Shown: positions 1 through 62,292 of the stretch, one piece after another
Layout of the letters: each line of letters opens with the position of its first letter
Position numbering within the stretch: the first letter of the stretch is position 1
Assembly: GCA_022548915.1 (NCBI GenBank)
Contig: JAKZES010000028.1
Span: forward strand, 1 to 62,292
Length of the DNA stretch: 62,292 bases
Origin: Verrucomicrobiaceae bacterium E54
GTDB lineage: Bacteria; Verrucomicrobiota; Verrucomicrobiia; Verrucomicrobiales; Akkermansiaceae
Reading direction: 5' to 3'
Made by a program: the position numbers and the translations under genes
Notes under the pieces: model-generated
The model's database searches: none
Seen by the model: the letters and a program-made list of their open reading frames with translations, nothing else
Told to the model about the DNA's origin: nothing

Positions 1-1
1 A

Positions 2-276
2 GCGACACCACCGGTTTCCCGGCCCCGCCAACAAACCGCATCCCGGTAGGGATGCCAGTGCATCCCGGTAGGGATGCCAGTGCATCCCGGAGGGATGGAA
101 GCCTGTAGCCGGTGGTCGAGCGAGGAACGAGCGACACCACCGGTTTCCCGGCCCCACCAACAAACCGCATCCCGGTAAGGATGCCAGTGCATCCCGGAGG
201 GATGAAAGCCTGTAGCCGGTGGTTGAGCGAGGCGACACCACCGGTTTCCCGGCCCCACCAACAAACCGCATCCCGG
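2..276. repeat. Three-copy palindrome-rich intergenic repeat
   Basis: A direct repeat of about 45 nt (begins GCGACACCACCGGTTTCCCG) starts at 2, 131 and 232. The DNA between copies is also patterned. The self-complementary word CATCCCGGAGGGATG and a variant with GGTA in its centre recur, the variant in tandem at about 42-90. CCGGTGGT at 109-116 and at 216-223 can pair with ACCACCGG at 136-143 and 237-244 inside the next copy, so each unit can fold into at least two hairpins. No reading frame is conserved across copies. This looks like a REP-type or compound intergenic element. Function is not known from the sequence; mRNA 3'-end protection of the leftward gene ending at 316 or a non-autonomous mobile repeat are both possible. 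Confidence 0.8.
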
Positions 277-315
277 AGGGATGGAAGCCCGGCCGGCTCG
301 CGGGACCGGCACCGC

Positions 316-3077
316 TCACTTCTTGCCCGCCTCGTCGGCGGTCATTTTGGTGTAGAGTTCGAAGAGCTTTTCGAGGCGCTCGGTGTCGTTGCGGAAGCGG
401 CGGCCGATGTAGATGCGCTCCAGGGTCTCGTCGTTGCGCTCGTGGGCGTGGCGCAGGTTCTCCGGCATCTTCGCCGGATCGTAGAGGTCGGCGATCGTCG
501 CCGGGAAATGCGCCTCCCGCGCCAGCAGAATCTCCTCCGCACAACGCGTCAGGTCCGCCTTGTTCTGCTCGGTGAGCTTCGGGACCGGGAAGGTGTTCCA
601 GCACAGCGTGTTCGTGAACCTGTAGTCGGTTCGCATCCTCGTGCAGACCGTGGCCACCCAAGCGAGAAGCATTCGTGATACGACTAGTGAAAAGACCCAC
701 GCCTCGCGACAGGGCATAGAAAAGGCCAAATTCGAGATTGCAGTATCCCTGGGGAGGACAGCAGCTGGGAGATACTCTCGATTCTCTGAACTGGTTATCG
801 GAACGCACAGAACTTCCGTTGTTGGGAGCGGCTTTCGCTCATCAAATCGGTGGGGCCAGGCGGCGGCTTTGACGGTCGAAGCCTTCTTGCTAGATAGCCG
901 AAACTCCCGAACCCGGTCGACTCGTGAGCGGATACTCGGAAATGACAAAGCTGCTTCCTTGTTCGACTCACTGATCCAAATGCAGTAGCGAGTGAAGCCC
1001 CGAATCAACTCGAAGGATCCGACGAAAGGCCGGACCATCAGCTCAAACTGGTCTCTCGGTAGCTCCAAGCCAGGAAGGTCCGAATGATCGAGAAGTAAAT
1101 ACCCGCCATCGGTCGGTGAGTTGCCACGCTCGAACTGAGGCATTCCTGAGATCTGCCTGCGCTGCGATTCAACAGTGACGTTCGGACCCGCTACAAGGTA
1201 AGCATTGATGAAACTGACGCATCGAGTCACCACACCTCCATCGTCATCCGATTCGAAAAGTAGACGCTTCTCTCCAACATTTTTAGCGAAACCAACCACG
1301 ACAACGGTGACTCCGGCGTTTCGGCTAGCTAAGTTTCGCCAGTTGAAGGAGGTGCATGCGAAAGAGATGAATGCTCCGCTTTCGAAGACGAGAGGCCAAA
1401 GGATCGCTGCCTGCTGCCCTTGGCAAATTGAATTTGTGGACACGAAAGCAGCTGCCGATTCTGTGTGATTACCGTAATCGACTGCTTTTACGAACCATCC
1501 GGCAACGTAGTCCAGCGACTTCCAACTCGTCGTTTTACCGCGAAAAACCTCTTCGAGCTCGGCCTTCTGTTCAGGGGTTTGCCGTTTGCTCCCTAAGTAC
1601 GGCGGATTCCCGCAAATGAAGGTCTCTCCCCCCTCGTTCTCGAAATCGATCTCGCTCTGGTCGAGCGGCGTGTCGAAGAGGTCGTCGGCGCGGTTTCTCA
1701 CCGCCCGGCCGGTCGGCGGGCAAATACTGAGCCAGTCGAGGCGCAGGGCGTTGCCGCAGGTATCCAGTTGTCCCGCGCCAGCGGCAGGAAGACGGCGAGC
1801 GCCTCCTTCTGGCCGATGTGGCGCACGTCGCACTGGAACTCGGCGATGATCAGGGCCAGCCGCGCGATCTCGGCCGAGAAGTGCCGGATCTCGATGCCGC
1901 GGAAGTTGGTCAGCGGGATGTCGCTGCGGCGGTCGGCCTCGCCGCGGCGGCGGTTGATCTCGGCCTCGATGGCGCGCAGCTCGCGGTAGGCGATGACGAG
2001 GAAGTTGCCCGAGCCGCAGGCCGGGTCGAAGACGCGGATGCGGGCGATGCGGTTGCGGAGGTTGAGCAGCTTGCGCTTGTTGTCGCCGGCCTCCTCGAGC
2101 CTGTCCCGCAGCTCGTCGAGGAAGAGCGGGTTGAGGACCTTGAGGATGTTCGGCACGCTGGTGTAGTGCATGCCCAGCTCGCCGCGCTCCTCGTCGTCGG
2201 CCACCGCCTGGATCATGGAGCCGAAGATGTCGGGGTTGATCTTGGTCCAGTCGAGCTTGCCGACGTGGAGCAGGTAGGAGCGGGCGATCTTGCTGAAGCG
2301 CGGCGTCTCCATCTCGCCGGAGAAGAGCCCGCCGTTCACGTAGGGGAAATCCTTCGTCCAGTTGCGCAGGCCGGCCTTTTCGCGCTGGTCGTGGGGCGTA
2401 TTCATCGCCCGGAAGCACTCGGCGATCACCTCGTGAGTGTTCGACGAGTCGCGGTCGCTCATTTGTTCGACGGTGCCGGTGAAGAGGTCGGCGCGGGGGA
2501 AGATGTCGGTGTCCTCGGCGAAGAAGCAGAAGATGAGCCGGGCCATGAAGTGGTTCATGTCGGGCCGGCGCTCGTCGGAGGCCCAGTCGGGGTTGTCCCG
2601 GAGCAGCTCGACGTAGAGCTTGTTGAGGCGGCTGGTGGCCTTGATGTCGAAGGCGTTCTCGCGGATCTGCTTGACCGTGGTGATGCCGGCCAGCGGCAGG
2701 AAGAAGCCGAAGTGGTCGTGGAAGTCCGGGTAGTCGCAGGCGACGGTCTCGCCCTCGCCGTCGAGGCACTCGGCATGGAACTCGGTGCCGTCGGTGGCGA
2801 GGATGTAGCGGGCCTTCTGCTTGGCGGTCGCCGGGCTTTCGCGCAGCGCGTCGAGGGTGGCGGGCACCGCGCCTGGGTCGCAGGTGGCGAGGTGGATGTG
2901 GTTGCGCTGGAGCAGGCCGCCGGGGAGGTCGGACTTGTTGGTGGCGCCGCCTTTCAGGCGCTTGAGCGTGGTGGCCTTGTTGCCGAAGGCTTCGAGGAAG
3001 GCGTAGGGGAAAGAGTCGCGGTCGAAGGGCTGTGCCGCGAGCTGGGAGACGGCTTCCTCGATTTCAACGGCGTTCAT
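316..3077 (-). pseudogene. MmeI-like DNA adenine methyltransferase / type II RM enzyme, frameshifted
   Basis: Two overlapping reading frames together encode one class I SAM-dependent N6-adenine methyltransferase of the MmeI/YeeA-like family, about 920 aa. The N-terminal part (from ATG at 3077) has the MmeI-type N-terminal and helical spacer regions, then motif I DPACGSGNF near residue 347. Motif IV (NPPY) and the target-recognition and C-terminal parts are in the next frame. The switch falls near 1767: restoring one base there gives DNLDTCGNAL in frame, as the family expects. The break is therefore a one-base deletion, real or a sequencing error. I see no obvious nuclease motif, so the enzyme may be methylase-only or have lost cleavage. 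About 600-1620, covering the recognition part, looks lower in GC than the ends, suggesting an exchanged specificity domain. The stop at 316 abuts the repeat cluster. Confidence 0.8.
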
Positions 3078-3143
3078 GGGGCGGCGGCAGAATGGCGGCA
3101 AGGGTGCTGCAAGGTCAATGCGGCAGCAGGCGACCCCATCGGC

Positions 3144-5825
3144 TCACAGCTTCTTGGAAGCGATCACCGTCTCATCCTCCGGGTCGTGGCCGATCTTGAA
3201 GCCGCGATGGCGGAAGATTCCGATCATCCGGGTGTTCTCCCGCAAGGTCGTGGCGGTGACCTCGGACACGCCCCAGTCCTTGGCCACCCGCAGGCAGGCG
3301 TCGGTGAGGGTGCGGCCGATCCCGCGCTCCTGCCAGGCGTCGGGCACGATCACGGCAAACTCGGCGGTGTGGTGGACCGGGTCGGCGACCAGGCGGCCGA
3401 TGCCGACCAGCAGCCTTTCGCCCTCGTGCTCGGCCTCGGCGACCAGCGCCAGCTCGCGATCGTAGTCGCAGACGCAGTAGCGCACCGCCATCTCATGGGT
3501 GAAGTCGCTGATCAGGGAGAAAAACCGCATGTGGATCGACTCGTCCGAACAGCGCCGCAGCATGTCGAGCCACATCAATTCGTCCTCGGGCTTGATCGGG
3601 CGGATCGTCAACTCGCGGCCGTCGCTGGTTTTCGCGGCGGAAACGTACTGCTCGGGATAGGGCCGGATCGCGAGATGCGGGTAGCTGCCCTCGCGGGCGC
3701 GGCGGACCTTCTTGACCATCGCCCGCGCATCGAGCGCGACGGCCCCATCGGGCAGGGCGAGCAGCGGGTTGATGTCGAACTCCCCGATCTCCGGGTGGTC
3801 GGCGACCAGGTAGGAAAACCGGATCAGGATCTCGACGAGCTTGTCGACATCGACCCCCGGGCGGCCACGGTAGCCCTCCAGCAAGGGCCAGGTGCGGAGG
3901 CTGCGCAGCATGCGCCGGGCGAGACGCTCGTTGATCGGCGGCAGGCCCAACACGCGGTCTCGGATCACCTCGGCGGCGGTGCCCCCGGTGCCGACGACGA
4001 TCACCGACCCGAAGGTCGGATCCTGCTTCACGCCGACGATCAGCTCGTGGCCGTTGTTCAGGGAAATCATCGGCTCGACGGTGACGCCCAGGATTTCGGC
4101 GTCGGGGCAGTGCTTCCTCGCATCGCGCTTGATCCGGCGGAAGGCCGCGCGCACCTGCGCCTCGTCGTGGACGTTCAACTCCACGCCGCCGACGTCGGTC
4201 TTGTGGGTGATCTGGGGCGAGAGGACTTTCAGCACCACCGGGTAGCCGCATTTTTTCGCTGCCTTCACCGCGGCCGCGGCGGTACCCGCCTCGACCGCCC
4301 GCGCGGTGGGAATGCCGTACACTTCGAGCAGCTCCTTGGCCTCGCTCGAGGCCAGAACCGGCGGGGCGGCCTTGATGATCTCACGCGACGAGGCGATGCG
4401 CTGCTTGCGGTCGAGTTCGAAATCCAGCGGCACCTCCATCGGCGTCTCCTGGAGAATGCGCAGGTTGTTGGCATAGGAAACCAGGTGCATGAACGCCCGG
4501 ACCGCGTTGTCCGGACTCGGGTAGGCCACCAGCCCGTCGCGATTCATCAACCGCAGCCCCTCGGCCATCGAAACGCCCCCCATCCACGCCGCCAGGATCA
4601 GCTTGTTGGATTTCTTCGCCAGCTCGACCATCGCCACCGCCGTGCCGGTCGGGTCGGTCATCGCCTGGGGCGTGAGAATGGCGAGCACGGCATCCACGCC
4701 CTCGTCGGCGAGCACGATGCCGGCGGCCTCGGCATAGCGGTCCGGCGGCGCGTCGCCAAGGACGTCGACCGGATTGCCGTGGGACCAGGCGGCGGGCAGG
4801 CACTCGTTGAGCTGGCGGATCGTCTTCTTCGAAAGCTCGGCCAGCGTGCCACCGAGCGAGATCAGGGCGTCGGTCGCCATCACGCCCGGACCGCCGGCAT
4901 TGGTCACGATCGCCAGCCGTCCACCCCCCGGCAGGCGGTTCTGCGACAGCAGGCCGGCGCAGTCGAAGAGGTCGTCGACATCGTAGACCCGCTCGACCCC
5001 CGCCCGCTGGAAGGCGGCATCGTAGACATCGTCTTCCCCGGCCAGCGCGCCGGTGTGCGAACTCGCCGCCGCCGCCGACTCGGCAAAGCGCCCGGCCTTG
5101 TAGGCCACCAGCGGCATCGTGCGGGCGTAGGCCCGCGCCGCGGAAGTGAAAAGCCGCGCCTCCGGAATCGACTCGATGTAGAGCATCACCGCCTTGGTGT
5201 TGCCGGTCTCCGCCGCGTAGTCGATGAGGTGGGCGAAGCTGACGTCGAGCATGTTGCCGATCGAGACGAAGTAGGAGAAGCCCACGTTCTGCTGCTCGGC
5301 CCAATCCAGGACGCTGGTGCACAGGGCGCCGGACTGGGAAATGAAGGCCAGCCGCCCGGGCCGCGGCATGCTGGCGGCGAAGCTGGCATTGAGACCGATG
5401 CGCGGGACGATCACGCCGAGGCTGTTCGGCCCGACGATGCGCATGCCGTCGTATTTCCCGGCGGTCTTGATGATCTGCTGCTCCAGCTTCATACCCTCCT
5501 TTCCCGTCTCACGGAAGCCGGCGGAAAGGATCGCGATGCCGCGGATGCCGGCCTTGCCGCACTGCTCGACGAGGCCGGGCACCGTCGGCGCCGGCGTGCA
5601 GATCACCGCCAGGTCGGCCTGGTTCGGCAGCGAGGCGACGTCGGGATAGGCCTGAACCCCCTGCACCGACTCGCTCCTGGGATTGACCGGATAGACCACC
5701 CCGGAGAAGCCGCCGCTGATCAGGTTCCGCAGTACCGTGTGACCGACGCCCCCGGGCTTGTTGCTGGCGCCGATCACCGCGACGCGCTTCGGGTTGAGAA
5801 TCTTGTCGAGATTGCGGATGCTCAT
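3144..5825 (-). CDS. NDP-forming acyl-CoA ligase fused to GNAT acetyltransferase (Pat/PatZ-like)
   Basis: Domain order is a CoA-binding Rossmann domain (VAVIGASNKPGGVG near residue 14), a succinyl-CoA ligase-like region, an ATP-grasp domain (about 430-670), then a GNAT domain at the C terminus with the acetyl-CoA loop ERGIGRTL. At about 890 aa it matches PatZ/Pat protein acetyltransferases, which acetylate lysines of acetyl-CoA synthetase and other enzymes. The motif SSHTGALAG keeps the histidine that is phosphorylated in true ADP-forming acetyl-CoA synthetases; enteric Pat proteins are reported to lack it. So this copy may be a working ligase as well as an acetyltransferase (inference). I chose the ATG at 5825 because it is directly followed by the family N terminus; an ATG nine codons upstream is also open. 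Confidence 0.85.
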   Translation of the reverse strand: MSIRNLDKILNPKRVAVIGASNKPGGVGHTVLRNLISGGFSGVVYPVNPRSESVQGVQAYPDVASLPNQADLAVICTPAPTVPGLVEQCGKAGIRGIAILSAGFRETGKEGMKLEQQIIKTAGKYDGMRIVGPNSLGVIVPRIGLNASFAASMPRPGRLAFISQSGALCTSVLDWAEQQNVGFSYFVSIGNMLDVSFAHLIDYAAETGNTKAVMLYIESIPEARLFTSAARAYARTMPLVAYKAGRFAESAAAASSHTGALAGEDDVYDAAFQRAGVERVYDVDDLFDCAGLLSQNRLPGGGRLAIVTNAGGPGVMATDALISLGGTLAELSKKTIRQLNECLPAAWSHGNPVDVLGDAPPDRYAEAAGIVLADEGVDAVLAILTPQAMTDPTGTAVAMVELAKKSNKLILAAWMGGVSMAEGLRLMNRDGLVAYPSPDNAVRAFMHLVSYANNLRILQETPMEVPLDFELDRKQRIASSREIIKAAPPVLASSEAKELLEVYGIPTARAVEAGTAAAAVKAAKKCGYPVVLKVLSPQITHKTDVGGVELNVHDEAQVRAAFRRIKRDARKHCPDAEILGVTVEPMISLNNGHELIVGVKQDPTFGSVIVVGTGGTAAEVIRDRVLGLPPINERLARRMLRSLRTWPLLEGYRGRPGVDVDKLVEILIRFSYLVADHPEIGEFDINPLLALPDGAVALDARAMVKKVRRAREGSYPHLAIRPYPEQYVSAAKTSDGRELTIRPIKPEDELMWLDMLRRCSDESIHMRFFSLISDFTHEMAVRYCVCDYDRELALVAEAEHEGERLLVGIGRLVADPVHHTAEFAVIVPDAWQERGIGRTLTDACLRVAKDWGVSEVTATTLRENTRMIGIFRHRGFKIGHDPEDETVIASKKL

Positions 5826-5975
5826 GGGAACGGATGGATTCTTGAAACCCACCCGCTATCGACCTCGCCGCGATGCGAATCAAGAATCGGTCATCGCACC
5901 GAGAATCCGCGCACAAGCTTTAAGAAGGCACGCGGACCGGCCTCGACGAAGCAACCGACCAAACAAGCCACCGGA

Positions 5976-7901
5976 TCAGAACGGCAGGTCGTAGCTGCGG
6001 CCGCCGATTCCATCAAACCAGTTGATGTAGGCCGCATTCACCGCGGCAAAGCCGCCCGGAGTCGGGTAGTCGCCGGTGAAATACCAGTCGCCCACCGGAC
6101 CCTCGATCGAATCGTGCAGTTGCTCGATCGTCTGGAAGACCACCTCGACCTCGCCATCCCAATCCACATCCTCCGGCCGGACCATGCGGCTGATCTCGCG
6201 CGAGATCTCCTCGGGCTCCAGGCCCGCATAGACCTCCTTCACGCAGTTGCGGATCTCCATGCGGGGCCTGTCGAGCTCGCTACGGCATTCATCGTAGATC
6301 CGGTCGAGCAGCGACTGTTCGCCCGCGCGACGGCGGATGTTCACCGCGGCCTGGAAGGCGATGAACTTCCCGAGCTCGGACATGTCGATCCCGTAGCAAT
6401 CGGGGTAGCGGATCTGCGGAGCCGTCGAGCAGATCACGATCTTCCGCGGCGAGGTGCGGGACAGGATCTTGAGAATCGACTTCTTGAGCGTCGTGCCGCG
6501 GACGATGGAGTCGTCGAGGGCCACCAGCGCGTCTCCCTCGCGCACCATCCCGTAGGTGATGTCGTAAACGTGTGAAACCAGCTGGTCGCGTCCCTTTTCC
6601 TGCGCGATGAAGGTGCGCATCTTGATGTCCTTGTGGGCGATCTTCTCGCCCCGCGGCCAGTTGCGCATGATGAGGTTGTCGAGGGTCTCCTCGTCGAGGC
6701 GATCCTCGCGCATCGCCGCCAGAAGCTCCTCGCGGACTTCCGCCCGGCGACGAAGCCGCAGGCCGTCCATCAGGCCGTACCACGCGGTCTCCGCGGTGTT
6801 GGGAATGAAGGAGAACACGGCATCCTCCACCCGCCCGCCGAGGGCATCCACCACCTGCGGCACCAACGCCGCCCCCAGCGCCTTCCGCTCGCGGTAGATG
6901 TCGGGATCGTTTCCCCGGGAGAAATAGATCCGCTCGAAGGAGCACGGCTTGGGTTCCACATGATCGGCGAAGCGGCCGCGGTGGAAGCTACCGTCCGACT
7001 TGATGGTCAGCACCGCCCCCGGCTCCACCGACTCGATCTCGTCCTCGTGCGCCTCGAAGACGGTCATCAGCGGCACCCGCTCGGAGGCGAAGGCGATCAC
7101 CTCGTCATTGATGAGCATGTGGCAGGGGCGGATCCCGTGGGGGTCGCGCATCACGAACATGTCGCCGTTCCCGATCACTCCGCAGATCGAATAGCCGCCG
7201 TCCCAGGAGGCGGCGGCCTGCCGGATCAACTCCGCCAGATCCAGCCGCTCGGAAATGTAGTCGGGAATGCGCGTTCCCGAGACGCCGGCGTCCCGGAGCT
7301 GCCGGTAGAGGTCGGTGTGCGCTTCATCGAGATGGAAGCCGATCTCCTCGAGCACCGTCTGCGTGTCGGTGCCGAAGACCGGGTGCTGCCCGCGCTCGAT
7401 CAACACGCGGTTGAGCTCGCCGGCGTTGGTCATGTTGAAGTTGCCCATGACCATGAGCGTGCGGGTCGGCCAGTTGCTGCGCCGCAGGTAGGGGTGGCAG
7501 GATCCTTCGTCGAAGGCGCCGGAAGTCCCGTAGCGGAGATGACCGATGAGCACCTCGCCGCCGTAGTCGAAATTGCGCTTGATGTCGGCGGGATCGGAAG
7601 GATCCAGCAGGCCCTTGCGCGCCAACTTGTGGAAGCGCTTGATCTCCTTGCGGAAGACCAGGGAAAGCGCGTCGCGCTCGCCGCTCCGCTGGCGGTGGAT
7701 GTAGGGGTCGCCAAGCGGCATTGCCAGCTTGGCACAGCCGATCCCGACCCCGTCCTGCCCGCGGTTGTGCTGCTTCTCCATCAGCAGGAACAGCTTGTTG
7801 AACCCCCACAGGGCCGTTCCGTAGCGGTCGTAGTAGTACTCCAGGGGCTTGCGCAGACGCACCGCGGCGATTCCGCATTCGTGGGTCAGGGTGTCGCTCA
7901 T
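5976..7901 (-). CDS. purF: Amidophosphoribosyltransferase (purine biosynthesis, first step)
   Basis: The enzyme uses glutamine and PRPP to make 5-phosphoribosylamine. The N-terminal glutaminase nucleophile is Cys9 in THECGIA, so an eight-residue propeptide would be removed. The phosphoribosyltransferase PRPP loop VALDDSIVRGTT is intact. At 641 aa it is much longer than E. coli PurF (about 500 aa); extra sequence follows the first glutaminase strands. Long PurF forms of this kind are known from Bacteroidota and related groups. The start ATG overlaps the purM stop codon (ATGA at 7901-7898), so the two are translationally coupled with purM first. Confidence 0.92.
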   Translation of the reverse strand: MSDTLTHECGIAAVRLRKPLEYYYDRYGTALWGFNKLFLLMEKQHNRGQDGVGIGCAKLAMPLGDPYIHRQRSGERDALSLVFRKEIKRFHKLARKGLLDPSDPADIKRNFDYGGEVLIGHLRYGTSGAFDEGSCHPYLRRSNWPTRTLMVMGNFNMTNAGELNRVLIERGQHPVFGTDTQTVLEEIGFHLDEAHTDLYRQLRDAGVSGTRIPDYISERLDLAELIRQAAASWDGGYSICGVIGNGDMFVMRDPHGIRPCHMLINDEVIAFASERVPLMTVFEAHEDEIESVEPGAVLTIKSDGSFHRGRFADHVEPKPCSFERIYFSRGNDPDIYRERKALGAALVPQVVDALGGRVEDAVFSFIPNTAETAWYGLMDGLRLRRRAEVREELLAAMREDRLDEETLDNLIMRNWPRGEKIAHKDIKMRTFIAQEKGRDQLVSHVYDITYGMVREGDALVALDDSIVRGTTLKKSILKILSRTSPRKIVICSTAPQIRYPDCYGIDMSELGKFIAFQAAVNIRRRAGEQSLLDRIYDECRSELDRPRMEIRNCVKEVYAGLEPEEISREISRMVRPEDVDWDGEVEVVFQTIEQLHDSIEGPVGDWYFTGDYPTPGGFAAVNAAYINWFDGIGGRSYDLPF

Positions 7902-8896
7902 CGTTCGCCCCGGATCTTCACACGCACCCCTTCGCTGGGCACGATCTCGCCGATGGCCACGCCACCCGGCCCCGCTGACAAGGCGGCGTCGACGTCGCCG
8001 GGCGCCACGATCGCCACCCAGCCGATCCCCATGTTGAAAGTGTGGAAGCGATCGTCGCCGTCCACGTGGGCCAGCAGCTTGTCGATTCCCGGAAGCTCCC
8101 AGCTCGGAATTTCGAGGTCGGCGCCAAAACCGCGAAACAGGCGCTCGAGGTTCTCGGGGAGCCCGCCGCCGGTGATGTGGGCCATCGCCCGGGGTTTCAC
8201 GGATGCATTCCGCAGCCCCCCCACCACGTCGTGGTAGAGCCGGGTCGGCCTCAATAGCGCCTCGAGCTCGGCATCCTCAAGCTCGCCCGGGAATTCCGCC
8301 AGAACGCGGCGCACCAAGCTGAAACCGTTGGCGTGGATGCTGTCGGACGCGTAGCCCACCAGCACGTCGCCGACCTGAATGGTCGACGGATCGATCATCT
8401 CGGGCTTCTCGACGCAGCCGATGCAGAATCCGGAAAGTTCGATCACATCCTCGGGCACGATTCCCGGCATTTCGGCGGTCTCGCCGCCGGCGAGGATGCA
8501 GTTGCAGGCTTCCAGGTAATCCGCCATGCCCCCGACCAGACGGCTGATCTTTTCCTCATCGAGGGCCGCGATCCCGATGTAATCCAGGAACAGCAAGGGA
8601 TCGCCGCCGGTGGTGAGGATGTCGTTCACGCTCATCGCGACGAGATCCTTGCCCGCTGTTTCAAACAGTCCCCGCTCGAGCAGCAGCTCCAACTTGGTTC
8701 CGACCCCGTCGCAACCGGTCACGATCACCGGCTCGCGGTAGTCGCTGAGATCGTAGGCCGCCGCGAACAGCCCGAAGGCTCCCATCAGTTGCCGCTGCTT
8801 CTGGGTTCGGCCGACATGGCCGCGGATGTCTCCGACAAGGGCCGCGGCCCGCCGTGTGTCCACCCCTGCCTGCTGGTAGGTCAGTTTTCCTGCCAT
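7898..8896 (-). CDS. purM: Phosphoribosylformylglycinamidine cyclo-ligase (AIR synthetase)
   Basis: This ATP-dependent enzyme closes the imidazole ring of AIR in purine synthesis. It starts with the family N terminus (KLTYQQAGVDTRRA) and carries the conserved VTGCDGVGTKL and AMSVNDILTTGGDPLLFLDY blocks, plus the glycine-rich LAGGETAEMPG segment. The length, 332 aa, is normal. The frame is open 24 codons upstream, but the ATG at 8896 precedes the conserved start and the upstream codons look non-coding. It is the first gene of a purM-purF pair read leftward from the AT-rich region at 8897-9258. Confidence 0.93.
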   Translation of the reverse strand: MAGKLTYQQAGVDTRRAAALVGDIRGHVGRTQKQRQLMGAFGLFAAAYDLSDYREPVIVTGCDGVGTKLELLLERGLFETAGKDLVAMSVNDILTTGGDPLLFLDYIGIAALDEEKISRLVGGMADYLEACNCILAGGETAEMPGIVPEDVIELSGFCIGCVEKPEMIDPSTIQVGDVLVGYASDSIHANGFSLVRRVLAEFPGELEDAELEALLRPTRLYHDVVGGLRNASVKPRAMAHITGGGLPENLERLFRGFGADLEIPSWELPGIDKLLAHVDGDDRFHTFNMGIGWVAIVAPGDVDAALSAGPGGVAIGEIVPSEGVRVKIRGER

Positions 8897-9258
8897 GCGT
8901 TCGCTGCTGTGCCGGGGTTGTAACAGGCCGCCCCCACCGGTCACGCAGAAAAGCCCCCGATGTCGCATTCCGTGCGAGGACGCCGGAAAGGCCTCCGGAT
9001 CCGAAATTCCCGCCCGGCCCCGAAATCTTTTGCGATCGACAGTCTATTTGAAAAACAGGTTCAAATACTTCGATTATCAGTAAAACTAGAGCTTCTGCCA
9101 CGGCTGAAGACCCCCGAAACCATGAAACGTTCAAAAAAATATTGCAAGGAAGGCAAAATAATTCTAAAAGCTTAGCCGTTCGCTCAAACGAGCATTCAAT
9201 ATTTCTTGAATATCAAGGTTTATTCACTAAAACACAGCCACCGTTTCAATCGGCAGTC
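8897..9258. promoter_or_regulatory. AT-rich divergent control region with inverted repeats
   Basis: This 362-bp gap separates purM (leftward) from the ABC/filament operon (rightward) and from about 9040 on is far richer in A+T than its surroundings. TATTTGAA at 9045-9052 is mirrored by TTCAAATA at 9060-9067, an 8-bp perfect inverted repeat with a 7-nt spacer. A second palindrome, CTTGA-ATA-TCAAG, is at 9205-9217. TTGAAA at 9048-9053 with GATTAT at 9072-9077 (18-nt spacer) could be a rightward promoter that the first palindrome overlaps. No convincing gene is visible: a frame open from 9142 runs into the next gene but lacks conserved sequence before 9259. Confidence 0.45.
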
Positions 9259-9909
9259 ATGTCCGACCTTTCTCCCCAACTTCAATTGAGTCCCGGCCTC
9301 ACCATCGGCTACGGCGCGCCCCTGGCCCGCACGTCCGAGGGCATCTCGCTGGGTCGAGGAACGCACTTCCTCCTCGGCCGCAACGGTCGGGGCAAAACCA
9401 CCCTGCTGCGCACGGTGGCGAAGACCATCCGCGAGCTGGAAGGTGAGGTTTCCCGCACCGGCCGGATGCGCTATGTGCCCGAGGACCTGGGTTTCGACGA
9501 GGAACTCAACGCCGCCTCGATCTTCAAGGCGCTGATTCCGAAGGCCCGGTTCAAGTCGGCCATGGAGCTGGCCCGGCGCATCGAACTCGATGTGAAGAAG
9601 CCCTACGGCAAGCTTTCCACCGGAAACCGCCGCAAGACCAACCTGATCGTGGCGGAGTTCTCACTCGATCCGGACGAGCCCAACATCCTGCTGCTCGACG
9701 AGCCCTTCAGCGGTCTGGACGCCTACGCCCGCCAGCAATTCGAGGAAATCTGGGCCGCGAGCGCCGACAACACGCTGCGGCTGGTGAGCTGCCACCCGGA
9801 CTACGATTCCATGGAAATGCCCAGCGCGCTGGTCATCCAGGGTGACCGGATCCTGCACACCCTCGATCAGGAGCAGACCTGGAGCGAACTCAAGAGCCTT
9901 CTCAACTGA
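9259..9909 (+). CDS. ABC transporter ATP-binding protein
   Basis: A single ABC ATPase domain of 216 aa. Walker A is GRNGRGKTT at about residue 40, Walker B is ILLLDEP, followed by a D-loop (SGLDA) and H-loop histidine (SCHPD). The signature motif is degenerate (LSTGNRRK instead of LSGGQ), as is common in small ABC-2 exporters. The ATG at 9259 was chosen because the frame upstream (open from 9142) shows no conserved features. The gene is followed after 9 nt by a membrane protein, so the two likely form one transporter. Substrate unknown. It opens the operon that continues into the pilus-like machine. Confidence 0.85.
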   Translation: MSDLSPQLQLSPGLTIGYGAPLARTSEGISLGRGTHFLLGRNGRGKTTLLRTVAKTIRELEGEVSRTGRMRYVPEDLGFDEELNAASIFKALIPKARFKSAMELARRIELDVKKPYGKLSTGNRRKTNLIVAEFSLDPDEPNILLLDEPFSGLDAYARQQFEEIWAASADNTLRLVSCHPDYDSMEMPSALVIQGDRILHTLDQEQTWSELKSLLN

Positions 9910-9918
9910 CCGTCCGCC

Positions 9919-10686
9919 ATGCCTCTCTTCCGACTCACCCTGATGACGATCTTCCGCCGCAAGGCTTGGGCCGTCTGCGCCTTTCTGGTGCTGGTGATGC
10001 CCTTCCTACTGCCGCAGTTGTCGAGCGGCACGGAAAATCCGGCGCTGCTCAAGCCCGCCCTGGCGCAGGCCGCATGGGGCATGGCCTGGTTGAGCACCGT
10101 GTTCTGGGGCTTTTTCGCCGCCTCCAAGGCCGGTGAGAAACTCTCGCGCAGCGGCCTCGGCGAGTATTTCCACTCCAGCGGCATCTCCGCCACCCGCCAG
10201 CTGCTGGAAATCTGGAGCTCGCTGATGGTCTACATCGCCCCGCTCGGTCTGGCCGCCGCACTGGTCTGCATCTTCGCCGCCAGCCCGGCCGCGCCGGACG
10301 AGCGCTCGATGTGGATCACCACCAATTTCCAGTACGCACTGCTCTTCGTGCTCGTAGTGGCCCCGTTGGTCGCCCTCGCCGTGGCGATCGCCTCCCGCTT
10401 CGGCGGACTGACCGGGTTCATCGTCCCCGCCGGACTCACCTTCTACGGCCTCTATGGCGTCGGCTACATGAAGCTGCTGCTCAGCATCGAAGGCAACCCG
10501 CTGCTCTCCTGGCTCTGGAGCGCCTCGCCCCACTACCACTTCGCCGATCCCACCGAGCGCCTGCGCTACAAGCTTGGCGCCATCGAATGGAGCCAGTTCC
10601 CGCTGCTGCTCGCCTACTTCGGAGGCATCTCGCTGCTCTACATCGCTCTTTCCCGCCTGCTCTTCCGGGTCAAGGCCACCGCCTGA
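9919..10686 (+). CDS. ABC-2-type transporter membrane subunit (predicted)
   Basis: This 255-aa protein is very hydrophobic, with about six predicted membrane segments (near residues 14-32, 50-70, 92-118, 133-160, 165-185 and 225-245). The N terminus is short and basic. I do not recognise a specific family motif; assignment as the permease rests on hydropathy and on the ATPase gene ending 9 nt upstream. It probably forms a homodimer with two copies of that ATPase. The next gene is a histidine-rich protein, so metal handling is conceivable but only inferred. Confidence 0.65.
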   Translation: MPLFRLTLMTIFRRKAWAVCAFLVLVMPFLLPQLSSGTENPALLKPALAQAAWGMAWLSTVFWGFFAASKAGEKLSRSGLGEYFHSSGISATRQLLEIWSSLMVYIAPLGLAAALVCIFAASPAAPDERSMWITTNFQYALLFVLVVAPLVALAVAIASRFGGLTGFIVPAGLTFYGLYGVGYMKLLLSIEGNPLLSWLWSASPHYHFADPTERLRYKLGAIEWSQFPLLLAYFGGISLLYIALSRLLFRVKATA

Positions 10687-10714
10687 TCCCCACGAGTTCT
10701 CCGCTGTCCCGCCC

Positions 10715-11737
10715 ATGAACACCCGCACCCACATCACCACCGCCGCCCTGGCCCTCGCCGGTGCCGGCATGTGGTACTTTGCGGGCACGGCTCTCAACGA
10801 GGCGGGCCGGTTCGAGAATCAACCGAACCCCCTCGGGATCAAGCGCAGCCCCTACGGCCAGGTGCTCGCCATGGCGATCCAGACGCCCATCGACGGCGAC
10901 TGGCACGGCGGACTCGAAGTTCACGACCACCATTCCCCGGCGACCGACAATCACGACCATCATGAGGGTTGCGATCACGGCGACCACGATCATCACGCCG
11001 GGTGTGACCACGACGATCACGACCATCACGCCGGTTGTGACCAAGGCGACTGCGATCATGACGAAATCGCCGCGTCCCACGGCCACGGTCATCACGGCCA
11101 CGATCACGGGGATTGCGGTCACGATCACGGCTCGCCGGTCGCCAATGGATCCCTGCTGGACCGGCTGGATTACGCCGTCAGCCAGCGGACCAACCCGAAT
11201 CCGCCGACGGCGGGCCACCAGTTCTATCTGCGTCGTGAAATCGAGAAAAAGCTGCGCTTCGCCTACGAACTCGATCCCTCGCACTACGCGAACTACAACA
11301 GCTACCACCTCTTCCTCACCCAGCAGCAGCTCGGCACCTCCGCCCTGCCCCGGGAACAGGTCCGCGAGAACGCCGGCGCGCTCGCCGATCATACGATCCG
11401 CTACTGCCTGCGGGAATCCCACGACCCGCGCCCGGCCCTCACCGCGGCCTCCGCCGCCTACAACGTGCTCGAGCAAATGCTGCTCGCCGAAGAAGGGGCC
11501 TACACCATCAGCGATATGCGCAAGCAGCTGGGAGTCATCGACTTCTGCATATCACGACACATCGAGTTGCTCAACGCCAGCATCGAGAACGGGGACTGGG
11601 AGCTGCTCTCCACCCAGCGCCAGCAGGAAGTCCTCGATCGGTCGAAATTTTCCATGAAGCTGCGCGATTCCGCCGTCAAGGCGATCGAGCGCCGCGAAGC
11701 CGACCAGCACACCACCGCCAGCCGCGTCGAATCATGA
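10715..11737 (+). CDS. Membrane-anchored His/Asp-rich protein, probable metal binding
   Basis: This 340-aa protein has an N-terminal membrane anchor (about residues 8-28), then a stretch at about residues 65-140 built from repeats of HHxGCDHxDHDHHAGCD type, dense in His, Asp and regularly spaced Cys. The rest (about 145-340) is soluble and mostly helical, with no motif I recognise. Such clusters bind Zn, Ni, Co or Cu in other proteins; that is family knowledge, and no ligand is proven here. It sits 28 nt after an ABC permease gene, and its last codons overlap the PilT-like ATPase gene (ATGA at 11734), tying transporter and filament machine together. The ATG at 10715 was chosen because it starts the anchor; the frame is open further upstream. 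Confidence 0.7.
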   Translation: MNTRTHITTAALALAGAGMWYFAGTALNEAGRFENQPNPLGIKRSPYGQVLAMAIQTPIDGDWHGGLEVHDHHSPATDNHDHHEGCDHGDHDHHAGCDHDDHDHHAGCDQGDCDHDEIAASHGHGHHGHDHGDCGHDHGSPVANGSLLDRLDYAVSQRTNPNPPTAGHQFYLRREIEKKLRFAYELDPSHYANYNSYHLFLTQQQLGTSALPREQVRENAGALADHTIRYCLRESHDPRPALTAASAAYNVLEQMLLAEEGAYTISDMRKQLGVIDFCISRHIELLNASIENGDWELLSTQRQQEVLDRSKFSMKLRDSAVKAIERREADQHTTASRVES

Positions 11738-13026
11738 GCGTCTTCACCGCCGTCCACGACAACCCGCCTCCGCTTCCCACCGGGAAGCCGGGCGTGCCCG
11801 CGGCACCCGTGTGCTTCGCACCGGGGATGAACGGCAACCAGCTGCTGGGCATCATCTTCCGGGTCTGCAAGGAGCTGCGCGTCTCCGACATCCAGATGCG
11901 GGCCGAGCGCCCGGTCTATATCCACACCAACAAGGGCGTCGAGAAGCTCGAGCATCTTGGGATCCTGACCTCGGCCCACATGGACGAGATCCTCAAGGAA
12001 CTCATCCGCAACCGCGAAAGCGGCAGCCACGGCTTCGGCGAGCAAAGCAACCTCGACACCCGCGTCGAGGACAAGATCGCCCACGCCATCCAGGACTTCT
12101 CCGAGCGCAAGGTGGCCGACTTCTCCTGCGACGGCATCCCGATGGGAGACAACGGCGAACGCTCCGGCCGCCTGCGGATCCAGGCCCACCTCAGCTCTTC
12201 CGGCCTCGGGGTCACCTGCCGGATCCTGAACGACTTCATTCCGGAGCTCGAGAGCCTCGGCATCGATCCGGACACCACCGAAACGCTGCGCCGCGCGGTC
12301 CTCAAGCGCGCCGGCCTGTGCCTCGTCACCGGCCCCACCGGCTCGGGCAAGTCGACCACGCTCGCCTCGCTCATCGACTGGCTGCGCCGCCACCATTTCA
12401 AGCACATCGTCACCGTCGAGGACCCGATCGAGTATCAATACCCCGACGACATGGACGATCCGGAGTTCAGGGGCCGCCGCACGGCCTCGCCCTCCATCGT
12501 CACCCAGCAGGAAGTCGGGCGCGACGTCCACTCCTACCGGCAGGGCCTCAAGGATGTTCTGCGGAAGGCCCCGCACGTCATCCTCCTCGGCGAGATTCGC
12601 GACCGCGAAGCGATGGAAACCTGCATGGAGGCGGCCCAGACCGGTCACCTCGTGCTTTCCACCCTCCACACCACCGGCGCGGTCAAGACCATCGGCCGGA
12701 TCCTCGAACTCTATCCCCGCGAGAGCCACACCGCGGTGCTCAGCCGCCTGGCCGAAATCCTCGTGTTCATCCACTCGCAGGGGCTGCTCAACGGCGTCAA
12801 GCGCCGGGTCCTCACCTACGAGTTCCTGCAAAACAACGACGACGCCGTGTCCTCCGCCATCGCCAACTACGACGGCGGCGCGAGGTCCCTCGAAGACGTG
12901 ATCCGCCGGGCCGGAAACATCGAGTGGGACAGCAACCTCAAGAGACTTCTGAACCAGGGCCTCATCGATGCCGAAACCATGGAGAACGCCCGCATGAACC
13001 GCGACGACGAATCCGACCTGCTCTGA
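11734..13026 (+). CDS. PilT-like type IV filament retraction/motor ATPase
   Basis: A secretion-family hexameric ATPase of 430 aa. Walker A GPTGSGKST is near residue 200, the Asp box contains VEDPIEY, Walker B-type ILLGEIRD is near residue 284, and the His box reads TGHLVLSTLHT near 304. SIVTQQEVGRD matches the PilT-specific TQREVG segment. The N-terminal region corresponds to the PAS-like domain of PilT, with an extra Pro-rich leader of about 25 residues. The family drives pilus retraction; here the same operon also has a GspE/PilB-type ATPase, which fits an extension plus retraction pair. Overlaps the previous gene by 4 nt. Confidence 0.88.
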   Translation: MSVFTAVHDNPPPLPTGKPGVPAAPVCFAPGMNGNQLLGIIFRVCKELRVSDIQMRAERPVYIHTNKGVEKLEHLGILTSAHMDEILKELIRNRESGSHGFGEQSNLDTRVEDKIAHAIQDFSERKVADFSCDGIPMGDNGERSGRLRIQAHLSSSGLGVTCRILNDFIPELESLGIDPDTTETLRRAVLKRAGLCLVTGPTGSGKSTTLASLIDWLRRHHFKHIVTVEDPIEYQYPDDMDDPEFRGRRTASPSIVTQQEVGRDVHSYRQGLKDVLRKAPHVILLGEIRDREAMETCMEAAQTGHLVLSTLHTTGAVKTIGRILELYPRESHTAVLSRLAEILVFIHSQGLLNGVKRRVLTYEFLQNNDDAVSSAIANYDGGARSLEDVIRRAGNIEWDSNLKRLLNQGLIDAETMENARMNRDDESDLL

Positions 13027-13127
13027 CCACCAACCCTTTCGAGAACCTGGGAAGCCGGCACCAATGACTCCGGCCAACGGGATCTCCTGCCAAAGACAAA
13101 ACACACACCAAACACACACACCTAGAC

Positions 13128-13523
13128 ATGAAACTGACCAACAACACCAAGCGCGCGAAGGGCATGACACTGCTCGAGCTGACAGTCGTCATCCTCGTCC
13201 TTCTTTCGCTTATCTCGATCCTCTTCATCGGCGCCCGCGCCTGGAAGAAGGGTTCCGACAAAGCAGGCTGCATCATGAACATCCGCAACGTCCAGCAGGC
13301 CGTTCGTTCATGGCAGAACATGAACGCCAAGAACGTGAGCGACGCCTTCGTTCTCACCGATGACATCATCGGCTCGGGCCTGTTCGTGGAAACCGATCCG
13401 GTTTGCCCCGGTGCCGGCACCTACGGCTTCGTGACCCAGGTGCCTGACGTCGGCACGCTGGTCATGACCTGCTCGCTTGCCACGACCGAAGACCACGTGC
13501 CGTCTTCGATCGCCGGCTGGTAA
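13128..13523 (+). CDS. Type IV pilin-like protein (probable major filament subunit)
   Basis: A 131-aa prepilin. The leader is 12 residues, basic, ending in KG, and is cut before MTLLELTVVILVLLSL. The mature position-5 glutamate needed for assembly is present. The hydrophobic helix is followed by a small globular domain with three cysteines (near residues 44, 88 and 105). It stands apart from its neighbours, with a 101-nt gap before and a strong hairpin after it, as expected for a highly expressed subunit. Cleavage would need a PilD-type peptidase, which is not in this window. Position in the cluster resembles Amuc_1102 relative to Amuc_1101-1098 in Akkermansia (from memory). Confidence 0.85.
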   Translation: MKLTNNTKRAKGMTLLELTVVILVLLSLISILFIGARAWKKGSDKAGCIMNIRNVQQAVRSWQNMNAKNVSDAFVLTDDIIGSGLFVETDPVCPGAGTYGFVTQVPDVGTLVMTCSLATTEDHVPSSIAGW

Positions 13524-13566
13524 GCCTGCTCACCGGATGGCACTGGTGCCATCCGCTATCCAATCC

Positions 13567-13595
13567 GGCCTCCCGCTCCCCGTGAGCGGGAGGCC
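13567..13595 (+). terminator. Strong intra-operon hairpin after the pilin gene
   Basis: A perfect 12-bp stem (13567-13578 with 13584-13595, left arm GGCCTCCCGCTC) with a 5-nt loop lies 44 nt after the pilin stop. No T-run follows, so it is more likely an attenuator or 3'-end stabiliser that lets pilin mRNA exceed downstream mRNA than a full terminator. Confidence 0.6.
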
Positions 13596-13654
13596 AATCT
13601 CCCAGGAACACCCACCTTTTCGACCCCCCATGAACCCTTACGCCCCACACACCC

Positions 13655-15439
13655 TTGGTCGCCTACCAACACCCTTCGGAGCTCAATCCGCTCCAACGCT
13701 ACCGCCAGGCTTCGGCCGTCTTGCGCGGAACTAGCCGCGCGTCGAACGACGGCTGGTACAGCAACCCTCTCGACCTCGACCTCCAGCTTCATGTGAGGGT
13801 CGATGGCGACCGTGTCGAGTCGCGCCTCTTTCACGCCCCGACCGCCGCCTGGAGCGCCGCTCCCGATCTCGACGAGTCCCTGTTCCGGGACCCCTCCGAG
13901 GTTCCCGCCTACGCCGAGCAACTGCTCGCCCTGGCCCGCAAGGCGGGAGTCCAGGCATTGGGAATCGTCCTGCACGTGGCCGACGAGTTCGCCACCACCG
14001 AGATCAAGCCGGAACTCGACAATCCCGGCGCTCTCGCGGAGCTGCGCGAGGCCATCATCACCACTCCCGGCGAGGTTCTCGACGACTCGTCGCTTTCCAC
14101 CGATGACCACTCCTGGAGGCTCCTGCCCTACCCCGCCGCGGGAAGCGACTCCATCGCCACCGCGATCATTCTTTCGCGCCACGCGGCCCCTTTCATCGAA
14201 GCCCTTCGCGAGTTCGGAATCGCGAAGAACTTTCCCTTCGTCACCCTTTCGGTCAGCGCGCCGCTCGTCGCCCTGCTGGCCCTGCCCAAGCTCAAGACCG
14301 ATGCCGTCACGGCCCCGTTCCTCGCCGTCCTTCCCTATCCGGTCTTCACGGTCCTCGCCTTCTTCAACGAGCACGGCGACCTGCTGCTACTGAGAACGCT
14401 CCAGCACCGGGGCCAGCGTCGGCCCTCCAACCTGCGCCACGCGGCGGCCACCACCGCCGCCGCAATGGAGATGGCCGATCCCGACATCCACATCCTTCCC
14501 CTTGCGGGCGAACCGGATCCCCAGCTCGCCGCCGACCTCCGCATCGTCTTCGAGGGCAGCAACATTCACGAGGTCGACTGGCGGGAGACCGACTATCACA
14601 ACTCCGACGCGCAAGTTTCGGTCGAGATGGTGATCTCCACCAAGTTGCGGGAGGAGGTCGACACGCCCCTGGCCGCATCCCACACCTTCAGCACCCTCGG
14701 TTCGGAAGGCTGGGCGATCCAGGACTTCATTCCCGTCCCCGCGGAAGTGGCCGAGGTTTACCCCAGCCGCATGGAGATGAAAATGCTCCGCACCGCACGG
14801 TGGGTGCGCTTCGGCCTGATCGGCGCCGTGGTTCTGTGCTTCGGGTGGATCGGGCTGCGACTGCTCGACATGGTACGACAGCCGGAGTGGACCTTCAATG
14901 AGACCGAGGCCCAGGGAGTCGCCGGCAAGCTTTCCGCCCTGCGCAAGGAGCAACAGCGCATCGCCCACTGGGACAACCTCCTCGAAGACCGCTCCAAGGC
15001 CTGGACCTCCATGGAAATGCTGGCCCGCTTCTTCCCGGAGCGCTCCGGCTTCCTGGTCCGCACCTTCCATCACTCGGCCAATCCCGAGAACGTTCCCGGC
15101 CAGGCCAAGCTCGGCTTCGTCAAGCAGTGGCGGATCAACGGACTCGCCCGCGAGGACTCGCTCGAGAAGCTCGCCGACCTCAATACCCGCGAGGGCATCT
15201 CCGCCGCCTTCACCGAGATCGCGCGGGTCACCGGCAACCAGGCGTTCCGGACCGACCTGCCCACCCGGAGCATCATCGTCAACATCAAGACCCTCGAGAA
15301 CGCGGGCTACAAGCCCAAGCCGCCGGAAGAGGTCATCATGACCGACGAATCCAGCTACCCGTTCCTTTTCGACCTCACCATCACCCAGCGCTTCGAAGCG
15401 GACGATCCGCTGGCCGTCAGCTCCTCCACCACGCCATGA
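13655..15439 (+). CDS. PilM/PilN-like inner-membrane platform protein of the filament machine
   Basis: A predicted 594-aa protein with a long cytoplasmic N-terminal region, one membrane segment (about residues 388-410) and a periplasmic part with a coiled-coil stretch and a PilN-like alpha/beta end. That layout is what a PilM-PilN fusion would look like, and position matches Amuc_1101 of Akkermansia (inference). No actin-type phosphate motif is evident by eye. The start is uncertain: this frame has no ATG upstream of conserved sequence, only TTG at 13655, while a nearby ATG at 13630 lies in another frame that stops at 13734. A TTG start, an in-frame GTG further in, or a small frameshift are all possible. 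The stop overlaps the next gene (ATGA). Confidence 0.6.
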   Translation: MVAYQHPSELNPLQRYRQASAVLRGTSRASNDGWYSNPLDLDLQLHVRVDGDRVESRLFHAPTAAWSAAPDLDESLFRDPSEVPAYAEQLLALARKAGVQALGIVLHVADEFATTEIKPELDNPGALAELREAIITTPGEVLDDSSLSTDDHSWRLLPYPAAGSDSIATAIILSRHAAPFIEALREFGIAKNFPFVTLSVSAPLVALLALPKLKTDAVTAPFLAVLPYPVFTVLAFFNEHGDLLLLRTLQHRGQRRPSNLRHAAATTAAAMEMADPDIHILPLAGEPDPQLAADLRIVFEGSNIHEVDWRETDYHNSDAQVSVEMVISTKLREEVDTPLAASHTFSTLGSEGWAIQDFIPVPAEVAEVYPSRMEMKMLRTARWVRFGLIGAVVLCFGWIGLRLLDMVRQPEWTFNETEAQGVAGKLSALRKEQQRIAHWDNLLEDRSKAWTSMEMLARFFPERSGFLVRTFHHSANPENVPGQAKLGFVKQWRINGLAREDSLEKLADLNTREGISAAFTEIARVTGNQAFRTDLPTRSIIVNIKTLENAGYKPKPPEEVIMTDESSYPFLFDLTITQRFEADDPLAVSSSTTP

Positions 15440-15969
15440 ACCTCTATCGCCAGGCCATCGCCCTGTTCGGATTCGTCGTCCCGGTTGTCATCGCAGCCGT
15501 GGCAATCGGCGTGGGCCTCAGCGTGAAGGGCAAGATCTCCGCTTCCTTCGAGGAGAAGTGCTCCCATTTCGACGGCTTCAAGCAGAACAAGATCGCCGCC
15601 CTCGGCCTGGAGGCACAGATCAGCCGCAAGCGGGAAGACATCTCACGCTGGGAGGAACTCGTGAGCAAGGAGACCGCCAGCGCAATCAGCTCCAATCTTC
15701 GTTCGATCGAGGAAAAACTGCCCAGCAAGGAATTCCAGACGACCGGACAACAGTTCCCGACCTCGCGGGCGGGCTTCGCCTCGGTCTCGGGTCAGGATTC
15801 GGCCCAGGTCCGCCTCGCCTTCCGCGCGACCTACCGCTCGATGCAGCGCGCCCTCCTCGAACTCGAGACGCACATGCCCCAGCTCCAGCTCCAGGAACTC
15901 CGGATGGAGCCGAGTGCCAACTCCAACAGCCTCAATTTCGAAATTCACTACACCGCATGGGAACAATGA
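15436..15969 (+). CDS. PilO-like single-pass membrane protein (Amuc_1100-like position)
   Basis: A 177-aa protein with one N-terminal membrane helix (about 8-30), then a coiled-coil stretch (about 35-90) and a small alpha/beta C-terminal domain. This is the PilO/GspM architecture that links the inner-membrane platform to the secretin. It is shorter than Amuc_1100 (317 aa), whose gene occupies the same place in the Akkermansia cluster, so orthology is uncertain. Both ends overlap neighbours by 4 nt, indicating tight co-translation. Confidence 0.6.
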   Translation: MNLYRQAIALFGFVVPVVIAAVAIGVGLSVKGKISASFEEKCSHFDGFKQNKIAALGLEAQISRKREDISRWEELVSKETASAISSNLRSIEEKLPSKEFQTTGQQFPTSRAGFASVSGQDSAQVRLAFRATYRSMQRALLELETHMPQLQLQELRMEPSANSNSLNFEIHYTAWEQ

Positions 15970-16631
15970 GAACGACCCCACTCCTCCTCAGTCTCGCGCT
16001 GGTGCTCCCCCTGGCCGCCCAGTCGCTCGAAAGCGTCGACCCGGAGTCTGGCGACGCCTCCATTCAGGCCCCGGAGATCGAAGAGGAGAAGGATTCTGAG
16101 TTGATCTCCCAGCCATCGCGCTTCGCGGGCATCGACGCCGATGCCTACATCCGCACCCTGCTCGCCTCCTTTGAGATGCGCGGCCGCGCCCGCGATCCCT
16201 TCGGTCGCCATCAGGATCCCAACTACAAGCCTCCGACCCCGGTCGTCGCCAAGAAAACGGTCCAGAAATACAAGCCCGAGCCGGTCACCCCCTTCTCCGA
16301 CATCGTCGAGGCGATCCCGATCACGGCGATCATTCCCGCGCAGGGGAAATTCCTCGTGGGCGGCCGCGCGTTCAGCGTGGGTGCCCGCCTCAAGCTCAAC
16401 ACCGGAAAGGACGAGCCGCTCACCGTGCACGTCGTCGGCATCGACAACAACCGCGTCAACTTCCGCCACGGCATCACCAACGAAACCGCGGCGCACGTCC
16501 TCAAGATGCTGCCCGGCGGCATGATCCGTGGAGGTGGGGAAGCCCGCCCCGACGGGGTCATCCCCGCCAACTCCGACGACACCATCGATCTCTCCGGAGG
16601 CTCTCCGAACTCCCTCTCGTCCCGCCGCTAA
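15966..16631 (+). CDS. Exported PilP/GspC-like periplasmic protein
   Basis: A 221-aa protein with a signal peptide (cut about residue 18, after PLAAQS), an acidic linker, then a compact beta-rich domain (about 105-185) with FLVGGRAFSVGARL, resembling the small beta domains of PilP/GspC pilotins that contact the secretin. The end is low-complexity. No strong family motif is visible; the call depends on its place between the PilO-like protein and the secretin. Overlaps the upstream gene by 4 nt. Confidence 0.5.
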   Translation: MRTTPLLLSLALVLPLAAQSLESVDPESGDASIQAPEIEEEKDSELISQPSRFAGIDADAYIRTLLASFEMRGRARDPFGRHQDPNYKPPTPVVAKKTVQKYKPEPVTPFSDIVEAIPITAIIPAQGKFLVGGRAFSVGARLKLNTGKDEPLTVHVVGIDNNRVNFRHGITNETAAHVLKMLPGGMIRGGGEARPDGVIPANSDDTIDLSGGSPNSLSSRR

Positions 16632-16659
16632 AACCCACAAGCACCCTGCCACCAAGGCC

Positions 16660-18510
16660 ATGAAAACAACGACCACCCTTCTCACCACCCTTACCCTGCT
16701 TGTCACGCTGGTCGCCCGCGGCCAGGACGAGTTCGGCGACCTTCCCGACACCCCGGGCATTCCCGCGGCGGCCGACGATCTTCCCATTCCGGACCTGCCA
16801 CCGGCTCCTTCCGACCTCACCACCCCGCCCGACGCACCCGACGCTCCGGGCACCCCGGGCGACGGTCTTGCGGAGCCCGCCACCAGCGGTGGCGAACCCC
16901 CGGTCGAACCGGTCGCCCCTCCGGAAGAGGCCCCGATCGATGCCACCGAGGCCACCCAGCCCATCCAGGGGACCGACGAGGGATACCTGATCAAGGATGC
17001 CGCCCTGAACGACATCTTCCAGTTCCTCGCCAAGCAGGCGGGCCGCCAGTACTTCCACAACATGAAGATCGCGACCCCCGAGTTCCGGGTCACCGGTCAC
17101 CTCAACGACGGCAACCCACTCCAGCAGATGGAAGAGCTGGCCTTCATGTACGGCCTGATGCTCTACACCAAGGGCAACACGGTCTACGCCCTCACCCAGG
17201 CACAGCTCAGCCAACTGCCGAGCACCGAGTTCAGCTACCAGCTGCGCTACCTCCGCCCGCAGGACAAGGACCAGATCATGGAGCTGATCAAGCCCGTGCT
17301 CAGCCCCGGCACCGGCATCGTCAACTTCGAGCCGAAGACCAACACCATCATCATCATCGACACCGCCCACCGCATCGACCAGGCCCGCGACCTGCTCCAC
17401 AAGATCGACCAGCCGAAGGGACAGATCATCGTCGAAACCAAGATCCTGCGGGTCAACAGCAAGGCCGCCGAACGGGTCGGCGTGAACTGGTCGGCAAGCC
17501 TCGGGGAGACCGGCACGACCCTTGAGATCGCACGCAGCCTGAATGCCATGTTCGGCATCGGCAGCAGCTTCACGGACGTCCCGAACACCGCCAGCGGCAT
17601 CACCTACGACTTCGCCCCCGACGCCAACCTCGTCCTCAGCCCCGTGCAGCTCCAGGGCGTGCTGCGGGCCCTCGCCGAAGGCGGTGTCGCCACCCAGATT
17701 TCGAACCCCACCCTCATCACCGAGGACAACGAGCAGGGCACGATCTCGATCATCGACCGCGTTCCCATCATCACCACCACCACCAACCAGGGTTCGGGCG
17801 ATGTCTCCAGCGTCTCGGAGGAGGTCCGCTACAAGATCGATCCGGGTGACCCGACGATCAACGAGGATCCCGAGAAACACCGCGAGATCGGCATCTCGAT
17901 GGTCGTGACCCCCACCCTGCTTCCGGATGGCACGGTCAGAATGCGTCTCCGCCCCCGCTCGGCCCAGATCACCGACCAGATCCGCAGCCCCTCCACCGAC
18001 AACGTCTATCCGCGCGTCACCGAATCGATGATCGAGTCGCTGAGCCGCGTTCCGGACGGTTTCTCGCTGGTCGTCGGCGGTTTCTACGGGGAAACCGAGA
18101 GCAACGACCGGACCAAGGTGCCGCTCCTCGGAGACATTCCGATCCTCAACTTCTTCTTCAAGAGCCGCGAGACGATCAAGGAGCAGGCAAGCCTCGTCTT
18201 CATCGTCACGCCGACCTCCTACGACCCGAGCAACCGTTCGGCCACCGGCAGGCAGTCGAACCGGATTCACTCCTCGCTGCAGGTGACCCGAGACCACGAC
18301 TGGGTGGACACCACCAATCCCGGCCCGGCTCACGAGCCGAACCTGCGTCGCGGCATCCGCGGACTGCGCCCGCAGGAAGCGCCCTACTATCCCACGCAGG
18401 ATGAACTCGAGAGGTCCAAGGGTCCGCGCGTTCGCACCAACACCAGCACCGGAGCCACCTCCGCAGACTCCTCGCGCAAGAATTCGTTCAGCCGCGCCCG
18501 CCGCTACTGA
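16660..18510 (+). CDS. Secretin (PilQ/GspD family outer-membrane channel)
   Basis: A 616-aa protein with a signal peptide (about 1-22), a Pro/Asp/Glu-rich linker (about 25-105), N domains (about 105-270), and the C-terminal secretin barrel region (about 330-560). The barrel signature VPLLGDIPILNFFF followed by a LVFIVTPT strand is typical of secretins. The C terminus is a basic tail of about 100 residues that could bind a pilotin or the envelope. It would form the outer-membrane gate of the filament or secretion machine. The ATG at 16660 starts the signal peptide. Corresponds in order to Amuc_1098. Confidence 0.9.
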   Translation: MKTTTTLLTTLTLLVTLVARGQDEFGDLPDTPGIPAAADDLPIPDLPPAPSDLTTPPDAPDAPGTPGDGLAEPATSGGEPPVEPVAPPEEAPIDATEATQPIQGTDEGYLIKDAALNDIFQFLAKQAGRQYFHNMKIATPEFRVTGHLNDGNPLQQMEELAFMYGLMLYTKGNTVYALTQAQLSQLPSTEFSYQLRYLRPQDKDQIMELIKPVLSPGTGIVNFEPKTNTIIIIDTAHRIDQARDLLHKIDQPKGQIIVETKILRVNSKAAERVGVNWSASLGETGTTLEIARSLNAMFGIGSSFTDVPNTASGITYDFAPDANLVLSPVQLQGVLRALAEGGVATQISNPTLITEDNEQGTISIIDRVPIITTTTNQGSGDVSSVSEEVRYKIDPGDPTINEDPEKHREIGISMVVTPTLLPDGTVRMRLRPRSAQITDQIRSPSTDNVYPRVTESMIESLSRVPDGFSLVVGGFYGETESNDRTKVPLLGDIPILNFFFKSRETIKEQASLVFIVTPTSYDPSNRSATGRQSNRIHSSLQVTRDHDWVDTTNPGPAHEPNLRRGIRGLRPQEAPYYPTQDELERSKGPRVRTNTSTGATSADSSRKNSFSRARRY

Positions 18511-18531
18511 TCCCGCCCCCTCGACCCCGCC

Positions 18532-19110
18532 ATGAGTGAAATCGCCACCATCCAGCACAACACCGACGCGTCCCCCACCGAGGACCTGTTGGCCAAGTGC
18601 CGGTCCGAATGCCTCACTCACACGATCGAGGCCTTCAAGCGCGCCCAACTCGCGGACGAGATCGAGCTGGAAAAGATCCGCCAACGCTATGAAGCGGGGC
18701 GGGAGGATGGAACGCCCATCGACCTGATCGAACTCCTCGCCCGCATCAAGGGCACCGAGGAGGAGCACATGGGGGTGGAGGTCTCCCGCATTTCGCATGA
18801 GGTGACCACCGTGCTCTCGCCGGCTCCGCCGCTGATCCCCTTCGCCGGAAAACTGATGGCCCCGTCCTCCTTCTACGAGGCCTACACCCAGCTCCACGAA
18901 CTCGCCCGCGAGCTCATGGCACCGGTGATCTTCGCCGAGGACACCGATGCCATCGGCACCGGCGCGCTCAATCCGGTCGCCGCCCACATCATGGGCGGCC
19001 AGATCCTTTCCGCGGTCAACCGCCGCTTCGCCATCCGCCCCTTCGTCACCGTGGTCCGCCTCGACTACGAAAGCTGGACCTTCCTCTGCCGCAAGCACTT
19101 CGGACTATGA
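18532..19110 (+). CDS. Unrecognised cytoplasmic protein of the filament operon
   Basis: A 192-aa protein with no signal peptide or membrane segment. The N-terminal half is charged and helical; the C-terminal half is more hydrophobic. I do not recognise a family. It lies between the secretin and the GspE/PilB ATPase and its stop overlaps that ATPase's start (ATGA at 19107), so a role as an ATPase partner or assembly factor is plausible but inferred. Confidence 0.7.
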   Translation: MSEIATIQHNTDASPTEDLLAKCRSECLTHTIEAFKRAQLADEIELEKIRQRYEAGREDGTPIDLIELLARIKGTEEEHMGVEVSRISHEVTTVLSPAPPLIPFAGKLMAPSSFYEAYTQLHELARELMAPVIFAEDTDAIGTGALNPVAAHIMGGQILSAVNRRFAIRPFVTVVRLDYESWTFLCRKHFGL

Positions 19111-20801
19111 TCGACTTCGACGGCATGTCGTTCAACGAGCTGATCAGCGGGCGCATCATGAATGCGCTCGCCGAGCACGACCCGCAGTACGGCGAACTGC
19201 CGCACGACCAGGTCGGCAACCGCGTCACGCGGAACTGCTTCATGGCCGCCCTCGCGCGCATCAACGGCCTCCCCTTCTTTCCCAAGGTGGCCGAGTTCTG
19301 CGATGCCTCGCTGCACACCTACTGCGACCCGACCGTGCTCACCCGGGGCTTCTTCAGCCCGATCTGCACCACCGGTGACAAGTTGATCGTCGCCATCGCC
19401 AACCCCTGGAGCCCGATCGCCGAGGAATACCTCGCTCCGCGCTTCCCCGACCTCGAGATCGTCAAGATCGTCACCCTCGCCTCGGAAATCAGCCGGGCGA
19501 TCGAATCGGTGGCCTCCAACTCCGGACCGAGCCGCTCGGATCTCGAAGCCATCGACGTCGAGGAGGGCGACGACGAGATCCGGGACTTCGACGTCACCAC
19601 CGACTACGCCGAGCCGATGGCCCAGCTCGTGGCGACCATCATGGCCGACGCCGTCAAGCAGCGCGCGTCCGACATCCACTTCAAGGTCGAGAAGGAGGTC
19701 TTCTACTACACCTTCCGGGTCGACGGCGACCTCGAGCAGAAGGTCGAGATCCCGATGAAGCTCAAGGACCGCCTGGATGCGTTCCTGCTCAACCTGATGA
19801 AGCTTCCCACCGAGATCCGCAACACCACGCCTGGCATCTCGGGGCGCTTCACGATCTCCTATTTCCACCGCCCGATCGACATCCGCTACGAACGCCACCG
19901 GACCTACCGCGGGTACCACGTGACGATGCGTCTCCTCGACAAGGGGCACATCAACGTGACCCTCGGCAAGGGCACGCTGGCCTTCGACGACGAGACCCTC
20001 TTCGAGCTCTACAAGGTGATGAAGGTCCCGGCCGGCATCATCGTCATGTCGGGCCCGACCGGTTCGGGCAAGTCGACCACGCTGAATGCCATTCTCCGCG
20101 AACTCAACCGCCCGGAGGTGAACATCCTGACTCTCGAGAACCCGGTCGAGGACGAGGTCGCCGGCATCACGCACTGCGACCTGAAATCCCCGAAGGAGTT
20201 CAAGCCGATGATCAGCTCCTTCATGCGGAGCGACCCCGACATCATCCTCATGGGCGAGGTGCGCGACATCGAATCCGCCGAACTCGCCATCGAGGCGGCC
20301 GTCACCGGCCACAAGGTGCTCACCACCATCCACACCCCGCGGGCCTCGCAGATCATCGAGCGTTTCGAGCAACTCGGCATCGAGCGCTGGAAGATCGCCC
20401 AGACCCTCAAGGCCGCATGCGCCCAGCGCCTGATCAAGGTCCTCTGCCCTTACTGCAAGGAACCCATCGACGGCATCGACGAGAAGAACCGGCGGGTCTT
20501 CTGCCTCGACGAGAGCTGGGCCAACACCCCGAGCTTCATCGCCAAGCAGGGCGGCTGCGCCGAGTGCCGCGGCTCCGGCTACAGCGGCCGGACCGCCATT
20601 CTCGAGATCATCCCGATCACACCGAAGGTCTCCGACATGCTCTCGAAGGGCGAGATTTCCCCCTACGAACTGGAAGTGCAGATCCAGGAGGAAGGCGTCC
20701 TGCCGAACCTCCGCAAAGCCGGCCTGCGACTCCTCAAGGAAGGAAAGACCGACCTCGCCGCGGTCTCGAAGGTAATCGACATGACCTACTCCGATGACTA
20801 G
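19107..20801 (+). CDS. GspE/PilB-type assembly ATPase
   Basis: A 564-aa secretion ATPase. The N-terminal region (about 1-150) resembles the GspE/MshE N domain. Walker A GPTGSGKST is near residue 315, Walker B-type IILMGEVRD near 378, and the His box TGHKVLTTIHT near 400. CPYC near 446 and CAEC near 485 form the tetracysteine zinc site found in GspE and PilB but not in PilT. It would power extension or secretion at the cytoplasmic face. Overlaps neighbours on both sides (4 nt and 8 nt). Confidence 0.92.
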   Translation: MIDFDGMSFNELISGRIMNALAEHDPQYGELPHDQVGNRVTRNCFMAALARINGLPFFPKVAEFCDASLHTYCDPTVLTRGFFSPICTTGDKLIVAIANPWSPIAEEYLAPRFPDLEIVKIVTLASEISRAIESVASNSGPSRSDLEAIDVEEGDDEIRDFDVTTDYAEPMAQLVATIMADAVKQRASDIHFKVEKEVFYYTFRVDGDLEQKVEIPMKLKDRLDAFLLNLMKLPTEIRNTTPGISGRFTISYFHRPIDIRYERHRTYRGYHVTMRLLDKGHINVTLGKGTLAFDDETLFELYKVMKVPAGIIVMSGPTGSGKSTTLNAILRELNRPEVNILTLENPVEDEVAGITHCDLKSPKEFKPMISSFMRSDPDIILMGEVRDIESAELAIEAAVTGHKVLTTIHTPRASQIIERFEQLGIERWKIAQTLKAACAQRLIKVLCPYCKEPIDGIDEKNRRVFCLDESWANTPSFIAKQGGCAECRGSGYSGRTAILEIIPITPKVSDMLSKGEISPYELEVQIQEEGVLPNLRKAGLRLLKEGKTDLAAVSKVIDMTYSDD

Positions 20802-21957
20802 CGCCACCGCCACCGCCAAAACCCCGGCCACCCCGGCCAAGCCGAAAGCCGCCCCGAAGAAAAAGGGCGGCCAGATCGAGATCAATTTCGGCCGCAAGGG
20901 CGGCCAGCCGAAGCAGTTCTCCAAGAAGGAACTGATCGGCGTCTTCCGCGGCCTCAGCTCGATGCTGCGCGCCCAGATCAACACCGCCGACGCGATCAAG
21001 TACTACAGCCAGGGCCTTCCCAACAAGGTCATGGCGGATGCCCTCAAGCAGATCCGCGAGGACATCGGCGCCGGCGTCAGCGTTCACGAGGCATTCCGCC
21101 GCACCGGCCGCTTCAGCGAGATGGTCGTCGGCCTCATCCAGGCCGGCGCCGATGCCGGCCAGCTGCACCAGGCCTTCAGCTCGCTGGCCGCACGATTCAC
21201 CAGCGAACTCCATTTCAACAAGGCGCTGCGCAAGGCCACCACCATGCCGGCGGTCGTCATCACCATCCTCTCGGGCGCCTTCATCGTTTCCCAGGTCAAG
21301 ATCGTCCCCCAGGTCGAGGAGATGCTCAAGTCGGTGCGCCAGGAGCCCGACGGCCTGACCGCGATCTCCTTCGGCGTGTCCCACACGACCCAGCGCATCT
21401 GGCCGGTGGTCGTCGGCATCATCGTCGCCACCATCCTCGTCATCTGGCGTTCCGAAAAGCTGCGCAACACCATCCTCGGCCTGGCGATGTCCAAGTGGCG
21501 TCTGCTGCGCACCCTGATCATGAGCCTGCGGCAGATGACCTTCCTCTCCACCATCAAGCTGCTCCACGCCAACGGCATCAACCTCGCCAAGTCGATCCGC
21601 GTGTCCGCCAACAGCGTCCGCGGCACCCCCTTCTACCACGAACTGCGCGAGGCCGCGGACAAGTACGAGAACTCCGGCGTGCCGCTCTCGACCGCGTTCT
21701 CGAAGTACACCTCGGTCGACACCCAGGTGGTCCACATGCTCTCGATCGGCGAGAAGTCCGCCTCCCTCGACAACCAGCTCGAGATGCTCTCGAAGATGTA
21801 CGAGGAGGACGCGGAGAACGCCATGGGCACCTTCACGGCCACCGTGAACTTCATCGTCCTGATCATCGCCGTCAGCCTGATCGCCGCCGTGTTCATCGGC
21901 ACTTTCCTGCCGATCTTCCTGATGGGACCGAAGATGATGCAGGGTGGCCTCGGCTGA
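20794..21957 (+). CDS. PilC/GspF inner-membrane platform protein
   Basis: A 387-aa protein with the duplicated GspF fold: two cytoplasmic helical domains (about 45-165 and 245-350) and three membrane segments (near 155-175, 205-225 and 350-375). The first domain carries VSVHEAFRRTG and the second GVPLSTAFSK, the paired signature of the family. It begins with a lysine/alanine-rich leader of about 40 residues. It is the rotor-like partner of the upstream ATPase, whose gene it overlaps by 8 nt. Confidence 0.9.
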   Translation: MTSATATAKTPATPAKPKAAPKKKGGQIEINFGRKGGQPKQFSKKELIGVFRGLSSMLRAQINTADAIKYYSQGLPNKVMADALKQIREDIGAGVSVHEAFRRTGRFSEMVVGLIQAGADAGQLHQAFSSLAARFTSELHFNKALRKATTMPAVVITILSGAFIVSQVKIVPQVEEMLKSVRQEPDGLTAISFGVSHTTQRIWPVVVGIIVATILVIWRSEKLRNTILGLAMSKWRLLRTLIMSLRQMTFLSTIKLLHANGINLAKSIRVSANSVRGTPFYHELREAADKYENSGVPLSTAFSKYTSVDTQVVHMLSIGEKSASLDNQLEMLSKMYEEDAENAMGTFTATVNFIVLIIAVSLIAAVFIGTFLPIFLMGPKMMQGGLG

Positions 21958-21988
21958 GGCGCCCGGAACCCGAACCCGATGTCATGCC

Positions 21989-22405
21989 ATGCAACTGACC
22001 CGCTTCGACCGCTGGCTGCGCGAGAAATTCGTCCACGAAATCCACGTCTACTCGCTGCGGCCGCCTGAAATCGTGCCCAAGGGGGTCCGCGCGGAGGACC
22101 TCCCCGAGACCCCGGGCCGCAAATTCCGCCACCGCTACGTGGCTCACAGCAGCCAGGCTGCCGATGCCCTCATCGGCAGCCTCAAGGAGCACAACCAGAT
22201 GTTCACGACCCGGGTGGTCGATCGCAAGGCCTGGTACGTGCCGCTGTGCGCCCCCAAGGACAACAAGTCGGTCACCTGGTGGTGCGCCTGGGTGCTGCTC
22301 AGCTGCGTCGGCGCCTTCGTCGTCACCAACGCCCTGCGCGCCCTGTTCGCCAATCCGACCTTCCGCGACAACATCGCCGAAGCGCTGGAGATCATGAAGG
22401 GCTGA
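21989..22405 (+). CDS. Unrecognised single-pass membrane protein of the filament operon
   Basis: A 138-aa protein: a soluble N-terminal part (about 1-90) followed by one membrane segment (about 95-115) near the C terminus, with two tryptophans at its start. No family recognised. The ATG at 21989 fits operon spacing (31 nt after the PilC-like gene); a second ATG five bases upstream is in another frame. Confidence 0.6.
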   Translation: MQLTRFDRWLREKFVHEIHVYSLRPPEIVPKGVRAEDLPETPGRKFRHRYVAHSSQAADALIGSLKEHNQMFTTRVVDRKAWYVPLCAPKDNKSVTWWCAWVLLSCVGAFVVTNALRALFANPTFRDNIAEALEIMKG

Positions 22406-22463
22406 ACTTGTAAGGATTTCCTACTTTTCCACCCATCCAAATCACTCTATCCTCCTCGGAAAC

Positions 22464-22874
22464 ATGAACACGTCCCGCCGCCTGAAGCCGCTCCACCGCG
22501 GTTTCACCCTGATCGAGATGTCACTGGTCATCGGCCTGCTGATCGCCTTGATGAGTACCGGGATCTTCTTTTCCAGCGCCATCGGCACGTGGAAGGCCGG
22601 CCGCGATGCCTCGGAAACCCTGCGCTCGGTCTATGTCGCCCAGCGCACCTTCCTCGCCGATCATCCGACCACCTCCATGAGCAGCGTCAGCAAATCGGAC
22701 CTCCTGCCCTACATCCCCGGCAAGCCTTCGACCTTCCCGACCGTCGAGGGTCTCGACGGCGTCGTCCGCGACATCAAGGTCACCGTTTCCCCTCCGGTCG
22801 TCATCGACAACACTGGCATCACATACGATCCTTCGGGCAAGCCGAATGACTCGTTATGGGACGTGGGAGAATGA
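22464..22874 (+). CDS. Pseudopilin / minor pilin
   Basis: A 136-aa prepilin-like protein. The leader ends in RG and is cut before FTLIEMSLVIGLLIALM, with glutamate at mature position 5. The helix leads into a small domain with no cysteines. It is a second filament subunit of the operon and could be a tip-initiating or pseudopilus protein. The stop overlaps the next gene by 4 nt (ATGA). Confidence 0.85.
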   Translation: MNTSRRLKPLHRGFTLIEMSLVIGLLIALMSTGIFFSSAIGTWKAGRDASETLRSVYVAQRTFLADHPTTSMSSVSKSDLLPYIPGKPSTFPTVEGLDGVVRDIKVTVSPPVVIDNTGITYDPSGKPNDSLWDVGE

Positions 22875-23335
22875 AACACGGAATCGTCATCTTGTTCACA
22901 CTGCTCGCCGCCACCGCCATCCAGGCCGCCGAGTTCCGCCACATCGGCGACTTTGCCGTGCGCTCGCGAATCAAGATCGTCGAAGACCATGCCTTCCCGA
23001 CGACCATCAAGCCGCTCCGCCTGAGCGCGTTCACCGATGGCATCACCGTCCGCATCTCGACCACCGGCGACCCGGAGAATGCCAGTGAATACACGATCTA
23101 CCGCTCCGATGGCATCGGCCGCCAGCAAGGGCGCAACGGCGCGCTTGAGGTGATTCCCGGGGTGCAGGCAAGCTCGGACAAGGGCGGCGTACTCCGCCAG
23201 CTTCGCCTGACCGAGCGCACCCTCACGCTGACCAGCTTTCCCGGCGTCTCCAACCAGGTGGTCGTGACCCACGCCGTCGTGATCGCCCCGCCCAGGGCTG
23301 TCCCGGCAGATCCTCCTCCGACCGCCGACCGTTGA
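22871..23335 (+). CDS. Small exported protein of the filament operon, unknown function
   Basis: A 154-aa protein with a signal peptide (cut near residue 20, after IQAA), then a beta-rich domain and a Pro-rich tail. No family recognised. It is translationally coupled to the pseudopilin, suggesting it acts with it in the periplasm. Confidence 0.65.
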   Translation: MKHGIVILFTLLAATAIQAAEFRHIGDFAVRSRIKIVEDHAFPTTIKPLRLSAFTDGITVRISTTGDPENASEYTIYRSDGIGRQQGRNGALEVIPGVQASSDKGGVLRQLRLTERTLTLTSFPGVSNQVVVTHAVVIAPPRAVPADPPPTADR

Positions 23336-23340
23336 CCACC

Positions 23341-24078
23341 ATGCGTCCCCTTCCCACCAGCCCCGAGAGCCTCGCCCCGGCCCGTCCATCGGTCGGCGCG
23401 AAGCCGGCCACTCTGGAACTCGGACCCACCCAGAGCTCCAACCAGCGGCGCCAGACCTGCCCCACCCAACGGGCCTACCCCTGGCTCCTCGGGGTCAGCA
23501 CGCTTCTCGCCGGAGTCTTCTGCTTCCTCTACATCACCAAGCCCGTCATCGGTGCCGCCGCGCCCGCCTCCGGCAGCGAGGATTCCAAGTCCGCCCTCAA
23601 CGCCCCGCCCGCCGCTGCCGCTGATGTATCATCGCCCGCAGGCCCCGGCGAAGCCCCCACCAAGCCGTCCGTGGTCGCACCCGGGGCACTCGCCGGCGAG
23701 GAAAGGAGCCCCTTCGAGGAGACCAACCTCCGCATCCAGCACATCCTCGGCGCCACCGGCCCGCAGGGCGAGGACCTCGGCCGCATCACGCTCGACGTCC
23801 CGGTGCTCTACGAAAGCGGTGTCGTCCGCTGGACCGAGGAAGACGTTGCGAAGGCACGCTCGCTGCTTTCCCGCATCCAACAACACCGACAGCGGTCCCG
23901 GGAAATTCGCGATGAAGCCGTCGGCCTGATCGCCGAATGGGACCAACTGATCATCGAATCCATCCCCGAACGAACCCTCCGCGCCGACAGCCCCACGCTT
24001 CCCGAAAACCAGGGTGCCGGAACCGCCGGTGACGCCCCCTTGAAATCCACCGACTCGATCGAGATTGATTCCCGATGA
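23341..24078 (+). CDS. Single-pass membrane protein with periplasmic region, unknown function
   Basis: A 245-aa protein with a basic Pro-rich cytoplasmic segment (about 1-45), one membrane helix (about 47-70), an Ala/Pro-rich linker and a helical domain (about 125-210). The architecture recalls platform proteins such as GspC, but no motif is diagnostic. The ATG at 23341 was preferred over a TTG 9 nt upstream. Overlaps the next gene by 4 nt. Confidence 0.6.
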   Translation: MRPLPTSPESLAPARPSVGAKPATLELGPTQSSNQRRQTCPTQRAYPWLLGVSTLLAGVFCFLYITKPVIGAAAPASGSEDSKSALNAPPAAAADVSSPAGPGEAPTKPSVVAPGALAGEERSPFEETNLRIQHILGATGPQGEDLGRITLDVPVLYESGVVRWTEEDVAKARSLLSRIQQHRQRSREIRDEAVGLIAEWDQLIIESIPERTLRADSPTLPENQGAGTAGDAPLKSTDSIEIDSR

Positions 24079-24842
24079 AAGCTGTCACCTTCCTCATTCT
24101 CGGCACGCTCCCGCTCGCCGCGCAGGACATCGCCCCGAAGGACTCGGAGCGCGATCCCGTCCTGAACGCCCTGCTGGCAGAGCCGGATGAAGAGATCGTC
24201 GAGCCCGAAGAATCGATGACGGACGACACCGACGGACCCGTGCTCGTCACCGGCAATCCGCCGGAACACTCCGACTTGCTCGAGCCCGGCACCGCCGATG
24301 GAAACTCGTTGGACGAAGGAGAATCCACATCGGTCGACCTTCTGGACGCCGGGCTGGTCGAGGCCGGGGAACCTGCCGACCCCGGCGAACGATCCGGCGT
24401 CACCATTGAGATCGAAGGAGGCACCAACACCGGGCGCTACGATGCCGATCAGGTCAAGCTCCTCGCTCCCTTCCCCGCGAAGCCTCTCATCGCCCCGCCA
24501 TCCGGCTGGAAGATCGTCCAGCCCGAGGGATTGCCGGCATTTTCCGAAACCGCGGAGCTGCCCAACGGAACCGAGCTCAACCTCTCGATCCGCCCGCACC
24601 TGCTGGTGCCCGATGCCGATGGCAGCCGCATCTTCGCCCTCTCCGAACCCGGCTTCGATGCCCGCCTCGGATACGCCCAGACCGACACCATCGGCTCGGT
24701 GCTCGCCGACACCATCCATGCGCTCGACGAGAACGGCGAACGTCTCGACGACGCCGCCCGCCGGCTGTCGGAACTCCTCGACTCCCTCCCCGCCGCCGCT
24801 CCCGAAGAAGGAGAAGAAGAACCCGAGCAAGAAGACCCATGA
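24075..24842 (+). CDS. Exported acidic protein, unknown function
   Basis: A 255-aa protein with a short signal peptide (about 1-16), a long acidic linker, then a small domain (about 125-220) and a glutamate-rich C terminus. I do not recognise it. Four-base overlaps at both ends place it in the same translational unit as its neighbours. Confidence 0.6.
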   Translation: MKAVTFLILGTLPLAAQDIAPKDSERDPVLNALLAEPDEEIVEPEESMTDDTDGPVLVTGNPPEHSDLLEPGTADGNSLDEGESTSVDLLDAGLVEAGEPADPGERSGVTIEIEGGTNTGRYDADQVKLLAPFPAKPLIAPPSGWKIVQPEGLPAFSETAELPNGTELNLSIRPHLLVPDADGSRIFALSEPGFDARLGYAQTDTIGSVLADTIHALDENGERLDDAARRLSELLDSLPAAAPEEGEEEPEQEDP

Positions 24843-25327
24843 AGCCCGCCACCCTGCCCATTCTCTGCGGTGCCGCGCTTGCCATCATGGCGGGTGCCGC
24901 CGGATCGCACTTCGCCAGCGTCAAGCAACTCGTCGCCCTCGCCGAAGCCAGCTCCCTTTCGATCGCTCCGGTCCCCACTTCCCCGGTTCCCGACGAAGCC
25001 CTGGACACCCGCTCGATGATCGCCGAACTGCGGCGACAGAACGAAGCAATGGAGGACCACCTCTCGGGCCGTCGCGACCAACCGCTGGCGGAGAGCACTC
25101 AAGCGGACTCCTCCGACCTCCACAAGGTCCTCGCCGAACTCGTCGCCATCAACCGCGAACTCCGCTCACAGATCGCCGAAACCAATCGTGACCTCATGGA
25201 ACTGCGCTTCCAGGTCGACACCCACTCCGAGCAGTTCCGGCCACTCAACACCGTCGCCGAGCCCGTCGAAGAACTGGATCCCTACGATCCCTCGATCGGC
25301 ATCCTGCCGCCGCTGGATCTGCAGTAG
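24839..25327 (+). CDS. Membrane-anchored coiled-coil protein, last gene of the filament operon
   Basis: A 162-aa protein with an N-terminal hydrophobic segment (about 5-25, anchor or signal peptide) and a coiled-coil segment (about 60-130, regular Leu/Glu/Arg heptads). The short C terminus is acidic and proline-rich. No family recognised. It closes the operon: next comes a weak hairpin, then the oppositely oriented cassette array. Confidence 0.6.
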   Translation: MKPATLPILCGAALAIMAGAAGSHFASVKQLVALAEASSLSIAPVPTSPVPDEALDTRSMIAELRRQNEAMEDHLSGRRDQPLAESTQADSSDLHKVLAELVAINRELRSQIAETNRDLMELRFQVDTHSEQFRPLNTVAEPVEELDPYDPSIGILPPLDLQ

Positions 25328-25367
25328 CGCTGCCACCGACATCCACCCGCCACCACCGCGTTGGCAT

Positions 25368-25388
25368 ACCGCCTTCTTGTTTGGCGGT
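25368..25388 (+). terminator. Weak candidate terminator after the filament operon
   Basis: ACCGCC (25368-25373) pairs with GGCGGT (25383-25388) across a 9-nt loop. No clear T-run follows, so this is only a candidate for the end of the long rightward operon. Confidence 0.3.
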
Positions 25389-25428
25389 CATGGACAGTCC
25401 TCTTGATGCCGGAGCTCCTCGGAGTCTT

Positions 25429-25559
25429 TCTCAACGTCTGAGGACAGGCGACCCCGACCCCACGAGGCGTCGGCCCTGTCCCGTTTCCCGGATTGAATCG
25501 TCCAAATCGGTCTGCGACAAGGCCGCTGTAAGGGGTCGTCCTGATCCGGCTTGTTGGGC
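25429..25559 (-). repeat. attC-like site 1 (after membrane protein gene 25574-26002)
   Basis: Read on minus, R'' GCCCAAC begins 14 nt after the stop codon of the adjacent gene. The arm AAGCCGGATCAGGACGACCCC pairs imperfectly with the complement of the far arm (GTCTGAGGACAGGCGACCCC), leaving unpaired bases on one side only as attC sites require. The site ends at ACGTTGA, where GTT marks the crossover. Confidence 0.8.
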
Positions 25560-25573
25560 AATTATTGTGCGAC

Positions 25574-26002
25574 CTAGAGAGAGCCCTGTCGGTGCGCCGC
25601 GGCCAGGTAGCCCAGCACGGAGACAAAGAGAAGGATCGCGGGGAATACCGCATAAACCGCCCAAACAGCTGAGGGAGACGACAGCTGCTCGGGGCGATTG
25701 GAGGTACCGATGAAGAACACTGCCCAAATCGCATTCAGACCCGTCGATATGGTCCAGAAGATCTTCAAGCTCTCACCTGATCGATGTGAACGAGCTGCCC
25801 AGATGTAGCCGATCCACACGGGAATTCCGATACAGTACAAGACCCCGCCAAGGCCCCAGTCAAATGGCACTCCTAGAGGGTCGTGGTGAAATCCGAGCGC
25901 TTCTAGAATGTAGGCCCCTCCGTAGAGGATTGCGAATGGTGCGACGAGTAGCGGCGGCAGGCCGACAACAAACGCCGCAATCGCGATAGCCTTGGTGCTC
26001 AT
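25574..26002 (-). CDS. Cassette-borne multi-pass membrane protein, unknown function
   Basis: A 142-aa protein with about four membrane helices (near 5-28, 45-65, 82-102 and 115-135), rich in Gly, Trp and aromatic residues between helices. No family recognised. Its stop codon is 14 nt from an attC-like R'' core, the normal cassette layout. The ATG at 26002 starts the first helix; the frame is open upstream but without features. Confidence 0.7.
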   Translation of the reverse strand: MSTKAIAIAAFVVGLPPLLVAPFAILYGGAYILEALGFHHDPLGVPFDWGLGGVLYCIGIPVWIGYIWAARSHRSGESLKIFWTISTGLNAIWAVFFIGTSNRPEQLSSPSAVWAVYAVFPAILLFVSVLGYLAAAHRQGSL

Positions 26003-26010
26003 CTGTCTCG

Positions 26011-26148
26011 TGCCACGTCTGAGGAATGGCGTCGCGACCCGATGGCGGCGGCACCGATCCCAGGGAAGGTAGAGAAGCACCAAAAACGCTTTTCAACAAG
26101 TCCGCTGTGGAGCGTCGCCATCTCCGGCCGTGGAATTGTTCGTTGGAC
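26011..26148 (-). repeat. attC-like site 2, degenerate
   Basis: Read on minus, GTCCAAC (26148-26142) lies inside the 3' end of the gene at 26093-26518. GGAGATGGCGACGC can pair with the complement of AGGAATGGCGTCGCG in the other arm. The left core reads GTGGCA instead of GTTRRRY, so the site is probably worn. It falls exactly where a site is expected between two cassette genes. Confidence 0.5.
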
Positions 26149-26518
26149 GGAGCATCAGCACTACCGCCGCAATCACCGCGTTTCCTATGATCCAAGCTGG
26201 AATCCACCATGGATCATCACCTCCACCCCAGACATCCATCGGGAGGAGGTAGAGGACGCAAACAAGGTGGTGAACCAGGCTGACGATCCAAAACGTGCGT
26301 GGGCCTACCAAGGGATAACGCTCCTTGATGCTGTAACGCACCCAACCCCACCAAATGAAGTAGCCGCTCAGCATGAGGATTAGGGTGACGAGCAGCTCCG
26401 CCACATCCACGACATTCTCGACATACTGAATTGAGGCTACGGTTACAGCAAAGCCGCCGATTCCTACGATCGCCCAGATGCCACCGAAAAAGGCCAGAAC
26501 CGTGGTGAGCGTGCGCAT
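26093..26518 (-). CDS. Cassette-borne multi-pass membrane protein, unknown function
   Basis: A 141-aa protein with four predicted membrane helices (near 5-27, 38-60, 73-95 and 105-125) and a short polar C terminus that runs into attC-like site 2. No family recognised; similar in layout, though not in sequence by eye, to the neighbouring cassette protein. The ATG at 26518 is 11 nt from the R' core of attC-like site 3. Confidence 0.7.
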   Translation of the reverse strand: MRTLTTVLAFFGGIWAIVGIGGFAVTVASIQYVENVVDVAELLVTLILMLSGYFIWWGWVRYSIKERYPLVGPRTFWIVSLVHHLVCVLYLLPMDVWGGGDDPWWIPAWIIGNAVIAAVVLMLRPTNNSTAGDGDAPQRTC

Positions 26519-26528
26519 ACTTCAGCCA

Positions 26529-26655
26529 TAGCAACGTCAAAGCTGACCCACACCCTGCCGAGAGCGCACGTCCGACTGCGCTATAAAAGGTTGAGTGGCC
26601 ATGGCGATTTCAACTCAAGGCGGGCAGGGTGTTGGTGTCCAGCGCCTTGTTCGGC
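26529..26655 (-). repeat. attC-like site 3 (overlaps the end of the cytosine methyltransferase gene)
   Basis: Read on minus, R'' GCCGAAC (26655-26649) is followed by an arm containing GCTGGACACC and AACACCCTGCC, matched by the far arm GCTGACCCACACCCTGCC (complement) with unpaired bases on one side. It ends at ACGTTGC. The methyltransferase stop (26610-26612) lies inside the site, as in many integron cassettes. It shares AACAAGGCG, CAGTCGGA and overall spacing with the site at 29440-29563. Confidence 0.85.
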
Positions 26656-27836
26656 TTGGTTGATTCCCCTAGCATCTCCGCAACGGCAAGACCAATTGCT
26701 CGCCCCAAGAGAGGTGGGACCGCGTTGCCAATCTGCTTCACAATCTGTGACCGCGTTCCACGGAACTCAAAATCGTCATCGAACGATTGCAAGCGCGCTC
26801 CCTCACGAGGTGTCAAAGCTCGATTAGCCACTGGATGGATACAGCGATTCGATGCAGGATGCACGAAGTTCACGGTGATGGTTACGCTCGGTTCGTCCGC
26901 CGCAAGACGCGAGTAGCAAGAACTGAATCCCGAAGAGATTAGGTGCTTAGGGATGCAGGAGATATTCGGGCCTGAGTGCCTGATGATCTCGAGCATTTTC
27001 GGTGTGTGGCGTGTGCTGTCGTGTAGCTTCAGGCTTCGCCGGCGTGAACGCCGTGCTCGCTGGTAGGCATTCTCTGGCGGGCGATCATACGCAGTCGCCT
27101 CCTCCCCGGATTCGATTCGTGGTAAATCTCCTATGGCATCCATCACGCTAAGTGCCTGCGGCAGTTGGTGGCCACGGCTGAAAAGCGGCAGCTCTTCCGG
27201 AAGGTGCATCCGGCTCTTGTTCCGGTGTCCGATAGTTGAACCATTGCAGGTGTGGGTATGCGAAGGGAATACGATCCCAATGCCGCGCTCTGCACCAATC
27301 AGGATGAGTCGCTCACGCTTCTGTGGCACACCAAAGTGCGCCGCGTTGAGAATCCGCCACTCGCAGTGGTATCCAGCCGACGCAAAGCACTCCTCAATCT
27401 GTTCGATCGTCTCACCATTATTGTGTGTTGCGAGACCGACGACGTTCTCCATCACGAATACAGGCGGACGGAAGTAGTTCACGAAATTGGCGTATTGCTC
27501 GAAAAGCGTGTTGCGAGGGTCATCCTCATCGCTGGATCGAAAGGGCCGGATAGATGAAAAGCCTTGGCATGGGGGGCCGCCGATCAACACACCAAGCTTA
27601 CCTCTCTTGATGCCGGTCAGCCTCTCAATATCTGAGCACGAGACGGTGCGAATGTCCTGCTTGAGCGTTCGCGCGTCCGGGTGGTTGGCCTCAAAGGTAG
27701 CCAAGCTGTCCTTAAGAATGTCAATGCCAAGCGCCGTTCGGAACTGGTCGCGGCAAGCGGCCTCGAAGCCAGCGGAGAAGCCGCCGGTGCCACAGAATAG
27801 GTCGAATACGGAATGCACGGTGGAGACTATTGTCAC
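26610..27836 (-). CDS. DNA (cytosine-5) methyltransferase of a cassette-borne RM system
   Basis: A 408-aa 5-methylcytosine methyltransferase. Motif I is DLFCGTGGFSAGFE near residue 12, motif IV GGPPCQGFS holds the catalytic cysteine near residue 89, motif VI is the MENV segment, motif VIII QKRERLILIGA, and motif X QIGNAVPPLLGRAIG near the end. The recognition domain between VIII and IX is about 120 residues. Start: GTG at 27836 lies within the left arm of the operator palindrome; a GTG six codons further in (27818) is equally good and would leave the palindrome upstream of the gene. Recognition sequence unknown. Divergent from the endonuclease gene. Confidence 0.9.
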   Translation of the reverse strand: MTIVSTVHSVFDLFCGTGGFSAGFEAACRDQFRTALGIDILKDSLATFEANHPDARTLKQDIRTVSCSDIERLTGIKRGKLGVLIGGPPCQGFSSIRPFRSSDEDDPRNTLFEQYANFVNYFRPPVFVMENVVGLATHNNGETIEQIEECFASAGYHCEWRILNAAHFGVPQKRERLILIGAERGIGIVFPSHTHTCNGSTIGHRNKSRMHLPEELPLFSRGHQLPQALSVMDAIGDLPRIESGEEATAYDRPPENAYQRARRSRRRSLKLHDSTRHTPKMLEIIRHSGPNISCIPKHLISSGFSSCYSRLAADEPSVTITVNFVHPASNRCIHPVANRALTPREGARLQSFDDDFEFRGTRSQIVKQIGNAVPPLLGRAIGLAVAEMLGESTKPNKALDTNTLPALS

Positions 27837-27871
27837 GGTGACAGCGAGGTGTCAAGCGTGACAATAGTCTC
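27823..27871. promoter_or_regulatory. Nested palindromic operator between methyltransferase and endonuclease
   Basis: GAGACTATTGTCACG at 27823-27837 is repeated inverted and perfectly at 27857-27871 (15-bp arms, 19-nt spacer). Inside sit two smaller palindromes built from TGTCA/TGACA half-sites: TGTCACGGTGACA at 27831-27843 and TGTCAAGCGTGACA at 27851-27864. Paired operators like this are typical C-boxes bound by controller proteins of RM systems. Here the only helix-turn-helix protein of the module is the endonuclease itself, so autoregulation is inferred. Confidence 0.75.
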
Positions 27872-27873
27872 AG

Positions 27874-28776
27874 GTGCCCGATCCATCTGCCGACAAGATT
27901 CTACAAGCCCTCGTGAAGGTTCTCCGGGTCGAGAGGGAGGCCAAAGGCCTGAACTACGAGGAACTAGGGGCTGTCACCGGACTCCATCGAACCACGCTAG
28001 GGTTGTATGAACGTGGTGAGAGGTGTCCGACAATCGAGGCAGCCCTCCAGATCGCGGAAGCGCTTGGCATGCCGCTCTCATCGCTAATCAGAAAGGCCGA
28101 GGAATCTGCCGAGTCTGGGCGCGTCAGCGAGGAGTTCATCACTCGTCGGGAGGTGCCCCTTGGGAACTTCCGAAACGGCTCCGAACTTCGAAGCTGCCTC
28201 GGCCTGTCTCCCGATGCCGTTAGAGCTGCGATTCTGGACTGCTACAACACGTTGGATACGATCGATCAACAATTGGTCGCCCACGGCGCGGAGCCAATGG
28301 CTCGACTCGTGGAATTAGCCAACCTGTCATCAATGATTGGCAACCTTCTCGGGGCTGGTCTAGCGTCGGCCTCAAACGGTCTCTATCGAAGGAATAGACC
28401 ACACGCCTATCCTGACCTGATCCCTCAAAATCCCGACTACAACGACCTGGAGATCAAGGTGGCTCTGGAGAAGAATAAGCCAAAAGGACATCTTCCAAAG
28501 GCAGGGAACTACATCACATTCCGCTACGTTCTCTGCAATGATTCGGGCCAGTTCATCTCCGGCAAGGAGAACCGCGGGCTTCGTGTCTTCATCTGGGAGG
28601 TGAAGGTGGGGCGAATTAGAGAGTCCGACTTCGACTTGAGCAATACCGAGGGGGATTCTGGAAAAACGGCCGTAATCAAGACCGCGGTGTTCAACGCTAT
28701 GCCCTTGATTTACTTCGATCCCGACTTGCTCCCGTATGCGCGTCGTCGGGACCGTCGCTATCCGGGGTTCAATTAA
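27874..28776 (+). CDS. Restriction endonuclease with N-terminal XRE-type helix-turn-helix domain
   Basis: A 300-aa protein from a GTG start. Residues about 8-70 form a Cro/C1-type helix-turn-helix (LRVEREAKGLNYEELGAVTG, then TTLGLYERGERCP) like RM controller proteins. The C-terminal part holds a PD-(D/E)xK candidate, PDYNDLEIK near residue 187, with a second ExK (WEVK) further on. The tail with NTEGDSGKTAVIKT reminds me of ScaI-type endonucleases, but I am unsure. Divergent from the cytosine methyltransferase, with the operator between. The stop lies 2 nt from the R' core of attC-like site 4, so both RM genes sit in one cassette. A fused controller and nuclease in one chain is unusual. Confidence 0.75.
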   Translation: MPDPSADKILQALVKVLRVEREAKGLNYEELGAVTGLHRTTLGLYERGERCPTIEAALQIAEALGMPLSSLIRKAEESAESGRVSEEFITRREVPLGNFRNGSELRSCLGLSPDAVRAAILDCYNTLDTIDQQLVAHGAEPMARLVELANLSSMIGNLLGAGLASASNGLYRRNRPHAYPDLIPQNPDYNDLEIKVALEKNKPKGHLPKAGNYITFRYVLCNDSGQFISGKENRGLRVFIWEVKVGRIRESDFDLSNTEGDSGKTAVIKTAVFNAMPLIYFDPDLLPYARRRDRRYPGFN

Positions 28777-28778
28777 TT

Positions 28779-28875
28779 GCCGAACGACTAAATCCTCCTA
28801 CCGATGACAGCGAAAACCGACATCTCTACACCCCCGAATCCGCCGCTGGCAGCGGTTAGGAGCGATGCCTTAGGC
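28779..28875 (-). repeat. attC-like site 4 (short type)
   Basis: On minus, R'' reads GCCTAAG (28875-28869, last base off consensus). The arm CTCCTAACCGCTGCCAGCG pairs with the complement of the far arm CTCCTACCGATGACAGCG, leaving one extrahelical A, the feature that sets attC polarity. R' is GTTCGGC (28785-28779), the exact complement of the R'' of site 3, so it marks the start of the RM cassette. Confidence 0.7.
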
Positions 28876-28895
28876 TATTCTTGTGTTGGTTCGTG

Positions 28896-29411
28896 CTATG
28901 GATTCACGGCGGAACCCTTGTGGATGTAGCTCCAAAACACGGGATCGAGATTCCCACCGTCGAGCCTACTGACGATCACCTGATCCTGAGGACCTGTGAA
29001 GTCGTCTTCCTGAATAATCACTTGAATAGTGTAAGGTGCACCGTCGTAGTCGAAACGGCCTGTAAGACCGGTAAGGTGATAGCCAGCCCATGGTGAGCAC
29101 CTGTCAATATCAGCGACAACTTCGTGGTCATAGTCGCCTAGTTCGAAAGTGATGCGGCCCTCTCTTGTGATGGCTAGGTGGTGACCATCGTCTGAGATCC
29201 AGTCTCCGGTGATCCTTCGCCTGAAAGGCAGATCCACGAAATACCACCTGCGAAGCTCCTCAGCCGGCTTCGTCATCGCGAGCACGGCCTCATCCGCGAC
29301 TCCAAAGGTGATGCCTCTCCAAATCCGGAGGTAGTAAAAGCCGCCGTAAATCAACATGATTCCAAGTAGGATGGCGCCATACTTGGCGGATCTCTTGAGG
29401 CCTCGTCTCAT
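28896..29411 (-). CDS. Cassette-borne membrane-anchored protein, unknown function
   Basis: A 171-aa protein with an N-terminal basic segment and one membrane helix (about 10-30), then a soluble beta-rich domain. No family recognised. ATG at 29411 (MRRGLK) gives a typical anchor; an ATG eight codons upstream at 29435 is also open, close to the R' end of attC-like site 5. The stop is followed about 20 nt later by attC-like site 4. Confidence 0.65.
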   Translation of the reverse strand: MRRGLKRSAKYGAILLGIMLIYGGFYYLRIWRGITFGVADEAVLAMTKPAEELRRWYFVDLPFRRRITGDWISDDGHHLAITREGRITFELGDYDHEVVADIDRCSPWAGYHLTGLTGRFDYDGAPYTIQVIIQEDDFTGPQDQVIVSRLDGGNLDPVFWSYIHKGSAVNP

Positions 29412-29439
29412 GGTCCATGGAGAATCACGCTCCATTTCT

Positions 29440-29563
29440 GCCGACGTCGAAGTCCTTTCACACCTGCCCGAGGGCGATGCTCCGACTGTGGGTTGAGGGT
29501 GGAATGGTCATGACAGGTTGAACTCGCGGCGGGGCAGGTGTTGAGAGCGACGCCTTGTTGTGC
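29440..29563 (-). repeat. attC-like site 5 (after the gene at 29571-30044)
   Basis: On minus, R'' GCACAAC begins 7 nt after the stop codon. ACACCTGCCC in one arm is perfectly complementary to GGGCAGGTGT in the other. The R' core reads GTCGGC rather than GTT plus RRRY, a one-base departure. Clearly related in sequence to the site at 26529-26655. Confidence 0.8.
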
Positions 29564-29570
29564 ATTTGAT

Positions 29571-30044
29571 TCAGAGGTAGTCGAAAAAGCGGACCCACCA
29601 CGTGAGCTTGTTGTCGAAGGGTTCGTTCTTCCCGTCGTAAAGTTCTTCGAGTTCGTCGGCATCTACGAACGTGAACCCTCGATCCTCAATGTATCGCTTC
29701 GCCGCCATCACGTTGGTCTTGGTACCTCCGCCATCATCGAGATCACTTCCGAAGAGTGTGAACATCCTCCCGAAGTTCGAGAACCTGAAGGAGAAGAGGT
29801 AGCTGAGTGCTCCGACTCCCTTCTGCCGGTCGTAGTAGCGATCATCGAGGTATCCCACATCAGTGAGGAAAGATGCATCCTGGACATTTCGATCGACGTC
29901 GAGCTTGATGCCCAATATCCGCTCGAGCTCAGGCAGCATTGCGTCGATTTCCTTTATCGCCGTTCCCGGCGCAGAACTTGGCGGAAACTCCCAGTGACCC
30001 TGCTCGTCTGCCTCAAGCAGAATACGTTTGGTCTCTGGATTCAT
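29571..30044 (-). CDS. Cassette-borne small soluble protein, unknown function
   Basis: A 157-aa acidic protein with no signal peptide or membrane segment, rich in Asp, Phe and Tyr. No family recognised. The ATG at 30044 was chosen over one four codons upstream because it begins a more charged, conserved-looking stretch; either fits. The cassette boundary GCACAAC at 30051-30057 is the exact complement of this cassette's start and matches its own R'' core. Confidence 0.6.
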   Translation of the reverse strand: MNPETKRILLEADEQGHWEFPPSSAPGTAIKEIDAMLPELERILGIKLDVDRNVQDASFLTDVGYLDDRYYDRQKGVGALSYLFSFRFSNFGRMFTLFGSDLDDGGGTKTNVMAAKRYIEDRGFTFVDADELEELYDGKNEPFDNKLTWWVRFFDYL

Positions 30045-30057
30045 ATTCCTGCACAAC

Positions 30058-30678
30058 AGTGTATTGTATCGATTCGAGGTATTCCGGTAGTAGCAACTGG
30101 TTGATTCCGGGTCAATCGCCTGGCCGCTTTGACCCCATCACCCTGACAGTCAATGGCTTGCGTGGCGAGACATTCGGTCCCGGTGGGTCCAGGCCTTGCA
30201 GTGGGTGGCCTGGATACCCCGCTGCGGGGTATCCAGGTGATACCCCGAATCGTGTTTTGAGGGCAAAAACACGAGCGTGGAACATTCGTGGAACATCGCC
30301 CGGCCACCCAGATGGGAGCGTGAGTCCTCGAATTTACGGGCGATTCCGGGGATTTTCATTGGTTCGGTCGATTGTTGAGGTTGGCTTGAGGTCTGGTTCT
30401 CCAAGGCTTGTTTTCGTTGATGTGCTCGCATGAACGCATTTTGTGGTGTTCAAATGAGTGGGGCCGGGGCCTGCATTTGAACATTTCCAGCCTCCGGACC
30501 ACCCTCCCCGGGATGACCTCTCCCCTCGAAGCGAGGCCTCCTTCTGCAAGCGCCCCCCGGTATCGACACTCGTCAAACAGCTGGCCTACTCCCCGGTTCC
30601 TCGGGGGATGCCCCCAGGGTGACAAAGTGTCGGCATTCCCGCCTTGATTGCGGCACCTCCATCCACTACCCGATCTGC
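30058..30678. other. Gene-poor region right of the cassette array, with a strong hairpin
   Basis: No convincing gene in 620 nt; short frames on both strands lack conserved features and none resembles an integrase. CCTGGATACCCCG (30209-30221) forms a perfect 13-bp stem with CGGGGTATCCAGG (30225-30237), loop CTG. No T-run follows. This is where an attI site or integrase gene would be expected if the array were complete; I see neither. The hairpin could be a terminator, a REP element or a recombination site. Confidence 0.5.
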
Positions 30679-31401
30679 GTGGTTCCGCATCCGCTCCTCA
30701 GGCACCGCTACGACCGCCTGGAAGACAAGTCCGTCTTCGTCAATGGTCTGTTCGACGCCGGTGCCGAACACTACGACCCGGTCGTCAACTGGGGCTTCCT
30801 CTGCCAGGGCAATTCCTACCGCAAGTGGGCGCTCCAACGGCACGGACTCGAGCCCGGCATGCGGCTCCTCGATGTCGCCTGCGGTACCGGCCTGGTGGCC
30901 GTGGCCGCCGCCGAGATCCTCGGTTCGGCCGATGCCATTTCCTGCGTCGATCCCAGCGAGGGCATGCTCGCCCTGGCCCGGCGGAAGCTTGAGGCGCATT
31001 TCATCCAGGCCGGGGCCGAGGCCCTTCCAGTCGCCGACGCATCCTTCGACTTCCTCTCGGTCGGCTACGCCTTGCGCCATTTCGGCAGTCTTGAAGCCGC
31101 CTTCCGCGAGTTCCGCCGGGTGCTGAAACCGGGTGGCAAGGTCCTGCTGCTCGAAGCCACCAAGCCCGAGAATCCGGTCGGTGCCGCGATGTTCCGCTTC
31201 TACTTCGGCGGGCTCTATCCCTTCCTCACGCGGCTTTTCACCCGCAGCGACCACGCCGAGCGGATGATGCAGTATTTCTGGGAAACCATGGATGCCTGCG
31301 TCCGGCCCGAAACCATCCTGGAAGAGCTTCGGAAGGCGGGCTTCGAGAAGGTCGAGCGAACCCGGCTGGCCGGAATTTTCAGCGAGTACAGCGCCGAATA
31401 G
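30679..31401 (+). CDS. UbiE/MenG-like class I SAM-dependent methyltransferase
   Basis: About 240 aa. The N terminus (EDKSVFVNGLFDAGAEHYD) resembles UbiE/MenG, the C-methyltransferases of ubiquinone and menaquinone synthesis. SAM motif I is LLDVACGTGLVAV near residue 60, followed by an acidic motif (CVDPSEGMLALA) and GYALRHF where UbiE has GLRN. The C-terminal family segment is shorter, so another small-molecule substrate is possible. Start is uncertain: GTG at 30679 fits the family N terminus; a GTG 20 codons upstream at 30619 is in frame. Confidence 0.7.
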   Translation: MVPHPLLRHRYDRLEDKSVFVNGLFDAGAEHYDPVVNWGFLCQGNSYRKWALQRHGLEPGMRLLDVACGTGLVAVAAAEILGSADAISCVDPSEGMLALARRKLEAHFIQAGAEALPVADASFDFLSVGYALRHFGSLEAAFREFRRVLKPGGKVLLLEATKPENPVGAAMFRFYFGGLYPFLTRLFTRSDHAERMMQYFWETMDACVRPETILEELRKAGFEKVERTRLAGIFSEYSAE

Positions 31402-31408
31402 GCCCCCC

Positions 31409-32410
31409 TCAACCCGCCACCCGTTGGTAATCGGCCGGCTCCAGGCAGCAGGGATCGGCAGCGACCCAGTGGCCGGGATCGATCTCCACCAGCGGAAGTT
31501 CCCTGCCGATCGTTTCCTCGTAGCGCGGATGGTCGATCCGGTGCCCGAAGGCACTCCCCTTCGGCGGATCGATCGGCGACGGGACATCCCCCTCCAGCAA
31601 CACCCGCTCGACCTTCATCGCCGGATCGGGGTGAGGGATGGCCGAGAGCAGCGCCTTGGTGTAGGCGTGCTTGGGTTCGCGGTAGATCGTCTCGGAGTCG
31701 GCCATCTCGACGATCTTTCCGAGATACATCACGGCGACCCGGTCGGAGATGTGCTTCACCACCGCCAGGTCGTGGGCGATGAAAAGGTATGAGAGATCCA
31801 TCTCCCGCTGGAGTTCGAGCAGCAGGTTGAGCACCTGGGACTGGACCGAGACGTCGAGCGCCGAAACCGGCTCGTCGCAGATGATCAGCTTCGGGTTCAG
31901 GGCCAGCGCGCGGGCGATGCCGATGCGCTGGCGCTGCCCGCCGGAAAACTCGAAGGGATAGCGGTCGGCACTCGCGGCCTGCAGTCCCACCCGGTCGAGA
32001 ATCTCGTCCACCCGCCTGCGCCGCTCGGCCCGGGAGATCCCGCCGTGGATGATGTACGGCTCCTCCAGTATCTCGCGCACGCTGTGGCGGGCGTTGAGCG
32101 ACTCCACCGGGTCCTGGAACACCATCTGCATGTCCCGCCTCAGGGGGCGCATCGCCGCCGTTCCGAGGTGCGTCACATCGACGCCCTCGAACTCGATCCG
32201 CCCCGCCGTCGGCTTGAGCAGGCGGACGATGGCCTTGCCCAGGGTGGACTTGCCGCAGCCCGACTCTCCCACCAGCCCGAGCGTCTCGCCCTGGCGGATG
32301 CCCAGCGAGACCCCATCGACCGCCCGCACCGCGCCGGTCTGGCGCATCAGCACCCCGCCATGCACGGGAAAGTGAACCTTGAGGTCCTCGACCTTCAGCA
32401 GATCACTCAT
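31409..32410 (-). CDS. Oligopeptide ABC transporter ATPase (OppF-like)
   Basis: A 333-aa ATPase: Walker [10 protein letters not shown] near residue 48, signature [15 protein letters not shown], Walker B LIICDEP, His switch AHD. The C-terminal oligopeptide-transporter tail is present ([12 protein letters not shown]), but the cysteines that bind an iron-sulfur cluster in many OppF/DppF proteins are replaced ([13 protein letters not shown]). Overlaps the OppD-like gene by 4 nt. Last gene of a leftward operon of five. Confidence 0.88.
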
Positions 32411-33408
32411 GACCGGACCTCCTTGCGACTGGTTTCCCCGTAGCAGATCGGGCAGCTCTCGACCCAGTGGCCTGGGCTCGCCTCGATGAAGTCCGGCCGC
32501 TCGCGCAGCGTCGGCCCGCGCCGCTCCATGCGCTGGCAGAACCGGCAACCCGGCACGAAATCCCGCAAGCCGGCCACCATCCCGGGAATGACGGGAAGCA
32601 CGGTCTTCGGCTCCGTTTCAATGCGCGGGATCGAGGCCAGCAGGCCCTTGGTGTAGGCATGGAGCGGATTGGCGAAAAGTTCCTTCACCGGCGCCTTCTC
32701 GACCACCCTGCCGGCGTACATGACGACCACCTCGTCGCAGCTTTCGGCGATCACGCCGAGGTCGTGGGTGATCAGGATCATCGACATGCCGAACTCACTC
32801 TGCAGCCGCTTCATCAGGTCGAGGATCTGTGCCTGCACCGTGACGTCGAGCGCGGTGGTCGGCTCATCGGCGATCACCAGATCCGGCCGGCAGGCGAGGG
32901 CCATGGCGATCACCACGCGCTGGCGCATGCCACCCGAGAGCTGGTGGGGATAGTCGCCCACCCTCATTTCGGGAGCGGGAATCCGGACGAGCTTGAGCAT
33001 TTCGATCGAGGCCTCCCACGCCTCCTTCTTGCTCATCTTCTTGTGCAGCAGGAAGCACTCCGAGAGCTGGCGGCCGATCCGGTGCACGGGATTCAGCGCC
33101 GTCATCGGTTCCTGGAAGATCACGCCGATCTCGCCACCGCGCACCGTCCGCATCTCCTTCGGGCTGATCCGGGTAAGGTCGCGTCCCTTGAACATCACCT
33201 CGCCCTGGAGGATCCGGCCGGCGGGCTGCGGCAACAGGCGGATGATGGACATCGCGGTGACGCTCTTGCCGCAACCCGACTCGCCGACAATTCCCAGCGT
33301 GCCTCCCTTGGGCACCGTGAAGTTCACGTGATCCACCGCCCGCGCCAATCCGCCCTCGGTGTCGAAGGCGGTGATCAGGTCCCGGACCTCGAGAATCGCC
33401 TCACTCAT
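32407..33408 (-). CDS. Oligopeptide ABC transporter ATPase (OppD-like)
   Basis: A 333-aa ATPase: Walker [10 protein letters not shown], signature [15 protein letters not shown], Walker [13 protein letters not shown], His switch THD. It retains cysteines in the tail (PGCRFCQR and SCPIC), unlike its OppF-like partner. Overlaps the substrate-binding protein gene by 8 nt and the OppF-like gene by 4 nt. As the plus-strand Opp operon at 38.6-42.1 kb has no ATPases, this pair probably serves both permease sets (inference). Confidence 0.88.
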
Positions 33409-35551
33409 CGGCACCCTCCTCCTGCCCGGGTTCCGTCTCGGCGGGAACGGCGGGAACGGTGTCTTCCTCACCATCGCCTCCGCTCTCGTCCGCCCCGTCG
33501 TCCTCCGCCGACACCACGCTGCGATACTGGTCGAACAGCAGATACTGCTCCTCGAAGGTCTTGCCGTCCCGCATGGCCCGGAGGGTTTCCTCCTTCATCT
33601 CCTCGTCGATCCAGTGGACGTGGGCCTCCTCGGGCAGATAGGCCACCCGCACGTTGAAGTCCTCCGGCCACTGGACCCAGCGCCAGTAGCCGACGCGGTA
33701 GAACGGCCGCTGGAAGGCGGGAATCCACACCGCCCGCTCGTGGAAGATCTCCTCGAGTTCCCAGCTGGTGTCCTTGACCGCCTCGTAGCTCCGCGCGTTG
33801 CGGTTGGCCTCCAGGATCACATCGACCTCCGGGTCGGCGAAGATGGAGAGGTTGTTGGTCATCGGCCGCGGTTTCTTCGTCCCCTCGATGTAGGCCTCCT
33901 TGGAGTGGAACTGCTGGTAGTAGTCGGGGAAGGGCGGAGTGACCGCCCAGCCCGCCAGGGCGATCTCGTGCTCCTTGCGCGAAACCTTCTGGAAAGCCGT
34001 GGTCGTGTCCAGCACCTCCAGCTTGTATTCCACGCCCGCCTTGCGGGCCTCCTCCTTGATCCGGAGCATCATCTGCTCGTAGAGCGGCGGGCTCTTGCGG
34101 ACGATCACCGTGAAGGAAAGCCGCTTGCCTTCCGCATTCCTCAGGATCCCGTCCGGCCCCGGCTCGGTGAAGCCGGCCCGGGCGAAGGCCTCGCGCGCCT
34201 TGGCCAGGGAGAACTCGCGCGGCGTGATGCCCGGATGCGAGATGTCGCCGAAGCCTTCGTTCAGCAGCCTCAGCCGCTCGGCGTCGCCGCGCAAATCCAC
34301 GTCGATGACCTTCTCCCAGTTGGTCGCGTGGGAGAGCCCGACGCGGATATCCAGGTCGTCGAGCAGGGGCTTGCTCATGTTGAAATACAGCCCGATCGAG
34401 GGCCTCGGGTAATCGTTGTAGAAGGTGGCCCGCTCGATGTAGCCGTTGAACACGGCGTCGATCTCGGTCGCCTCGTACCATTTCTTCGGATCGCCGAGCA
34501 GGTAGACGTCGATATCCCCCTGCAGGAACATCTGGAAGGCCTTCTCGGTGTCCCGGACCAGCCGGTACTCGATGCGGTCGACATTGAAACGATTCCTGTA
34601 GTACTTGCGATCCTTCGCCCACCAGTCCTTCACCCGCGTCAGGGCGATCGAGCGGCCCTTCACGATGTCCTCCTCGAGTATCTGATAGGCTCCCGTGGTC
34701 GGGCGGGGACGCCAGTTGTAGCGGCTCTCGAAGTCCGGCCCGAACTCGCGGAAGAACTCCTCCTGCATCGGCCGGACGGAGGCGAAGTAGGGCGGGATCG
34801 GCTTCGGATAGGCGTTGCGGATCGCGAAGTAGTCGTCGCCGTAGGTCGCGACGCCCCAGAACTGCTCGCTGTAGTAGATCCGGTAGAAGGCCTCGCTGAG
34901 GTAGGGCGAGAGATAGATGTAGAAGGCCATCAGCCAGTCGCGCGAGGTCACCTCGGTGCCGTCCGACCAGCGGGCCTCGTCGTCGATGTGAAAATAGACC
35001 GTCTGCCCGTCTTCGCCCACCGCCCAGCGGTCCGCGAGTGCCGGAATGACTTCCATGGTGTTCGGGTGCAGGCCGGTCGGCGCGAGTTCGATGTCATCGT
35101 AGTGATACGAGCGGAATCCGCTGTTGGCCTCCTTTCCCGCCGTCCGGATGGTGGGCGGATACGCCCCTCCCGGAATGTCCGTGTGCATGGTGCCCCCCTT
35201 CTTCGCGTTCGGGGAACCGAGGTCCGGGGAATCCTGGTTGGTCTGCCAGTCGAGGTCCGGGGGAAGATCCGCCTCGGTGAGGATCTCGAAATAGTTCGGC
35301 CGCTCGAGGCGCCGCTCGAGATCGTCGAGCAGGGACTGCGCCTCCTTGCGCGCCGCGTCGTCGAGATCACCCGCCAGCTGTTCCTGCAGCTCGGCCTTCC
35401 GCTTCTCGAGCTTCTCGATTGTTTCGCGGTTGAAGCGCTCGTAGAAGGCCTCCCGCTCGGCGGTGTTGTCGTACGGATCATGGGTCCGCGCCTCGCGGCA
35501 GCCGCCGATCAGGACGGCGGCAAGGGGCAGTAGGAGCAGTCGCCGCATCAT
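33401..35551 (-). CDS. Extracytoplasmic oligopeptide-binding lipoprotein (SBP family 5, YejA-like)
   Basis: A 716-aa lipoprotein with lipobox LIGGC (Cys18). Between lipobox and ligand-binding domain (from about 110) lies an unusual charged coiled-coil stretch (about 30-90), and the C terminus is an acidic tail (Glu/Asp/Ala/Gly-rich, about 680-716). The binding domain carries family-5 features (ARWSDGTEVTSRDW, then DVYLLGDPKKW and a GIL-type lobe). Would deliver peptides to the permeases encoded just upstream. Overlaps both neighbours. Confidence 0.82.
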   Translation of the reverse strand: MMRRLLLLPLAAVLIGGCREARTHDPYDNTAEREAFYERFNRETIEKLEKRKAELQEQLAGDLDDAARKEAQSLLDDLERRLERPNYFEILTEADLPPDLDWQTNQDSPDLGSPNAKKGGTMHTDIPGGAYPPTIRTAGKEANSGFRSYHYDDIELAPTGLHPNTMEVIPALADRWAVGEDGQTVYFHIDDEARWSDGTEVTSRDWLMAFYIYLSPYLSEAFYRIYYSEQFWGVATYGDDYFAIRNAYPKPIPPYFASVRPMQEEFFREFGPDFESRYNWRPRPTTGAYQILEEDIVKGRSIALTRVKDWWAKDRKYYRNRFNVDRIEYRLVRDTEKAFQMFLQGDIDVYLLGDPKKWYEATEIDAVFNGYIERATFYNDYPRPSIGLYFNMSKPLLDDLDIRVGLSHATNWEKVIDVDLRGDAERLRLLNEGFGDISHPGITPREFSLAKAREAFARAGFTEPGPDGILRNAEGKRLSFTVIVRKSPPLYEQMMLRIKEEARKAGVEYKLEVLDTTTAFQKVSRKEHEIALAGWAVTPPFPDYYQQFHSKEAYIEGTKKPRPMTNNLSIFADPEVDVILEANRNARSYEAVKDTSWELEEIFHERAVWIPAFQRPFYRVGYWRWVQWPEDFNVRVAYLPEEAHVHWIDEEMKEETLRAMRDGKTFEEQYLLFDQYRSVVSAEDDGADESGGDGEEDTVPAVPAETEPGQEEGADE

Positions 35552-37140
35552 TGGTAGGTGGTGAATTTCTTCGGATCAAAGGCTTCGCGGATCGCCTCGC
35601 CGATGAAGGTGATGGTGAGCAGGAGGATCACCAGCATGGCGAAGACCGAGCTGACGATCCAGGGCGAGCCGAGGTTCTCGAGGCCGCCGTTGAGGATGCG
35701 GCCCCAGCTCGGGTAGGAATCCGGCACGCCGAAGCCGAGGAAGTCGAGGGCGGTGAGCGAGGCGATCACCGAGGCCACGCTGAAGGGCACCAGGGTGACG
35801 ATGGTCGCCACCGCGTTGGGCAGGATGTGGCGGAAGATCACCCGCGGCATGCTCGCTCCGAGCACCCGGGCGGCGCTGGCGTAGTCGCGCGCCTTCTCCT
35901 TGTAGGTGGCGGTCCGCAGGTAGACCGCCACCTGGATCCACGAGAAGATGCAGAAGATGAGCAGAATGGTCCCGAGCGTGATGTTGTCGCGTCCGATGTT
36001 GGCGGAAAGAATCATCACCACGAGCAGGAAGGGCACGTTGAGCATGATTTCCATGACCCGCTGCATGATCAGGTCGTAGGTTCCGCCGAAGTAGCCCATC
36101 AGGCAACCGAAGGTGATCCCGATGCCGTAGGTCAGCACCAGATAGAGGGCGGCCGCCTTGAAGATGACCTGCAGCCCCCCGTAGAGCTGGGCGGCGATGT
36201 CCCAGCCCTTCTTGTCGGTCCCCAGCAGGTGCCGGTGCTGCCAGCCCCGCTTCTCCGGCTGCGTGGCCTGTCGCTGCTCGAGGGCGGGCGGCAGCGGCGG
36301 ATAGATCTTGCGCACCCACGCTCCGCCCTCCGGCGCCTCGAAGTCCTCGGGAAGACTGCTCGACACGATTTCGCCGTCCTTCCACTCCTCGCGGCCCACC
36401 GGTTCCCCGTCGGGACCATAGACCTCGATCGACCACTGGGGCAGCCCCTGGCGGAGGCGTCCGGAGCGCAGCAAGGGACCGGACTCGCCCTCGGCGAACT
36501 GGAAGGCGTAGCCGTTGTAGGGATCGCGTCCGTCCGGGGTGTGGACACGCTTGGCGACCATCGGCAGCAGGCGCTCCATCTGGTCATCCGAGTCAAAGGT
36601 CGGATCCCAGGGAATCGCCGGCAGGATCACCACCGTGTCGGTTTCCTCGGCACGTTCGCTGAGCAGGCGGTAGTTGGCTTCCTCGTCGCCCGTGCCGCCG
36701 AAGAAGGACTCGGAATACGGCAACTCGCGGAAGGCCGGAAAATGCCACTCGCCCTCGTAGCGCACCGCCAGTGCCCGCTTCCCCACCAGCGCCTGGTCGA
36801 GCATCGTCAGGACGAGCAGGAACATCAGGACGCGGAAGGCGAAGTAACCCCGGCCGATCGAGCGGAAGCGCTCGAGCCGGCGCAGCGTCAGCGGATTCCA
36901 GTGGAAGCCGCCGCCGAAGGCGATCATCAGCAAGCCGGCAAGCGTCATGGCGACCGACATGGCCAGGCCGATGACGCGGTGCTGATGCTCGAGCCAGAAG
37001 CTCTCGCCGATGCGGTTGGGATCGGCCTCGAAGTCGTAGAACCAGCGGACGGTCGGGATCTCGATCCCCCGGAACTCCCCCGCCGTCGCGAGCAGCGCGA
37101 CGACGATCAGCAGCAGTCCGATTTTGCGGGGAAAGGTCAT
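35548..37140 (-). CDS. Peptide ABC transporter permease (OppC/YejE-like) with large N-terminal extension
   Basis: A 530-aa permease. The C-terminal 260 residues are a normal OppC-type domain with five helices and the EAA-type loop (AARVLGASMPRVIFRHILPNA). The first 270 residues add two or three membrane helices and a periplasmic-looking domain not present in E. coli OppC (about 300 aa) or YejE (about 340 aa). Function of the extension is not evident. The preceding permease gene ends 1 nt upstream, and the next gene overlaps by 4 nt. Confidence 0.8.
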   Translation of the reverse strand: MTFPRKIGLLLIVVALLATAGEFRGIEIPTVRWFYDFEADPNRIGESFWLEHQHRVIGLAMSVAMTLAGLLMIAFGGGFHWNPLTLRRLERFRSIGRGYFAFRVLMFLLVLTMLDQALVGKRALAVRYEGEWHFPAFRELPYSESFFGGTGDEEANYRLLSERAEETDTVVILPAIPWDPTFDSDDQMERLLPMVAKRVHTPDGRDPYNGYAFQFAEGESGPLLRSGRLRQGLPQWSIEVYGPDGEPVGREEWKDGEIVSSSLPEDFEAPEGGAWVRKIYPPLPPALEQRQATQPEKRGWQHRHLLGTDKKGWDIAAQLYGGLQVIFKAAALYLVLTYGIGITFGCLMGYFGGTYDLIMQRVMEIMLNVPFLLVVMILSANIGRDNITLGTILLIFCIFSWIQVAVYLRTATYKEKARDYASAARVLGASMPRVIFRHILPNAVATIVTLVPFSVASVIASLTALDFLGFGVPDSYPSWGRILNGGLENLGSPWIVSSVFAMLVILLLTITFIGEAIREAFDPKKFTTYQ

Positions 37141-37141
37141 C

Positions 37142-38437
37142 TTACTTGTAACTGACGCGGGGATCGACCAGCGCCACACAGAGGTCGGAGATCACGTTGC
37201 CAAGGAGCATCAGCAGGGCCGAAACGAAGAGCACTCCCATGATCACGGGCTGGTCGAACTCGAGGATCGCGTTGAAGCTCAGCAGGCCGAAACCGTTGAT
37301 GTCGAAGACCCGCTCGATGAGCACGCTGCCGGCCACGATGAGGGTAAGGTTGCCGCCGAAGGTGGTGGCGATGGGGATGATCGAGTTGCGGAAGGCGTGC
37401 TGGAACACGGCTTTGGGGAAGCCCGTGCCCTTCGCGATGGCCGTCCTCACGTAGTCGGCGGCGAGGTTGTCCATCAGGTTGTTCTTCATCAGCATCGTCA
37501 TCATCGCGAAGGAGCCGATGATGTAGCACAGCAGGGGCAGGGTGCCGTGATAAGCGAGGTCGGCGATCTTCCCGCCCAGCGAGAGGGCGTCGAAATTGTC
37601 GCTCACGAATCCACCGAGGGCGAACCAGCGCAGCTGTGCGCCGAAATAGACGACCAGCAGGGCACCGAGCGCGTAGCCGGGGATGGCGTAGCCGGCGAAA
37701 ACCAGCACCGAGGTGAAATTGTCCATCCAGCTCCGGTGCTTGATCGCCTTGATGATACCGAGCGGCAGGCAGATCGAATAGATCAGCACCATCGCGATCC
37801 CACCGAAGAAGAGCGACACCGGCATGCGCTGGAGGATCATCCGCCACACCGGATCCTGATATTTCCAGGAATACCCGAGGCTCCCCTGCAGCAAGCCGTC
37901 GAAGGCCGGCTTGAAGATCACCGCCCGCGGCTGCGGCAGGGTCGGGAGGTCGATGCCCTTGGCATACTTCTCGAAGCGCCGTGCCTGGGTTTCCGGACTC
38001 ACGACCCGGACCTGCCAGTCGCCCAAGTCCGCGCCTTCCGGACCACTCAGGAGAACGTCACCACCCGGCGACTTCGTCACCTTGGCCACGTGAACCGTGC
38101 CCGGCACCGGGATCTCGACCGCGTCCTCGCCCTCCGGAAATTCCCGGCCCTGCAACTCGATGTCCCGTGGCAGCACCCCCAGCCATTCGAGATAGCCCCG
38201 CAGGATCCCCTTGTGCTGGTCGTACTCCTCCTCAAGCTCGAGCACCTGGGCCGCGCTCAGGGAAGCGGCGGCCTCCTCGGCACCCACGCGGGACTCCCCG
38301 TCGCCGCCCATCAGGCGCTGCAGCCCCTGCTCCACCGGACCGCCCGGCGTCACCCTCACGATCACGAACACCAGCAGCGTGATCCCGATCAGCGTGAGCG
38401 GAATCAGCAGCAGGCGGCGGATGAAGTAGGCTTTCAA
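37142..38437 (-). CDS. Peptide ABC transporter permease (OppB/YejB-like)
   Basis: A 431-aa permease with an N-terminal helix (RRLLLIPLTLIGITLLVFVIV), a periplasmic insert of about 150 residues, then the usual five-helix permease core with the EAA loop (TAIAKGTGFPKAVFQHAFRNS). The insert makes it longer than E. coli OppB (306 aa) or YejB (364 aa), paralleling the extended partner permease. First gene of the leftward peptide-uptake operon; 185 nt separate it from the divergent binding-protein gene. Confidence 0.85.
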   Translation of the reverse strand: MKAYFIRRLLLIPLTLIGITLLVFVIVRVTPGGPVEQGLQRLMGGDGESRVGAEEAAASLSAAQVLELEEEYDQHKGILRGYLEWLGVLPRDIELQGREFPEGEDAVEIPVPGTVHVAKVTKSPGGDVLLSGPEGADLGDWQVRVVSPETQARRFEKYAKGIDLPTLPQPRAVIFKPAFDGLLQGSLGYSWKYQDPVWRMILQRMPVSLFFGGIAMVLIYSICLPLGIIKAIKHRSWMDNFTSVLVFAGYAIPGYALGALLVVYFGAQLRWFALGGFVSDNFDALSLGGKIADLAYHGTLPLLCYIIGSFAMMTMLMKNNLMDNLAADYVRTAIAKGTGFPKAVFQHAFRNSIIPIATTFGGNLTLIVAGSVLIERVFDINGFGLLSFNAILEFDQPVIMGVLFVSALLMLLGNVISDLCVALVDPRVSYK

Positions 38438-38622
38438 GCGACGGTGGGCGAGCGGGTCCCGTGGTTTCTAGCCCCGGGTGGTGGTCTTGCAAGCACGCTC
38501 CATTCCGAAAATCCCGAATCGGCCCGATTTCCGCCCCGACGGGAACACCGACGCATGAAAGCCCGGCCTGCGTCGCTTTTTGCTGCCAATCGGGCCCGGG
38601 CGCCGCTTACTTCGCGCCTGTC

Positions 38623-40221
38623 ATGCTTCGCCCACTCCTCTTATCCTGCCTGATCGCGATCGCCCTGGCATCGTGCCAGAAGCAGACGCAGGTCGAGCGG
38701 GCCAACGAGGAAGGCATCATGCTGGTCGGCAACTCTGCCGAACCCAAGGCCCTCGACCCCCAACTCGTCACCGGTGTGATCGAGAGCAAGATCATCGGCG
38801 CTCTCTTCGAGGGTCTGGTCGCCGACGACCCCGAAAGCGACGATGCCATGCCCCCAGGCGCCGCCGTCTCGTGGGAGCACAACGAGGACATGACCGAGTG
38901 GACCTTCCAACTGCGCCCGGAAGGCCGCTGGTCCGACAACACCCCGCTGACCGCCCACGACTTCGTCTTCGCCTACCGGAGGATGCTCACGCCCGATCTC
39001 GCGGCTCCCTACGCCGAGATGCTCTACTTCATCGACAAGGCCGAAGCCTACAACAAGGGCGAGATCGAGGATTTCAGCGAAGTCGGAGTCCGGGCCATCG
39101 ACGACTTCACCCTCGCACTCCGGCTGCGCGAGCCGGTCCCCTTCCTCCCCTCGCTCACGCGCCACTACACCTGGTTCCCCGTGCCGCGCCACGTGGTCCT
39201 GCAACACGGAGACATCGACGATCGCTTCACCCCCTGGAGCGAACTCGGGAACCTTGTCGGCAACGGACCGTTCCAGCTCTCCGAGTGGCGCTTCCACGAC
39301 GTGATCGAGGTGACGCGCAACCCCCACTATTGGGATGCGGAGAACGTCGGTCTCAACGGCATCCGCTTCTTTCCGATCGAAAACCCCTACACCGAGGCCC
39401 GGGCCTTCCTCGCCGGCCAACTTCACACGACCTACACCCTTCCTCCCGACCTCGTCGACACGATGGCGGCGGACTACCCGCAGTTCCTGCGGCAGGAACC
39501 CTACGTCGGCACCACCTTCGTCCGGCTCAACAACACCCGGCCGGCCCTGGACGATGCCCGCGTCCGCCGCGCGCTCTCGCTGGCGATCGATCGCGAGCTG
39601 CTCTGCGAGCACATCTTCGAGGGCTACACCCCGGCGCGCTCCATGACGCCCAAGATGGGCGCCTACGAACCGGAACCCGTGCTGTCCTTCGACCCCGAGA
39701 AAGGTCGCGAGCTGCTGGCCGAAGCCGGCTATCCCAAAGGCAAGGGCTTTCCCCGCTACTCCATGCTGATCAGCCGTCCCTCCGCCCGCGCATCGGCGGA
39801 AGCGCTGCAGGCGATGTGGAAGGAACACCTGAACATCCTCGTCGACATTCAGAACAAGGACTGGGGATCCTACATCAGCGCCCAGCAGAGCCTCGAGTTC
39901 GACATGGCCTCGGCCGGCTGGATCGGCGACTACCTCGACCCCACCACCTTCCTCAACATGTGGACCGAGGGCAACGGCAACAACAACACCGGGTGGCACA
40001 GCGATGCCTACGAGGAACTGCTCGACAAGGCCGCGCTGCAGGCCGATCCCGCCGAGCGCTACCGCCTGTTGGCCGAGGCCGAAAAAATCCTGATGGAGGA
40101 ACGCCCGGTGCTTCCCGTGTCCTGGTATGCCCGCAACTATCTCCACCGGCCCGAGGTGAAAGGCTGGCATCCCCTGCTTCTCGACAACCATCCCTGGAAG
40201 GCCATCCACCTCGAACCATGA
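38623..40221 (+). CDS. Oligopeptide-binding lipoprotein (OppA-like)
   Basis: A 532-aa lipoprotein with lipobox LASC (Cys18). Family-5 binding protein: EPKALDPQLVTGV at the start of the mature part, GRWSDNTPLTAHDFVFAYRR, and the hinge and C-lobe pattern ARASAEALQAMWKE. It matches OppA/MppA in length. The ATG at 38623 starts the signal peptide; the frame is open upstream without features. Overlaps the permease gene by 4 nt. Confidence 0.88.
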   Translation: MLRPLLLSCLIAIALASCQKQTQVERANEEGIMLVGNSAEPKALDPQLVTGVIESKIIGALFEGLVADDPESDDAMPPGAAVSWEHNEDMTEWTFQLRPEGRWSDNTPLTAHDFVFAYRRMLTPDLAAPYAEMLYFIDKAEAYNKGEIEDFSEVGVRAIDDFTLALRLREPVPFLPSLTRHYTWFPVPRHVVLQHGDIDDRFTPWSELGNLVGNGPFQLSEWRFHDVIEVTRNPHYWDAENVGLNGIRFFPIENPYTEARAFLAGQLHTTYTLPPDLVDTMAADYPQFLRQEPYVGTTFVRLNNTRPALDDARVRRALSLAIDRELLCEHIFEGYTPARSMTPKMGAYEPEPVLSFDPEKGRELLAEAGYPKGKGFPRYSMLISRPSARASAEALQAMWKEHLNILVDIQNKDWGSYISAQQSLEFDMASAGWIGDYLDPTTFLNMWTEGNGNNNTGWHSDAYEELLDKAALQADPAERYRLLAEAEKILMEERPVLPVSWYARNYLHRPEVKGWHPLLLDNHPWKAIHLEP

Positions 40222-41144
40222 TCCGACAGATCCTCAACCGGCTCGGCCAGGGACTGCTCGTCCTGTTCGTGCTCTTCACGCTGACCTTCTTTCTGGTCCG
40301 CTCGCTGCCGACCGGTCCGTTCAAGACCGAGCGGGCCATCCCCGAGCATATTCAGGCCAAGATGGAGGCCTACTACGGCCTCGATCAACCCCTGCTGGTC
40401 CAGTACCAGAAACGGCTGGTCAATCTGCTCAGCGGTGACCTCGGGCTGAGCCTGCGGCTGGAAGGCCGGGAGGTTTCGGAAATCATCAGCCAGTCCTTTC
40501 CGGTCTCCCTGCAGCTCGGACTGGTGGCCATCGTGCTGGCGATCACGATCGGCGTGCCGCTCGGCATCCTCGCCGCGTGGCGCAAGAACTCGCTCACCGA
40601 CTACGGGGCGATGGCCCTGGCGATGGTCGGCATCTGCATCCCCTCCTTCGTCATCGGCCCGGTCCTCGCCGACCAGTTCGGGCGCCGGATGGAAATCCTC
40701 CCCGCCATGGGCTGGTCGCCGCTCTCGCCGGCATTCTGGATCCTGCCGGCACTCACGCTGGGGCTGATCAGCGCCGCCTACCTGTCGCGCCTGACGCGCG
40801 CCGGCATGCTCGAAACCCTCAACCAGGACTTCGTCCGCACCGCCCGTGCCAAGGGAGTGTCCGAGGGGCGCATCCTTTCCCACCACTGCCTGAGGGGCGG
40901 ATTGATCCCCGCGGTCGCCTACATCGGCCCGGCTTTCGCCGCCATCATCTCCGGCTCCCTGGTGATCGAGAGCATCTTCGCCATTCCCGGACTCGGCACC
41001 CACTTCATCAAGTCGATCGAGACCGGCGACGAACCGGTGATCACTGGCGTCGTCCTGCTCTACGGCTCGCTCATCATTCTCGCCAACATCGCCACCGACC
41101 TGCTCGGCGTCTGGCTCAACCCGCGGCTTCGCTCCACCCGCTGA
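40218..41144 (+). CDS. Oligopeptide ABC transporter permease (OppB-like)
   Basis: A 308-aa permease of normal OppB length: N-terminal helix, periplasmic loop with YYGLDQPLLVQY, then five helices with the EAA loop (RTARAKGVSEGRILSHHCLRG). Second gene of the rightward operon, between the binding protein (4-nt overlap) and the OppC-like permease (4-nt gap). Confidence 0.9.
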   Translation: MIRQILNRLGQGLLVLFVLFTLTFFLVRSLPTGPFKTERAIPEHIQAKMEAYYGLDQPLLVQYQKRLVNLLSGDLGLSLRLEGREVSEIISQSFPVSLQLGLVAIVLAITIGVPLGILAAWRKNSLTDYGAMALAMVGICIPSFVIGPVLADQFGRRMEILPAMGWSPLSPAFWILPALTLGLISAAYLSRLTRAGMLETLNQDFVRTARAKGVSEGRILSHHCLRGGLIPAVAYIGPAFAAIISGSLVIESIFAIPGLGTHFIKSIETGDEPVITGVVLLYGSLIILANIATDLLGVWLNPRLRSTR

Positions 41145-41148
41145 TCCC

Positions 41149-42126
41149 GTGACAACGACCGAACTCGAGAAAGGCACCTCGCTGTGGCACGACGCCACCC
41201 TGCGACTGAAAAAGAACCACGCGGCCATGGCGGGGGTGGTCGTGCTGGCCGTCATCTTCCTCGCCTGCCTCGTCCTGCCTTCCATCCCCGACCTCCTGCA
41301 GGACCCCAATGCCCAATCGCTGGCACTGAAAAACCGCCCACCCTCCGGCGAACACTGGTTCGGCACCGATCACCTCGGTCGCGACATCTTCTCGCGGGTC
41401 CTCTACGGCGGACGCATCTCGATCGCCGTCGGCATCATCACCACCGCCGTCTCGGTCACCATCGGCGTCTGCTGGGGCGCTCTGGCGGGCTATGCGGGCG
41501 GGCGCACCGACGACGCCCTGATGCGGGTCGTCGACATCCTCTACGCCCTCCCCTTCCTCATCATCGTCATCCTGCTCGGCAAGGCGATCGAGCCCTGGAC
41601 GGTCGACCTGACGAACTGGGCGGTGGATCTCTTCGCCGGAAAGGAGGCCTCGGTCTCGCGGCAGAACGAAACCCGCACCTGGGTCGAACCCATCACCACG
41701 CTGGTCCCGCTGTTCATCGCGATCGGCGCGCTGTCGTGGCTGACCGTTTCGCGCATCGTCCGCGCCCAGGTGCAGAACGTCGCCAAGCAGGACTTCATCG
41801 AGGCGGCCCGCTCGCTGGGCCTGGGCCACGCGCGCATCCTCTTCCGCCACATCCTGCCCAATGCGCTCGGGCCGATCATCGTCTACACCACGCTGACCAT
41901 TCCCGGCATCATGCTCTTCGAGGCCACGCTGTCCTTCCTCGGCCTCGGGGTGAAACCTCCCAACAGCTCCTGGGGCATCCTTATCGAGGAAGGTGCCAAC
42001 CGCATGGCCTCCAATCCGTGGCTGCTGTTTTTCCCTTCCCTGTTTTTCGCCAGCACCCTCTTCGCCCTGAATTTCCTCGGCGACGGCCTCCGCGACGCCC
42101 TCGACCCGAAATCGTCGAAGGACTGA
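41149..42126 (+). CDS. Oligopeptide ABC transporter permease (OppC-like)
   Basis: A 325-aa permease from a GTG start: N-terminal helix (about 25-45), HWFGTDHLGRDIFSR motif before the core, then five helices with the EAA loop (EAARSLGLGHARILFRHILPN). A periplasmic or cytoplasmic insert of about 35 residues follows the third helix. No OppD/OppF genes follow; the ATPases of the minus-strand operon are the nearest candidates. Confidence 0.9.
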   Translation: MTTTELEKGTSLWHDATLRLKKNHAAMAGVVVLAVIFLACLVLPSIPDLLQDPNAQSLALKNRPPSGEHWFGTDHLGRDIFSRVLYGGRISIAVGIITTAVSVTIGVCWGALAGYAGGRTDDALMRVVDILYALPFLIIVILLGKAIEPWTVDLTNWAVDLFAGKEASVSRQNETRTWVEPITTLVPLFIAIGALSWLTVSRIVRAQVQNVAKQDFIEAARSLGLGHARILFRHILPNALGPIIVYTTLTIPGIMLFEATLSFLGLGVKPPNSSWGILIEEGANRMASNPWLLFFPSLFFASTLFALNFLGDGLRDALDPKSSKD

Positions 42127-42129
42127 GGA

Positions 42130-42159
42130 ATTTCAGATGTTGGATTTCAGATTTCAGAT
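42130..42159. repeat. Short ATTTCAGAT repeats after oppC
   Basis: ATTTCAGAT occurs at 42130-42138, 42144-42152 and 42151-42159, directly after the oppC-like stop. AT-rich compared with surroundings. Function unknown. Confidence 0.5.
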
Positions 42160-42236
42160 TGGAAACTCTGGATCGAGTGTCGAGAGGAGCCCCCAAAGCG
42201 GCGATGGGAAGCCGACGCCAACAATTGACTTGCCCC

Positions 42237-42274
42237 GGATCATCATGCTGTTCATAAAAACAGCATGATGATCC
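42237..42274 (+). promoter_or_regulatory. radC: Perfect 16-bp hairpin holding the radC start codon
   Basis: GGATCATCATGCTGTT (42237-42252) pairs perfectly with 42259-42274, loop CATAAA. The radC start ATG at 42265 and the next ATG are in the right arm, so the structure would hide the start in mRNA; as DNA it is also a near-perfect palindrome that a repressor could bind. TTGACT at 42225-42230 could be a -35 element, but no good -10 follows. Confidence 0.7.
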
Positions 42275-42951
42275 GCGATCTCCCCGACACCGAGCGTCCG
42301 CGTGAGAAGCTTGCACGGCTGGGTCCGGCCGCCCTCGACAACGCCGAGCTGCTGGCCCTCTTCCTCCGCACCGGGATCCGCGGAAAGAGCGCGATCCAGA
42401 TCGGTCGCGACATCCTCGCCCACTTCGGCTCGCTCCACGCCCTCGGCTCGGCCGGCATCGAAGCCCTGCGCGACACTCCCGGCCTCGGCCTCGCCAAGGC
42501 CTGCCAACTCGCCGCCGCATTCGAACTCGGCGCCCGCACAGCCCGTGAACAACTCACCGACACCCCCCTCGACTCCCCCGAACGCCTGCACGAACTGTTC
42601 GCCCCGCAGCTTGCCTGGCTCGGGCAGGAAAAGCTCGTCCTGGCGCTCGTTGATTCCCGCCTCCGGCACCTGGCCACCATCGAGGTCAGCTCCGGCACGC
42701 TCACGGAAACTTCGGCCCATCCCCGGGAAATCCTGCGGCCGGTGATCCTCCACAAGGCCTACGGCTTCGCCATTCTCCACAACCACCCTTCCGGCGACCC
42801 GTCGCCGAGCGCCGCCGACATCCGCTTCACCCGGCGCATTCACGAGGCCGCGGAACTCATGGAGGTCCGCCTCATCGACCACGTGATCATCGGTCGTCCC
42901 TCCTGCGGGCGCGAGCCCTACTACTCCTTCCGGGAAGGCGGAGTGATCTGA
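42265..42951 (+). CDS. radC: RadC-family JAMM/MPN+ domain protein
   Basis: A 228-aa RadC-like protein. The N-terminal UPF0758 helix-hairpin-helix region (DLPDTERPREKL then ELLALFLRTG) is followed by the JAMM domain with HNHPSGDPSPSAAD, the metal-binding motif, near residue 170. The family was named for a repair phenotype later questioned; biochemical function remains unclear. Starts inside the hairpin described at 42237-42274. Stand-alone gene. Confidence 0.88.
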   Translation: MMIRDLPDTERPREKLARLGPAALDNAELLALFLRTGIRGKSAIQIGRDILAHFGSLHALGSAGIEALRDTPGLGLAKACQLAAAFELGARTAREQLTDTPLDSPERLHELFAPQLAWLGQEKLVLALVDSRLRHLATIEVSSGTLTETSAHPREILRPVILHKAYGFAILHNHPSGDPSPSAADIRFTRRIHEAAELMEVRLIDHVIIGRPSCGREPYYSFREGGVI

Positions 42952-43077
42952 TTCCACACCCGCCGCCGCCCCACGGTAGCCCCGCAAGTCGGATGCCGTT
43001 TCGACCCTCGACGGTGAAAGGCGAGCAATCTCATCTCGCTTTTTCTCCGGAACACGGTATTCCCCGAAGCCCAGTCA

Positions 43078-43950
43078 ATGGAAACGGAGCGCGTCGCCGT
43101 CATCACCCCTACCTTCAACCGGGAGAATCTTCTGGAAGACTGCGTGCGAAGCGCTGCCGCCCAAACCCACCCCGGGGTCGTCATCTACGTCTGCGACGAT
43201 CACTCGACGGACCGGACCGACGCCCTGATGGACCGCCTCGCTGCGGAGATCCCGTCACTCCGCTACCTCCGGAACCGCCATGCAAAGGGGCCCCAGGGAC
43301 CGAGAATCACCGCCTTGGAAGAGGGAACCGAAGAGTTTGTCGCCTTTCTCGACTCCGACAACCGCTACCACCCGAACGCGGTCTCCCGCTGCCTTGAAGC
43401 TTTCCGCGCGGACCCCTCGATCGACGTGGTGTGTTTCGGCCAGGAGTGTGTTCATCACGGATCCGCCCGCGGCTCCGAGCTCGAGTGGATCGAGAACCTC
43501 ATTCCTGAACTCGAAGGTGACATCCTCGGTCCGCTTCTTCGCACCGAGGTGGCGGTCGACATGGGGAATTGCGTGATCCGGCGCGCGGCGCTCGAGCGGG
43601 CCGGTGGCCTCGACGAAGACCTGCCCGCCTACAACGATCTCGAGCTGCACATCCGCCTGGCACGCTTCGCCCGCTACCACTCGATCCCGGAGGTCCTCAT
43701 GACCTACCTGGTCCACGGCGACCAGATCACCGCCAACTCGCTCCTGCGCGGCCGCGGACTGCTGCGGATTACCCGTCGGCACCGGGCACTCTTCGAAGAG
43801 GCCGGGGCCATGGAAACCATCATGATGCGAATCTTCGGGCACGCCAATCATGCACCGGGACCCGGGGGCTACCAGCTTGCCTTCCAAGCCTTCGCACTGG
43901 CTCCCATGGCATCCCTCCGGGCGCTGAGCGCCAGAGTCTTGCGTCGATAA
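43078..43950 (+). CDS. Family 2 glycosyltransferase
   Basis: A 290-aa GT-A fold enzyme: VAVITPTFNRENLLEDCVRS at the N terminus, CDDHSTD binding the nucleotide, and DSDN near residue 93 as the metal-binding DxD. Acceptor and sugar cannot be told. The C-terminal 60 residues are basic and not conserved with any family I recognise. No sugar-pathway neighbours. Confidence 0.82.
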   Translation: METERVAVITPTFNRENLLEDCVRSAAAQTHPGVVIYVCDDHSTDRTDALMDRLAAEIPSLRYLRNRHAKGPQGPRITALEEGTEEFVAFLDSDNRYHPNAVSRCLEAFRADPSIDVVCFGQECVHHGSARGSELEWIENLIPELEGDILGPLLRTEVAVDMGNCVIRRAALERAGGLDEDLPAYNDLELHIRLARFARYHSIPEVLMTYLVHGDQITANSLLRGRGLLRITRRHRALFEEAGAMETIMMRIFGHANHAPGPGGYQLAFQAFALAPMASLRALSARVLRR

Positions 43951-44028
43951 CCCGCCGTTTTCCCGGGGCTCTTGCAACTGACTTTCCCCCTTGCGGGAGG
44001 GTCGCACGTCCCGTAGCCTCCGCCGCCC

Positions 44029-46251
44029 ATGGGATCCGCCACCGGTCGCCTTCCATCACTGCTCGCCGCGGCGTTTCTCGCCCTGGCGATCGGCGTGGCT
44101 CCGGCTGCCGCCCAGGCCCCGCCGCCTGCCCCCGCTCCCGCCCGCTTCGATCCTTCCGAAGTCTACTTCCAGGGCTGGCTTCTCACGCGCGATGCCGAAA
44201 AACTCGCCGAGGCCGGAAAATTCACCGAGTCGCTGGAAAAACTGCGACGCGCCCAGCAGCTCTTCGACACCGTCGCCCGCACCTTTCCCGAATGGAAAAA
44301 GGAAATGGTCGCCGGGCGACGCAAGAAGACCTTCGACAACATCGCCGAAATCGGCCCGCGTGTGCTCAAGGAAAAGGAAGACAAGCAGCGGGCGATTGCC
44401 GAACTCGAAGGCGGCGCACGACGCGGTGGCGTGATCGAAAATGAGCAGCCGAAGCCGCTCGACACCCACATGCCCGCCGCCCCGGTCCGGCCGACCCGCC
44501 CGGTCGAGACCCTCGAGTCCCGGCGCATCGCCGAACTGGAGAGGAAGGTCGCCGAACTCGCGAAGCGGGCACGTGAGGCCGAGCAGCGCAGCCGTGCCTC
44601 CGAGCAGCTCCGCGACTCCGAAAGAAAGGCCCAGGAGGAGATGCGCGACCTCGCCGTCGGCGAACTCCACAAGGCCCGCACCGAACTCGACCGGCTGCGC
44701 CGCGAGGTTGCCTCGGGACCCGTGCAGGAGGAAATCGACGCGCTGGCCCGCCGCATCAATGCCCTCGAGGACGAGAAGGCCGTGATGGGGCGCGCCCTGG
44801 AGGCGAGCCGCGAGGAAACCACCGAGGCGAGGGCCCAGGTCCAGGCCCTCAACAACGAGCGCGCCCGGCTGATGCAGCAGGTCGACCAGCTCCGGCAGCA
44901 GGTCGCCGATGCCGAGGGCAACCTGAAGATCGAGCGCGAGGCCGCCAACGAGGTCGTCGCCGGCCAGCTCAAGCAGATCAAGCAGCTCCGCGCCCAGCTC
45001 GAGGCCAAGGACCAGCAGCTCGGCGAGGCCAACGACCGGATCCGCTCCCTCGAGACCGAACTCGCCGAGGTCCGCGCCTCCTTCGACGACCTGAAGCAGG
45101 AGCGCAACGAACTGCTGCGCGAACGCGACCAGATGGCCGCCCTGCTCAAGCTCAATGAAGACGGCCAGCTCCAGGACGTGATCGACCAGAACATGGCGCT
45201 CGACCGGCAACTGCGCGAAAGCCGCGAGCGCTACGAAATTCTCAAGGAGGACAACGACGCCACCAAGGACGACCTGCTGGAGGCCCTGCGCGATCTCGCC
45301 ATCAGCAAGATGCGGATTCAGGAATTCCGCCGCGAGCGGGACGAACAGCAGCAGCGCATCGCCGAACTGCAGCAACGCCTCCGCACCGAGGAGGAATTGC
45401 TCGGCGGCAGCGAGGCGGATCCCGCCGAAGTCGCGATGCTGCGCGCCATCATCCAGCGCCAGCTGCGGGTTCAGGAAAAGCGGGCCGAAGCACGCGAAAT
45501 GCTGCTCGCCGCCCTCGCCGACAAGGCCCGCGAGGACGAGACCATCCGCGGCGCGGTGCAGATCTATCAGGGCGTCGAACTCAACCTTTCCCCCGAGGAA
45601 CTCCGCGTGATCGAAGGCAAGGTGGTCGACGACGTGATCGTCTCGCCCTACGCCAAGTCCCGCTCGGAGGTCGAGCGCAACCTCGCCGGCCTCGAACGCC
45701 AGCTCGAGCCCTATCGCCAGGCCGGCATCCGCGCCTACCGCAAGGATCGCCTGCGGGCGGCCCGCGAGGCCTTCGAAATGATCATCGAACGCCACCCGGG
45801 AGACGACACGGCGATGTGCATGCTGGGTCTGGTCGAATACAAGCTGGAGGAACCCATCGCCGCGGCCGACATGTTCCGCCGCGCCTCGGAACTCGACCCG
45901 AAGAATCCCTACGCCCACCGCATGCTCGGCCACATCCTCAGCTCGCGCCTCGACGACCAGATCGAGGCCATCATCTCGCTGGAGCGCGCCGTCGAGCTCG
46001 CCCCGACCAATGCCGAGGGCCACATGCTTCTCGGCAATGCCCGTTTCCGGAACGGCGACCTCACCGAAGCCGAGGAGGCCTTCCGCACCACCCTGGCCTG
46101 CGAGCCGACCCATGCCGAGGCCCACTACAACCTCGCCATCCTCTGCGACCGCACCGGCCGCCCCGGCGACGGTCGCAAGCACTACGATCTCGCTCTCGAG
46201 AACGGCGCTCCGCCGAATCCCGAACTCGCCCAGCGCCTCGAGCGGAATTGA
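44029..46251 (+). CDS. Exported long coiled-coil protein with C-terminal TPR repeats
   Basis: A 740-aa protein: signal peptide (cut near residue 29, after AAAQA), a Pro-rich linker, a TPR-like helical pair, then a coiled coil of about 300 residues (about 160-470) and four or five TPR units (about 570-735). The combination suggests a periplasmic or envelope scaffold. No enzymatic motif. Similar proteins are common in Verrucomicrobiota, but I cannot name one. Followed by an intergenic stretch of about 160 nt. Confidence 0.75.
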   Translation: MGSATGRLPSLLAAAFLALAIGVAPAAAQAPPPAPAPARFDPSEVYFQGWLLTRDAEKLAEAGKFTESLEKLRRAQQLFDTVARTFPEWKKEMVAGRRKKTFDNIAEIGPRVLKEKEDKQRAIAELEGGARRGGVIENEQPKPLDTHMPAAPVRPTRPVETLESRRIAELERKVAELAKRAREAEQRSRASEQLRDSERKAQEEMRDLAVGELHKARTELDRLRREVASGPVQEEIDALARRINALEDEKAVMGRALEASREETTEARAQVQALNNERARLMQQVDQLRQQVADAEGNLKIEREAANEVVAGQLKQIKQLRAQLEAKDQQLGEANDRIRSLETELAEVRASFDDLKQERNELLRERDQMAALLKLNEDGQLQDVIDQNMALDRQLRESRERYEILKEDNDATKDDLLEALRDLAISKMRIQEFRRERDEQQQRIAELQQRLRTEEELLGGSEADPAEVAMLRAIIQRQLRVQEKRAEAREMLLAALADKAREDETIRGAVQIYQGVELNLSPEELRVIEGKVVDDVIVSPYAKSRSEVERNLAGLERQLEPYRQAGIRAYRKDRLRAAREAFEMIIERHPGDDTAMCMLGLVEYKLEEPIAAADMFRRASELDPKNPYAHRMLGHILSSRLDDQIEAIISLERAVELAPTNAEGHMLLGNARFRNGDLTEAEEAFRTTLACEPTHAEAHYNLAILCDRTGRPGDGRKHYDLALENGAPPNPELAQRLERN

Positions 46252-46415
46252 TCGGGCTCAGCATCCAAGGCGGACTCTCGATCATCAAGTCCTCCGATTG
46301 ATCGGATTCCCGCCCCGGCCTATGGCGCGACAGCCACCGGCCGGATCGCCCTACCAGTTGGAGCCGGCCGCTTTGCCTTTGACATTTCTCGCCCCCCCTT
46401 CCATTTCCCCCGCCC

Positions 46416-47168
46416 GTGGCCCAGCCTCCCTCCAATGTCCGGATCTTCCCCGACCGCGAAGCGGCCTGCCGCTCCCTCGCTTCCGAACTCGCCGGCTTGA
46501 TCCGGACGATCAACTCGGAGGGCCGGAACGCGGTGCTGGGCCTGGCGACCGGCAACACCCCCATCCCCCTCTATCAGGAGCTGATCCGGCTCCATCGCGA
46601 GGAAGATGTCTCCTTCGAGCGGGTCACCACCTTCAATCTCGATGAGTATCTCGGCCTCGGTCGCGATCATCCGGAAAGCTACTGGACCTTCATGCACCGG
46701 CAGCTTTTCGACCACGTCGACATCCGTGCGGAGAACATTCACATCCCCTCCGGAGATCCCGACGACATCGCCACCCACTGCGCCGGCTACGAGCAGGCCA
46801 TCCGCGATGCCGGCGGCATCGACTTCCAGTTGCTCGGCATCGGGCGCACCGGCCACATCGGCTTCAATGAGCCCGGCTCGCCCAGCGACAGCCGCACCCG
46901 GTGCATCGAGCTCGACCCCGTCACGCGGCAGGATGCGGCCCCCGCCTTCGGCGGCCTCGACGCCGTCCCGACCCACGCCATCACCATGGGCTGCGGAACG
47001 ATTCTCGAGGCCCGGCGCATCGGCCTCCTCGCCTTCGGCGAGAAGAAGGCCTCGATCGTCCGCGAAGCGATCGAGGGCCCGGTGACGCCCCAAGTCAGTG
47101 CCTCATTCCTTCAGAAGCACCCGGACGCCACCTTCTACCTCGACCGGCCCGCCGCTGCAGACTTGTAA
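46416..47168 (+). CDS. nagB: Glucosamine-6-phosphate deaminase
   Basis: A 250-aa enzyme converting glucosamine-6-phosphate to fructose-6-phosphate and ammonia. Motifs: GLATGNTPIPLY near residue 43, TTFNLDEYLG with the catalytic Asp near 72, GIGRTGHIGFNEPGS with the catalytic His near 140, and MGCGTILEAR. GTG start at 46416, just before the conserved N terminus. No other amino-sugar genes nearby. Confidence 0.9.
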   Translation: MAQPPSNVRIFPDREAACRSLASELAGLIRTINSEGRNAVLGLATGNTPIPLYQELIRLHREEDVSFERVTTFNLDEYLGLGRDHPESYWTFMHRQLFDHVDIRAENIHIPSGDPDDIATHCAGYEQAIRDAGGIDFQLLGIGRTGHIGFNEPGSPSDSRTRCIELDPVTRQDAAPAFGGLDAVPTHAITMGCGTILEARRIGLLAFGEKKASIVREAIEGPVTPQVSASFLQKHPDATFYLDRPAAADL

Positions 47169-47174
47169 GGGAAC

Positions 47175-47308
47175 GCGCGACGCTGTCGCGCAGCGCCCAA
47201 GCTTGGAAGCGGAAGTCACCCGCCCGGCTGACTTCCCGATTTGGTCGGAACCGGCCTCATCCCCTCGCACTCCACCCTCCCGCCTCTCTTGGCGCGACGG
47301 CGTCGCGC
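47175..47308. repeat. Pair of GC-rich REP-like palindromes
   Basis: GCGCGAC-GCT-GTCGCGC at 47175-47191 and GCGCGAC-GGC-GTCGCGC at 47292-47308 are near-identical 7-bp-stem palindromes. The flanks match when one is reversed (GGGAACGCGCGACG versus AGGAGCGCGCGACG), so they form an inverted pair like a bacterial interspersed mosaic element. They fill most of the gap between nagB and the next gene. Confidence 0.65.
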
Positions 47309-47374
47309 GCTCCTGACCCCTCATTCACCAAAATTTCACATCGATCCCGGGCCCGGCTGCGCTATGCTGGATGC

Positions 47375-48748
47375 ATGGGTGAGGAACCGAAGAAGCTGGA
47401 TCTCGCCGCCGAATGGCGAACCGCCGCGGCCCGGGTGGCCCGTCAGGTCAATCTCGGCTGGTGGGTTCAAACCCTCGCGGCACCGCTGATCATACTCGGC
47501 ATCGCCGGTGCCAGCACGCTGCTTCTGGTCCGCCGGCATGTGCCGGACCTGCCCGCGTGGCAACTCGGCCTCTGGACGGCCGGGGCCGTGGTCCTGCTCG
47601 GCGGCATTGCCTTCCTCATCGCCCGTCGCCGTTTCGAAAACGTGGAGACCTCCATGGTTCGGATCGAGGACACCATGCAACTGCGCAACGGCCTCTCCGC
47701 GGCCCGCGCCGGGGTGGCTCCGTGGCCGGCGATGCCGCGCAAGGTCGATCCCGGCCTCGGCTGGAACTGGCAGCGGGTCGTCATCCCGCCGGTCGCCGCC
47801 CTCGCCCTGCTCCTCGGCGGCCTGCTGATCCCCGTCGCCGCCGTTTCGCAGGATCCCGACGACGGGCCGGACGAGCCCCTCGCGTGGGAGCAGATCGAGG
47901 CCGATCTCGAGCGCCTCGAGCAGGATGAACTGATCGACGAGAACTACCTCGAGGAGACCCGCAAGAAGCTCGAAGAGCTGCGCCAGAACGACGAGGACGA
48001 ATGGTTCAGCCATTCCTCGCTGGAGGCGACCGACTCACTGAAGCAGCAGCACAACTCCGAACTCGAGCGGCTGGAACGCGAGCTGGAGCGCGCCGACCGC
48101 GCCCTGGGCAGCCTGCAGAAAAATGCCGGCGGCATGCCTCAGGAGCGCAAGGACCAGCTCATGAACCAGTTCGACCAGGCGCTGCAGGGACTCCAGAACG
48201 GCGCGCTGAAACCGAATCCCGAACTCCTCAACCAGCTTCGCGAACTCGACCCGAACAATCTCGGCCAGCTCAACCAGGAACAGCTCGACCAGCTGCGCGA
48301 GAACCTCCGTCAGGCCGGCCAGGCCTGCAAGGACTGCCAGGGCGGCGGCGAAGGCGGCGGCCAGGGCGACGAATGGCTCGACGAACTGCTCGATGGCGAC
48401 GGCAACGGCGGTGGCGAAGGGCAATGCCCGGGCGGCGACCAGCCCGGCGACGGACCGGGAGGCAAGGGCGGCGTCAATCGCGGCCCCGGCCATGCTCCCG
48501 GCGTGCTTGGAGCCGAGGGCGAGACGCTCGAAACCGGCGACCTCGAAGCGATGGAAGCCAAGGACCTCTCACGTTCCCTTCCCGGCGACCTGCTCCAGCT
48601 CCAGGACGGCGAACACGAGGTCGACGAGAACGCCACCCGCGATGGCAGCGGCGGCTCGGTCGATGCGACCGGTGCCGGTGGCGACCGCGTCTGGCGCGAG
48701 TCCCTCGACCCCGACGAACAGCGGGCGCTGAAGCGGTTCTTTGAGTGA
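47375..48748 (+). CDS. Membrane protein with coiled coil and glycine-rich region, unknown function
   Basis: A 457-aa protein: two N-terminal membrane helices (about 32-52 and 65-84), a third near 137-158, then a long acidic coiled coil (about 165-310) with QL/EL-rich heptads, a CKDCQGG motif, and a Gly-rich low-complexity stretch (about 320-375) before a short charged end. No family recognised with confidence. The gene ends 4 nt from the convergent gene on minus. Confidence 0.7.
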   Translation: MGEEPKKLDLAAEWRTAAARVARQVNLGWWVQTLAAPLIILGIAGASTLLLVRRHVPDLPAWQLGLWTAGAVVLLGGIAFLIARRRFENVETSMVRIEDTMQLRNGLSAARAGVAPWPAMPRKVDPGLGWNWQRVVIPPVAALALLLGGLLIPVAAVSQDPDDGPDEPLAWEQIEADLERLEQDELIDENYLEETRKKLEELRQNDEDEWFSHSSLEATDSLKQQHNSELERLERELERADRALGSLQKNAGGMPQERKDQLMNQFDQALQGLQNGALKPNPELLNQLRELDPNNLGQLNQEQLDQLRENLRQAGQACKDCQGGGEGGGQGDEWLDELLDGDGNGGGEGQCPGGDQPGDGPGGKGGVNRGPGHAPGVLGAEGETLETGDLEAMEAKDLSRSLPGDLLQLQDGEHEVDENATRDGSGGSVDATGAGGDRVWRESLDPDEQRALKRFFE

Positions 48749-48752
48749 TTCC

Positions 48753-49424
48753 TCAATCCGCCGTGACGTGGTGGAAGTCGCGGAAGTTGAGGGCTTGGAC
48801 TTCGCCGTCGGCGTCGTTGTAGAGAACGACGACATAGTTGCCGATGTCGAGGACCGGGATGGAGGGAAGCTCGCGCCCCTTCATCCGCAGGGGGACGTAG
48901 CCCTCGGGATAGTTCATCGGGGCCACGGTGGTGTCGAAGCGTTTCACCTGATACTTCTTCCAGGTGCCGTCGGGGTCGCGCATCTCGACCGGCACCGCGT
49001 CGTCCCGCGCCACGGAAACGAAGGTGGCGTTGCGGCGTTCCGACTCGGCCTTCTGCTTGAGTCGCAGGATGCGGATCTGCCAGTGCTCCGGTTCGTCGTC
49101 CGTCGCCGGGATGAGTTCGGCAAAGGGAATGATGGTTGTCGTCTTGCCTTCCTCGACCTGGATGGTGGTGGTGCCGTCCTTCGCCCCATCCCGCTGGACC
49201 ACCACCTTGCAGCGTCCGGCTTCCACCCCCATGCCGCCGGTGGCATCGCCCAGTTGGTAGCCGGAGGGATACAGATCCGCACCGTCCAGAAGCAGGGTGA
49301 CCTTCCCCTCGCCGGCGGCGACGGCATTCACCAGGCGGATGAAGCCATATTTCGCCCCGTCGTCCTGAGCCGCGAGCGGGGCCAGCGAGGCAAGGACGAG
49401 CAACAGACTAGAAATCGTTCTCAT
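48753..49424 (-). CDS. Small exported beta-rich protein (possibly DUF4397-like) of the Verru_Chthon cluster
   Basis: A 223-aa protein with signal peptide (cut near residue 19, after PLAAQ) and a start of the mature part, YGFIRLVNAV, then VTLLLDG, that recalls DUF4397-type surface domains (weak). It overlaps the preceding cassette A-like gene by 17 nt, so is likely co-transcribed and exported with that system. Confidence 0.65.
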   Translation of the reverse strand: MRTISSLLLVLASLAPLAAQDDGAKYGFIRLVNAVAAGEGKVTLLLDGADLYPSGYQLGDATGGMGVEAGRCKVVVQRDGAKDGTTTIQVEEGKTTTIIPFAELIPATDDEPEHWQIRILRLKQKAESERRNATFVSVARDDAVPVEMRDPDGTWKKYQVKRFDTTVAPMNYPEGYVPLRMKGRELPSIPVLDIGNYVVVLYNDADGEVQALNFRDFHHVTAD

Positions 49425-52416
49425 GAGTGATGATCGGTCGGTAGGTGGCGGGGTCGATTTCCCCGTTGGCATCGCGTTCGCCAGGATCGGCGAAGACCGA
49501 GAAGACCTTGCGGGATTCCGCCAGCACCTCGGGCTCGCCGGCGGTTCCCGCCGGGCGCGCCGCCAGTGCCTGGCCGACGACCCATACCCGGAAATTGCGG
49601 GAGCGCAGCGTGGTCCCCTCGTAAATGCGGGCGAAGACTTCCTCGGCGGCGGCATCGTTCCAGCGGACGCGGTCGCCGAGGTCGTGGAAGTCGCGGTTTC
49701 CGAACACCGGTTGGTCGGCCGTGCCATCCGGGGCCCGGGTGCGGGCCTCGGCCAGTTCGGCGGCACTGGCGAAGGGCCGCGACTCGATCAGGGCGTTCAC
49801 GATGTAGTCGGCCAGCTCGTCGCGCTCCGGGGCGCCAAGCTCCATCGGCCGCGTGAAGGCCGCCATCTGCGGAGCCGGACGATGGGAGGGACTCAGGACC
49901 TGGGAAAGCTGCGGATCCTGCGCCAGCAGACCGGCGGCAAGCGAGCGCAGCGCGGCGGGCGTGGCGGTGTTCACGTTCGCCTTTCCGTCGATCATCACCA
50001 GCGGGCCTTCGCGCTCGGCCTCGTCCTCGGAGCGGGACTTGCCGGCGTGGAAAAGATCCAGCAGGTGGGCGGCGCGGAGTCCCTCCTCGTCGCGGAACCG
50101 CTCGTGTTCCGGACGCCCGATTCGCAGGGTGTTTCCCCCGCCATGGACCGCGCTCGGATCCGCCGCGATGCTCACCTCCGGCCAGCGGTCGCGACGGGTG
50201 GGCAGGATCCCCCCGCGCTGCGGGGGCCGGGGTGCGAGTGAACGAGTGTCCTGGGCGCCCGAGCCCGGGCGGTTGGGCAGGTCGGGGTAGGTCGGCCACC
50301 ACATCACCGGGTCGAACACCCGGCCGAGTTCGGTCGCCGAATAGAAGCGCCCCAGGTTCGACAGGCGGTGGGGGGCATACGTGGCCTCGGGGGTCGGAGG
50401 GTTCCCGATCAGTGCCGGATTCGTCGGAAAGGTGGCATCGTTGCCGCTGGTCCGCCAGCTGCCGACCATCGAGTCGTGCCCGCCGTCCGGCCATTCCGAG
50501 GGCAGCACACGCCCGTAGGCTTTCAACTTCCGGGACGAGTCGCGGTCGTAGATCGTCCCGCGGCGGATGTTGCGCCGGTTGGGGCTGGCATTGTCAGGGT
50601 AGGCGTTGAGTCCCAGCGGATAGGTCATGCTGCGGATGTAGTTCGAGATCCGCGGGTCGCCCATGTTGTTGATGAAGTCGCCGTAGGGACCGTAGCTGTG
50701 CCCCGAAATGGCCGCCTTGGTCACATACTTCTGCCGCGTCGCTTCAAACCGGAAGTCCGAACCGGTGTCGCCGACGGCATAACGGACGATTCGATCGACC
50801 CGGTCCACCTCGTCGCCATTCCAACGCATCGACACCCCGGCCGCTCCCAGCGGCTCGGTCAGCGCGAAGCTCGTGATGAACACGCTGCCCGGGCCGCTAC
50901 GGGGACTGACGTAGATGCGGTAGTCGATGGTGGCGAACTCGCGTGTCTCGTACTGGTCCGGCTCGAGCGCGATGGCCACCGGCTGCGACCAGAAGCGACC
51001 GTCCTCCTGGCTCAGCGTGTGGGTCGTCTGGGCGGGGTCCAGCATCAGCCGTGGATCATCGAACCGCAGGCCCTGCGGCAGCGCCCCGATGCCCGTGGTC
51101 GAGAGCCCGTTCTCGTAGCTGAGCTGGATGTCACCGGCGACGGGTTTGTCGGTCATGTTCCAGACCTCGGCGAAGAGCCTGACCGTCCAGGTCAGGTATT
51201 TCCCGTCGTCGTCGAGCTCGAGCCCCCGGTAGTGGATGTGGAGGAAAATCTCGCTGAGCAGCGGAAATCCGTCGATGCCGCGGATGCCCGCGCCCAAGGT
51301 GGCGTCCCCGTCTTCGTCGGCGTAGTCGAACGCTCCCGCCGCCAGGGTCCCGAGGTAGTCGTCGGGAAAGGCCCCCTTGCGGTCCTCGAAGTCCGGCAGG
51401 CCGGCCTCGATCTGGTTCTTGAAATCCTCGATCGCCTGGTCGCGCGGCTTCGCGAGCAGGTCGTTGAGATTGAGCTTCGGCTCCCCGGCCAACGCGCCAT
51501 CGATGCCACGGGCATGGGGCACCAGCGGGCGTTCCTCGTACGCTCGCACCCGGGGTGCGACCCCGCGCTCGACGGTGTCGGCCGCGGCGTCGAGCAGGCG
51601 GCCGTCCTCACCCCGCTCGAGCGGGGCTTCGAAGCCCGCCGCCGCCAGCGCCGAGTCGGGCGAGATCATCAGCGGCCGGCCTTCCACCAGGCGCTCATCC
51701 AGCTCGGTGGCCTCGGGGTCGTCCCCGGCCTCGGGGTCAAAGGCATGCAGGGCGAGCTCCACCGGCGGTCCTTCCGGATCGGGTTTCACGCCCGGAGCCG
51801 GGTGCGGCCACGGCTCGCGCGCAAAATCATCCGGATCGAGGTCCTCATCCCCTCCGAGACCCACGCGGGCCTGCAGGTCCTCGACCCAGAAGGCGTAGCG
51901 GCCGACGACCTGATTGGCGTCGTTCTCCACCGGGATCCAGGCGGTGCGGGCGGCATCCGCCCACGGGAAGGTCCTGAAGCTCTCGACATCCTCACCGACC
52001 AGCGTCGCGGGATCCGGCAGGTTCTGAAGATCGCTCACCTCCGCGGGGTCCGAACCCGTGCTGAAGAGCGGCGTGAGCCGGTAGCGCACCTGCTCCCCGC
52101 CTCCCTCGCCGCGGGCGAGGTAGAGGTAATCGAGGGGCTCGGTGGTCGTTTCCGCGTCCTCCTCGGCGGGACGCGCCACGATCAGAAAGTCATCGTCAAG
52201 CGTCTCGTCGCGCAGCAGGGTGCGGACCTCCTCGACGCCCGCGCGGGCGATCCACTCCGCCCGCTTCGCATCGAGATAGGAGCGGGCGGTCTTGCGCTCG
52301 ATGCCCACCACGGCCAGCACCCCGACGCTGAGCAGCAGGATCGCCGCCAGGATGACCATCACCGCGGCGAGGGTGAAGCCGCCGGGCCGGGCGCGCGATG
52401 GAGGCTCAGGACGCAT
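49408..52416 (-). CDS. Verru_Chthon cassette protein A-like (PilX/GspK-type minor pilin)
   Basis: A 1002-aa protein with a prepilin-type N terminus: cut after PGG, mature start FTLAAVMVILAAILLLSVG. Residue 5 is alanine, not glutamate, as in GspK/PilX. A very long globular region follows, with a conserved glycine/aspartate-rich pattern. Size and position agree with cassette protein A as defined from Verrucomicrobium spinosum and Chthoniobacter flavus. Overlaps the C-like gene by 11 nt. Probably a tip or surface-displayed subunit. Confidence 0.8.
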   Translation of the reverse strand: MRPEPPSRARPGGFTLAAVMVILAAILLLSVGVLAVVGIERKTARSYLDAKRAEWIARAGVEEVRTLLRDETLDDDFLIVARPAEEDAETTTEPLDYLYLARGEGGGEQVRYRLTPLFSTGSDPAEVSDLQNLPDPATLVGEDVESFRTFPWADAARTAWIPVENDANQVVGRYAFWVEDLQARVGLGGDEDLDPDDFAREPWPHPAPGVKPDPEGPPVELALHAFDPEAGDDPEATELDERLVEGRPLMISPDSALAAAGFEAPLERGEDGRLLDAAADTVERGVAPRVRAYEERPLVPHARGIDGALAGEPKLNLNDLLAKPRDQAIEDFKNQIEAGLPDFEDRKGAFPDDYLGTLAAGAFDYADEDGDATLGAGIRGIDGFPLLSEIFLHIHYRGLELDDDGKYLTWTVRLFAEVWNMTDKPVAGDIQLSYENGLSTTGIGALPQGLRFDDPRLMLDPAQTTHTLSQEDGRFWSQPVAIALEPDQYETREFATIDYRIYVSPRSGPGSVFITSFALTEPLGAAGVSMRWNGDEVDRVDRIVRYAVGDTGSDFRFEATRQKYVTKAAISGHSYGPYGDFINNMGDPRISNYIRSMTYPLGLNAYPDNASPNRRNIRRGTIYDRDSSRKLKAYGRVLPSEWPDGGHDSMVGSWRTSGNDATFPTNPALIGNPPTPEATYAPHRLSNLGRFYSATELGRVFDPVMWWPTYPDLPNRPGSGAQDTRSLAPRPPQRGGILPTRRDRWPEVSIAADPSAVHGGGNTLRIGRPEHERFRDEEGLRAAHLLDLFHAGKSRSEDEAEREGPLVMIDGKANVNTATPAALRSLAAGLLAQDPQLSQVLSPSHRPAPQMAAFTRPMELGAPERDELADYIVNALIESRPFASAAELAEARTRAPDGTADQPVFGNRDFHDLGDRVRWNDAAAEEVFARIYEGTTLRSRNFRVWVVGQALAARPAGTAGEPEVLAESRKVFSVFADPGERDANGEIDPATYRPIITHENDF

Positions 52417-53140
52417 GGGCGAAGTGTTGCAGGATTTCGTAGATCTCGAGCTGGTCGGAAAGCTCGGCTTCATCGGGTTCCCCAAGCAAGGGGCTGGCGT
52501 CCCAAGCGGCGGAATCCCTCAGCTTGGCGCTGAGCTCGCGGCGTGCCACCACGATGCGCATCGCGACGGCGTCGGGTCCGTTCCACCCGGGATCATCTTC
52601 CGCCCGCCACGCGGTCCAGCCCGTGGCATCCCGAAGCAGCGGTTTCATCTCGAAGGAAACCACGCCGAAGGCCACCGGTTCATCCGCGGGATCGGGAAGG
52701 AACAAGCCGGCCTCCTCGCCCGCCCGCAACGCCTCGAAGGTCTCCCCACTGCCCCGGAATCCCCGCATCATGCATCGCACGGTGTCGCCCCCCATCTCGA
52801 TGTCGCTCACGTAGTAAACGACCGCGCACAAGTCCCCCACCCGCTCGGCGTCACTCTGGGCATCGGGGGGCTGGAGGCAGAAGAAACCGAGCCGATCCCG
52901 GTGCCAGCCCTCGCCATTCTGCTCAAAGACCATTTCCCGCCCACCGACCGCCTTCGAGAGATCCTCGGCCGCCTGTGTGAGCACGGCGCGGGCCTCGCGC
53001 TCGGCCGCGACCCCGTCGGTGCCGCGCCCGTAGCCTTCGCCGACCGCGCGCAGGGCGCCCACCGCGAGCAGTAGCACGATGCTGCCGATGGCCATCGAGA
53101 CGATCAGTTCGACCAGGGTGAATCCGGCACGGGTTCTCAT
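52406..53140 (-). CDS. Verru_Chthon cassette protein C-like (PilW-type prepilin)
   Basis: A 244-aa prepilin: leader MRTRAG, mature start FTLVELIVSMAIGSIVLLL with glutamate 5. The globular part has two Cys clusters (near 87-105 and 120-125). Third gene of the D-B-C-A set; ATGA overlap with B at 53137-53140 and an 11-nt overlap with A. Confidence 0.82.
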   Translation of the reverse strand: MRTRAGFTLVELIVSMAIGSIVLLLAVGALRAVGEGYGRGTDGVAAEREARAVLTQAAEDLSKAVGGREMVFEQNGEGWHRDRLGFFCLQPPDAQSDAERVGDLCAVVYYVSDIEMGGDTVRCMMRGFRGSGETFEALRAGEEAGLFLPDPADEPVAFGVVSFEMKPLLRDATGWTAWRAEDDPGWNGPDAVAMRIVVARRELSAKLRDSAAWDASPLLGEPDEAELSDQLEIYEILQHFAHAS

Positions 53141-53628
53141 GGCAGGATCGTGTGAAAGGCGACCGCATCACGGCGTTCCGCCGGCCGGGCCGCCGGGTAC
53201 TCGACGTTCACCGTGACCACCACGCCGCGGTCGTCCGGCCGACCGGAAAGCGCCGCCAGAAAAAATACTCGTTCGTCCCCGAGTCGGTCGATCCCGGCTT
53301 GGAAGTCATCGCTCTCGACGCGCCCCAGCAGCGAGCCTTCGCGATCGAAGGCCAGCGCCAGCACCTCGCCGCCGGCGGGAAAGGCCTCGCGGGCGAGGAT
53401 CGGCGGCAGCACCTGCGACTCGCCGCGCCGCGCCGCTTCCAGCTCGATCCGGCACCAATCCGCGATGCCCGGAGCACGGGTCTCCGCGCGTGCCGAAACG
53501 CCGACCACGCCGGCACTGCCGATGGCGCTGAGGGCCAGCGGCACCGCCACGGCCATCACCCCCACGGCGATCACTGCCTCGAGCAGCGAGACTCCGGCGG
53601 GGCTGTGGGATCGACGTCGGGTTCTCAT
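53137..53628 (-). CDS. Verru_Chthon cassette protein B-like (PilV-type prepilin)
   Basis: A 163-aa prepilin: leader ends in PAG, mature start VSLLEAVIAVGVMAVAVPLA with glutamate 5. Globular part short, one cysteine. ATGA overlaps at both ends with D and C genes. The frame extends upstream, but ATG at 53628 is the operon-consistent start. Confidence 0.82.
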   Translation of the reverse strand: MRTRRRSHSPAGVSLLEAVIAVGVMAVAVPLALSAIGSAGVVGVSARAETRAPGIADWCRIELEAARRGESQVLPPILAREAFPAGGEVLALAFDREGSLLGRVESDDFQAGIDRLGDERVFFLAALSGRPDDRGVVVTVNVEYPAARPAERRDAVAFHTILP

Positions 53629-54287
53629 AAGTCCATTTGCCAGGGCCGGGCGACCACCCGCCCCACCCGGATCACCTTGCCACGCTCGTCGCCGGTCCGC
53701 ACGGCGTTTCCGTCCCGATAGGTCCCCGCCGCAAAGGTCACCACCACCGACTCCGATCCGGCCGGCGCCAGCAAGCCGCCCCGCGGGCTGAACACCAGCC
53801 CGGACATTTCGGCCGACTCGCTGCCTCCCTTCCACGTCAGGGATATGGCCCGCTGGTCCTTCACGTTGGCCAGGGAGTCAACTTCCCCGCCGAATAGCGC
53901 CACCCCGTCCGGCAGCGTCTGCCAGCGCTGGACCAGCCGGCCTTCGTTGGGCGCATCCGGGTTCCACTCGCCGAGCTCGAAAAGCCCGACGCGGCAGGCT
54001 CCCTGATCCGACTGAACAGGCTCCTGAATCGCCAGCACGATCGGTGTGCGGCGGGCGATCGCGGTGGTGCGGGCCTGCTCGACCAGGCTGGTGAACTGCT
54101 CGGTGGCGCTGCGCAGCGCCTCGCCGCGGGACTGCGTCAGCATCCCGACACCCACCGCCATCAACAGGAGGACCACTGCGATCACCACGATCAACTCGAC
54201 CAGGGTGAATCCGGTCGAACTCGGGCGGCGGAAGCGGGGCGGGCGGGACACGTGAGTGGGCAAAATTGCGCGACGGGGCGAGTTCAT
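53625..54287 (-). CDS. Verru_Chthon cassette protein D-like (FimT/GspH-type prepilin)
   Basis: A 220-aa prepilin with a basic leader of about 26 residues ending in TG and mature start FTLVELIVVIAVVLLLMAVG, glutamate 5 present. The helix continues into SATEQFTSLVEQARTTAIA, the FimT/GspH pattern. First gene of the set. ATG at 54287 was preferred; an ATG 14 codons upstream is in frame. Confidence 0.82.
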   Translation of the reverse strand: MNSPRRAILPTHVSRPPRFRRPSSTGFTLVELIVVIAVVLLLMAVGVGMLTQSRGEALRSATEQFTSLVEQARTTAIARRTPIVLAIQEPVQSDQGACRVGLFELGEWNPDAPNEGRLVQRWQTLPDGVALFGGEVDSLANVKDQRAISLTWKGGSESAEMSGLVFSPRGGLLAPAGSESVVVTFAAGTYRDGNAVRTGDERGKVIRVGRVVARPWQMDL

Positions 54288-54417
54288 CAAGTCCCGCGGC
54301 AGATGGCACGCCCGCAATCGCCGTGCCACGATATCGTTGCAATTCCAACCAAGGTGACATTTTCGTCAAACCACTGATATTTCCGATCCCTTAAAGACCG
54401 GCTTCCCTCCCGGCCTG

Positions 54418-56142
54418 ATGTCGCCTCGCCTGTTTCTGATCGATGCGATCGGGCCCTTCTTCCGGGGCTACGGGAAGCGCCGCATCAACTGGTCGAAAAT
54501 CCCCTTCACCCACCTCGCCACCGAAGGCGAGGCCCGTCGGCACCAGTGGGCCGGAATCCGCGCCGACCTGAGGCACTTCGCCGGCGAGGTCTCGGCGCTC
54601 GGCTACAACGCGGTCACGCTCGACGACCTGGCCCACCTCGTCCCACATCCGCTCCACGAGCCGGAGGTCGTCCGTCGCATCGGGGTCTTCCGCGAGGAAT
54701 TCGCCGCCTGCTTCCGGATCCTCGACGAATTCGGGCTCAAGATCTACCTGACCTCCGACATCATCCCGCTGACCTCCGCCATCGAGGAGTCGATCGGCAG
54801 TGATCGCCAGGCCCTGGAAGACTACTTCTGCGGCCTGATCGATCACTGCCTCGAGGATTTCCCGGTCCTCGCCGGGATCATCCTGCGGATCGGCGAAAGC
54901 GACGGGGTGGACGTGAAGGATCCGATCCACTCGCGCCTCCACCTCACCTCGCCAAGCGGGACCAACCGGCTCCTGCGGCGGCTGGTGCCGGTCTTCGAGG
55001 CCCGCGGACGGGATCTGGTCCTGCGGACCTGGACGGTCGGAGCCCACCGGATCGGCGACCTGATCTGGCATCGCGACACCCTGGCCCGCACCCTGGCAGG
55101 GATCGACTCGCCGCGCTTCATCGTTTCGATGAAGTTCGGGGAGAGCGACTTCTTCCGCTACCTGCCACTGAACCGCGCGTTCTTCCGCACGAGCCATCCC
55201 AAGATCATCGAATTCCAGGCGCGCCGGGAGTACGAGGGTGCGGGCGAGTTCCCCTCCTTCATCGGCTGGGACTGCGAGCAGTACGCCAGAGAACTGGAGG
55301 AGGCCGAGAATCTTGTGGGAGTTTCGGTCTGGTGCCAGACCGGCGGCTGGCATCGTTTCCGGCGCCTCGCCTTCCTGCCCGACGCGGGAAACGACATCTG
55401 GATCCGGCTCAACGCCCACGTCGTTCCACGGATCTTCCGCGACCGTCAGCCGGTGGACGAGGCGGTGCGCGAGTTGGTGGGCGGGGAGCGGGCCTTCGCC
55501 ACCCTTGAACTCCTCAGAGCCTCGGAAACGATCGTCCACGACCTGATGTACATCGAGGATTTCGCCCGGCAGAAATTGTTCTTCCGCCGGGTGCGGATCC
55601 CGCCGCTGCTGCACATCTACTGGGACTGCCTGTTCATCAACCACGCCGTGCGCAAGGTCATGCGCCACTTCGTCACCGACCCCGAGCGGGCGCTGCGGGC
55701 CGGCGAGGCCGCCTGCGAGCTGTTTCCGAAAATGATCGAGTTCGCCCGGGAGGCCGGGTTGCCGGAAGACGACATCCGCCACTGGCGGGACTTCAGCCAC
55801 ATCGTCCGCCTCGCCCGGCGCTACTACTTCCTGCCCTTCGACGAGAACATCGCCCGGCAGTTGCGACAGGCCAAGGCGACCTACAAGGAGACATGGCCTT
55901 CCTCCGGGCGCTCGCGCTACCGGATCAAGCTCTCCTTCAAGCCCCTCCGGGTGAAACGCCACACCCTCGCCTGGGTCGCCGGCCTGCTGCTCCGGCGCCA
56001 GCGCGGCTATCGACTCGTCGACCGCATCTTCACGCTGCACCTGCTCGGCTTCATCTATCGCGCCTTCCGGCCGCGGCGGAAGCAGGCGATGCCGAAGTTC
56101 CTGCGCAAGTCCGCGATGGGGGTGGAAGCGGTGCTCAAGTGA
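54418..56142 (+). CDS. Putative glycoside hydrolase-like (TIM-barrel?) protein, about 574 aa
   Basis: A 574-aa soluble protein with no signal peptide. Segments such as ILRIGESDGVD, VLRTWTVGAHRIGDLIWH and VSMKFGESDFFRY look like barrel strands with acidic ends and remind me of alpha-glucuronidase-type (GH67) hydrolases; this is weak and the catalytic residues cannot be assigned. The C-terminal 80 residues are basic and possibly membrane-associated. Divergent from the Verru_Chthon genes. Confidence 0.45.
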   Translation: MSPRLFLIDAIGPFFRGYGKRRINWSKIPFTHLATEGEARRHQWAGIRADLRHFAGEVSALGYNAVTLDDLAHLVPHPLHEPEVVRRIGVFREEFAACFRILDEFGLKIYLTSDIIPLTSAIEESIGSDRQALEDYFCGLIDHCLEDFPVLAGIILRIGESDGVDVKDPIHSRLHLTSPSGTNRLLRRLVPVFEARGRDLVLRTWTVGAHRIGDLIWHRDTLARTLAGIDSPRFIVSMKFGESDFFRYLPLNRAFFRTSHPKIIEFQARREYEGAGEFPSFIGWDCEQYARELEEAENLVGVSVWCQTGGWHRFRRLAFLPDAGNDIWIRLNAHVVPRIFRDRQPVDEAVRELVGGERAFATLELLRASETIVHDLMYIEDFARQKLFFRRVRIPPLLHIYWDCLFINHAVRKVMRHFVTDPERALRAGEAACELFPKMIEFAREAGLPEDDIRHWRDFSHIVRLARRYYFLPFDENIARQLRQAKATYKETWPSSGRSRYRIKLSFKPLRVKRHTLAWVAGLLLRRQRGYRLVDRIFTLHLLGFIYRAFRPRRKQAMPKFLRKSAMGVEAVLK

Positions 56143-56143
56143 C

Positions 56144-56177
56144 AAAAAAGCCCCGCAACCCAGAAGGATCGCGGGGC
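56144..56177 (-). terminator. Rho-independent terminator of the GspG-like pilin gene
   Basis: On minus: GCCCCGC (56177-56171) pairs with GCGGGGC (56156-56150), 14-nt loop, followed directly by six T residues (56149-56144). It lies 25 nt after the pilin stop and just past the convergent gene's stop on plus. The clearest intrinsic terminator in the window. Confidence 0.9.
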
Positions 56178-56202
56178 GGAAAGAATGGAAGCACCCGGGG
56201 TA

Positions 56203-56781
56203 CTACCGCTGGAAACTGGTGATGTCGTCGACCGTTCCAAGCTCACCGTCGGCGCCCGGGCTGTAAATGGCCACCTGCTGGCCGCGCAGGTTGTAGGTGC
56301 GTCCGCCCATCTGGAAGTTGAGGACGTCCTCATACTCGGTATTCAGAACGACGGTGTAGGGCTTGCCGAAGGGATCGTAGAGACCCTGAACCTGATTGGA
56401 GTTTCCCGAACCGTAGTAGAGTCCTCCACGCCGACCCTTGCCTTCCTTGACGCTGAGGAAATTGATCCCGCGGGTGTTCTCGACGTCATCGCCACTGCCC
56501 TCCTGGGCGAGGAGGATCCGGAGCAACTCGACTCCCTCGCCGGTATCGGTCTTGACCTCGTTCGAGAGATCCGGGAGCCGGCTGTATTCGCTGTAGAAGT
56601 TGTTGACCGCGGTCGATACCGCCGAAGCCGCGACCTTGCCTTCGGTCGTCCGGGCCTTGCGGATCGCGGCGTTGACGCCGGCGAAACTCATCGCGGCGAG
56701 CACGGCGATGATCGTGATGACGACGAGAAGCTCGATCAGGGTGAAACCTTTCGAGCGATGATTGGAGTGGGGATTTTTCAT
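56203..56781 (-). CDS. GspG-like major pseudopilin / type IV pilin
   Basis: A 192-aa prepilin: leader of 12 residues ending in KG, mature start FTLIELLVVITIIAVLAAM with glutamate 5. After the helix, a segment with YSRLPDL, then GLYDPFGKPYTVVLNTEYED and GADGELGTVDDI, the calcium-type end found in GspG-family proteins. Single gene with its own terminator, divergent from a sigma-54-type response regulator that may control it (inference). Confidence 0.88.
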   Translation of the reverse strand: MKNPHSNHRSKGFTLIELLVVITIIAVLAAMSFAGVNAAIRKARTTEGKVAASAVSTAVNNFYSEYSRLPDLSNEVKTDTGEGVELLRILLAQEGSGDDVENTRGINFLSVKEGKGRRGGLYYGSGNSNQVQGLYDPFGKPYTVVLNTEYEDVLNFQMGGRTYNLRGQQVAIYSPGADGELGTVDDITSFQR

Positions 56782-56974
56782 GTGTTTGGCTTTCGAATGA
56801 AGGGATCGAAGCGAACCCGGAGGGCGGACGCAAGCTTCGACCACGATGAAAGGAAGCCCCGATCGACCCAAATCGCAAGTTTCCATCGCTCGGAGACCTT
56901 CTCCGCATACTCTGCTACCGCCTTGCAAGCGGGCGTCACGGGCATCAAGCTGCGAACCGCCCCGCGGCGGACCC

Positions 56975-58348
<1,374 letters not shown>

Positions 58349-58406
58349 CAGGTTCCGGGCCATTTGGCGGTCGTCATCCCGCACCCTTGAAGGCTATGCT
58401 GAGGCC

Positions 58407-60953
58407 ATGAAGTCCGGAGCGCGCGCCATTCTGCTGGGCCTTTTCGGCATCGGGATGCTGCATGCCGAAACCACCCTCGAGGACATCCCGACCTACAAGC
58501 TGGGGCTCGACGCTCTCGAAGGCCGGCTCTGGGAAGTCGCCGCGAACCGCTTCCAGGCCGCGCTCGAGACCGAGGGCTTGTCCGGGGAAGATCGCACCAC
58601 CCTGCTGCTGAGACTTGCCGAAGCCAAGGTCCGCGGCGATCGCGGGGCGGCGGCGTTGGAAATTCTGGAATCGCCGGAGTTGGCCGACCATCCGGCCCGC
58701 CCCTTCTGGGCCGCCCAGGCGATGGCGGCCGACGGTCGTTTCCGCGATGCCGTCGAGGCCTTCGGAGCGCTTCCCGAAGACAATCCCTACCCCATCGAAG
58801 CGACCCTCACCCGCGCCCGCCTCCAGCGGGCGATCGGCGATCCGAAGGGCGCGCTCGAAACCCTCGAACCCCTGCTCGCCGGATCCAAGGCCCCCACCGC
58901 CGCGGGGTTGCTCCGCGCCGAGATCCTGATCGAGCTCGGAAGCCATCAGGAAGCTCTTGATTCACTCGGCGACCCGGAAAAACTCGAAGCCGGGGAGGCG
59001 GAGGCGACCCGCCTGCTGCGCGCCAAGTGCCTGCTCAACCTCGACCAGACCGAGGCCGCCGCCACCATCCTGAGCCGCCTGGTCGAGGTCCCGCGCTACC
59101 AGACGCTGGAAGCCCACCACGAAGCCTACGTTCACCTCGCCCGCGCCCGGCTCAAGAGCGGCAACCCGGAAGCCGCCGCCGACGGGCTGCTGGCATTCAT
59201 TCAGCAGAATCCGGACTCGCCGGTTCTGGGCCGCGCCTTCGAACTCCTGATCCGTTGCCTTCCGGAAGAACCGGCACCCAATGATCCGATCCTCAGCCGA
59301 CTGCGCGAATGGGTGCCCGCCGCCCGGGTCGAGGGGCCGGAACTTCCGGGAAACCGCCCCGGGGCGCTCGGCGCGTGGCCCTTGCCGAACCCTCCCGCCG
59401 ACCCCCTGGCTCCCCAGGCGCTCTTTCACCTGGCGATCGGACTCAAACGCGAGCCGGTGCCCGACGCCCCGGCCCGCGCCCGACGCCTCCTCGACCGCCT
59501 GCGCATTGAATACCCCAATCATTCCCTGGTCCCGTGGGCCTTGCTGGTTCGTGGCCGCTGGGAGCTCGAAGCCGGAAACCGCGAGCGGGCCAACGCCTGC
59601 CTGGGAGCCATTCAGGAGCTCGGCCCGGATTCCCCGCCGGAATTGCGGGCGCAGGCGCTGACGCTGGAAGCCAGCGCCCTTTACAACGAAAAGCGCTACG
59701 ACGAAGCCGGAAAATTGTGGGAACGGGCAGCGGACCTGCTCGAGTCCGAGCGCCGCCGCTCCGCCCGGCTGAATGCCGCCACCTCGCTGCTCGCCGGCGG
59801 CAACATCCCCGCCTTCGACCAGCTCCGCGATCAGGCCGGGGATCCCGACCTCCAAGTCCAGCTCGAGCTCGAGCGCTCGCTTCATCTCGCCTCCGAACGC
59901 TCGCCCGAAGCCCTGCCGTCGCTGCTCGCCTTCGTCCGCCGTCACCCGGACCACCCGCGGATCGACACCGCCCGCCTGAACGCCGCCCTCGCCGCCCTCG
60001 CCGCCATCCCGCCGCAGCCGGACGTCGCGGAGCGCATGCTCGGGGCCATCGATCCCGAGCAGGCCGCCTCCCTCTCACCCTCGGCCCTCGCGCTGGCCGA
60101 GATGCGTCTCCACCAGAGCCGGAACGAATGGCGCGAAGCCGCGGATCGCGCCGCCGCCTTCCTCAAGTCCCACCCCGACGACCCCACCGCGCCGCTGCTC
60201 CGCTTCGAGCAGGGACGCGCGCTGTTCAGCAACCGTGATTTCAACGAGGCGCGGCTGGTGCTCGAATCCGTGGCCAAGGATTTCCCCGAATCGCCCCAGG
60301 CCCCCGCCGCCCTGCTCCTTTCCGCGCGCGCCGCCGCCGAGGGCGCCACCCCGCAATCCCAGGCGGAGTCGATTTCGCTCTTCGACCGCCTGATCCAGCC
60401 CGACTCGCCCTTCGCCGCCGTCGCCCGGCTGGAAAAGGCCGACATCCTCATCCGGCTCGCCCGCCTCGACGAGGCCGTCGAAACCCTCCGTCCGTGGTTC
60501 GACGCGATGAAACCCGACGACCCCCTGCGCCTCAGCGCCGGCATGATGCTCGGCGACGCCCTGTTCGCGCGCGCCTCGGGAGACCCGGAGCGGCTCGAGG
60601 AGTTGCTCGCTCTCTACGAGACGCTTCTCGAGGGACTGCCCGGGGACTCTCCTGCCCGCTTCCGGATTCTCTACCAGAAGGGCCTCGCTCTGGAGTCGTT
60701 CGAAGACCGGCAGGACGAGGCCCTCGGCTCCTACATGGATGTGATCCAGGCCGCTCCCGAAAGCCCTCGCGGCGATTGGAACGCGATCGAGTCGTGCGGC
60801 TTCGCCGCCCTTCGGATCCTCGAGAAGCGCGAGAAATGGGTCGCCGCCATGAAGCTCGCCCGCCGGATCGCCCAACTCGGCGGACCCCGTGCCGAAGAGG
60901 CCGCCGAGCGCGCCAAGACCCTCGGCATGGAGCACTTTCTCTGGGAAAAATAG
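58407..60953 (+). CDS. Large exported TPR-repeat protein, unknown function
   Basis: An 848-aa protein with a signal peptide (cut near residue 20, after LHA) and at least ten TPR-like helical pairs over almost its whole length (A/L-rich pattern with GDPKGALETLEPLLAG-type units). Helps assemble protein complexes in the periplasm, by family analogy; no partner can be named. Ala- and Leu-rich. Start ATG at 58407. Confidence 0.7.
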   Translation: MKSGARAILLGLFGIGMLHAETTLEDIPTYKLGLDALEGRLWEVAANRFQAALETEGLSGEDRTTLLLRLAEAKVRGDRGAAALEILESPELADHPARPFWAAQAMAADGRFRDAVEAFGALPEDNPYPIEATLTRARLQRAIGDPKGALETLEPLLAGSKAPTAAGLLRAEILIELGSHQEALDSLGDPEKLEAGEAEATRLLRAKCLLNLDQTEAAATILSRLVEVPRYQTLEAHHEAYVHLARARLKSGNPEAAADGLLAFIQQNPDSPVLGRAFELLIRCLPEEPAPNDPILSRLREWVPAARVEGPELPGNRPGALGAWPLPNPPADPLAPQALFHLAIGLKREPVPDAPARARRLLDRLRIEYPNHSLVPWALLVRGRWELEAGNRERANACLGAIQELGPDSPPELRAQALTLEASALYNEKRYDEAGKLWERAADLLESERRRSARLNAATSLLAGGNIPAFDQLRDQAGDPDLQVQLELERSLHLASERSPEALPSLLAFVRRHPDHPRIDTARLNAALAALAAIPPQPDVAERMLGAIDPEQAASLSPSALALAEMRLHQSRNEWREAADRAAAFLKSHPDDPTAPLLRFEQGRALFSNRDFNEARLVLESVAKDFPESPQAPAALLLSARAAAEGATPQSQAESISLFDRLIQPDSPFAAVARLEKADILIRLARLDEAVETLRPWFDAMKPDDPLRLSAGMMLGDALFARASGDPERLEELLALYETLLEGLPGDSPARFRILYQKGLALESFEDRQDEALGSYMDVIQAAPESPRGDWNAIESCGFAALRILEKREKWVAAMKLARRIAQLGGPRAEEAAERAKTLGMEHFLWEK

Positions 60954-61007
60954 CACCTGCCGCCATTCCGCTTGGCGATCGGCCCGGGGCGTCGTACCTC
61001 TCCCGCG

Positions 61008-62078
61008 ATGGCTTATCCAAAACTCTTCGCTCCCGGTCCCGTTGACGTTTCGCCTGAAACCTACGCCGCCATGTCGCGGACGATGATCGGCCACCGCGGC
61101 AGCGATTTCGAAGAACTCTACGCATCGCTCCAACCCGGACTGAAAACCATCTTCGGCACCGAACGCCCGGTCTTCCTCTCGACCTCGTCGGCGTGGGGCG
61201 TCATGGAGGGTGCGCTGCGCAACCTCGTCCGCGGAAAGGTCCTCTGCCTGTGCTGCGGTGCCTTTTCCGACAAGTGGTTCAGCGTGGCGAAAAGCATGGG
61301 CTACGAGGCCGACAAGATTCGGGTCGAGTGGGGAGAGGCCATCGACCCCGAAGTGGTCCGCGCCAAACTCGAGGAAGGTGGCTTCGACACCGTCACCTTC
61401 ATCCATTCCGAGACTTCCACCGGGGTGCTCAACGACCTCCACGGCATCGCCGGGGTCGTGAAGTCCTTCCCCGACACGATGCTGATCATCGACACCGTGT
61501 CGTCCCTTTCCACCGTGCCGGTCGACTTCGATGCGATCGGTGCCGACGTCATGCTCGCCGGCGTGCAGAAGGCCCTCGCCCTGCCGCCCGGTCTCGCGGT
61601 GTTCGCGGTTTCGGAGGCCGCCTTGGCCCGCGCCGAGGGCACGCCGAACCGCGGCTACTACTTCGACTTCCTCGAGTTCGCCAAGAACGACGCCAAGAAC
61701 AACACCCCCTCGACCCCCTGCATCGCCAACCTCTTCGGCTTGCAGCACATCCTCGGGGAAATCGAGAAGGAAGGCCTCGACGCCCGCTACGCGCGCCACG
61801 CCGCGTCCAACGCGATGATCCACGCGTGGGGCGCCCGGCACGGCTTCGAGTTGTTCGCCCCCGAAGGCCGCCGCTCCAAGGCCCTCACCTGCTTCGCCAC
61901 ACCCGACGGCTTCGACCTGCCCGCCTTCATCAAGGAGCTCAAGACCAAGCACGGTTTCCTCATCAACGGCGGCTACGGCAAGATCAAGGGTCTCACCTTC
62001 CGCATCTCCAACATGGGCAACGAGACCGAAGCCACCATGCAGGAGCTCATCGACGCGATGGACGACGTGCTGGGGTGA
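61008..62078 (+). CDS. Class V pyridoxal-phosphate aminotransferase (serine/alanine-glyoxylate type)
   Basis: A 356-aa class V aminotransferase. APGPVDVSPETYAAM and IGHRGSDFEELY at the N terminus, STSSAWGVMEGALRNLV, IIDTVSSLSTVPVD with the PLP-ring Asp, and AGVQKALALPPG with the Schiff-base lysine near residue 188. This family includes alanine-glyoxylate, serine-glyoxylate and archaeal-type phosphoserine aminotransferases; substrate is uncertain. ATG at 61008; an upstream in-frame ATG at 60972 is less likely. Confidence 0.85.
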   Translation: MAYPKLFAPGPVDVSPETYAAMSRTMIGHRGSDFEELYASLQPGLKTIFGTERPVFLSTSSAWGVMEGALRNLVRGKVLCLCCGAFSDKWFSVAKSMGYEADKIRVEWGEAIDPEVVRAKLEEGGFDTVTFIHSETSTGVLNDLHGIAGVVKSFPDTMLIIDTVSSLSTVPVDFDAIGADVMLAGVQKALALPPGLAVFAVSEAALARAEGTPNRGYYFDFLEFAKNDAKNNTPSTPCIANLFGLQHILGEIEKEGLDARYARHAASNAMIHAWGARHGFELFAPEGRRSKALTCFATPDGFDLPAFIKELKTKHGFLINGGYGKIKGLTFRISNMGNETEATMQELIDAMDDVLG

Positions 62079-62292
62079 ATCGGGAGAGCGGCTACCGGAT
62101 CGTCAAAGCCTGCCTCGAAGCCGAGGTCGAACTCGAGGTGCTTCCAGGCCCTTGCGCCCAAGGGCAAAATCATCTTCCTCCTCAACGGCGACCCGAAGGC
62201 GTAGGTGCGAAATCCACCCTCCGGGTCGCGGGCTTCGGTATCCGCTTTCCGGGCAAGCACTTCGCCCTGTGGGCAGATCTAGGTGTCGCTCG
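62079..62292 (+). other. Possible decayed gene at the window edge
   Basis: No intact frame fills this stretch. From 62076 on plus, ESGYRIVKACLEA and VELEVLPGP resemble part of an RsmI-type tetrapyrrole methylase fold (weak), after which the apparent homology moves to other frames (KGKIIFLLNGDPKA, then GFGIRFPGKHFALWADLG). It may be a frame-broken remnant or the start of a gene cut by the window end. Confidence 0.25.

Follow-up and report, generated by a model that had tools for sequence, protein, structure and literature searches.

Class 1 integrons in which intI1 is deleted or truncated and attI1 is kept consist of attI and cassettes with no working intI, and these intI1-deleted forms are truncations of one mobile element. 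In the excerpts of published work on which this comparison draws, attI is said to lie directly next to intI (PMC9668308) and to occur once per integron (PMC3607928), and it is poorly described outside class 1 (PMC9024848). CALINs are defined there by attC sites together with the lack of an integrase, attI outside class 1 not being detected (PMC9024848), and their cassettes may be used in trans (PMC9668308, PMC12444791). Integrase-less arrays are mostly put down in these excerpts to off-target insertion, to degradation of integrons or to rearrangement (PMC8618304, PMC9024848). Xanthomonas integrons have intI at one locus and CALINs at others on the same chromosome, according to the part of the source cited (PMC12444791). 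Delta-attI-type cassettes, as excerpted, possess attI-derived sites that lie apart from intI and are usable by IntI1, and these sites are partial attI within mobile-integron arrays (PMC12901181). No description of dispersed attI platforms apart from intI was found in the open-access literature searched.

The window considered here is the whole stretch of 62,292 nucleotides from Verrucomicrobiaceae bacterium E54, and it holds a cassette array that is real and partly decayed. The array probably comprises five minus-strand cassettes at an attI platform of its own, lacks an integrase in cis, and was filled through attC x attI recombination, likely in trans. The search for attC sites used R1, a purpose-built covariance model derived from nine attC of contigs C182 and C211 of the same genome and from no window site, and covered the 62 kb of the window up to E 10. 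From the platform to the array end, the features are as follows.

30058..30297, minus strand: type-1 attI platform of about 240 bp, outer border approximate (alignment to a G002 platform and to C182)
30055..30071, minus strand: attI-type core CGATACAATACACT followed by GTT, crossover at the G (30057) (17-mer search)
29445..30056, minus strand: cassette 1, matching ends (core comparison, 7/7)
29571..30044, minus strand: cassette 1 gene, product of 157 aa (assigned to no family in Pfam; 42 relatives, itself excluded)
29439..29563, minus strand: attC 1 (R1 62.2 bits, E 1.5e-13)
28785..29444, minus strand: cassette 2, ends mismatched (core comparison)
28896..29435, minus strand: cassette 2 gene, product of 179 aa (unmatched in Pfam and in NCBIfam)
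28779..28896, minus strand: attC 2, decayed or absent (missed in the whole-window R1 search)
26535..28784, minus strand: cassette 3, restriction-modification-like, matching ends (core comparison)
27874..28776, plus strand: controller-type HTH fused to a PD..ExK nuclease-like domain (HTH_3 1.1e-12)
26610..27836, minus strand: DNA cytosine-5 methyltransferase (PF00145 1.1e-63; PADLOC MTase_II 1.7e-101)
26529..26655, minus strand: attC 3 (R1 73.3 bits, E 2.8e-16)
26016..26534, minus strand: cassette 4, ends mismatched (core comparison)
26093-26518: cassette 4 gene (no Pfam or NCBIfam match)
26010..26136, minus strand: attC 4, weak (R1 32.9 bits, E 2.6e-6)
25435..26015, minus strand: cassette 5, ends mismatched (core comparison)
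25574-26002: cassette 5 gene (2 relatives besides itself)
25429..25559, minus strand: attC 5, array end (R1 76.7 bits, E 4.1e-17)

The initial annotation had proposed five attC-like sites, and its array idea was to be given up if a covariance model found fewer than two. Four of the five were recovered by R1, all on the minus strand, with no further match anywhere in the window at E values up to 10. The remaining site, 28779-28896, reached 15.1 bits (E 0.005) when R1 was run with its filters off over 4.8 kb, and since a match of 15.1 bits also turned up once among 13 flank-control loci, four attC are solid and this one is near noise. The shared polarity noted at the outset is borne out, as gene is followed by attC on the minus strand according to R1 and to inspection of the attC arms, which are paired and have unpaired bases on the R'' side; these two observations rule out a plus-strand reading of the array. 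The remark that GC is lower than on both sides was also correct (0.561 versus 0.646 and 0.651), the lowest value among non-overlapping window stretches of the same length, sampled every 100 bp, being 0.630. Two sites do have sequence in common, namely 17 nt at 25434 in attC 5 and 26015 in attC 4 (88%), and attC 5 is 91% identical over 122 bp to an attC on contig C193. An Rfam gathering search gave no match, and no tandem repeats were found at 24000-32000. Single-strand folding of the five sites, which had been put forward as a check, was uninformative, since energies of this kind (z -0.2 to -1.8) are ordinary and would not alone reveal the sites.

Unremarkable folding energies, in a draft assembly of 255 contigs, are what might be met if there were no integron here and the stretch consisted of ordinary genes with palindromic intergenic repeats, or were an assembly artefact. 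Such a reading is extremely improbable given independent R1 matches down to E 4e-17, the lack of any R1 match up to E 0.1 across the 404 kb of 51 further loci, a single marginal match of 15.1 bits in the flank controls, and the presence of the same arrangement in a single-contig genome.

Exact complementarity between the cassette start and its own R'' core had been claimed for two cassettes, and both pairs are right (GTTGTGC/GCACAAC in cassette 1 and GTTCGGC/GCCGAAC in cassette 3). The starts of the remaining three window cassettes agree with their own R'' cores at 3 or 4 of 7 positions. Because ends match in two of five cassettes here and in 8/8 in the C182 comparison, and because two attC are weak, the window array may be a relic. 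The plain form of this alternative, in which an originally complete integron lost its intI by deletion and the array is now inert, is a tentative one that we consider less probable than filling of the platform in trans. Two weak attC and mismatched ends in three of five cassettes fit it, whereas the intact ends of cassette 1 and of the restriction-modification cassette do not, and those intact ends suggest that cassette capture lasted until fairly recently.

In the restriction-modification-like cassette 3, the gene at 27874..28776 runs opposite to the array direction. Its product is a putative nuclease in which P180-D181..E193-x-K195 is invariant in 17 aligned sequences, with a weak PADLOC match to REase_II (6.6e-4). 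In Foldseek its N-terminus matched C.BclI, and a weak match to EcoRV combined a probability of 0.97-0.99 with E values of about 7e-3 to 1e-2 and TM scores of 0.26-0.28. A controller HTH, a cytosine methyltransferase and an inverted repeat between the divergent genes are shared with type II restriction-modification systems that have a controller of the C.BclI kind; the pair described here differs in that the controller and the nuclease-like domain form one polypeptide and both genes lie within one cassette. Relatives of the pair were considered as a sign of cassette travel and rejected as such, for R1, which is tuned to this clade so that other attC could escape it, matched none of 51 relative loci in named genomes up to E 0.1, and the pair thus also exists outside such arrays.

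The attI 17-mer, with up to two mismatches allowed, has two occurrences only in the 5.9-Mb genome, one in the window array and one at the attI of C182, and the two attI are alike at 33/38 bases (E 6e-9). Off-target insertion of the cassettes by IntI into an ordinary genomic site is accordingly very unlikely. Sites of this attG type are described in the excerpts consulted (PMC12901181, PMC12444791), but the sequence that precedes cassette 1 shows homology to an attI lying between intI and the first cassette and is no chance GTT site, and confinement of the 17-mer to the window and the C182 attI also disfavours that origin.

The platform (30058..30297) is presumed to be a recombination and promoter module. 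Two of its blocks, -236..-155 and -54..0, can be aligned with a platform lacking intI in the complete genome of a relative, G002, and in a BLAST comparison with C182 the last 33 bp alone align. The region -60..-430 as a whole resembles the C182 intI-attI spacer (1/300 shuffles as good), which speaks for a relic; its halves taken separately are no more like C182 than shuffles are. Expression of the first cassette would presumably start from a platform promoter; no sigma70-like promoter was found at 29900-30620. One terminator-like site is within chance expectation, and no claim is made for a LexA-like box at -379, which departs from the pattern by two mismatches.

That the window lacks an integrase, as first annotated, is confirmed by a family search (no match on contig C176) and by tblastn with eight IntI, and neither search found an intI remnant adjoining the array, so the intI adjacent to attI that defines a complete integron is absent. 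The suggestion that intI might lie elsewhere in the genome proved sound, as the family search found three. The frame of the C182 IntI is open over 462 aa and carries an RHRY-type active site, whose residues were identified by eye, and the closest of seven others compared is that of G001:C56 at 64%, where the attI core equals that of C182 but for one base. TGTTC-N4-GAACA boxes, with up to 1 mismatch, lie near 6 of the 7 intI loci scanned. The IntI of C182, an integron whose attI has the same core as the window attI, is the enzyme most likely to have been supplied in trans, now or formerly, and the cassettes would have been inserted at the window attI by attC x attI recombination. The attI-cassette junctions observed look like products of such recombination. 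The array would then be docked at its own platform (about 30055-30297), one of several dispersed in the genome and genus, and this platform would at some point have come to lie apart from an integrase.

The initial annotation held that the array idea would also fail if relatives kept an unchanged gene order. In G014, the closest relative by the left flank and the one compared in detail, the flanking pilus gene and opp operon lie 13.5 kb apart with no attC match between them, so these flanking genes are cassette-free there and cassettes have been gained or lost between relatives. In G002, an intI-less array (1.28 Mb) and an intI-bearing array (3.26 Mb) share a 667-bp stretch with 1 mismatch; the shared cassette is 99.85% identical and the identity stops at GTT crossover points. 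The attI-adjacent cassette of the 1.28 Mb array also has 88% identity to a cassette of a further intI-bearing array. Between the window array and the loci fetched from its own genome, nothing is common to the cassettes at protein or DNA level save the 122-bp likeness to the C193 attC, and cassette exchange is therefore not seen within the own genome.

Platforms without intI recur across the genus. The window-type 16-mer, with up to 1 mismatch, gave 8 matches in 18 genus genomes, 6 of them without intI, and its reversed control pattern gave one. For the other attI type, a model (R2) was built from seven attI, five intI-bearing and two intI-less (C22, C193), and the best 150 or fewer first-look candidates per genome were scored. 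At E<=1e-3, R2 gave at least 19 matches in the 18 genomes, seven of them by construction because R2 was built from those attI; among the matches listed, 5 adjoin intI (all in the training set) and at least 14 do not, 12 of the latter being new to the model. At E<=1e-40 the genus list contains 19 matches to intI, some of them partial, against at least 14 plus 6 intI-less platforms, so that the latter can be called many and not most. In 17 intI-less platforms examined (G008:C26, G006:C37 and G008:C14 being left out), the R'' of the first attC exactly matches the cassette start in 9, the core matches at 6/7 in 3, the attC is decayed in 1, and no attC match was obtained in 4; at intI-bearing attI the cassette-end match is by construction, as these were located that way. 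At G008:C14 there is no intI match and the platform match stops before the crossover. From 3.5 to 32 kb of DNA was scanned upstream of the 17 platforms. A weak tblastn match at G014:C47 (E 0.002, 59 aa) was taken as chance and not as intI, because it falls within a long gene, in an alternative frame of low complexity.

The platforms seem to fall into two kinds of module, one of about 165 bp with three GATATC boxes and the other, about 280 bp long, bearing GTTCCACG and GAAACCACG boxes. When platforms that have intI are compared with those that lack it, homology ends at -164, -162 and -156 in G014 and G001, and at about -280 in C182, G014:C22, G014:C65 and G002 (2.34 Mb). Against the relic alternative, independent random deletions would not predict endpoints that coincide in several cases, although exceptions exist (G002 at 1.28 and 1.95 Mb, about -640 and -556; G001:C13, -314; G014:C70). 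In G001 and G002, what lies upstream of some intI-less platforms resembles the sequence found past intI in intact integrons, as repeat-mediated deletion would leave, and this favours a relic. Deletion of intI between flanking repeats as a general origin is suggestive in these two genomes and is not claimed, because these upstream sequences resemble dispersed repeats and match a third locus (L011) as well.

The best reading remains that of a chromosomal integron system whose attI platforms are dispersed, and some of these platforms would be served in trans. Chances are about even for the broader proposition that the genus has a distributed integron, in which discrete attI modules of two kinds, many without intI, would be scattered over the chromosome, and integrases encoded at one or a few loci would fill them and exchange cassettes among them in trans. 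If so, a single SOS-type response could rearrange a number of expression sites together, and platforms could move or persist without their enzyme. Should attI platforms prove to be separable modules that are served in trans, some CALINs might be live sites of expression and the numbers given for "degraded integrons" would have to be revised. Studies of attI evolution could then draw on several copies in each genome, and the traffic of cassettes inside one cell could be measured. A workable anatomy of attI beyond class 1 is a further gain.

With at least two attC and no intI nearby, the window array fits the IntegronFinder class CALIN to which it was first assigned; the label is incomplete, as the array differs from a CALIN in starting at an attI-homologous platform. 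As with the CALINs of Xanthomonas, for which the excerpt cited mentions no attI module at the head (PMC12444791), cassette clusters lie elsewhere in the chromosome than intI. Delta-attI-type cassettes, as far as excerpted, differ from the dispersed chromosomal platforms of this genus. Sedentary chromosomal integrons share the attC architecture, the junction of attI with GTT, the order of gene and then attC, and TGTTC-N4-GAACA boxes near intI, whereas the platforms here lie apart from any intI. Unlike the intI1-deleted class 1 integrons, these platforms are diverged and spread over the chromosomes of one genus.

The stretch at 25429-30057 was proposed in the initial annotation to be an integron cassette array that lacks an integrase, and this was borne out since attC sites were recognized by an independent covariance model and no intI was found in the window, either by family search or by tblastn with eight IntI sequences. 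The model was trained on nine attC sites, eight from contig C182 of the same genome, which holds an intact integron, and one from contig C211, with none contributed by the window. The arms of these nine sites covary: for 13 of 15 arm pairs, one or more sequences have both partners altered. Their covariation score was reached in 0 of 500 shuffles. Of the five attC-like palindromes proposed, four were matched by the model but the fifth gave only a low score:

25429-25559, minus strand, attC, independent covariance model, E 4.1e-17
26010-26136, minus strand, attC, independent covariance model, E 2.6e-6
26529-26655, minus strand, attC, independent covariance model, E 2.8e-16
29439-29563, minus strand, attC, independent covariance model, E 1.5e-13
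fifth proposed attC-like site, covariance model, 15.1 bits with filters off only

The model found no further site in the window up to E 10. A search of 51 unrelated loci (404 kb) gave no match up to E 0.1, and 13 flank-control loci gave one marginal match of 15.1 bits. In the E54 genome as a whole, scoring of 150 of 1839 first-look candidates gave at least 16 attC sites at E<=1, among them single sites on contigs C21, C22 and C193. The common polarity claimed for the sites holds for the four that the model found, and the array is read in the minus direction because most genes of the region lie on that strand. Its GC content is indeed lower than that of both sides (0.561 versus 0.646 and 0.651), the lowest value among array-length stretches outside it (non-overlapping, sampled every 100 bp) being 0.630. 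Cassette starts in C182 are exact complements of their own R'' cores in all eight cassettes. The same exact match, as had been noted, occurs in two of the five window cassettes, cassette 1 and the restriction-modification cassette, which indicates that the array is genuine but partly decayed.

The restriction-modification cassette (cassette 3) encodes a cytosine-5 methyltransferase and, divergently, a 300-amino-acid protein in which a controller-type HTH is joined to a C-terminal domain whose PD..ExK is invariant among 17 aligned sequences. The predicted structure of this HTH-nuclease-like protein (mean pLDDT 86.6) matches C.BclI at the N-terminus and EcoRV weakly. Between the two genes is a probable controller operator:

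27823-27836 and 27858-27871, perfect 14-bp inverted repeat GAGACTATTGTCAC/GTGACAATAGTCTC

The best 120 of 1665 relatives are 97 to 53% identical and include one labelled Vibrio cholerae, which shows the gene to be widespread; none of its 51 relatives in named genomes adjoins an attC like those in the model. For the genes of the other four cassettes Pfam gave no match, and besides itself the cassette 1 gene has 42 relatives and the cassette 5 gene 2.

Of 57 genomes searched, relative G014 has the copy most similar to the left-flank gene (75%). There 13.5 kb separate that gene from the opp operon, an interval filled by ordinary high-GC genes and with no attC match. Since this interval lacks attC matches and one of its genes is on a different contig in the E54 genome, the array is located at a junction that varies among species. 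The contig starts with a direct repeat (window 1-283), positions 1-183 being 81% alike to 130-283.

The 5.9-Mb draft genome consists of 255 contigs, the window being contig C176, and encodes three proteins, one each on C182, C198 and C211, that score above the threshold for membership of integron integrase family TIGR02249. C182 carries a full integron, in which cassettes lead away from intI up to the contig end. Its IntI is an open frame of 462 residues with an RHRY-type active site (read by eye), and the closest of seven other IntI proteins compared is that of G001:C56 (64%), whose attI core differs from that of C182 by one base. One cassette of this integron (L009 16404-17672, contig C182) appears, from reading of its sequence, to carry an IS91-like transposase gene between matched ends.

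The head of the window array resembles the attI of C182:

30057, minus strand, GTTGTGC, start of cassette 1

Directly ahead of this start is CGATACAATACACT. A genome-wide search with up to 2 mismatches located the 17-mer CGATACAATACACTGTT twice, at the array head and at the C182 attI, and the two attI sequences agree at 33 of 38 bases (E 6e-9). Over a further 370 bases upstream, taken as one whole, the likeness exceeds that of shuffles (1 of 300 as good); taken in two blocks it is no better than shuffles (68 and 62 of 300). The array rests on an attI platform that lacks intI, and the genus has more such platforms. Two others in the same genome have an attI-like module followed by attC:

L107 (contig C22), 7460-8700, attI-like platform and cassettes, no intI
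L108 (contig C193), 6143-7009, attI-like platform and cassettes, no intI

From reading of its sequence, the cassette on C193 looks like a toxin-antitoxin pair.

Alignment of attI regions revealed two kinds of module. The first is about 165 bp long, its core resembles AATAAAnACT|GTT, and its three GATATC-like boxes are placed near -165, -115 and -40. The second is about 240 bp in the window and about 280 bp in C182, G014:C22, G014:C65 and G002 at 2.34 Mb. In 18 genus genomes, where 19 intI matches (some partial) are spread over 10 genomes, a model of the first kind had 19 matches at E<=1e-3. Five adjoin an intI, and each of these had served in training; 14, 12 of them new, have no adjacent intI match. 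A 16-mer of the window kind had eight matches, two adjoining intI and six not, against one for a reversed control pattern. In the wider family, first-kind matches at E<=1e-3, irrespective of linkage to intI, occur in 10 of 60 genomes.

Seventeen platforms without intI were examined by tblastn with eight IntI sequences, the upstream DNA covered being 3.5 to 32 kb per platform, and 16 had no match at E<=0.01. The one weak match (G014:C47, 59 aa, E 0.002) lies within a long gene, in an alternative frame of low complexity, and looks like chance. The first R'' core complements the cassette start exactly in nine of the 17 and at 6 of 7 bases in three; one has a decayed attC and four have no attC match. 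Downstream of the window-type attI at L220 7695 (G002:C1:2344681) and L221 6046 (G014:C65) there is no attC match, and these platforms may be empty or carry a cassette whose attC has been lost.

Where platforms that have intI are compared with platforms that lack it, homology often stops close to the first box or at it (G014, -164 and -162; G001, -156), and for the four of the second kind it ends at about -280. Exceptions are G001:C13 (to -314) and two G002 platforms in which repeats extend it to about -640 and -556. In G002, blocks repeated on the upstream side of intI-less attI (L140 5510-6184, L075 14099-14792, L074 1121-1489) resemble sequence beyond intI in intact integrons, and could be either a route to intI loss by recombination or dispersed repeats. 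In L148 (G015:C24) a frame-split intI, its product probably inactive, adjoins an attI-like site and cassettes. TGTTC-N4-GAACA boxes (<=1 mismatch) lie near six of seven intI loci scanned, with none in L073, as SOS control would lead one to expect:

L011, 979
L085, 2772
L074, 2913
L109, 3685
L009 (C182), upstream of intI
L076, upstream of intI

Relative G002, whose genome is a single contig, has three intI and three platforms without intI. A 667-bp stretch with one mismatch is common to its intI-less array at 1.28 Mb and its intI-bearing array at 3.26 Mb, and the 3.26-Mb array has another copy at 99.7% identity. The likeness is bounded by the GTT of two successive crossovers, outside of which it drops to 0.20-0.47 per 30-base bin. 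The cassette directly adjoining the intI-less attI is 88% identical to one in another intI-bearing array, and this identity, too, ends at the crossovers. The simplest account of these common cassettes is that an IntI acts at platforms without an intI of their own. G002 arrays with and without intI (L074, L075, L141) repeatedly contain a 1.6-kb insertion whose 118-aa and 355-aa frames are identical. Among the E54 loci compared, the window array shares no cassette with other arrays, the sole sharing being a 122-bp attC likeness to C193, so that for the window locus we infer the trans step: an enzyme supplied in trans most likely served its platform, in the past if not now.

Origins proposed for CALINs in the portions of PMC8618304 and PMC9668308 consulted are off-target insertion, intI loss and rearrangement, and the same portions describe CALIN cassettes as usable in trans. 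The available text of PMC9024848 calls attI outside class 1 poorly described, and no description of dispersed attI platforms was found in the open-access literature searched. Xanthomonas has CALINs that an excerpt of PMC12444791 places apart from the intI locus. In the portion of PMC9668308 consulted attI is located immediately adjacent to intI, whereas in this genus attI platforms appear also without intI.
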